Of a stretch of DNA of 38,427 nt, positions 1 to 38,427 are shown in pieces. How positions within the stretch are numbered: the first letter of the stretch is position 1; every line of letters begins with the position of its first letter. The stretch lies in NCBI GenBank assembly GCA_027451505.1, contig DAIDJD010000055.1:1-38427 (forward strand), in the 5' to 3' direction. Under the pieces are notes generated by a model. It had not been told where the DNA came from, ran no database searches, and saw only the letters and a list, made by a program, of their open reading frames with translations. Origin of the DNA: a candidate division FCPU426 bacterium (GTDB lineage Bacteria; Oederibacteriota; JAJYGY01; DAIDJD01). Made by a program: the position numbers and the translations under genes.

Positions 1-100
1 TCTTGCCGTAATTGGGGGAATCCATGTCCGCGTGGAGGGCCGCGGCGCCCATGCCGGCCAGGCAGAACGCCGAGACGGCCGTGATCAGGATTTTCTTCAT
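1..100 (-). CDS. Secreted or periplasmic small protein, N-terminal part only (runs off the left edge)
   Basis: ATG at complement(98..100) preceded by AAAGGAGC; translation MKKILITAVSAFCLAGMGAAALHADMDSPNYGK... looks like a signal peptide; open to the window edge. Confidence 0.6.
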   Translation of the reverse strand, partial: MKKILITAVSAFCLAGMGAAALHADMDSPNYGK

Positions 101-180
101 GCTTGGTGCTCCTTTCGTGGGGGATGAAAGCGGTCCGTTCCCGGCCTTGGGGGCCTGCAACGTCCCATGGAGATACGCGC

Positions 181-1284
181 TCAGGCCGCCCCGGGTTTCC
201 CGACGGCCTCCCTTTCGGCGGCCTCCTCCTCCTCGGCCAGGGCGGCGAAACGCTTCTTTTCCTGGGCCTTCAGGTAGGCGGTCCGGGCGGTGATGCGTCC
301 CTCCTTGCAGAAGCGTTCCAGGCACTGGTCCATGGTCTGCATCCCCAAGGATCCGGAGGTCTCCATCAGGGACTGGATCGAGGCCGCCTTGCCCGTGCGG
401 ATCAGGTTGGGGAGCGCCTGGGTGTAGGTGAGCACCTCCACCGCGGCGCAGCGGCCCTTTCCGTCCTTGGTCGCGCACAGTTGCTGGGCCACGATGGCCC
501 GCACGGCGCCGGCCAGGAGCCCCCGGGCCGAATCGCGCTCGTCGGCCGGGTAGACGTTGATGATGCGGTCCACGGTCTTGGGCGCGGAGTTGGTGTGCAG
601 CGTGCCGAAGACCAGGATGCCCATCTCCGCCGCCGTCAGGGCCAGGGAGATGGTCTCGTAGTCGCGCATCTCGCCCACCAGGATGACGTCGGGATCCTGG
701 CGCATGGAGGACCGCAGGGCGGTCTTGAAGCTGAGCGTGTCTCGGTGCACCTCCCGCTGGGTGATCTTGCAGCGCTTGGAGGGGTGCACGAACTCTATGG
801 GATCCTCGATGGTGAGGACGTTGGCCTCGCGGCCCTCGTTGATGCCGTTGATGATGGCCGCCAGGGTCGTGCTCTTGCCGCTGCCCGTGGGCCCCGTGAC
901 CAGGACCAGGCCTTTGGTGAGCCGGCAGAGGTCCCCCACCGCCTTGGGCATGCCCAACTGCTCCACGGTCTTGATGTCGGTGGGGATGGTGCGGAAGACC
1001 GCGCCGATGCCCTGCTGGTTGAAGAAGATGTTGCCGCGGAAGCGCGAGAGCCCGGCGACCTCGTAGGCGTAGTCGAAGTCCCGGCCCACGTGGGCCTGCG
1101 TCCAATGGGCGTCTCCCATGGTCTCGTAGAGCAGGCCCTCCAGGAGCTCCTTGGTCAGCGTCAGGTCGGCCAGGGGCCGGAGCGCCCCGCGCTCGCGTAT
1201 GAGCGGCTTGTTGCCCACCGTGAGGTGCAGGTCCGAGGCCCCTTGGGAGACCATCTTCTGGAACATGGCGTCGATGCGTGCCAT
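181..1284 (-). CDS. pilT: PilT-type twitching/retraction ATPase
   Basis: 367 aa; Walker A GPTGSGKSTT, Asp box TIEDPIEFVHP, VGEMRDYETI, FGTLHTNSA: the classical PilT/PilU motif series. Confidence 0.93.
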   Translation of the reverse strand: MARIDAMFQKMVSQGASDLHLTVGNKPLIRERGALRPLADLTLTKELLEGLLYETMGDAHWTQAHVGRDFDYAYEVAGLSRFRGNIFFNQQGIGAVFRTIPTDIKTVEQLGMPKAVGDLCRLTKGLVLVTGPTGSGKSTTLAAIINGINEGREANVLTIEDPIEFVHPSKRCKITQREVHRDTLSFKTALRSSMRQDPDVILVGEMRDYETISLALTAAEMGILVFGTLHTNSAPKTVDRIINVYPADERDSARGLLAGAVRAIVAQQLCATKDGKGRCAAVEVLTYTQALPNLIRTGKAASIQSLMETSGSLGMQTMDQCLERFCKEGRITARTAYLKAQEKKRFAALAEEEEAAEREAVGKPGAA

Positions 1285-1293
1285 GCCGCCCCC

Positions 1294-2331
1294 TTAGGCC
1301 GCGCCCTCGGCCAGGACCTCGTCCAGGACCGCCTGGGCGATGGCCTTGTCCGCGACCAGTTTCTTCAGGGAATTCTCCAGCGTCACCATGCCGTCGCGCA
1401 TGCCCGTGGCCAGGACCGAGGCCACCTTGTGGTACTCGTGGTTGTGGATCAGGTTCGCCACCGCCATGTTGTTGACCAGGACCTCGAAGGCCGGGACCAG
1501 GCGCCCCCCCTCGGCCGCCGGGAGCAGGCGCTGGGAGACGATGCCCACCAGAACCTCGGCCAGGCTGGTGGTGGCCTGGGCGCGCTCCGCCGCCGGGAAC
1601 ATGTTCACCACGCGGGAGATGGTGGCCGCCGCGGAGTTGGTGTGCAGCGTCCCGATGACCAGGTGCCCGGTCTCGGCCGCGGTCAGCGCCAAGCTCATGG
1701 TCTCGGAATCGCGCATCTCCCCGACGACGATGATGTCGGGGTCCTCGCGCAGGGCCCCCCTCAGCGCGTTGGCGAAACTGCCGGTGTGCGGGCCCACCGA
1801 GCGCTGGTTGACCAGGCAGCGCTTGCGCGGGTGCAGGAACTCGATGGGGTCCTCGATGGTGATGATGTGGTCGTCGCGGTTGGCGTTGATGTGGTCGATG
1901 AGGGCCGCCGCGGTGGTGGACTTGCCCGAGCGGCCCGGACCGGTCACCAGGATGAGGCCCTGGTTGGCGTCGGCGAAGCGGGTCAGGATGGGCGGCAGCC
2001 CCAGGTCCTGGAAGGAGGGGACCTCACGGGCGAAGTGGCGGGCCACCAGGTTCCATCCCTTGCGCTCCAGGAAGGCGTTGACCCTGAAGCGGTCCCCCGA
2101 GGGGAGGGTGTGGCTGGTGTCGATCTCGAGCGCCTTGCGGACCTTGGCCCATTCCTCGGGGCCCAGGAAGGCCTCCAGCATGCCCTCCATGTCCGCGGGC
2201 GAGAGGATTTCCTCGGACAGGGGCCGCAGGCGCCCCAAAACCCGAACATAGGGTTTGGAGGCGGCGGCCAGGTGGATGTCGGAGGCCCGTTCCCGAACGC
2301 CTTGGGCCAGGAAGGAAGCGATGTCGGGCAT
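1294..2331 (-). CDS. Second PilT/PilU-type ATPase
   Basis: 345 aa; ITIEDPIEFLHP, VGEMRDSETM, IGTLHTNSA; variant Walker A GPGRSGKSTT; 9 bp upstream of the other pilT-like gene. Confidence 0.9.
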   Translation of the reverse strand: MPDIASFLAQGVRERASDIHLAAASKPYVRVLGRLRPLSEEILSPADMEGMLEAFLGPEEWAKVRKALEIDTSHTLPSGDRFRVNAFLERKGWNLVARHFAREVPSFQDLGLPPILTRFADANQGLILVTGPGRSGKSTTAAALIDHINANRDDHIITIEDPIEFLHPRKRCLVNQRSVGPHTGSFANALRGALREDPDIIVVGEMRDSETMSLALTAAETGHLVIGTLHTNSAAATISRVVNMFPAAERAQATTSLAEVLVGIVSQRLLPAAEGGRLVPAFEVLVNNMAVANLIHNHEYHKVASVLATGMRDGMVTLENSLKKLVADKAIAQAVLDEVLAEGAA

Positions 2332-2377
2332 GCCTTTAAGATAGCGCCGCGCGGGCGCTTTGTCCAGAGAAAAGGCC

Positions 2378-2974
2378 TCAGGAGTGCGGGAGCGAGGCGT
2401 CGAAACCGGCCTGCAGCGCCCCCATCTCCGGCACGCTGACCTGGAGCATCCGCGCGGCCAGGCCCCGGTCGCCCCAGCATTCGGCCACCGCCTCGGCGAT
2501 CAGGGCCTTGCCGAAGCGGCCCGTGCGCTCCTCCAGGCTGCCGCCAGAGTCCATGCAGCGCTCCGCAGCCCAGGCGCCCCGCAGGGCCAGGGGAGCCTCC
2601 TCCTCGTTGCGCGCCCGCCTCCGGTTCGACACCCGCCGCAGGCGTTCCTTGAGCACCGCCACGTCGAAGGGCTTGGCCAGCACGTCCTCGGCGCCCAGGC
2701 CCAGCGCCTTGCGGGCCAGGCGCACGTCCGGGTCCCCGCACAGCATGATCACGGGCGGGGCCAGGCTTTCCGCGTCGAGCAGCCCCAGAAGGCCGGTCCC
2801 GTTGAGGCCGGCCATGTTCTGGTCCAGGATCATGGCGTCGGGCCGCACCAGGTACAGCTGGGCGAAGGCGTCCTCGGCCGAGGCCGCCGCGTTGACCGTG
2901 AATTCGTCCTCCAGGGCGAGCCGAAGGGCCTCGCGCACCTGCGGTTCGTCGTCCACCACCAAGACCCGGAACAT
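2378..2974 (-). CDS. Response regulator: receiver domain plus short Fis-like C-terminal helical region
   Basis: MFRVLVVDDEPQVREAL...MILDQNM...LAKPFD receiver; C-terminus FGKALIAEAVAECWGDRGLAARMLQVSVPEMGALQAGF resembles a divergent Fis HTH; no AAA+ domain between them. Confidence 0.85.
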   Translation of the reverse strand: MFRVLVVDDEPQVREALRLALEDEFTVNAAASAEDAFAQLYLVRPDAMILDQNMAGLNGTGLLGLLDAESLAPPVIMLCGDPDVRLARKALGLGAEDVLAKPFDVAVLKERLRRVSNRRRARNEEEAPLALRGAWAAERCMDSGGSLEERTGRFGKALIAEAVAECWGDRGLAARMLQVSVPEMGALQAGFDASLPHS

Positions 2975-2992
2975 GGCTCCCTCCTTGGCCGA

Positions 2993-5074
2993 TCAGGCCG
3001 TGGCGCGCTGGGGCCCGGACTCGGCCCAGGGCAGTCGCACGATGAATTCGGCGCCCCCACCGGGCGCGTTGGCGGCCTCGATCGAGCCGCCCAAGGATTC
3101 GACCACCCGTCGGCAGGTGGCCAGGCCCAGCCCGTGGCCGGTCTCTTTGGTGGTGAAGAAGGGCTCGAACAGGCGCGGCATGGCCTCGGAGGAGATGCCC
3201 GTGCCATGGTCCCGGACCCTCATCTCGGCCCAGCGGGTGCCCCGCAGCACGTCCACCCGCACGGCGGCGCCCTCGGGGCTGACCTCCAGGGCGTTGAGCA
3301 GCAGGTTCAGCAGGACCTGGGAGAGCCTCGTTTCGTCCCCCTTCACCATGAGGCCCTGGGGGCATTGGATCTCGAGCTGCACTTGGCGCTTGCGGAAGGG
3401 CTGGGCCACCAAGGCCCGCTCCCGGTCGCACAACTGGGCCAAGTCCACCACCCCCACGGCCAAGTTGGCCGGACGGGACAGGGCGCTCATGTCGTCGCAC
3501 ATCTGGGTCAGCTTTAGGATCTCCTGGTTCATGACCTGGCCGAACTTCTTGATGTATTCGGGGTCCTTGGCCCGGCCCGGCAGCATCTGCACGTACACGC
3601 TGATGGACGTCAGGGGATTGCGGATGTCGTGGGCCAGGCTGGCCGCCAGAAGGCCCAGGGTGCTCAGACGCTCGGCGTGCTGAACCTGGCCCTCCAGGGC
3701 GTTGGTTTCCACCATGCCCGCGAGTTGGGAGGCCAGGGCCGCGAGGAACTCCGCCTCATGCCCTGCCAGGGCCCGGCCCGACTTGGGTGGGCCCACGGCC
3801 AGGACCCCGCGCAGGGCGCCCCGGACCACCAGGGGAAAGCAGGCCTGGAATCCCGCCTCTTCCAGGAAGGCACGAGCGGCCTCCTCGCCCTCGTCCTTGG
3901 GGGGATCGCGCTCGTACATGCGGGTCCAGCCCAGGCTGTCCCTCTCCAGGCCCTGGGGGTTGGCCAGCAGGAGCCGGCCCAGAGGCCCGGCCGGGTCCAG
4001 GGGCGGATAGGGGCCGTCCTTGGGCCGGGCCGCGAAGACGCCCAGGGCGCTTCCCCTCTGGGTGAGGTAAAGGCAGGCCGAGGCTAGGCCGTGCTCGGCC
4101 ATCAGGCGCTCCAGGGTCGCCTCCATCAGGCCTTCGAAGGAGCGGTGGGTGTTCGACAGAAGGGAGTATTCCAGCAGCTTCTGCCTGAGGTTGAATTGCT
4201 GGCCCAGCCAGCGGCCGAGCAGGTGGCGGATGGCCCGGTGCTGGATGGGGTACACGAGCGCGAACAGGATCGCGGCGGTGAAAAGGGCCCCCATCCCTGG
4301 GGAAACGTTGAATATCTTGAATCCGCCCAAAATGGCCAGCGCAACGGTGAAGGTCAGCATCAGGCTGCTGAGGGCGGCCAAGGCGCCCTGGCGTAGGATG
4401 AGCGTCATGTCCAGGAGCCGCCGCCGGGAGAGGCCGTAGGCGGTGATGCCTACGTAGGCGAGGGGACCCAGGGGCATCAGGAAGCTGGCCTTGCGCAACA
4501 GCGCGGTGAGGCACAAAAGCAGCGCCAAGGCGGCGGACAACCAACAGATCATGAGGCTTTGCCGTTCGAGGGGCGAATCCGTCTTAACCCAGCGCCACAG
4601 CATCAATCCCAAGGCGCTTCCGAGCATAATGAGGGCCGTTGGCAGCAACAGGTAATAGTAGGGCAGCTCAGGACCCGGAAACCAGCCCTGTCCGACGCGA
4701 AATTCCATGGATGCCAAATGGTACCATCCCAGCAACCGTCCCACGACATCCGCCGCCGCAGGCAGGGCCATGACCCTTGGCAGCCAGAGGACCCAGGGCT
4801 TCCTGTCAAAGCGGCTGAAGACCCGCGCGAAATGGTAAAACGAAAAGATCAAAAGGTAGGGCAATACCATGCCGTAACGCATCCAATCGGACGCTGCGGC
4901 TCGCGTTTCAGCCTGCGCTAGGCCGACCAAAAAGGCTGTGTAGGCGCTGAAGCCGATGATCTGGAATGCAAAGGCCCTATGCAGGCGCAAGCGCGGATAG
5001 CGCCATATAATGTACAGCGCGATCAGCAGCGTGGTCGCCGTGCAGGCGAGAGCGATTAACCCCTGTGCATTCAC
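2993..5074 (-). CDS. Membrane sensor histidine kinase (7TM-type N-terminus, GAF-like middle, HisKA-HATPase)
   Basis: Multiple hydrophobic N-terminal segments; H-box SLAHDIRNPLTSI; ATPase boxes RDHGTGIS...FEPFFTTKETGHGLGL. GTG start with AGGTGA upstream, 7 bp after the methyltransferase stop. Confidence 0.92.
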   Translation of the reverse strand: MNAQGLIALACTATTLLIALYIIWRYPRLRLHRAFAFQIIGFSAYTAFLVGLAQAETRAAASDWMRYGMVLPYLLIFSFYHFARVFSRFDRKPWVLWLPRVMALPAAADVVGRLLGWYHLASMEFRVGQGWFPGPELPYYYLLLPTALIMLGSALGLMLWRWVKTDSPLERQSLMICWLSAALALLLCLTALLRKASFLMPLGPLAYVGITAYGLSRRRLLDMTLILRQGALAALSSLMLTFTVALAILGGFKIFNVSPGMGALFTAAILFALVYPIQHRAIRHLLGRWLGQQFNLRQKLLEYSLLSNTHRSFEGLMEATLERLMAEHGLASACLYLTQRGSALGVFAARPKDGPYPPLDPAGPLGRLLLANPQGLERDSLGWTRMYERDPPKDEGEEAARAFLEEAGFQACFPLVVRGALRGVLAVGPPKSGRALAGHEAEFLAALASQLAGMVETNALEGQVQHAERLSTLGLLAASLAHDIRNPLTSISVYVQMLPGRAKDPEYIKKFGQVMNQEILKLTQMCDDMSALSRPANLAVGVVDLAQLCDRERALVAQPFRKRQVQLEIQCPQGLMVKGDETRLSQVLLNLLLNALEVSPEGAAVRVDVLRGTRWAEMRVRDHGTGISSEAMPRLFEPFFTTKETGHGLGLATCRRVVESLGGSIEAANAPGGGAEFIVRLPWAESGPQRATA

Positions 5075-5081
5075 GGATCAC

Positions 5082-5933
5082 CTAATGAAACCCCACGTAT
5101 ATATGAAACAACGGAATACTAACATATTCAAGAGAAAAATCGCCGCTTTTTAGCGCATCGACGCCGTTACGGATACGTTCCCACTGCGTTACGGGAATAT
5201 TCTGGCCTCGTTTCGCCGCGTCGAGGTAATAGTCGGCGACCGGCAGAAAGACCTTGGAAAAGGCCGCAAGTAGGACCTTGGATTCCAGCGCGATTTCGCG
5301 CCTGCCGAGAACCACCAGACCAGCCTCGGAAGCCAACCCTTCGAGATCCCCGCCCAAATGGCGGTTTCCACCCTTGCGGATCTGGAGGGCCTGCATCAAA
5401 TCCAACAAATCAGAAAACCAAGGCGGACGGGGCGAGACCTCGATACGCCGGTCGTCCGTCTCCAACAGATGCAGGATCCCTCCTGGGCGTAGCCACAGGC
5501 CCGCCGCCTGGAGAGCCCGGACCGGATGGGAAATATGCATAAGCACTAGGCGGAGGCAGGCGGCATCGGCTGGCTCGAACCCCTCCGGAGGCCCCAACAC
5601 AAGGTCACGGCTGCCGAACCTCAAGTTGGGCCGGTCGCCAAAGATTTGCGACGCTTTGGCAACCGCGTCCGGATCAATATCAAACCCCCAGACCCGGACA
5701 TCGGATCGGACCCTGGCGACCGCGTCCGCGAGCACGCCCGACCCGGAACCCAAATCCACGAAGCGCCCGCCCTCCGGCAGGGTTCTCACGAGTTCCGGCA
5801 GTTCCTGGCCAAGGGTGATGAGGGCTTGCCGGCGCAGGCGTTCGGCCTCGTTCCCTCCAGCGCCAGCGATGGTGTAGGCGCGCGCCGCGTCATCATTCCC
5901 GGATTCCGGGCCGGAATCGGACCCTCGGCTCAC
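5082..5933 (-). CDS. Class I SAM-dependent methyltransferase
   Basis: GGRFVDLGSGSGVLADAVA motif I, VLMH...LRPGGILHLLE. I place the start at GTG complement(5931..5933), overlapping the ACP stop as GTGA; the longer ORF to 6017 would run into the ACP gene. Confidence 0.85.
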   Translation of the reverse strand: MSRGSDSGPESGNDDAARAYTIAGAGGNEAERLRRQALITLGQELPELVRTLPEGGRFVDLGSGSGVLADAVARVRSDVRVWGFDIDPDAVAKASQIFGDRPNLRFGSRDLVLGPPEGFEPADAACLRLVLMHISHPVRALQAAGLWLRPGGILHLLETDDRRIEVSPRPPWFSDLLDLMQALQIRKGGNRHLGGDLEGLASEAGLVVLGRREIALESKVLLAAFSKVFLPVADYYLDAAKRGQNIPVTQWERIRNGVDALKSGDFSLEYVSIPLFHIYVGFH

Positions 5934-6241
5934 GCGGAATGCCTTCCGGAATTCTGGACGGATGAGATCAGTGACCAAAGATGGGGAGCCAACTCCCCGA
6001 CAGTGGGAACTTCCCACAACAGCGTCGCAGGGACTTCGACGCCCAAACGGTCCTCCAAGGAACCCGCGAGCGCCACCGCGGAGAGTGAATCAAACCCCAA
6101 CTCCACAAAGGATGAATGCAATCCCACCTCGCTGGGGTGGAGGTTCCGGGCCAGCGCGACCATAGTTACCAGCCATTGCGCCAGTTCCTCGGCCGACTCG
6201 AAGCCGGGCCGCTTTGATGCCGGCTGCGGTCCCAAAACCAT
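5930..6241 (-). CDS. Stand-alone acyl/peptidyl carrier protein
   Basis: 103 aa; VELGFDSLSAVALAGSLEDRLGVEVPATLLWEVPTVGELAPHL: DSL phosphopantetheine attachment motif. ATG preceded by GGAGGAGG. Confidence 0.9.
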   Translation of the reverse strand: MVLGPQPASKRPGFESAEELAQWLVTMVALARNLHPSEVGLHSSFVELGFDSLSAVALAGSLEDRLGVEVPATLLWEVPTVGELAPHLWSLISSVQNSGRHSA

Positions 6242-6265
6242 GCCTTCGCCTCCTCCAATGGTGGT

Positions 6266-7795
6266 TTATCCGACTTGGGCCCACGCATGGAACAGCGGTA
6301 CCCGTATTTTGCGCAGGGCCGACTTCTCAATTTTCAACTCTTCTACCAAAGATCGCAGCCGTCGCACAGCGCTTTCTTGGAAGATTCCGAGTTGCCGTGC
6401 CTCGTTGAGGTAGATTTCGCCAACCGGCAGGAACACCTTGGAAACCGCCGCCACCGCCACGCCCGGATCCAGGCTGTTCTCCCTCATACCCAGCAGATCC
6501 CAGCCACTGTTTCCCAGAAGAATCGGAAGATCCCTTCCCAGGCGTCGGCTTCCCCCTTTGAAGTTCTGGACGCGCTCCATCAGTTCCAGGAGTTCAGGGA
6601 TCCATTCAGGAAGGGGATCAAAGGCCAGGGCCCGGTCGTCGGGCTCCATGACATGCAGGATGCCGCCTGGCTTCATCCAACGCTTCACCTCCCGGAGCAG
6701 ACCGATCGGGTCGGGGCTATGCATAAGGACCAAATGCATGACGGCCGCATCGGCGCCGGAAAAGCCTTCGGGCGGCCCCTGCTCGATGCCGCGGCAGCCG
6801 AACCTAACGTTGGGTCTGCCTCCGAAAAGTTCCTTGGATTTTTCCACCGCCAGGGAGTCGCCGTCATATCGGTGGACCATGCCCTCTGGACGGGCAGCGG
6901 CCACCGCGTCCGCCATAACCCCGACGCCGCTGCCGAAGTCCACAAAGCATCCTGACGGCGGAAACGCGTCCAGGATGGTCGGTAGCTCCAGGGGCAGGAA
7001 CAAGGAATCCTGCATGCGGAGGCGTTCCGCCTCATGCTCCCCGACCTCGGAAAGCCACGCGCTTTGGGGCCGGACGCGGACCTCCACGGCCTGCGGCCGG
7101 GAACCCGCCGCCGGACCCCCGCGCCAAGTATACCGTGAAATGCGCGCCGGCGCTTTAGGCAGGGCCAAGCTGGCCGAGAGCCCCTCCTGCAACGCGAGTT
7201 CCTCCAACCAGACGCCTTGGACTTCCCGTTCCCTCAGCGCCGACAGGCCGGATATGCCCTGGCCCTTGAGCTTCAGCAGGGCCTCCTTGCGGGTCCAGAA
7301 TCGGTAGAAACAGCGCAGCCGTTCGACAGGGTCCGGAGCCGAATTCAAATGCGCCAGCTCGGTTGGATTAAAGTAGGACTGGGCGACGACCTGGAGATCG
7401 GCGAAGGGGCGCAGAACCTCCAAGTCCACCCCAATGGGGCCGTCGCTGATCCCCGCCAGCCACCAACCGTCGCTACTGCTTACCGAAAAGTGCAGGTCCG
7501 GATAGTCGGGAAGGAAGGGCTTCCCTTGCCCTTCCTTCCCGATGCGGATGTCGCGGGCCTCCACGTTCAAGATGTCCGCCAACAGCAGCCGGAGCGCAAC
7601 TTGCCGTCCCTCCCAGAGCCGACGCAGACGGGTTTCCCGGGGCACCGTGACCGCATGGAGCGTTTCAGGCGGCAACAATTCCGCGGCGAGGGCCGCCAAA
7701 GGCAGGATCCGACCCGGATCCAGCAGCCAGATCGCGATGTGATTTGAGTCCGTGCCGCTTTTCGGCTTCCGGTCCAGCAGTGGGCTCGAATTCAC
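6266..7795 (-). CDS. Fusion protein: Sfp-type 4'-phosphopantetheinyl transferase (N-terminal) + SAM methyltransferase (C-terminal)
   Basis: N-terminal half: GVDLEVLRPFADL...FYRFWTRKEALLKLKGQGI (PPTase). C-terminal half from about codon 245: CFVDFGSGVGVMADAVA...VLMHSPDP...MKPGGILHVMEPDDR, closely similar to the adjacent stand-alone methyltransferase. GTG start overlaps the NRPS stop (GTGA). Confidence 0.9.
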   Translation of the reverse strand: MNSSPLLDRKPKSGTDSNHIAIWLLDPGRILPLAALAAELLPPETLHAVTVPRETRLRRLWEGRQVALRLLLADILNVEARDIRIGKEGQGKPFLPDYPDLHFSVSSSDGWWLAGISDGPIGVDLEVLRPFADLQVVAQSYFNPTELAHLNSAPDPVERLRCFYRFWTRKEALLKLKGQGISGLSALREREVQGVWLEELALQEGLSASLALPKAPARISRYTWRGGPAAGSRPQAVEVRVRPQSAWLSEVGEHEAERLRMQDSLFLPLELPTILDAFPPSGCFVDFGSGVGVMADAVAAARPEGMVHRYDGDSLAVEKSKELFGGRPNVRFGCRGIEQGPPEGFSGADAAVMHLVLMHSPDPIGLLREVKRWMKPGGILHVMEPDDRALAFDPLPEWIPELLELMERVQNFKGGSRRLGRDLPILLGNSGWDLLGMRENSLDPGVAVAAVSKVFLPVGEIYLNEARQLGIFQESAVRRLRSLVEELKIEKSALRKIRVPLFHAWAQVG

Positions 7796-10700
7796 GCGGC
7801 CACCAACCCCTTCTCCGCGCCTTGGGCGAGGCCCTGGAGCAGGAATTCGGCGAGTCGCCGGACGTTTCCCTCAGCGAGGATGTTGTGGTGGTCCCCGGGG
7901 ATGAGCCGACAGGTCATGCCCGCGCGCGCCATGAGCGACCAAGCCATCCAAGAGCCGCGGGCCTCCTCGCGGGCCGTCCGCTCGCTGAGCGCGAGGCTTA
8001 CGGGCACGGCGATGGGACGCAATGCGTAACGGGCGGTCGCGCGCAGGTGGGCCATGTAGCGGCGGCGTTCCTCCTCGCTGATGTCCTCCAACGCCTCCCC
8101 GTTTCCGGTGCCGAGGTCCCGCCGCACAAGATCCTCAAGCGTGAAGGGATCATGCAAAGCGAGGGCCCGAGCGAGCGGGTCGGGAGCGTAGGCGTCCATC
8201 AGCAACAGGCGCGCCGTACGGCGGCCCCGAGCCGCCAAGGACCGACAAAGATCCGTGGCGAGGAGCCCGCCCATGGACCACCCGCCCAAAACCACATCCC
8301 CAGCGGGGAGGGCACTTTGAATGGCCTCTGCGCAGGCGTCCACCCACGCATCCCAGGCATCCTCCGCCGGAGCGGGTAGGGCACTCAAGTCAAGGCCCCA
8401 GACCTGGGCGCGACCCTCCAAGGCGCGCGCCAAGCCGAGGTAGGGCACCAAGCGGCCGCTGCTGGGAGGCAGCAGCACCCACGCCGGCCCGGGTCCCGGA
8501 GCCAGAAGTTTCAGCGCGGCGCGAGGTTCTCCGTGGCAGCCTCCGCGGGCGGAAAGGGCGCCGGCTAGGGCACGCGGATTAGGTGCGCGGTATATCTGTT
8601 CCACGGGCACGTCCAGACCCAGGCGGCGCCCAGCCTCCCCCGCCAACCGGACGGCCTGCAAAGACGAGCCTCCCAGGGCGAAGAAATCCTCGTCCGGCCC
8701 GACGGACCGCCCCAAAACCAATCCAAAAGCCTCACGAAGACGTTCCAAGGCCGGGCCGGATGGGGCGACCGGTTCAGGACTCTCCTGGACCGGCCCCGCG
8801 GGTGTGTCCGCGGCCGCAGCCTCAGGAAGGGATTGCGGGCGGCTTTCCGGTCGGCGTCCAACCAGTGCGGCCCGGTCGATCTTGCCGTTGGGCCCCAAGG
8901 GGAAGGAATCCAATACAGCGATTTCGGACGGGATGCAGGCCGAGTGGATGCGTTGAGCCAACCAATTCTTAAGTTCCGCGGCCTCCGGACGATGGCCCTG
9001 TTGGACCAGCACCCAAGCCTTCAGCCGCGACTCCGACGCCGTCGGGTCGGGCTCCACCACTGCTACGGCCACACCGTCGGCCCCAGCCAGGACGGATTCC
9101 ACCTCCCCAAGGTCCACCCGGACCCCGGAAACCTTCACTTCCCGGTCCATGCGGCCGAGGTGCACCAAAGTCCCGTCCTCGTCGATCCGCGCCATGTCAC
9201 CCGTTCGGTAGAATGCGCGGGAAGGGCCAAGGTCCGGGGAACCCGGGGCGAACCGGGCGCGGTCCAGATCGGCACCTGGGCGCAGGTAGCCATCGGCGAG
9301 GCATACCCCGGCGATCCACAGTTCGCCAGACCGGCCGCGCTTCACGCAACGGCCTTCTGGATCCACCACGGCCAGTTCGACGCCGCACAGCGCCTGGCCA
9401 AGAGGTATGGGTCCCCTCTCCGGGGTCTCAGACCCGCATTCGTAAAGGGTGACGCAGACACAGGCTTCCGTTGGGCCGTAGGCGTTGAAAAGCGCCACCC
9501 CGGGAAGGTGCCGCCTCCATTGCGCCACGAACTCCGGACCCGGCGCCTCGCCGCCGACCATAACCAAGCGTAGCCGCGGAGCGTTGGCCAGGTGCTTGGC
9601 CCCGTCGGCCTGCATGAAAGCATGCCAGTAGGCCGTGGGCAGCAGAAAGAGGCTCACCCCGTGGGTACGCACGAAGGCGCCCAATTCCGCCGCGCCCGGG
9701 GCTCCCCTCCTTTGGAGCAGGCAAAGGCAGGCCCCCGCCGCCAACGTGGGAGTGACGTCCTGGATGGAGGCGTCGAAACTGATGGATGAAAATTGCATCA
9801 CCCGATCCTGGTTTGCGAGGCCAAGCCGCGACTGGATCCCCAGAGCGTTGTTCAGCAGCGCCCGATGGCCTACCAAGACGCCCTTGGGTCGACCGGTCGA
9901 ACCTGAGGTAAAGATGAGGTAGGCCGGATCCTCTGGACGTGGCTGGCCGGCCCGGCGATGGTAGGGAAGTTTGCCCTTGAGCGCCTGCTCCAAGTCCATC
10001 CAGGGGCCCGCCCAACCGGAGGTCCAAGCGGGGCGCTTCTGGTCGGAAAGCACGACGCTGCAACCAGAGTCCTCGAGCATGCCCTTGAGGCGCTCCGGGG
10101 GATAGGCTGGATCCAAGGGCACATAAACGGCGCTGGCTTCAAAACAGCCAAGAAAGGCCGCGACCCAAGCCGGCGAGGCCGAGGAGCACACCCCCACCCT
10201 ATCCCCCGGTAGAACGCCCGCCTGGAAAAGCACCCCGGCCACGGCGTACACCTGGGACTCTAGGGTCCCATAGTCGACCTGGCCGTCTCGGAAGAGCAAG
10301 GCGGGCGCCTCCGGGGCGCGCCGGGCGTGGTCGTGGAACGCGTCCAGCACCGTCGCATGTCCGGTGGTCGGGGGTTCCGGACCTTGGAGCAGGGAAAGCG
10401 GCTCCTTGACGCCCCCCACCGCGTAACGGTGGCAGGCGCCGATGAAGGCCTCCAGACACCGCTGAGCGAATCTGGGGGCTACCCTTTCGGGAAGGTATTC
10501 CAGGCGGATGCGCCAGTCCCGGCCATTGACGACCTCAAGCCCCAAGGGCGCGATCGCGGTTTCGACGGGTTCGCTGTGAAACTCCGAGGGCATCCCGGCG
10601 AAGTGCGCAAGGCGCTGCTCGGGATCCTCACCATGATAGTTCAGCACCGCCGCCGGAACCGGAAGACCGACGGTGCGCATGGCCTGGGCCGCGCTGAGCC

Positions 10701-13446
10701 CTCGATGGGATAGGCTGGATTGAAGCGTGGCCCAGGCGCGAGCCAAGCGGCGGGGCAGGTCCATTCCCGGGTGGACCTCCAGACGCAGCGGCACCGGATG
10801 CACCCAGTAGCCCAAGGCGCTTTCCAAGGGGGGACGCTTCCGCAAGGTGGTTGGGATAAGGAAGCATGCCTCGCGGGTCCCCGAGGCCTCCGCCAATGCC
10901 TCAGCCCAGGCCACCGCAGCGACCGTGAATAGGGTGCACTTACCCCGGACCGCCAAGCGCTTGAGACTGTCGACCACAGCCGCCGGGATAGCCGCCTCGC
11001 GGGCCTCCGTTCGACCAGGGTCACCGTCCGAGGCGCTAGGCAGGAGCCATGGCTCCTGTTCCAGACCCCGCAATTGTTCGCCCCAATAGGCCCGCGAGGC
11101 CTCCACGCCTCCGGAGGCTTCCGGTATCGCGTCCTCGAATCCCGGTGCCGTGTCCAAAGGTGACTTCGGATCCGCCAAAAGCCGTTCTAGCCGGGTATAA
11201 AAGCGCTCCCCGGAGCCACGGTCAAAGATCAGGTGATGGAACACGAAGGCCAACGTGCTTCCGCCGTCGTTCAGGGGTAGGTAGGCCGCCCTCCACAACG
11301 GCCCCCGTTCCAGGCGGAACGGCGCGCGGCTCCACGAACGGATCCATTCCCGCGCCCGTCCGGGATCCAATGGATCGGGACCGGGCAGGTCCAGGGGCAC
11401 GATCGCGGGGCCGTCCTGCTGCCAAAGGCGGTCCTGTTCGTCGGCGATAAAACCGCAACGCAAAGCCAGCTCCAATTCGGCCAGCTTTTGCAGGGCCTGA
11501 CGTAGATTTTGGGGATCGAGGCAGCCCTTCAACTTTAAACTTTGGCAAAGATGGTAGGCCGTAGAAAGTGGGAAGGCCATCTGGAAGGCCCACAGGCTTT
11601 CCACGGCGACCGGGCAGCGCCGCCTCAGCCCCTGCTGGGTCCCTTCCGCTGGCGCAGGCTTGGGCTGTTCCGTGGGCGCGAAAGACGGCTTCGACCCGCT
11701 TCCCGGCGTGGAGGTTCCTTTGTAGGGAACCGGGCCCGGGGTTTCGGGCCAACGGAGCAGGACCTTGAGTTCCCCCTTGAGATAGGCCTCCCTGCAGGCC
11801 CTGCGCTGGATTTTGCCGCTGCTGGTCATGGGAATCCCGGGACGTCCGAGTAGGAGCAATTCCGCCAGGGCGATTCCGTGGGCCTGGTTGATCGCTGCGG
11901 CGATCCGACGGGCCGCCGCAGTCCGCTCTCCCGGAGGGCAGGAACCGACCTCCAGGGCCAGCACCACCCGCTCGCCATCAGAATCCTCCAGGGAAAAGGC
12001 GGCGGCCGCGCCCAATCCCGGGACAGCGTCCTGGGCGGTAGCTTCAAGATCTTCGGGGTGGTGGTTGACCCCACGCACGATGATGAGGTCCTTCAAGCGG
12101 CCGCTGATGACCAACTGGCCACCGTGGTAGAAACCCATGTCGCCGGTCCTCAGGAAACTTCCGGGATGGCCCTCGAGCTTGGCCCCGAAAGTGGCCGCGG
12201 TCTCCTCGGGTTTGTTCCAATAGCCCTTCGCGGTGCTGGGGCTTTGCACCCAAATCTCACCGGTTTCGCCGTCTCCGTTCGGCTTCAGACCAACAGGATC
12301 CACGATGACGACGGTGTGGAAACGGGTCGTACCGCAACCCACCAATATGTTTCCAGAATCGACCGGGGCCAGGACGCGTTTCACGGAGGGACCGGAACCG
12401 GAGATGTACAAAGTATTCTCCGCCATGCCATAGCACGGCTGGATCAAATCGGGACTCAAGCCATAGCGCGCATAAGCGGCTTCGAAACGGCGCATGGGCT
12501 CTTCGCGTACCGGTTCGGAACCGTTGCAACACCAACGCCAGTGGGAGAGGTCCAGGCCCAAACCCTCGGCCTCCGGCGCGCACCGGGCGCATAGATCAAA
12601 GGCGAAATTGGGTACAACAGAATGGGTGCCCCGATAATCGCTGAGGGCCTTGAGCCAAGCCAGGGGATGCTTCAGGAAGTCATTGGGTGCCATGTACACG
12701 CCGCTGCCCTGGCAATGCAAGGGAAAGAGCACTCCCAGCACTAGACCCAAGTCATGGAAGAAGGGGATCCACGACACCATGACGTCGTTGGGCCTGAAAT
12801 CCAGTTGGGGCGCCTGGGCCGCTAGGTTGTGGGCGACGTTGGCGTGGGTCACCATCACGCCCTTTGGCTTTCCCGTGGAGCCGGAGGTGTATTGCAAAAT
12901 AGCCACGTCACCGGGTTCGGGACGGTGCAGGGCCGCATCGGCAAGGGTAGGAAGCCGCTCCAGTTCCCCGGGCTCGGGCCAGCGCAGTCCGGCCCAGGCG
13001 CCACCACCGGCTCGGGCCATCTCGAGAGCCGAGCAGCCCACGGAATCGGCCAAGGCCAAGGCGCAGCCGGCGTCCTGGACGACGGAACTGACGCGGTCCC
13101 CGTGGCGGGTTTTACGCGGTGGATAGGTCGGTACGGCGATGCAGCCGGCGTAGAGGCAGCCGAAGAGGGCAGACACGAATTCGGGACCCGGGGCGTGGGC
13201 CAGGAGGACTCGGTCCCCGGGCCGCGCGTTGAGGCGCAGCCAAGCTGCTACAGCACGGGCCTCCCGATCCAGGGCGGCGAAGGTCCTGACCTCGGCCTCG
13301 GCTCCTCCGTTGCGCAGGTAAGTCAGGGCCACCGCTTCGGGGGTCTCCTGAACGCGACTCCACAGAAGCCCTGCTATCCCTAACGGCTGGACTTTCATGT
13401 TCAGGTTGGATTGCGTTGCGTTGAATGGATCGATGGTGTTAGGCAC
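7792..13446 (-). CDS. Single-module megasynthase: fatty acyl-AMP ligase - condensation - adenylation - PCP - thioesterase
   Basis: FAAL: LQYTSGSTGKPKGVMVTHANVAHN...CYGMAENT; C: HHLIFDRGS; A: YLIFTSGSTGRPKGVLVGH, NAYGPTE, YRTGD, NGKIDR; PCP: FALGGSSLQAV; TE: GGWSMGG, GDHHNIL. I prefer the GTG at complement(13444..13446), preceded by GGCAGGAGGG, over the listed ATG at 13506, which lies upstream of the putative promoter. Confidence 0.92.
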   Translation of the reverse strand: MPNTIDPFNATQSNLNMKVQPLGIAGLLWSRVQETPEAVALTYLRNGGAEAEVRTFAALDREARAVAAWLRLNARPGDRVLLAHAPGPEFVSALFGCLYAGCIAVPTYPPRKTRHGDRVSSVVQDAGCALALADSVGCSALEMARAGGGAWAGLRWPEPGELERLPTLADAALHRPEPGDVAILQYTSGSTGKPKGVMVTHANVAHNLAAQAPQLDFRPNDVMVSWIPFFHDLGLVLGVLFPLHCQGSGVYMAPNDFLKHPLAWLKALSDYRGTHSVVPNFAFDLCARCAPEAEGLGLDLSHWRWCCNGSEPVREEPMRRFEAAYARYGLSPDLIQPCYGMAENTLYISGSGPSVKRVLAPVDSGNILVGCGTTRFHTVVIVDPVGLKPNGDGETGEIWVQSPSTAKGYWNKPEETAATFGAKLEGHPGSFLRTGDMGFYHGGQLVISGRLKDLIIVRGVNHHPEDLEATAQDAVPGLGAAAAFSLEDSDGERVVLALEVGSCPPGERTAAARRIAAAINQAHGIALAELLLLGRPGIPMTSSGKIQRRACREAYLKGELKVLLRWPETPGPVPYKGTSTPGSGSKPSFAPTEQPKPAPAEGTQQGLRRRCPVAVESLWAFQMAFPLSTAYHLCQSLKLKGCLDPQNLRQALQKLAELELALRCGFIADEQDRLWQQDGPAIVPLDLPGPDPLDPGRAREWIRSWSRAPFRLERGPLWRAAYLPLNDGGSTLAFVFHHLIFDRGSGERFYTRLERLLADPKSPLDTAPGFEDAIPEASGGVEASRAYWGEQLRGLEQEPWLLPSASDGDPGRTEAREAAIPAAVVDSLKRLAVRGKCTLFTVAAVAWAEALAEASGTREACFLIPTTLRKRPPLESALGYWVHPVPLRLEVHPGMDLPRRLARAWATLQSSLSHRGLSAAQAMRTVGLPVPAAVLNYHGEDPEQRLAHFAGMPSEFHSEPVETAIAPLGLEVVNGRDWRIRLEYLPERVAPRFAQRCLEAFIGACHRYAVGGVKEPLSLLQGPEPPTTGHATVLDAFHDHARRAPEAPALLFRDGQVDYGTLESQVYAVAGVLFQAGVLPGDRVGVCSSASPAWVAAFLGCFEASAVYVPLDPAYPPERLKGMLEDSGCSVVLSDQKRPAWTSGWAGPWMDLEQALKGKLPYHRRAGQPRPEDPAYLIFTSGSTGRPKGVLVGHRALLNNALGIQSRLGLANQDRVMQFSSISFDASIQDVTPTLAAGACLCLLQRRGAPGAAELGAFVRTHGVSLFLLPTAYWHAFMQADGAKHLANAPRLRLVMVGGEAPGPEFVAQWRRHLPGVALFNAYGPTEACVCVTLYECGSETPERGPIPLGQALCGVELAVVDPEGRCVKRGRSGELWIAGVCLADGYLRPGADLDRARFAPGSPDLGPSRAFYRTGDMARIDEDGTLVHLGRMDREVKVSGVRVDLGEVESVLAGADGVAVAVVEPDPTASESRLKAWVLVQQGHRPEAAELKNWLAQRIHSACIPSEIAVLDSFPLGPNGKIDRAALVGRRPESRPQSLPEAAAADTPAGPVQESPEPVAPSGPALERLREAFGLVLGRSVGPDEDFFALGGSSLQAVRLAGEAGRRLGLDVPVEQIYRAPNPRALAGALSARGGCHGEPRAALKLLAPGPGPAWVLLPPSSGRLVPYLGLARALEGRAQVWGLDLSALPAPAEDAWDAWVDACAEAIQSALPAGDVVLGGWSMGGLLATDLCRSLAARGRRTARLLLMDAYAPDPLARALALHDPFTLEDLVRRDLGTGNGEALEDISEEERRRYMAHLRATARYALRPIAVPVSLALSERTAREEARGSWMAWSLMARAGMTCRLIPGDHHNILAEGNVRRLAEFLLQGLAQGAEKGLVAA

Positions 13447-13482
13447 GGTTCCCTCCTGCCGTTGGTTGCTTGAACCGTTTAA

Positions 13483-13500
13483 ATGCAAGGAGGATGCCAA
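13483..13500 (-). promoter_or_regulatory. Putative sigma-54 (-24/-12) promoter of the megasynthase operon
   Basis: Minus strand reads TTGGCATCCTCCTTGCAT: GG-N10-GC spacing, close to consensus YTGGCACGRNNNTTGCW; 36 bp upstream of the preferred GTG. Confidence 0.75.
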
Positions 13501-13592
13501 ACCCAAAAATAAGTTTTATGTCAGTAATGCAGGGGCTTTTCAGAGGTTTCTATTTTGGACCGACAGAAGAAATGAAACTTTTAAGGTGCAGC

Positions 13593-13606
13593 GATTTTTA
13601 AAAATC
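13593..13606. repeat. Perfect 14-bp palindrome GATTTTTAAAAATC; candidate activator site
   Basis: Self-complementary, about 95-105 bp upstream of the -24 element, in an AT-rich intergenic stretch. Confidence 0.4.
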
Positions 13607-13737
13607 TTGCATATTCATCTTTTGAAAAATATAAAAAATTTTAAAAAAGTAAAGTATCTAAAAAATTTTTCGTGCGATTTCAAATCATTCAATCAGTATT
13701 GAACACCACACGTGAACATTTCTGGGCACTTCGATGC

Positions 13738-15216
13738 TCAAGGAACCTCCTCCTCCGATGCCTCGGACAGTTCATCGGAAATCCCTTCCCCCCCCTCCCC
13801 ATGGATCTTGAAGGTTTCGTTCGGCTCCTTGTACGGGTTGTCGTTGAGGTGGCGCCCGGGCAGGCCCAGCTCGGTCATCTTCACCAGAAGGGTGTTTCGG
13901 TGGATGCCCAGGAGTTCGGAGGCCTTGCTTTGGTTGCCCCGGGTGGCCCGCAGGGTGCGCCGGATGACCTGGCGCTCGAACTCCCGCACCGCCTGCTTGA
14001 GGGGCAGGCGCTCCAGGGGGCGGCCCTCGCTGCGCAGGATCATCTGCACCGGCAGGGCCGAGACGTCGATGCTCTCCCCGTCGCCGAGCACGAAGAGGGT
14101 CTCGGCCAGGTGCTTGAGCTCGCGCACGTTCCCCGGGAAGGAGTGGCTGCGCACCGCCTTCAGCACGCCCTCGCTCAGCCGCGGCACCGGCTTCTGGTAG
14201 CGGCGGGCCACGTCGGCGATGAAGTGGTCCAGCAGCTCCACGACGTCGTCCCCGCGCTCGCGCAGGGGGGGCACCCGCAGGGGCACCCCGCTCAGGCGCC
14301 AATACAGGTCCTCACGGAACTGGCCCTTGCGGATCATCTCGCGCAGGTCGGTGTTGGTGGAGGAGATCACCCGCACGTCCACCGGCATGACCCGGTTGGA
14401 GCCCAGGCGGCAGACCTCGCGCTCCTGGAGCACCCGCAGCAGCTTGGCCTGCACCGAAAGGGGCAGGGCCGAGACGTCGTCCAGCAGCAGGGTCCCGCCG
14501 GTGGCGTACTCGAACTTGCCCACGCGGGTGGAGTAGGCCGAGGAGAAGGCCCCGCGCTCGTGGCCGAAGAGCTCGGACTCCACCAGCTCCGCCGGGACCG
14601 ACCCGCAGCCGATGGCCACGAAACGCTCGCGCTTGCGTAGGCTCTGGGCGTGGATGGCCCGGGCCACCATCTCCTTGCCGGTGCCGCTCTCCCCCTCGAT
14701 GAGGACCACGGCGTCGTGGGCCGCCACCCGCGTGATCACCTCGCGCAGGGACTGCATCACCGCCGAGGAGCCCAGAAGGGCGTCGGCCTGGGCGAAGGCG
14801 GCGCCCTGCTTCAGGACCGCGTTCTCGGTGAGCAGCCCGGACTTCTCCGAGGCGCGCGAGACGACCGTGCGCAGTTCCTCCACGTCCCAGGGTTTGGAGA
14901 TGTAGTCGTAGGCGCCCAGGCGCATGCAGCGCACCGCGGTCTGAACGTCCTTCTCCCCGGTCACCATGACGACTTCGGTGTTGGGCCAGGACGACTTCAC
15001 CGCGCTCAAAAGGGCCTCGCCGTTCATCCGCGGAAGGTTGATGTCGCACAGCACCACGCTGAAGGGCCTCTGGCTGAGGCGCTCAAGGGCGTCCTCAGAG
15101 GTGCCCACACAGACGGCGTGGAAGGCCTCTCCCAGGGCCAACTCTAAGGCCTCCCGGACCGAGGGTTCATCGTCGACGACTAAAATGGAACTGCCGGAAG
15201 GCCGCATACCGCCCAC
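13738..15216 (-). CDS. NtrC-family sigma-54 dependent response regulator (receiver-AAA+-Fis)
   Basis: Receiver ILVVDDEPSVREAL; AAA+ GESGTGKEMVARAIH, GAFSSA in place of GAFTGA, GGTLLLDDVSAL, SFPGNVRELKHL; Fis-like GNQSKASELLGIHRNTLLVKM. Confidence 0.93.
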   Translation of the reverse strand: MGGMRPSGSSILVVDDEPSVREALELALGEAFHAVCVGTSEDALERLSQRPFSVVLCDINLPRMNGEALLSAVKSSWPNTEVVMVTGEKDVQTAVRCMRLGAYDYISKPWDVEELRTVVSRASEKSGLLTENAVLKQGAAFAQADALLGSSAVMQSLREVITRVAAHDAVVLIEGESGTGKEMVARAIHAQSLRKRERFVAIGCGSVPAELVESELFGHERGAFSSAYSTRVGKFEYATGGTLLLDDVSALPLSVQAKLLRVLQEREVCRLGSNRVMPVDVRVISSTNTDLREMIRKGQFREDLYWRLSGVPLRVPPLRERGDDVVELLDHFIADVARRYQKPVPRLSEGVLKAVRSHSFPGNVRELKHLAETLFVLGDGESIDVSALPVQMILRSEGRPLERLPLKQAVREFERQVIRRTLRATRGNQSKASELLGIHRNTLLVKMTELGLPGRHLNDNPYKEPNETFKIHGEGGEGISDELSEASEEEVP

Positions 15217-15395
15217 TGAGTGAACGAAACCATGTCAAACGCTGAAAGGTGGCTAGATTTTTCCAGAAACCGGGCATTTTGTCTATCAAAACTCGCCAAT
15301 TGAAGTTCTTAAATTAAACCATATTATAAATTTGTAATAATTATGATTCATAAAACTATGCATTTCCATCCGCACGGTTACACGCAGGCCTGGGC

Positions 15396-15417
15396 CAAGC
15401 GCCAACACAGGCGCTTG
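15396..15417. repeat. 8-bp inverted repeat CAAGCGCC-AACACA-GGCGCTTG
   Basis: Perfect stem in the noncoding region between the regulator gene and the gene ending at 15514; no T-tract, so not called a terminator. Confidence 0.4.
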
Positions 15418-15513
15418 CGGGCACGTTTAACCTTCCGTTTCGGATGAACCTTGGGTTGCGTCAGACGATCGCCGATGCGCTTGAGGACCCTTTAGCCGGC
15501 CTTCCGCTCCGGA

Positions 15514-16272
15514 TTAAACCCCTGGTTTAGCCAAGCGGTAGCGGATTCGGGCCACGAAGGTCCCGTTGGCGGCTTCGTCGTCGCCAGGATCGTAGCCCTG
15601 CAGACCCCAGGGCGCCAGCGGGGAGCCATAAGGATCCCTGCCGAAGAAACCCTCCTCCAAGGCCCCGGGGTCGCGCACTTGGCTGTCGTCGGCCAGTTTC
15701 CGGTCCAGGTAGGTGGTTTCCAACGTCAGCACGACCGCGTCCCCGGGTTTGACGTCCAGCCCGTACCGGCCCGGGGCCGATTGCAGGGGCAGGCGCACTT
15801 CGTAGACCAGGGCCCCGTACAGCATCTCGGAACTCAGTTCGATGCCGTCGTCGCCCTGGTGCCAACGCCGCGGGTAGCCCTCCGCGGACGGTCCCAGAAG
15901 GGTCACCACCTGGTCCACCGTGTCCAGGGGCTCGACGCCGAGGGAAAACGAGGCCTTGGGTTTGAAGTCGATGCGCAGCCCGCGTTCCCCCTCGGGCCCG
16001 GCGAACAGGAGCAAAAGGGACTGGCCGTACTGGCCCACGAGCTGCTGCTGAAGCCCGGGGTCGTCGGTGGAGAAGCGCAGGTGCAAATCCTGGACGCTGT
16101 TGGCCGCCAGGACCTTGAGGGGACCCACGTCCGTCTCCGGGACATGGGCCCACACCGGGTCCATGTCCGCGAGGGCGGGCTGGACCGGGATCAGGTGCAG
16201 GCGGTTGGTGATGGGATCGAAGTCGGGCGGAAGCCCGGAACAGGCCCCGCACAGGAACGCGACGGCGGCCAA
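15514..16272 (-). CDS. Hypothetical protein, possibly exported
   Basis: Open frame with hydrophobic N-terminus LAAVAFLCGACSG; the ORF-track start at 16368 lies inside or beyond the tRNA, so TTG at 16272 is only the most plausible start. No family recognised. Confidence 0.55.
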   Translation of the reverse strand: MAAVAFLCGACSGLPPDFDPITNRLHLIPVQPALADMDPVWAHVPETDVGPLKVLAANSVQDLHLRFSTDDPGLQQQLVGQYGQSLLLLFAGPEGERGLRIDFKPKASFSLGVEPLDTVDQVVTLLGPSAEGYPRRWHQGDDGIELSSEMLYGALVYEVRLPLQSAPGRYGLDVKPGDAVVLTLETTYLDRKLADDSQVRDPGALEEGFFGRDPYGSPLAPWGLQGYDPGDDEAANGTFVARIRYRLAKPGV

Positions 16273-16278
16273 TAAAAA

Positions 16279-16352
16279 TGGAGCGGGAGAAGGGAATCGA
16301 ACCCTCGTGTGCAGCTTGGGAAGCTGCCATTCTGCCACTGAATTACTCCCGC
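16279..16352 (-). tRNA. tRNA-Gly (anticodon CCC), CCA encoded
   Basis: GCGGGAGTAATTCAGTGGCAGAATGGCAGCTTCCCAAGCTGCACACGAGGGTTCGATTCCCTTCTCCCGCTCCA: 7-bp acceptor stem, anticodon arm GCAGC-TTCCCAA-GCTGC, T-arm GTTCGATTC. Confidence 0.95.
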
Positions 16353-16420
16353 GCAATGTGCGTATCATACCCGCTCCGCCTCCGGAGACAAGCGGAAAAT
16401 GTCCCCCCAGCCCGCCGGGC

Positions 16421-17137
16421 TCAGCGCCCGGCCCCGGCGGCCTCCAGGGTCCCGACCAGCACCCGGGGGCTTCCCAAGGGTTCCCAGGCCAGCAGGGTTC
16501 CGTCCTGGTTGAAGCCCACGCGCTGGGCGTTGCCCACGGGCGCGGCCGAGGCCCGGGACAGGTCCAGGAGGCAACGCCCTATGCCGTTGCTGTTCATGAT
16601 CCAGAGCTTCCCCCAGTACGCGAAGACCAGCTTGGTCCCGTCGGGGGTGTAGGCCAGGGTGCCGTCCAGATGTCCCTGGGCTTGGAACAGGAGCCGGGGC
16701 TTGGCCTGGGCGCCCCGCGAGGGGCGCACCTGGTAGATGCCGCGGCGGTAGTCCTTCCAATCCATGGCGCAATAGGCCACGCGGCGGGAATCCGGCGACC
16801 ACACGGGCTGGTAGGCGTTGTGGCAGTTCTCCAGGCGCACCACGGGGCCGCCGCGGCGGCGGTAGAAGAGCCAGTAACCGTCCTTGTCGCTTCCCCTCCA
16901 CACCGCGGCCTGTCCGTCCGGCGAGGGCACCACCACCGTGGCCCGGGGATCCTGGTAGCGGACCTGCCAGGGGAAGGTCCCATCGGAGGCGGGCCACGCC
17001 TCCAGAACCCGAACCCCCTCCAGGCGCAGGCGGGTGGCGTCCACCGCGGCCAAGGGGAAATCATGGGCCGGCGCCGGGGCCGTCCAAAGCGCGGATCCCA
17101 GCGACGCCAGCGCGGCCAAGACGAAACGGGACTTCAT
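16421..17137 (-). CDS. TolB/PD40-like beta-propeller repeat protein, secreted
   Basis: MKSRFVLAALASLGSALWTAPAPA signal peptide; repeats QPVWSPDSRRVAYCAMD and GTLAYTPDGTKLVFAYWGKLWIMN. Confidence 0.7.
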   Translation of the reverse strand: MKSRFVLAALASLGSALWTAPAPAHDFPLAAVDATRLRLEGVRVLEAWPASDGTFPWQVRYQDPRATVVVPSPDGQAAVWRGSDKDGYWLFYRRRGGPVVRLENCHNAYQPVWSPDSRRVAYCAMDWKDYRRGIYQVRPSRGAQAKPRLLFQAQGHLDGTLAYTPDGTKLVFAYWGKLWIMNSNGIGRCLLDLSRASAAPVGNAQRVGFNQDGTLLAWEPLGSPRVLVGTLEAAGAGR

Positions 17138-17178
17138 GCTTGGGTTCCCTCCCTTAGGTTGCGAATGCGCCGGCCCCT

Positions 17179-18240
17179 TCACAGGAACAGGCAGGCGTCC
17201 CCATAGCTCAGGAACCGGTAGCCGCGGGCCAGGCACTCGGCGTAGAGCCGCAGAAGCCCCTCGCGCTCCCAGAACGCCGCCACCAGGGGGAGAAGGGTCG
17301 AGCGCGGCTGGTGGAAATTCGTCAACAGGCCCCGCGCCGTCCGGAAGCGGTGGCCGGGGGTGATGAACAGACGCGTCCGCACCCACCCGTCCCGCCATCC
17401 GCCGTCGGCCCGGACGCAGCTCTCCAGCGTGCGCAGGACCGTGGTGCCCACCGCGACCACCCGTCCGCCCCGGGCGGCGCAGGCGTCCATGGCGCGGGCG
17501 GCCTCCGGCGGGACCCGGCACACCTCCTCGTGCATGGGGTGCGCCAGCAGGTCCTCGGTCTTGACCGGGCTGAAGGTCCCCGCGCCCACGTGCAGGGTCA
17601 CGTGGGTGTGGGCGATCCCGCGCCGCTGGAGGGCCTTGAGCAGGCCCGCGGTGAAGTGCAGGCCGGCCGTCGGGGCCGCGACGCTCCCGGGGATTCGGGC
17701 GTAGACGTTCTGGTAGAGGCGGGCGTCCCGGGAACGCTGGCGGGCCGCCGGCAAGCGGTCCCTGTGGATGTACGGCGGCAGCGGCGGCAGGCCCATGGCC
17801 CGCAGCCGGGCCTCGTCCAGGGGGCCGTCCCCCCGGAACGAGAGTTCGAAGATCCCGTCCGGCCTGCGGGATTCCAGGATGAAACGTCCCGCGCCCGGCG
17901 CGAGTTCCGGGGCCAAAGCTTCCCCGAAGCGCACCCTCCCGGCCGGACGCAGGAAGGCCGGCAAGGGCCCCCGCGCCAAGGGATCCAGCAGGAAGACCTC
18001 CACCGCCCCGCCGCTGGGGCGCCGGCAGGGGATGCGCGCGGGCAGGACCCGCGAATCGTTGAGGACCAGAAGGTCGCCCGCGGCGAGGTGGGCCCCCAGG
18101 CGGGAGAAGCGCGTGTGCTCGACGCTCCCGCGGGCCCGGTCCACCACGGCCAGCCGGCAAAGGTCCCGCCGCGGGGCGGGGACCTGGGCGATGGCCTCCT
18201 GGGGGAGGGCGTAGTCGAAGTCGGCGGTCCGCAGGCCCAT
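17179..18240 (-). CDS. queA: S-adenosylmethionine:tRNA ribosyltransferase-isomerase
   Basis: MGLRTADFDYALPQEAIAQVPAPRRDLCRL...LLVLNDSRVLPAR...AAPTAGLHFT...VTLHVGAGTFSPV...LTNFHQPRSTLL. Confidence 0.95.
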   Translation of the reverse strand: MGLRTADFDYALPQEAIAQVPAPRRDLCRLAVVDRARGSVEHTRFSRLGAHLAAGDLLVLNDSRVLPARIPCRRPSGGAVEVFLLDPLARGPLPAFLRPAGRVRFGEALAPELAPGAGRFILESRRPDGIFELSFRGDGPLDEARLRAMGLPPLPPYIHRDRLPAARQRSRDARLYQNVYARIPGSVAAPTAGLHFTAGLLKALQRRGIAHTHVTLHVGAGTFSPVKTEDLLAHPMHEEVCRVPPEAARAMDACAARGGRVVAVGTTVLRTLESCVRADGGWRDGWVRTRLFITPGHRFRTARGLLTNFHQPRSTLLPLVAAFWEREGLLRLYAECLARGYRFLSYGDACLFL

Positions 18241-18248
18241 CCTGAGCC

Positions 18249-19481
18249 CTATTCCCGCAGCGTCGCCAGCGTGGTGCCTGGGTAGTAGAAATAAAGGATG
18301 GCCCGGTAGTCCCATCCGGCCCGGGCCTGGGCGAAGGCCCCCTCCTGGGAAAGGCCCACGCCGTGGCCCCAGCCCCGCCCGCGGAACTCCAGGATCCCGT
18401 CCCGGTCGGCGAGGCTGAAATGGGTGCTGCGCAGGCGATCCGGGCCGAGCGCCTCGCGGAAGGCGTTGGCCCCGACCTTGTGGGTCCTCCCCGAATCGTC
18501 CACCAGCACCAGGGTGCGCCAGCGTCCGTTCCAGGACCGCGCGCCCGGGCGCACGGCCCGCAGCCCGCCCTTGAGCAGCCCGGCGGCCCTCAACCGCTGG
18601 CCCGCCTCCTCCAGCGGCACGGACCACTTCCAACGGTAGTGCGGTCCACCCTCGCTCCAGGGGTCGTCGACGCCTCGCAGGTAGGGCGGGGTCGGCGCCC
18701 CGGAGCCCCAGACTTCCCCGGCGTTCGCCGTGGCTCCGCCGCTGTTGCTGTGGAAGTACGTGCGCGCCACCCGCCCCTTCCAGGCCAGCACCTGGCCGCG
18801 GGTCTCCCGGACGGCCCGGTCGGTGGCGGGGCGTTCGGCCTCCCGCGATCCGTAGACCTGGCTGTCGCTGCTGTCGTCGAGGTCCCAGGCCTTCCCCGCG
18901 GAACGGCCCAGTTCCCACACCGCGAAGCTCCGGGCCGCCACGGCCTGGGCCTCGAGCGCCTCCATGGGGCCGCGGGCCTCGACCTCGCGGGGAAGCACGC
19001 CGCGCAGGTAGTCCTCCAGGCCGACCACGTTCACCAGCGCCAGGCGCCCGGCCAGGGCCTCCAGAAGCAGCCCCCCGCGGTAGCGTCGTCCCTCCACCCG
19101 CACCGCTTCCCCGGGGCGCAGGGGCAGCACCCAGGCCCGGGACGCGTGCAGCCCCTCGCCGTTGAGGGCGATCTGGCCGCCCCGCGCCTCCAAGCCGGCC
19201 CGGGCCGTGGCCGGGAGTTCGGCCAACACGGTGCCGTCGGGCGCCTCAAGCTTGAGCCCGCCGGGAGCGGAGGCCCGCAGGCCGTCCGGCCCCATGCGCA
19301 GCAGCACGCGCAGGCGAAGCCCATCCAGCCGAAGCGGGGGCGGCCCGGCCTGGTCGCCGGAGCGGGATGGGCCCGGAGAGGCGCATCCCGCCGCCAGGGC
19401 CAGCGCGGCGGAGATTCCGGCGGCGGCGAGCGCCGCGAGCCCGGCTCGCCTGGCCCGGGCTCCGGAAGGGCCCGACGTCAA
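18249..19481 (-). CDS. SpoIID/LytB-domain protein, probable lipoprotein
   Basis: ALALAAGCASPG lipobox-like; VVGLEDYLRGVLPREVEARGPMEALEAQAVAARSFA; SNSGGATANAGEVWG; GRGWGHGVGLSQEGA. Confidence 0.9.
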   Translation of the reverse strand: MTSGPSGARARRAGLAALAAAGISAALALAAGCASPGPSRSGDQAGPPPLRLDGLRLRVLLRMGPDGLRASAPGGLKLEAPDGTVLAELPATARAGLEARGGQIALNGEGLHASRAWVLPLRPGEAVRVEGRRYRGGLLLEALAGRLALVNVVGLEDYLRGVLPREVEARGPMEALEAQAVAARSFAVWELGRSAGKAWDLDDSSDSQVYGSREAERPATDRAVRETRGQVLAWKGRVARTYFHSNSGGATANAGEVWGSGAPTPPYLRGVDDPWSEGGPHYRWKWSVPLEEAGQRLRAAGLLKGGLRAVRPGARSWNGRWRTLVLVDDSGRTHKVGANAFREALGPDRLRSTHFSLADRDGILEFRGRGWGHGVGLSQEGAFAQARAGWDYRAILYFYYPGTTLATLRE

Positions 19482-20335
19482 GCCAAGTCCAGCTCGAAGT
19501 GGTTCTCCGCGGTGCGCTTGAACCCGTGTTCGTCGAAGATGACCATGGCGATGCGCATGTTCAAGTCGGTGTCGGCCAGGACCTTGCGGTATCCCGCCTC
19601 GCGGGCCTGGCGCACCGCCTCGGCCACCAGGCTCTTGCCGATGCCGTTGCCGCGGTACTGCGGGGGCACGTAGAGCCTCTTGATCTCGCCCTGGCCCTCC
19701 TGGACCTTCTTCAGCCCCACCATGCCGGCGGCCTCGCCCTCGTAGGTGGCAAGCAGAAGGCGGCCCGCCTTGGCCGGGGAATAGGGCCCCGGCAGGTCGG
19801 CCATCTCGGCCTCGAAGTTCACGCCGCGGAACTCGTAGCCGCGCAATTGGGAGTACTCCTCGAAGAGCTGCCGCACCATGGCCACGTTCTCCGGGCTGAT
19901 GGCCTGGATCACGCGCACGGAACGGGCGTCCTCGTCGACGCGCTCGGTCACGCCCACCTTGGCGGTGGCCTCGATCTCGACGAGGATGTCCGGGTTGATG
20001 AAGCCCAGGACCTGGACGATGGTGGTGGCGGGCTTGATGCGCTCGAAGGCCTCGTGGTGGGCCCGGCCCACCGCCTCCCAGTCCTCGAGCCGCTTCAGGT
20101 ACACGCGGGTGTGGACCACGTCCTTGATGTCCGCGCCGGCCTTGAACAGCGCCCCCTGGATCCAGCTCAGGGCGCGGCGGGCTTGGCTGTAGGCGTCGCC
20201 TTTGGCCACGGCCGCGGCCGCGTCGTCGAGCCCGGCCGTGGCCGAGACGTGCACGGTGGTCCCGACCCGGACGGCGCGGGAATAGGCCAGCTTCTCCTCC
20301 CAGGGGGAGCCGGTGTTCACGTTTTTGCGGCGCAT
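19478..20335 (-). CDS. Fusion: RidA-like (YjgF/UK114) domain + GNAT N-acetyltransferase
   Basis: N-terminal MRRKNVNTGSPWEEKLAYSRAVRVG...ILVEIEATAKVGV (Rid family); C-terminal IKRLYVPPQYRGNGIGKSLVAEAVRQAREAGY (GNAT). Confidence 0.88.
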   Translation of the reverse strand: MRRKNVNTGSPWEEKLAYSRAVRVGTTVHVSATAGLDDAAAAVAKGDAYSQARRALSWIQGALFKAGADIKDVVHTRVYLKRLEDWEAVGRAHHEAFERIKPATTIVQVLGFINPDILVEIEATAKVGVTERVDEDARSVRVIQAISPENVAMVRQLFEEYSQLRGYEFRGVNFEAEMADLPGPYSPAKAGRLLLATYEGEAAGMVGLKKVQEGQGEIKRLYVPPQYRGNGIGKSLVAEAVRQAREAGYRKVLADTDLNMRIAMVIFDEHGFKRTAENHFELDLA

Positions 20336-20435
20336 GGTTTCCTCAAGACAAGGGCGGGACGCGGGTTGCGATGGGAAGGCTCCATTGAAGCACAATCCCG
20401 CCGCCCCTTCCATAGGGCGCGGGACTCGGGCGCGC

Positions 20436-20960
20436 TCAGGGGCGGTAGCGGTAGGAGCGCCCCTCGCCGGGACGGAAGCCCCGGAGGAAGCCGCCCCCGT
20501 ACCCGATGGCGTTGAGCTTGAACGCCAGGAGGCGCAAGAACAAGGGCCCCGCGACCAGGGTCCCCTCTTCGTGCTCCCGGGCCAGCTGCACCAGCCGCAC
20601 CCCGGTTTCGACCACCCGACGGCGGACCTCCTCGGCCGGCTCCGCGGCTGGCGCGGGGTGGGCCATCCAGCGCAGAAGGCGCCAGGCCTCCGGTCCCCGG
20701 GACGGACCCAAGTCCGGCTCGGCATAGAGGCGCTTGACCTCGAGACGGCGGTCGGGATACAGGCGGCGGGCCGTGGCCAGGGCCTCGGGCTGGGGGCCGC
20801 ACAGCACGGTGGCGCCGGGCCCGTGCAGGGGCTCCAGCCGCCGCTCATTCCCGGCGGCGCACTGGCACCGCAGGGACAAGCTGGAGGCCCGCAGCGGGGC
20901 GGCCGGGGCCGGGGTTGGGGCGCCGGATGGGACGGTCGAAACGGCTTCAGGGGTTTCCAT
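20436..20960 (-). CDS. Hypothetical protein, possibly a degenerate histidine-phosphatase-like domain
   Basis: ATVLCGPQPEALATARRLYPDRRLEVKRLYAEPDLG resembles the family's S-P-xx-R-A-xx-TA segment; no intact RHG motif. Confidence 0.5.
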   Translation of the reverse strand: METPEAVSTVPSGAPTPAPAAPLRASSLSLRCQCAAGNERRLEPLHGPGATVLCGPQPEALATARRLYPDRRLEVKRLYAEPDLGPSRGPEAWRLLRWMAHPAPAAEPAEEVRRRVVETGVRLVQLAREHEEGTLVAGPLFLRLLAFKLNAIGYGGGFLRGFRPGEGRSYRYRP

Positions 20961-21136
20961 GGCCGCGCATTATACCCGCTCCGCTTGGACCTTGCATCCC
21001 AGGCGGCTTTGGGACTACCATGGCAAAGGTTGGGCAAGGCCTTGGGACACACGGGTTTTTCGGCACCGTATTCCTGAGCCACGCCGCCTTAGGACGGCGC
21101 GGGATCCCCACCAAACTTCCTTGGACGAGGTGGAGC

Positions 21137-22324
21137 ATGGCTGGAGCAGGACTGGAGGACATCGTCGCGGGCGAGACCTCCATCAGCACGATCGACGGCA
21201 AGCGCGGGGTTTTGACCTACCGCGGTATTTCGATCCACGAAATGGCGGACCATTCCAGCTTTGAGGAGACGGTCTTCCTGCTTTGGTACGGCCGCCTGCC
21301 CAAGGCCGCCGAACTCGACGACTTCCGCAACGCCCTCTCCCGCGAGACGGTGATGGAGGATCGCGTGGCCGCCTGGCTCAAGAGCCTGCCGGCCGAGGCC
21401 AATCCCATGAGCCTTCTGCGCACCGGCGTCAGCCTTCTGGGCCTGGCCGACCCGGAGGAGGGGGCCTCGGTGACGCCCGAGCCCTGGAAGGAGGGCTTCC
21501 GCTACATGGGCCAGCTCACCTCCGGCGCCCCGGGCTTCGGCCGGGACCATCCCCAGAGCCGCAAGGCCATCCGCCTTCTGGGGCGCATGACCACCCTGGT
21601 GCCGGCCATCCAGAGGGTGATGAAGGGCCAGCCCTTCGTCGAGCCCAAGGCCGGCCGGAGCGTGGCCTTCAACTTCCTGCGCTGCCTCACGGGCAAGGAC
21701 CCCGAGGAGGGGAGCGAGAAGATCTTCGACAAGTGCCTGATCCTCCACGCCGACCACGAGTTCAACGCCAGCACCTTCACGGCGCGGGTGGCGGCCGCCA
21801 CGCTGAGCGACCTGCACAGTTCCGTGGTGGCGGCCATCGGGGCGCTCAAGGGGCCCCTGCACGGCGGCGCCAACACCGAGGTGATGCGCATGCTCCTGGA
21901 GGTGAAGGAGCCCTCCAAGGCCAAGGCCTGGGTCAAGGACGCCCTGGAGAGGAAGCGCAAGATCATGGGCTTCGGCCACCGCATGTACAAGACCGAGGAC
22001 CCGCGCGCCACGCACCTGCGCCGCATGAGCGAGAGCCTGTGCGCCAAGGTGGGCCAGCCCCAGTGGTACGAGATGAGCCGCCTCATCGAGGAGGCCATGT
22101 GGGAGCTCAAGGCCATCAAGCCCAATGTGGACTTCTATTCGGCCAGCACCTATTACTGCATGGGCATAGACCCGGAGATGTTCACGCCCATCTTCGCCCT
22201 CAGCCGCCTCAGCGGCTGGACCGCCCACATCTTCGAGCAGCAGGCCAACAACCGCCTCATCCGGCCCGTGGGGGAATGGGTGGGACCCCAGGAGGCGCAC
22301 TGGGAGCCCATGGAGAAGCGCTAG
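21137..22324 (+). CDS. gltA: Citrate synthase
   Basis: GLEDIVAGETSISTIDGKRGVLTYRGISI...GALKGPLHGGANTEVM...GFGHRMYKTEDPRATHL...NVDFYSASTYYCMGI...RPVGEWVGP; start ATG 21137 after GAGGTGGAGC. Confidence 0.96.
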   Translation: MAGAGLEDIVAGETSISTIDGKRGVLTYRGISIHEMADHSSFEETVFLLWYGRLPKAAELDDFRNALSRETVMEDRVAAWLKSLPAEANPMSLLRTGVSLLGLADPEEGASVTPEPWKEGFRYMGQLTSGAPGFGRDHPQSRKAIRLLGRMTTLVPAIQRVMKGQPFVEPKAGRSVAFNFLRCLTGKDPEEGSEKIFDKCLILHADHEFNASTFTARVAAATLSDLHSSVVAAIGALKGPLHGGANTEVMRMLLEVKEPSKAKAWVKDALERKRKIMGFGHRMYKTEDPRATHLRRMSESLCAKVGQPQWYEMSRLIEEAMWELKAIKPNVDFYSASTYYCMGIDPEMFTPIFALSRLSGWTAHIFEQQANNRLIRPVGEWVGPQEAHWEPMEKR

Positions 22325-22346
22325 TCCCTTGGATCGAGGATCCAAG

Positions 22347-22379
22347 GCCCGCCCCCTTCCCCAGGGGGCGGGCTTTTTT
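22347..22379 (+). terminator. Rho-independent terminator of gltA
   Basis: GCCCGCCCCC-TTCCCCA-GGGGGCGGGC followed by TTTTTT. Confidence 0.9.
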
Positions 22380-22391
22380 GTGCCCGAAGCC

Positions 22392-24155
22392 TCAGCGCGG
22401 GCGCTGGGGGAACGCCAGGACCCAACGCGCCCCGGGCCGGGCCAGGGCGTTCTCGCGGGCCTTTGCCAGGGCCGCCAGCCCGGGTTCGAGCCGTCCGAAC
22501 GCGCCTTGGATGGCCTCCAGGGGCGCGCTGTCGAGGCAGGGCCCCTCCAGCGGGGCCGTCACGTCGGGGACCGTGACCCGGCCCAGGGCCAGGGCCTCGC
22601 GCAGCCTCAACCCCGCCCACACGCTTTCCGACCAGGCCGTGGCGGCTTCGGCCACGCGTCCGTCCAGGGCCCGGAGACGGGCGGGTCCGGGTAAGGCCAG
22701 CACGGCCTCCTCGTCGGCGAGGTCCCGGGCCGTTCGCCCCAGAAGGGCCAGCGCGGGCCCTGAGGCTCGCAGGAGGTAGAGGGGGTGGGGATCGTTGGGG
22801 GCGTTGAAGGCGGCCCAGCGTCCCCAGCGCGGATCCGCGGGATCGGCCAGGGTGCGGGGCACCAGGAACCAGGTCTCCACCGCGGCCCCGGGGGTCGGCG
22901 GGCCGGTGGGCCGGCCCAGGCAGCGCTCCAAAAGGGGCGTGTCCTGGAACTCCAGCGCCGGCCCCAGGACCAGGCTCCGGGTCCGCGAGCGGTCCTTGAG
23001 GAAAGCCGCCATGCGGAAGACCTCCCGGGACGGCCCCTCAATGGAGGCGTCCCAGGCGCGCTCGGCCCGCACAAAGCCCCGGGATCCGATGGCCGGGGCC
23101 AGGACCAGGGCCAGCCCCAGCCAAAGCCGGGAGGGCCTGCGGGGCAGGCGCTTGCCCCACCACGCGGTCCCCATCCCGGCGATGAGCAGAAGGGCCGGCC
23201 AAGCCACGATGGCGCGGTTGGGCTCCATGAAGGGCCCCCCGGCCCACAAGCCCAAAAGGCCGAAAAACGCCCAGGCCCACAGCCACAGGGGCGCGGCCCA
23301 TACGCCCGCCACGAGTCCCGGCCAGGCCAGCGGCGGGACCGTGGGGACGTCCTCGAGGCCCAAGGCGGGATGGAGGCGGGAGCCGAAGGCGTAGCCGCGG
23401 AGGTTCATCCACAGCGCCGGGGCCGCGCCGGTGAAGCCGCCGCCGCGCCCGCGTTCGAAGAGCCAGTCCCGGAGGTAGGGCGCTTCGGCCGCCAGGAGAA
23501 GGCCGCAGCCCGCCAGGAAGCCCGCGGCCAGGGGACGCGCCCGGGCCCGGGACCCCGGCGGGGCCGTCGCCCACGCCAGGGCCAGGGCGGGCAGGGCCAG
23601 CCCCCAGGCCTCGTAGTCCAGCCAGGCTAGGGCCGCCAGAAGGCCCAGAAGGGCCGAGGCCGCGGCGCCGCGGCGCCCACGCAGTCCCAGGACCAGGCCT
23701 AAAATCCAGGCCGGGACCAGCACATAGCTGAAGGTGGTGCGGGCCTGCAGGAAAGTGAAGGGGGCGCTGAAGCAAAGCAGAAGGCTGAAGGCGGCCGCGG
23801 CTTCCCCGTCCAGGAAGCGGGCCAGGCGCCAAAGGCCCCAGGCGCAGCCGGCCAGGGCCAAAAGGTTGAAACCATAAAGGGATTGCCAGGGACCGCCCGG
23901 GGCCAGGAGAAGGGACTGCAAAGCCCGGCTCCAGGCCCCGCCGCCCAGGCGCAGCCAGAAGCGCCAGGTGGCCCCCGGGTCGACGGCCAGGGCGAAATTG
24001 GCCAGTTCCTCGGGCGCGCCCAGTCCGGGCCGGGCGACGAGGACCTCCCACGCCGCCCAGGCCACGGCCTCGGCCAGGGCCGCCAGGGCCCAGAGCCTGA
24101 GGGACTCCCGGGGCCCCGCCGCGGCGGCGCTTTCCCCTTCCTGAATGGGCGTCAC
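22392..24155 (-). CDS. Polytopic membrane protein, glycosyltransferase-like (family unresolved)
   Basis: Long hydrophobic ORF with many predicted TM segments. The ORF track starts at 24179; GTG at 24155 has a better SD (AAGGGGG). Confidence 0.65.
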   Translation of the reverse strand: MTPIQEGESAAAAGPRESLRLWALAALAEAVAWAAWEVLVARPGLGAPEELANFALAVDPGATWRFWLRLGGGAWSRALQSLLLAPGGPWQSLYGFNLLALAGCAWGLWRLARFLDGEAAAAFSLLLCFSAPFTFLQARTTFSYVLVPAWILGLVLGLRGRRGAAASALLGLLAALAWLDYEAWGLALPALALAWATAPPGSRARARPLAAGFLAGCGLLLAAEAPYLRDWLFERGRGGGFTGAAPALWMNLRGYAFGSRLHPALGLEDVPTVPPLAWPGLVAGVWAAPLWLWAWAFFGLLGLWAGGPFMEPNRAIVAWPALLLIAGMGTAWWGKRLPRRPSRLWLGLALVLAPAIGSRGFVRAERAWDASIEGPSREVFRMAAFLKDRSRTRSLVLGPALEFQDTPLLERCLGRPTGPPTPGAAVETWFLVPRTLADPADPRWGRWAAFNAPNDPHPLYLLRASGPALALLGRTARDLADEEAVLALPGPARLRALDGRVAEAATAWSESVWAGLRLREALALGRVTVPDVTAPLEGPCLDSAPLEAIQGAFGRLEPGLAALAKARENALARPGARWVLAFPQRPR

Positions 24156-24213
24156 AGGCGCCCCCTTCCCCAAGCCCACGTGCCGCCCGGGACCGCCCGG
24201 CCGCCGCCTTAGG

Positions 24214-25089
24214 CTACTTGCCCAGGACCTTCGCCACCTCGGCGCCGATGAGGCTGGGGTTGTCCACGGCGTGGATGCCGTAGGAGGCCAGCATCTTGAG
24301 CTTGGCGTCGGCCGTGTCGTCGGCCCCGCCCACGATGGCGCCGGCGTGGCCCATGCGCTTGCCCTTGGGCGCGGTGCGACCGGCCACGAAGGCCACCATG
24401 GGCTTCTTCATGTGGGCCTTCCAGTACTCCGCGGCCTGCTTCTCGGCGTCCCCGCCGATCTCGCCGATGAGGACGATGGCCTCGGTCTCCGGGTCGGCCT
24501 CGAACAGGGGCAGAAGGTCCAGGTAGGTCGAGCCCAGGATGGGGTCCCCGCCTATGCCCACGCAGGTGGTCTGGCCCAGGCCGGCGGCGGTGGTCTGGTG
24601 CACCGCCTCGTAGGTCAGGGTGCCGGACTTCGAGAGGATGCCCACGCGGCCTTTCTTGTGGATGTACCCCGGCATGATGCCGATTTTGCACTCGCCCGGC
24701 GTGATGATGCCCGGGCAGTTGGGCCCGATGAGGCGCACCCCGGGGTAGCGGGACTTGAGCAGGGCCTTGGTCCGGCTCATGTCCAGCACGGGCACGCCCT
24801 CGGTGATGCAGACCACGGTCTTGATCCCGGCGTCGGCGGCCTCCAGCACCGCGTCGGCGGCCCCGGGCGCCGGCACGAAGATCATGCTGGCGTCGGCCCC
24901 GGTGGCCCGCACGGCTTGGCGCACGGTGTGGAAGACCGGCACGCCCTCGACCGTGGTGCCCCCCTTCTTGGGCTGGACCCCGGCCACCATCTTGGTGCCG
25001 TAGTCCTTGCAGCCCTTCAGGTGGAAGCTGCCGGCCTTGCCCACGCCCTGGCAGAGCACCTTGGTGTCGCGGTTGACGATGATGCTCAT
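24214..25089 (-). CDS. sucD: Succinyl-CoA ligase subunit alpha
   Basis: [23 protein letters not shown]...[12 protein letters not shown]...[22 protein letters not shown]...[10 protein letters not shown]. Confidence 0.96.
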
Positions 25090-25090
25090 C

Positions 25091-26272
25091 TCACTTCCCC
25101 CTTACGGCTTCGACGATTTTAAGCGTGGCCTCGTTGAACCCGGCCGCCGGGGTGATGGGCAGCCCGCTCGTGGCCAGCAGGGCCCGGCCCTGCTCCGCGT
25201 TGGTCCCCTCCAGGCGCACCACCATGGGCACGGCCAGAGAGACCTCCTTGGCGGCGTCGATGACGCCCTGGGCCACGAGGTCGCAGCGCACGATGCCCCC
25301 GAAGATGTTGACCAGGATGCCCTTCACCTGGGGGTCGCCCAGAAGCAGCTTGAAGGCCGCCAGCATGGTGTCCTTGTTGGCCCCGCCCCCGACGTCCAGG
25401 AAGTTGTTGGGCGCCCCGCCGTGGAGCTTGATGAGGTCCATGGTGGCCATGGCCAGCCCGGCCCCGTTGACCAGGCAGCCGATGTTGCCGTCCAGGGCGA
25501 TGTAGTTCAGCCCGGCCTCGGCGGCCTTGACCTCCTTGGGGTTCTCCTCGGCCACGTCGCGGAGGGCCTCCAGCTCGGGATGGCGGAACAGGGCGTTGTC
25601 CTCGAGGGCCACCTTGGCGTCCAGGGCGATGACGTCCTTGGAGGGCGTGATGATGAGCGGGTTGACCTCCACCAGGCTGGCGTCGTACTTGAAGAAGGCC
25701 CGGCTCAGGCCCATCAGCAGCTCGGCCAGGGCCGCGGGCACCGGCGAATCCGGCGCCTCGCCCGGGGCCAGGCGGTAGGCCAAGTCGCGGGCCTGGTGGG
25801 GCTGCATGCCGGCCAGCGGGTCCAGGTGCTCCTTCAGGATCTTCTCGGGGTGGGTGGCGGCGAGTTCCTCGATCTCCATGCCGCCCTCGGCGCTGGCCAC
25901 GACCAGGGGCCGGCCCTCCTTGCGGTCCATCAGGATGGAGACGTAGATCTCATGGGCGATGTCGCAGGCCTCCACCAGAAGGATCTTGCGCACCTTCACG
26001 CCCTGGGGTCCGGTCTGGTTGCTCACCAGGGTCATGCCCAGGATGGCCCGCGCCTTCTCCCTCAGGTCCTCCCGGGTCTTGGCCAGCTTGACGCCGCCCG
26101 CCTTGCCGCGGCCCCCGGCGTGCACCTGGGCCTTGACCACCCAGGGCCCGCCCGGGCTCAAGGTGGCGATCGCGGCTTCGATCCCGGCCGGGTCCGAGGC
26201 CACCGCCCCCTTCAACACCCGGACGCCCGTGGCCTCCAAAAGGTCCTTGGCCTGGTACTCATGCAGCTTCAT
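25091..26272 (-). CDS. sucC: Succinyl-CoA ligase subunit beta
   Basis: [17 protein letters not shown]...[16 protein letters not shown]...[21 protein letters not shown]...[13 protein letters not shown]. Confidence 0.96.
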
Positions 26273-26275
26273 CGG

Positions 26276-27298
<1,023 letters not shown>

Positions 27299-27319
27299 CT
27301 AAGGGGCTCCAGGTAAGGC

Positions 27320-27396
27320 TGGAGGTGACGATGGGATTCGAACCCATGAATAACGGTTTTGCAGACCGTCCCCTTAGACCACTTGGGTACGTCACC
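27320..27396 (-). tRNA. tRNA-Cys (anticodon GCA), CCA encoded
   Basis: GGTGACGTACCCAAGTGGTCTAAGGGGACGGTCTGCAAAACCGTTATTCATGGGTTCGAATCCCATCGTCACCTCCA; stem ACGGT/ACCGT, loop CTGCAAA. Confidence 0.95.
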
Positions 27397-27560
27397 GAAG
27401 GGGCCCTATCTTACACGTCCGTCCGGGCTTTTCAAGTCGGGCGTGCGCAGGTTCCGCCCACGGGCGGGGAAAAGGGCCCGGGGACGGACCGGGGGGAGCG
27501 GGCGGCCCCTCCCCGCGCGCCGGCCTTGAGCCCCCGGCGGCGGCGGTCCATAATGCGCGC

Positions 27561-28484
27561 GTGAGGATTTCGGGATTCACCATCGCCCGCAACGCCGTGC
27601 GCTTCGGCTACCCGCTGGAGGCTTCGTTGCGTTCCCTTTTGCCCCTGGTCGACGAGCTGGTCGTGGCCGTGGGCGACTGCGACGACGGCACCGCGGAGCT
27701 GGTGGCCGGGATAGGGGACCCCAAGATCAAGGCCTTCCCCACGCTTTGGGATCCGGCGCTGCGCGAGGGCGGGCGGATCCTTTCCCAGCAGACCAACTTG
27801 GCCCTGGAGCGCTGCACGGGCGACTGGGGGATCTACCTGCAGGCCGACGAGGTCCTGCACGAGGACGGCCTGGCCCCGCTGCGCCGGGCGCTGGAGCGGC
27901 ACCTCGACGACGGCACCGAGGGCCTGCGCTTCCCCTACCTGCACTTCTACGGGTCCTTCGCCACGGTCCAGGACCATCCCCTCAAATGGTACCCCTCGGC
28001 CGTGCGGGCCGTGCGCTTGGGCCGGGGCGTGGAATCCTGGGGCGACGCGCTGGGCTTCCGGATGCGCCTAGGCGATGGCCGGTTCCGGGACCTGCGCACG
28101 GCCCCGGCCGGCGCCACGGTGCACCATTACGGATGGGTGCGGCCGCCCCGGGTCATGCTCGAAAAGCAGCGCAACCTGGACCGCTTCTACCACGACGATG
28201 GCTGGCTTGAGGGCGAGTACCGCCAACAGGAACGCCGGGTCCGCGACTTCTACGCCGACCGCGGGAACCTGGCCCTTTTCCGGGGAACCCATCCCGCGAC
28301 CATGGCCCCGGCCGTGGCGGCCCAGGACTGGACCTTCGACCACGGCATAGGGTCCCAGCCCCCGGACTGGCTGCGGCACCTGCGCATCGCGCTGTTGTAC
28401 CGCCTGGAGGTGCGCCTGGCCAAGCTCAAGCGGCGCCTGAGTTCCAAACTGCGCGACCGCGCCCGCGAATCGACCGGCCTTTAA
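27561..28484 (+). CDS. Family 2-type glycosyltransferase
   Basis: RISGFTIARNAVRFGYPLEASLRSLLPLVDELVVAVGDCDDGT...DWGIYLQADEVLHEDG; GTG start. Confidence 0.8.
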   Translation: MRISGFTIARNAVRFGYPLEASLRSLLPLVDELVVAVGDCDDGTAELVAGIGDPKIKAFPTLWDPALREGGRILSQQTNLALERCTGDWGIYLQADEVLHEDGLAPLRRALERHLDDGTEGLRFPYLHFYGSFATVQDHPLKWYPSAVRAVRLGRGVESWGDALGFRMRLGDGRFRDLRTAPAGATVHHYGWVRPPRVMLEKQRNLDRFYHDDGWLEGEYRQQERRVRDFYADRGNLALFRGTHPATMAPAVAAQDWTFDHGIGSQPPDWLRHLRIALLYRLEVRLAKLKRRLSSKLRDRARESTGL

Positions 28485-29029
28485 GGGTCCAGCTCCCGGA
28501 GGCGGCGCGCGGTGTCGTCCAGGAGCGCGTCGGCCTGCGAAGCCTCCAGGACACCCTCGGCGATTTCCCAGCCGAATTCGCGGCGGATCTGGTTCAGTTT
28601 CAACCGGCAGCGCCTGAGATCGCCCTCCTCCCACGCCGTTTCCGCCAAGTCCAGGCGATCCCGGGCCACCTGGAAGCGCTCCTCCCGCTCGGTCATGGCG
28701 CGCTTCTGCTGCTCGCGGCGGTGTTCCCGGTGCCACCGAAGGGTCGGGGCCGGGCCCGCGGACCGCAACCAGAGGCGGATCACGGCCCCACCTTGTTCGT
28801 AGCCCCTCTGTTCTATCTGGCGGAAATACGAGGGCAGCACCTCCTCCTCGATGCGCGAACGCAGGCGGGGCGTGCCGTCGCCGCGCAGGCCCAAGCCGGT
28901 GATGATCCGGACCTGCCTACGCCCGGCCGCCAGCGCCTTGTCCAGGAAGTCCCGGCAGGCGCGCACGGCGGCGTCGGGGCCGCCGGGCGCGCTTTCGGGA
29001 TGGAGGTCGATCGAAGGGACGGGATCCAT
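28481..29029 (-). CDS. Smr-like domain protein with helical C-terminal tail
   Basis: SIDLHPESAPGGPDAAVRACRDFLDKALAAGRRQVRIITGLGLRGDGTPRLRSRIEEEVL fits the Smr pattern (DLHG...IHGxG) with substitutions. Confidence 0.65.
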   Translation of the reverse strand: MDPVPSIDLHPESAPGGPDAAVRACRDFLDKALAAGRRQVRIITGLGLRGDGTPRLRSRIEEEVLPSYFRQIEQRGYEQGGAVIRLWLRSAGPAPTLRWHREHRREQQKRAMTEREERFQVARDRLDLAETAWEEGDLRRCRLKLNQIRREFGWEIAEGVLEASQADALLDDTARRLRELDP

Positions 29030-29052
29030 CGGGAGATTTTCCGTGAAGGATG

Positions 29053-29080
29053 TTGCGCTTTATGCGGACCGGGCTATAAT
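29053..29080 (+). promoter_or_regulatory. Putative sigma-70-type promoter of dnaA
   Basis: TTGCGC - 16 bp - TATAAT, about 55 bp before the dnaA GTG. Confidence 0.6.
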
Positions 29081-29134
29081 ACCCGCACTTCACCCCTGCG
29101 ACATCCCCTTTAGCCCGATGACAGAGGCACCCAC

Positions 29135-30517
29135 GTGAACCGCGTCAAGCAGGCGCTTTGGCCCGAGGCCCTCGGCCTCCTGGCCCAGCGCATGGACCCG
29201 CAGTCCTTTGAGACTTGGTTCGCGCCGACCACCGCCGAGTGGCTGGACGACTGCCTGGTGGTCCACGTGCCCTCGCCGTTCTTCCGCGATTACATCCAAT
29301 CCCATTATTCCGGCACGGTCGCCGAGGCGCTGGAGCGGGTGCACTCCGGGCCGGTGGCCTTCCGCCTGGAGGCCACCGAGGCCTCCCACCTGCGCTGGCA
29401 GACCCAGATCGCGGCGCCCGAGGTCCCCCCTGCGGTGGCAGGGGACGGCGCCCCGGTTGCGGCCGCGACCGCCTACCAGCCCAGCCCCGAGATCAAGAGC
29501 GGGCTGCCGCTCAGCCCGCGCTACACCTTCGACCGCTTCATCATCGGCAACAGCAACCGCTTCGCCTGCGCCGCGAGCGCGGCCGTGGGCGAGTCCCCCA
29601 GCCTCAGCTACAACCCCCTGTTCATCTACGGCAAGGTCGGCCTGGGCAAGACCCACCTGCTCCAGGCCATCGGCAACCACGTCCGCGCCAGCCGTCCCGA
29701 GCTCCGCGTCCTCTACGTCACCAGCGAGATCTTCGTCAACGAGATGGTGCGCTGCCTGCGCGCCAACAAGATGGAGGAGTTCCGCTCGGCTTTCCGCGAC
29801 GTCGACGTGCTGCTGGTCGACGACATCCAGTTCCTCGAGGGCAAGGAGCGGATGCAGGAGGAGTTCTTCCACACCTTCAACAGCCTCTTCGAGCACAGCA
29901 AGCAGATCGTGGCGACCAGCGACAGCCACCCCAAGGACATCCACCTGGGCGACAAGCTGCGCAGCCGCTTCGAATGGGGCCTGACCGTGGACATCCAGCA
30001 GCCCGACCTCGAGACCCGCATCGCCATCCTGAAGAAGAAGTGCGAGACCGAGGCCATGGTGGTGCCCAACGACGTGATCCTTCTGCTGGCCGAGAGCATG
30101 CGCAGCAACATCCGGGACATGGAGGGCTCGCTCAACCGGGTCACCGCCTACGCGGCCCTGACCGGGCAAGTCCTGACCCTGGAGCTGGCGCGCCAGGTGC
30201 TGCGGGACGTGCTCCAGTCCGAGACCCGCGTCATCGGCATCGACCGGATCCAGAACGAGACCGCGGCCCACTTCAACGTGCGCGTCGCCGACCTGCGGGG
30301 CGCGCGCCGCACCGCGGGCGTGGTGCAGGCGCGCCAGGTCGCCATGTACATGGCCCGCGAACTGACCAACGCGAGCCTCACCGAGATCGGCGAGGCCTTC
30401 GGCGGCAAGAGCCACAGCACCGTGATCCACGCCATCGAGAAGGTCCGCGGCGAGATGGAAAAAAACGGCGTGTTCGTGAGCCAAGTCGAGAACCTGAAGG
30501 CCCGCATCACGGCCTGA
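29135..30517 (+). CDS. dnaA: Chromosomal replication initiator DnaA
   Basis: YNPLFIYGKVGLGKTHLLQAIGNH...VLLVDDIQFLEGKERMQEEFFHTFN...LRSRFEWGLTVDIQQPDLETR...GGKSHSTVIHAIEKV. Confidence 0.98.
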   Translation: MNRVKQALWPEALGLLAQRMDPQSFETWFAPTTAEWLDDCLVVHVPSPFFRDYIQSHYSGTVAEALERVHSGPVAFRLEATEASHLRWQTQIAAPEVPPAVAGDGAPVAAATAYQPSPEIKSGLPLSPRYTFDRFIIGNSNRFACAASAAVGESPSLSYNPLFIYGKVGLGKTHLLQAIGNHVRASRPELRVLYVTSEIFVNEMVRCLRANKMEEFRSAFRDVDVLLVDDIQFLEGKERMQEEFFHTFNSLFEHSKQIVATSDSHPKDIHLGDKLRSRFEWGLTVDIQQPDLETRIAILKKKCETEAMVVPNDVILLLAESMRSNIRDMEGSLNRVTAYAALTGQVLTLELARQVLRDVLQSETRVIGIDRIQNETAAHFNVRVADLRGARRTAGVVQARQVAMYMARELTNASLTEIGEAFGGKSHSTVIHAIEKVRGEMEKNGVFVSQVENLKARITA

Positions 30518-31685
30518 TAACTTCCCTCCAGCCTCCCGCCCCGTCCAGGGCCAGGATGCGCGTCACGAACCCCGGAACCTCCTCGGGGGCGTGGCTTACC
30601 CAGACCCAAGCCCGCTCCTTGCCCTCGGAATGGGCCCGCGCCAGCCGGTCCTCGGCCGCGGCCAACTCCTCGGCCCCCAGCCCCCTGAGGGCCTCGTCCA
30701 GCAGCAGCAGCCGCGCCGGTCCCTCCAAGGCGCGTTCCAGCAGCGTCAGCGGGGACACCCCCGCGGCCGCGGCCAGCTCCGGCCCCACCCAGGCCACCTG
30801 CTCGCGCAGCCTGGCTAGGGGCGTCCAAACTTCCCTGCCCCGCCCGTTCAACGACCAGGACCGCGCCCAGGCCTGGGGGTGCTCCCCGCTGAGGTAGGCC
30901 AGAAGGGTGCTTTTGCCCGCGCCGTTGGGTCCGGTCAGGAGCCAAGCCTCCCCGGCCCGCACGCTCCAATCCAGGCCCCGAACCAGGGGCCTCGCCCCGG
31001 CCCAAAGATCCAGACCCTCGCAACGGAAGCGCTCCACGCCCGGGCCCGGACCCGCCCCGACCCGGGCCGCCCACCGGGCCGGCGGCGGCGGCGCCCCGAC
31101 CCAGGGAAGGAGCCCCTCGCGCGCGGCCAGGTGCAGCACCGCGGCGCCGTCTTGGGCGCAGGCCTCGGCCGCGGCCCCCAGGAGGGCGCGTCCGGCGGCG
31201 TCGAGCCCCTCGCAAACGTTATCCAAGACGAGCACGCGCGGCCCGGCGGCCAGGGCGCGGGCCAGGCATACGCGGGCGATTTCCCCGTTGGAGAGCAGGC
31301 TCAGCGGGCTCCCGGCGAGCGCCTTGAGCCCGCACAGCCCCAGGGCCCGCTCGACCGCGGCCGGATCCGGTTCCAGGCGGTGCACCCCGCCCGGGCCGGG
31401 CTTCCAAAGGCTGAAGGCGGCGCCCAGCCACGCGGCCACGGTGGGCGCGTCCTGGCCGGCGACGGAATGGTAGCGTTCCTGCGCCGCCGGGCGCCAGGCC
31501 CCCAGAAGGGCCTCCCTCTGGCGCCAGCCCACCCGGACCGGGGCCAGGACGCCCAGGGCCCGCTCCAGATCCCGGGCCGCGGCCCCCGAAACCACGCAGG
31601 CCGCGACCGTGCCCGGGAGGGGCCAGGCCCCGGAGGTTAGGCGGGCCAGAAGTTCGCCGGGCTCCAGGACCGGGGCGCCCCCCAT
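30507..31685 (-). CDS. Two-domain ABC ATPase (ModF-like) with degenerate half-sites
   Basis: NBD1: LSNGEIARVCLARAL + VLVLDNVCEGLD, no Walker A. NBD2: TGPNGAGKST + LLLLDEALRGL + WVSHAPEE, no LSGGQ-like signature. Confidence 0.82.
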   Translation of the reverse strand: MGGAPVLEPGELLARLTSGAWPLPGTVAACVVSGAAARDLERALGVLAPVRVGWRQREALLGAWRPAAQERYHSVAGQDAPTVAAWLGAAFSLWKPGPGGVHRLEPDPAAVERALGLCGLKALAGSPLSLLSNGEIARVCLARALAAGPRVLVLDNVCEGLDAAGRALLGAAAEACAQDGAAVLHLAAREGLLPWVGAPPPPARWAARVGAGPGPGVERFRCEGLDLWAGARPLVRGLDWSVRAGEAWLLTGPNGAGKSTLLAYLSGEHPQAWARSWSLNGRGREVWTPLARLREQVAWVGPELAAAAGVSPLTLLERALEGPARLLLLDEALRGLGAEELAAAEDRLARAHSEGKERAWVWVSHAPEEVPGFVTRILALDGAGGWREVIRP

Positions 31686-31689
31686 GGGC

Positions 31690-32055
31690 TCACTCCCCGA
31701 CGTAGGCGTCGGCCTCGATCTCCACGAGAAGCGCCGGGTCGATGAGTCGGGACACCTCGACCATGGCCATGGCCGGACGGATGCTCCCGAACACCTCGCC
31801 GTGGGCCTGTCCGATGGACTCCCATTGGGCTATGTCCGTGACGTAGATCCGGGTCCGGACGACCTGGGACAACGAGGCGCCCGCCGCCTCCAGGGCCTTG
31901 CGGATGGTCTCCAGCGCGGCCCGGGCCTGCTCGGCGGCCGTGGCCCCCGGGCCCGTGGTTCCGGAGACGTGGACGTAAGGACCGGCCTTGACCGCGCGGG
32001 AATAGCCCAGCAGGGGCTCCCACTTCGAGCCGGAGGGGATGTTCACGCGGGGCAT
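31690..32055 (-). CDS. RidA-like (YjgF/UK114) protein
   Basis: MPRVNIPSGSKWEPLLGYSRAVKAGPYVHVSGTTG...VVRTRIYVTDIAQWESIGQAHGEVF...LLVEIEADAYVGE; paralogous to the Rid half of the 19478..20335 fusion. Confidence 0.9.
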   Translation of the reverse strand: MPRVNIPSGSKWEPLLGYSRAVKAGPYVHVSGTTGPGATAAEQARAALETIRKALEAAGASLSQVVRTRIYVTDIAQWESIGQAHGEVFGSIRPAMAMVEVSRLIDPALLVEIEADAYVGE

Positions 32056-32120
32056 GGGTTCCTCCAAAGGGATGGCGACGGGGATGGGAATGGGGGGAAT
32101 TCGGGAACCGGTTCTGAGGG

Positions 32121-32252
32121 CTACCAGCGTCCGGTCAGGCGCCCGGCGAAGCCCTGAAGGCCCCGGTGGCATTCCCTCAGGCGCCACAAAAGGGCCAGGA
32201 TCACCAGGGCCTCGGCCAACGCGACCAGCTTATAGACGAACTTCGGGATCAT
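32121..32252 (-). CDS. Small single-TM protein (43 aa)
   Basis: MIPKFVYKLVALAEALVILALLWRLRECHRGLQGFAGRLTGRW; ATG preceded by AAGGAAAGGGAAGCC; fills the gap in a tight operon. Confidence 0.45.
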   Translation of the reverse strand: MIPKFVYKLVALAEALVILALLWRLRECHRGLQGFAGRLTGRW

Positions 32253-32266
32253 GGCTTCCCTTTCCT

Positions 32267-32830
32267 TCAGGGGTAAAGGCGCACCTTGGCGCGGGCCCGC
32301 GCCATGCGCTGGTGGTCGTCCTGGAAGCGTTGGAGCAGTTCCCGGGCCAACGCGCGGGACGGGATGCCGAGGTCCTTGAGCCCGGCGGCCGCCACGGGTG
32401 CCCCGGCGGCGTCGATGTTGACCCCCAGGTGCACCTTCACGCTCACCCCGGTGGGCGCGGCGATGGAGACGCTCAATTTCCTGCGGCCCAGCCAAAGGTC
32501 GTTGCCGTCGCGCCGGACCTCCGCCCGCCCGAGGCGCGCGTTGAGGGCCGCGGCCAGGGTGGCCGCCATGAGCCATTGCCGGGCGACGGCCTCCTCCAAG
32601 GGCGGGCCGAAGAGCTCCAGCACGAAGTGCAGCATCCGGCGGGAACGGATGAAGGCGCCGGCGCGGGCGTCCTCCAGGTCGGCGAGGGCCTCGACCTGCA
32701 CCTCGCAGGGCCCCTCGAAGGCCAAAAGGCTGTCCCCGGCCACGCCGTGGAGGCGGTAGGCCCAGTGGCCGGAAAGGGGGGACCCATCGTAGGGGTGGGT
32801 CCCGGGGAGGAGGCGGACGGAGAGGGCCAC
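32267..32830 (-). CDS. DUF366-like protein
   Basis: YDGSPLSGHWAYRLHGVAGDSLLAFEGPCEVQVEALADLEDARAG...RRKLSVSIAAPTGVSVKVHLGVNIDAAGAPV matches my recollection of the DUF366 pattern. Confidence 0.7.
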   Translation of the reverse strand: MALSVRLLPGTHPYDGSPLSGHWAYRLHGVAGDSLLAFEGPCEVQVEALADLEDARAGAFIRSRRMLHFVLELFGPPLEEAVARQWLMAATLAAALNARLGRAEVRRDGNDLWLGRRKLSVSIAAPTGVSVKVHLGVNIDAAGAPVAAAGLKDLGIPSRALARELLQRFQDDHQRMARARAKVRLYP

Positions 32831-32832
32831 GC

Positions 32833-33656
32833 TCAGGCCGATGGGGGGAGCTCGGGCAGGCGCACCGTGGCGATGCGCGGCTGCCGGCCCAGGAAGCGCC
32901 GCGCCAAGCCGCGGAATTGCTCGGGCGGGTCGGTGACGTAGAAGCGGTGGCGGGAGAAATCGACGCGCCCGGAGGGGGCGCGGAGGCCGTCGGCCTCCAG
33001 CACGGTGCGCACCTCGCGGGCCACCTCGCGGGCTGAGTCCACCAGGGCGATGTCCGGCCCCAGCACCGCCGAGATCACGCCCTTGAGCAGGGGGTAGTGG
33101 GTGCAGCCCAGGACCACGCTCTCGACCCGGCGCCGCTTCAGGGGCGCCAGGTAGGCGCGGGCCACCTCAAGGGTGGTGGCGCTGCGGATCCAGCCCTCCT
33201 CGATCAGGGGCACGAACAGGGGGCAGGCCTGCGCCGCCACCGCGGCCTCGGGATCCAGGCCGTGGATGGCCCGGGCGTAGGCCTGGGAGCGCACCGTGGC
33301 CCGGGTCCCGATCACCCCGATGGGTCGGCCGCGGCGGCCGGCCACCGCGGCCCGGGCGCCGGCCTCGATGACCCCCACCACCGGAACGCTGAGGCGGGCC
33401 CGCAGGGCCGGCAGGCTGTAGGCGCTGGAGCTGTTGCAGGCGACGACCACCATCTTGACGCCCTTGGCCGCCAGGAAGGCGCCGGTCTCGAGGGCGAAGC
33501 GGATCAGGGTCTCGGGGCTCTTGTTGCCGTAGGGGGCCCGGGCGGTGTCCCCCAGGTAGATCAGGCGCTCGCCCGGGAGCTGGCGGATCATCTCGCGCGC
33601 CACGGTCAGGCCGCCCACCCCGGAATCGAAGACCCCGATGGGGCGGGCCCGCGCGT

Positions 33657-33660
<4 letters not shown>
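32833..33660 (-). CDS. murI: Glutamate racemase
   Basis: RPIGVFDSGVGGLTVAREM...YLGDTARAPYGNKS...VVACNSSSAYSLPALR...VVLGCTHYPLLKGVI; GTG start overlaps the cimA stop (GTGA). Confidence 0.95.
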
Positions 33661-35263
<1,603 letters not shown>

Positions 35264-35267
<4 letters not shown>

Positions 35268-35392
35268 AGGAATATCCTCCAGGCCGCCAGGATCGCGGCC
35301 AGCAGGATCGCGGCGCACACCAGCGCGGTCTTCAGGTGCCAGGCCGGCGCGAAGTCCCTTCCGTCGGCCCCCACCCCGCCGGACGCGCTCAC
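35264..35392 (-). CDS. 42-aa single-TM microprotein
   Basis: VSASGGVGADGRDFAPAWHLKTALVCAAILLAAILAAWRIFL; GTG start overlaps the lysC stop and its TGA overlaps the cimA GTG (GTGA at both ends). Confidence 0.65.
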
Positions 35393-36609
35393 GACGACGC
35401 CCCGAGCCGGAACTGGGCGTGCAGCGCCCGCACGGCGGTCTCGACGTCCGCCTCGGGGATGACCACGCTGATCTTGATCTCGGACGTGGAGATCATGCCG
35501 ATGTTGACGTCGGCCCGGGCCAAGGCCTCGAACATCTGCGCGGCCACCCCGCTGTGGCTGCGCATGCCCACGCCCACGACGCTGACCTTGGCGATGCCCT
35601 CGTCGACCTGGATGCCGCTGGCGTTGAGCTCCTTGGCCACGCCCTCCAGCACCTTCCGGGCCTCGCGAAGGTCGCCCTTGGCCACGGTGAAGGACAGGTT
35701 GTTGATGCCGGCCTCGGAGACGTCCTGGACGATCATGTCGACGTTGAGCTCCGCGGCGGCCAGGGGCCGGAAGATGGCGGCGGCGATCCCGGGCTTGTCC
35801 CGGATGCCGAGCACGGTCAGCTTGCACTCGTCCTTGCTGTAGGTGACACCGGTGATGAGGGCGTCCTCCATGCCTGCGGTCTCCTCCTGGATGGTGGTCC
35901 CTGGATTGTCGTTGAGCGAGGAGCGCACGTGGATGCGCACGCCGTTCTTCTTGGCGAATTCCACGCTGCGGGCGTTGAGCACCTGCGCCCCGGCCGAGGC
36001 CATCTCCAGCATCTCCTCGTAGCTGAGGGCCTCGATCTTGCGGGCGTCGGGGACGATCCGGGGGTTGGCCGTGAAGACCCCGTCCACGTCCTTGTAGAAC
36101 TCGCACAGGTCGGCCGGCAACGCGGCGGCCAGGGCCACGGCGGTCAGGTCCGAACCGCCCCGCCCCAGGGTGGTGATGTCCTCGTCCGCCGTCTGCCCCT
36201 GGAAGCCCGCCACGATGACGATCTTCCCGAGTTTGAGGGCGCGGTGGATCTTCTCGTCCCCGATCTTCACGATGCGGGCCTTGCCGTGGAACTCGTCGGT
36301 GATGATGCCCACCTGGGGGCCGGTGAAGCTGATGGCGTCGAAGCCGAGGTCCTTGATGGCGATGGCCAGCAGGGCGATGCTCTGCTGCTCCCCGGTGGCG
36401 AGCAGCACGTCCATTTCGCGCTCGTCCGGATGCTCGGCCACCTGGCGGGCCAGTGCGATCAGGTCGTCGGTCGTGTCCCCGGGGGCCGAGACCACCACCA
36501 CCAGGTCGTCACCCGCCTTGCGCGAACGCACGATGCGCTCCGCCACGGAGCGCATGTGGCGCGGGGTCGCCACGGAGGAACCGCCGTATTTCTGGACGAC
36601 GAGGGCCAC
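35389..36609 (-). CDS. lysC: Aspartate kinase
   Basis: VALVVQKYGGSSVATPRHMRSVAERI...TTLGRGGSDLTAVALAAAL...CEFYKDVDGVFTANPRIV; two ACT-like regions. Start GTG 36609 preferred (ORF track uses 36615). Confidence 0.95.
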   Translation of the reverse strand: MALVVQKYGGSSVATPRHMRSVAERIVRSRKAGDDLVVVVSAPGDTTDDLIALARQVAEHPDEREMDVLLATGEQQSIALLAIAIKDLGFDAISFTGPQVGIITDEFHGKARIVKIGDEKIHRALKLGKIVIVAGFQGQTADEDITTLGRGGSDLTAVALAAALPADLCEFYKDVDGVFTANPRIVPDARKIEALSYEEMLEMASAGAQVLNARSVEFAKKNGVRIHVRSSLNDNPGTTIQEETAGMEDALITGVTYSKDECKLTVLGIRDKPGIAAAIFRPLAAAELNVDMIVQDVSEAGINNLSFTVAKGDLREARKVLEGVAKELNASGIQVDEGIAKVSVVGVGMRSHSGVAAQMFEALARADVNIGMISTSEIKISVVIPEADVETAVRALHAQFRLGASS

Positions 36610-36619
36610 GGCCAAGCCC

Positions 36620-37816
36620 TCAGGCCGCCGGCGCCGCCTGGGGCGCCGGATGGAGGAATTCCCGCATCAGCTTATGGCCTTCCTCGAGAACGCGGCCCGT
36701 GCCGCGGGCCTCGGCCTCGGTGAAGGGTCGTCCCTCCCCCGATTCCAGGCCGCTGTCGTAGATCAGGTACGGCACGGGTTCGCCGCTGTGGGTGCGCAGT
36801 TCCAGCGGGGTGGCGTGGTCCGCCGTCACCAGAAGCCGCCAGGGGGTCCCCCGCAGGCCCTCCGCCAGCGGCGCCACGACCCCTTCGTCGATGAGTTCCA
36901 CGGCCCGCACCTTGGCCTCGGCGTCGCCCTTGTGGCCGGCCTCATCGGTGGCCTCCAGGTGCACGTACACGAAGTCCTTGCGCTTGAGCGCCTTGAGGGC
37001 GGCCGCGGCCTTGCCCTTGAAGTCGCTGTCGAGCCATCCCGTGGCCCCGGGCACGTCCACCACCTCCAGCCCCGCGGCCACGCCCAGGCCGCGCACCAGG
37101 TCGACCGCCGTGATGACCGCGCCCTTGAGCCCGAAGGGCGGCAGGCGCACCCCCCGCCCTTGGCCCCACAGCCAGAGCATGTTCGCGGTCTTGCGCCCCG
37201 CGGCCCGCCGCTCCCGGTTGATCTCGTGGCCCTCCAAGAGCAGGCGGCTGTCCTCCATCAGGCGGCGCAGGTCCTTGTGCCCGGCGCCCTTGGGCAGGTG
37301 CTCCTCGAAGGGGCGCCCGGTGATGTCGTGGGGCGGCACGCACTGGGCCTTCTCGTAGGATCCGCCCTTGAACACCGCCAAGTGCCGGTACTGCGTGCCG
37401 CCGGCCAGGCGCAGCCGCTCCGTCCCCAGGCGCTGCTGGAGCATCCGCACCAGGGCCCGCCCCTCCTCGGTGGTGATGTGCCCGGCGCTGTAGTCGTCCA
37501 TGACCCCGCCCTCGACGTGCACGAGGTTGGCGCGGAACGCGGTCTCCGTGGGGGCCACGTCGACGCCCAAGGCCAGGGCCTCGAAGGGCGCCCGGCCGCC
37601 GTAGTGGGCGCGGGGGTCGTAGCCCAGCACGGCCATGTTGCCCACGTCCGAGCCCGGGGGCAGCCCCTCCGGGCAGGGCCGGAACATCCCCAGGCGCCCG
37701 CGCGCGCTCAAGGCGTCCAGGGCCGGTTTGCGGGCCGCCTCCAGGGGCGTGCGCCCGCCCAACCCCCCGAAGGGCCGGTCGGCCACGCCGTCCATGAGCA
37801 CCACCACGTGCTTCAC
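36620..37816 (-). CDS. apgM: 2,3-bisphosphoglycerate-independent phosphoglycerate mutase, ApgM type
   Basis: MKHVVVLMDGVADRPFGGLGGRTPLEAARKPALDALSARGRLG...GSDVGNMAVLGYDP...DEAGHKGDAEAKVRAVE...VTADHATP. Confidence 0.93.
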   Translation of the reverse strand: MKHVVVLMDGVADRPFGGLGGRTPLEAARKPALDALSARGRLGMFRPCPEGLPPGSDVGNMAVLGYDPRAHYGGRAPFEALALGVDVAPTETAFRANLVHVEGGVMDDYSAGHITTEEGRALVRMLQQRLGTERLRLAGGTQYRHLAVFKGGSYEKAQCVPPHDITGRPFEEHLPKGAGHKDLRRLMEDSRLLLEGHEINRERRAAGRKTANMLWLWGQGRGVRLPPFGLKGAVITAVDLVRGLGVAAGLEVVDVPGATGWLDSDFKGKAAAALKALKRKDFVYVHLEATDEAGHKGDAEAKVRAVELIDEGVVAPLAEGLRGTPWRLLVTADHATPLELRTHSGEPVPYLIYDSGLESGEGRPFTEAEARGTGRVLEEGHKLMREFLHPAPQAAPAA

Positions 37817-37817
37817 G

Positions 37818-38427
37818 CTATTGCCCGGGCTGGACGGTGGGCGTGGGGGTCGGGCGGTAGGCCCGCGGCATGGCGCTGTAGTAGCCGGCCTCGAGGCGCC
37901 GCAGGGCCCTCAGTTCGAGGCGCGCCTGGCGCTGGCGGCGGTCCATGGTGATGATGTGGTTGTAGGTCTTCTCGGCGTCGGCGTAGTCGAAATAGCCCTT
38001 GTAGGCCCGCGCCAACCCGTACCAGGCGGGCATCATGTGGGGGTCGTCGGCCAGGGCCAGGTTGTACTCGTCGATGGCCCGGCGGGCCTCCAGGTGGATG
38101 AGGGACTCATCCTCGCCGGTCGGGCTGATTCGCAGCACCTGGACATGGGCGTAGAGCACCTCGGCGAAGTCGTAGTGCCCCCCGGCGAACCCGGGGTCCA
38201 CCTCGGTGGCCTTGAGCGTGTCGGACAGGGCCCGGTCCCAATTCCCGGCCTTCCACCACGCCACCCCGCGGTTGGCGTAGGCCTCGGCGAAGCCGGGCTT
38301 CTCCTGGATGGCCAGGCTGTACTGCTCGATCGCCGCGTGGTAGCGGCCGATGAAGTCGTAGAGCCGCCCCAATTCGTTCCGGTTCTCGGGGAACTCGGGC
38401 AGCAGGGCGTTGGCCGCCTCCAGGCGG
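37818..38427 (-). CDS. TPR-repeat protein, runs off the right edge
   Basis: YHAAIEQYSLAIQEKPGFAEAYANRGVAWWKAGNWDRALSDTLKATEVDP...; the frame stays open past 38372 to the window end. Confidence 0.85.
   Translation of the reverse strand, partial: RLEAANALLPEFPENRNELGRLYDFIGRYHAAIEQYSLAIQEKPGFAEAYANRGVAWWKAGNWDRALSDTLKATEVDPGFAGGHYDFAEVLYAHVQVLRISPTGEDESLIHLEARRAIDEYNLALADDPHMMPAWYGLARAYKGYFDYADAEKTYNHIITMDRRQRQARLELRALRRLEAGYYSAMPRAYRPTPTPTVQPGQ

Follow-up and report, generated by a model that had tools for sequence, protein, structure and literature searches.

Sfp-type (group II) phosphopantetheinyl transferases (PPTases) such as Sfp, HetI and PcpS have a two-subdomain fold of about 220 residues, a Mg-binding Asp-Glu-Glu set with a catalytic Lys, and an (F)N-x-SHS motif, the conserved His of which is widespread in the family without being universal; in Sfp, this His90 touches CoA. 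In integrated PPTases, the PPTase is translationally fused within a FAS or PKS, and its partner is the synthase that is being modified (PMC4117218). Lipid tails can be introduced by FAAL:ACP:C initiation, in which a FAAL, a free-standing ACP and a condensation domain come together, as in the case of the daptomycin proteins DptE/DptF, and a parallel has been described in the mycobacterial Pks13, whose ACP takes its fatty acid from the FAAL FadD32 (PMC9113097).

The window analysed here, a stretch of 38,427 nucleotides (contig DAIDJD010000055.1) from a candidate division FCPU426 bacterium, contains an operon in which a PPTase is fused to a methyltransferase.

The fused frame and its two domains

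The fusion is a single frame of 509 codons at 6266-7795, with a GTG start at 7795 and a TAA stop at 6266. The uninterrupted frame and its coordinates had been given correctly in the initial annotation, which left the strand unstated; it is the minus strand, read from 7795 to 6266, and the plus strand contains stop codons over the same region. Also the assignment of the frame to an Sfp-type PPTase joined to a class I methyltransferase is borne out by Pfam and phmmer, and the presence of both domains in frame is far beyond chance.

The PPTase domain comprises residues 1-226 (7118-7795, minus strand; fold at 18-226), as delimited by Pfam, phmmer, AlphaFold2, Foldseek and alignment. The Pfam model ACPS (PF01648) matches residues 120-193 above its gathering cut-off (E 1.4e-12), phmmer aligns residues 66-182 with Sfp (1qr0, E 1.1e-18), Foldseek matches the model to Sfp (4mrt, E 2.6e-14), and among NCBIfam families HetI and AcpT are nearest, below their equivalog cut-offs. 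AlphaFold2 predicts residues 21-220 with a pLDDT of about 77-96 and lets the final PPTase strand end at residue 224, and this model has the two subdomains of the Sfp type in about 220 residues. In an alignment with 30 unfused PPTases, taken from the phylum of the window and from two others, all 30 end 0-54 residues past the equivalent of residue 226, and all 30 share G91-K92-P93, G122, D124, E126, E171 and K175 with the fusion, which thus retains the Asp-Glu-Glu set (D124, E126, E171) and the catalytic Lys (K175). Fold, length up to about residue 226, and the GKP, GxDxE and KE-K motifs are the same as in Sfp, HetI and PcpS, whereas the fusion has a C-terminal methyltransferase and a Ser in place of the SHS His. 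This S107 is found at the position of His90 of Sfp, where the relatives have His (28/30), Ser (one) or Arg (one), and three residues before it the fusion has S104, where 27 of the 30 relatives have Asn. As the SHS His is not invariant in the family, fold and catalytic residues still justify the classification as Sfp-type, but the exchanges may lower the PPTase activity or change the CoA binding, and with a Ser at the His90 position the activity is not assured.

The PPTase is followed by a linker of about 24 residues that is rich in Gly, Pro, Ala and Arg (residues 227-250; 7046-7117, minus strand), delimited by the pLDDT and by the ends of the unfused PPTases. The pLDDT falls below 50 at residues 229-232 and 242-253, and a helix begins at residue 254. 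The methyltransferase domain extends from residue 251 to 509 and the stop codon (6266-7045, minus strand) and was recognized by Pfam, phmmer and its paralogue. Methyltransf_12, _23 and _11 match residues 271-394, all above gathering cut-offs (best E 3.4e-10), phmmer finds 3mgg (E 3.6e-12), and motif I, VDFGSGVGV, has the acidic-GxGxG pattern of the Rossmann-like fold. AlphaFold2 models this half weakly, which is due to a shallow alignment, and with a pTM of 0.53 for the fusion the arrangement of the domains is unreliable. Judged by homology and model, the protein is composed of two complete domains, a PPTase and a methyltransferase, joined by the linker.

Within its genome, the fusion has a single further match, a standalone class I methyltransferase, MT2 (5082-5933, minus strand), which was identified by BLASTP, model and Foldseek. 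With 43-45% identity to the fused methyltransferase (BLASTP 43%, 4e-69), the duplication is not recent. The predicted structure of MT2 (pLDDT 86.8) matches 3mgg (5e-20), RebM, TleD and others, and the structural neighbours of the fusion and MT2 models together include RebM, TleD, AtmM, OxaG and MitM, natural-product methyltransferases that act on free small molecules. The fold is the same as in such class I enzymes (3mgg, RebM, TleD, OxaG), at about 20% identity and with no assignment to a particular family. The two methyltransferase regions, both on the minus strand, flank the ACP gene, and it is possible that the two enzymes form a heterodimer or carry out successive methylations.

The operon and its counterpart in the same order

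The operon encodes, in this order, a FAAL-C-A-PCP-TE synthetase, the PPTase-methyltransferase as second gene, an ACP, MT2, a sensor kinase and a response regulator, all on the minus strand and either overlapping or separated by short gaps. The initial annotation, which was correct as to the two fused domains, had taken no account of the MT2 paralogue, the ACP next to the fusion, the FAAL-NRPS context or the change in the PPTase motif. The synthetase (7792-13506, minus strand; Pfam, NCBIfam and motifs) consists of FAAL (about 41-589), condensation (638-941), adenylation (1057-1542), PCP (1588-1651) and thioesterase (1678-1889) domains, contains the motifs HHLIFD, GGSSLQ and GWSMGG, and may really start downstream of the TTG; no carrier domain follows its FAAL, and its stop codon shares four bases (GTGA) with the GTG start of the fusion. 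The free-standing ACP (5930-6241, minus strand; PF00550, E 1.8e-16) has the phosphopantetheine site GFDSLS, matches the N-terminal ACP of Pks13, and is preceded by the Shine-Dalgarno sequence GGAGGAGG; its stop is overlapped by the GTG start of MT2. The operon ends with the membrane sensor histidine kinase (GAF, HisKA, HATPase; 2993-5074, minus strand) and the receiver-domain response regulator (2378-2974, minus strand; PF00072, E 2.4e-22), after which two PilT-type ATPases are encoded. Elsewhere in the window, at 19478-21082 on the minus strand, another two-domain frame combines a RidA-like (Ribonuc_L-PSP) domain with a GNAT acetyltransferase (534 aa).

Like in the daptomycin system, the FAAL, a separate ACP and C-A-PCP-TE are thus found in one operon, and the combination is that of FAAL:ACP:C initiation; in contrast to DptE/DptF (PMC9113097), the FAAL here forms one protein with a single NRPS module, and the PPTase-methyltransferase, the ACP and the second methyltransferase are placed between synthetase and sensor kinase. 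Such an operon is predicted to make an N-acyl amino acid, which may be methylated. The binding pocket of the adenylation domain, read by eye as D-A-Q-L-M-G-A-V-C-K, hints with low confidence at a hydrophobic residue, aromatic or otherwise.

Only one further genome of the order was in the comparison (G001, about 24% of which is missing). It has a syntenic locus with the order NRPS-PPTase-kinase, in which the PPTase is unfused and of normal length and no ACP or methyltransferase is present. The kinase that follows it has 25% identity to that of the window (3e-24), and within the phylum the sensor region is matched in these two genomes only. Both members of the order thus have a sensor kinase in their NRPS operon (window 2378-5074, minus strand; G001 locus L061, 4743-5999), which suggests that the product or the pathway is sensed. 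As the PPTase at the syntenic locus is unfused, the ancestral state was probably unfused as well, and the ACP and the methyltransferases were probably gained in the lineage of the window; alternatively, ACP and methyltransferase were lost in the relative.

Occurrence of PPTase-methyltransferase fusions

The arrangement had been called unusual, and this agrees with searches of more than 500 genomes, plasmids, phages and GTDB patterns, in which no second fusion was found. Searches with the full protein gave none in the phylum itself (45 genomes) and none in two other phyla of 40 and 291 genomes, where PPTases were matched and the sensitivity was thus adequate for the PPTase half; a further phylum of 133 genomes and one of four gave no match at the threshold, which by itself is uninformative. 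Among 72,556 plasmid records 132 were matched, none over 80% of the query, and a protein search of 50,697 phage records found no fusion. Two pattern scans of GTDB contigs, which pick up mainly close relatives, gave no match and two distant free methyltransferases, respectively. No methyltransferase match was found in the flanks (at most about 1.5 kb) of the 30 PPTase loci, and long frames beside PPTases at three loci (L004, L008, L009), which at first sight resembled fusions, are read-through of high-G+C frames. Also the open-access literature, to which the survey was confined, yielded no such fusion. The rarity is bounded by the sample searched here. The integrated PPTases (PMC4117218) are likewise translational fusions, but there the partner is the modified synthase, whereas here it is a methyltransferase and there is no carrier in cis: within the 509 residues, Pfam and NCBIfam recognize neither a carrier nor a synthase domain.

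Interpretation of the fusion and phosphopantetheine supply

It is rather likely that the frame is a genuine in-frame fusion of neighbouring genes in a small FAAL-type NRPS (lipo-amino-acid) operon, in which the PPTase primes ACP and PCP and the methyltransferases tailor an N-acyl amino acid. With CoA as donor, the PPTase half would attach phosphopantetheine to both the free-standing ACP and the PCP; the holo-ACP would then receive a fatty acid from the FAAL, the C domain would couple this acid to a single amino acid bound to the PCP, the TE would release the N-acyl amino acid, and the fused methyltransferase and MT2 would methylate this product or an intermediate. The fusion would have originated when a methyltransferase gene came to lie directly behind the PPTase gene, by insertion or duplication, and its start was lost; the fusion would tie two operon products together, and it is probably unneeded for either reaction.

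An artefact of assembly or sequencing, in which a miscalled stop or a compensated indel merges separate genes of the PPTase and the methyltransferase (MT1), is unlikely. The fusion is known from one draft assembly (2.36 Mb, 252 contigs, 89.6% complete), the PPTase of the relative is unfused, and there is a precedent in the apparent FAAL-ACP fusion lptEF of A54145, which corresponds to separate genes in related clusters (PMC9113097), but the linker contains no start for a separate methyltransferase that is preceded by a Shine-Dalgarno sequence, including the in-frame GTG at residue 237. Codon-position G+C has the same phase on both sides of the junction, so that no frame change is evident there, and second-position G+C is higher within the linker, as its Gly/Pro/Ala/Arg-rich composition would give. 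Moreover, the EAERLR region at the N-terminus of the methyltransferase is intact and the PPTase is complete, whereas a frameshift would often truncate a domain. Codon phase and start-site pattern thus favour a real fusion, without replacing reads. Within the PPTase, the in-frame codon TTG at residue 202 is preceded by a GGAGG at a distance of eight bases, and the methyltransferase half may therefore be translated separately.

If the fusion is real, its halves could be coupled in function, in that the PPTase half would dock the methyltransferase on the ACP or PCP, where it would modify an acyl or aminoacyl group bound to the carrier. The genes of fusion, ACP and second methyltransferase adjoin in one operon, and Sfp-type PPTases bind carrier proteins (4mrt complex), but the sister enzyme MT2 has no PPTase, the structural neighbours include small-molecule tailoring enzymes, and the low-confidence linker and unreliable domain arrangement give such docking no support, which makes this reading rather improbable. 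The carrier-bound substrate proposed in the initial annotation is thus unsupported, and so is its proposal that dosage must be matched, as the GTGA-type start/stop overlaps in the operon can already couple expression. Still less probable is a degeneration of one half, by which the protein would be mainly a methyltransferase with a PPTase that lost normal CoA binding, or the reverse: S107 and S104 replace widely conserved residues, and the fused methyltransferase has a Gly where MT2 has an Asp after motif II, but all Mg-binding and catalytic residues of the PPTase and the SAM GxGxG motif are kept, and the assembly, which does encode carriers, yielded no further PPTase. A genuine fusion of neighbouring genes, rare but mechanistically ordinary and found in a single assembly, is most likely.

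Outside the operon, the assembly encodes a free ACP next to FabF and, in a different cluster, two further carrier proteins. With the ACPS model, no second PPTase was found in this assembly, whereas the model hits at least once in each of the phylum's 25 good genomes, and the hit is usually a short AcpS. The relative has two Sfp-type copies, the second of which (L099 on its contig C18, 1-765, minus strand) is cut by the contig end, and no AcpS match. In several relatives, AcpS usually adjoins NnrD; no AcpS is encoded at the NnrD locus of the fusion's assembly, and in the same-order relative the contig starts too close to NnrD for such a neighbour to show. As about 10% and 24% of the two genomes are missing, these absences are suggestive of a loss of AcpS in the order. 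The more far-reaching idea, that the fusion is the sole PPTase after this loss, primes both fatty-acid synthesis and the lipopeptide operon with an altered CoA pocket, and carries a tailoring methyltransferase for a product read by the co-transcribed kinase, is improbable.

If there is indeed no other PPTase here, nor an AcpS in the nearest relative, which the incomplete assemblies allow to be said only conditionally, the fusion would be essential for fatty-acid synthesis. Apart from those within synthases, few PPTase fusions are documented. The present one is a ready test case for two questions: whether a PPTase retains its action in trans on carriers after fusion, and whether attachment to a PPTase is of advantage to a tailoring enzyme.
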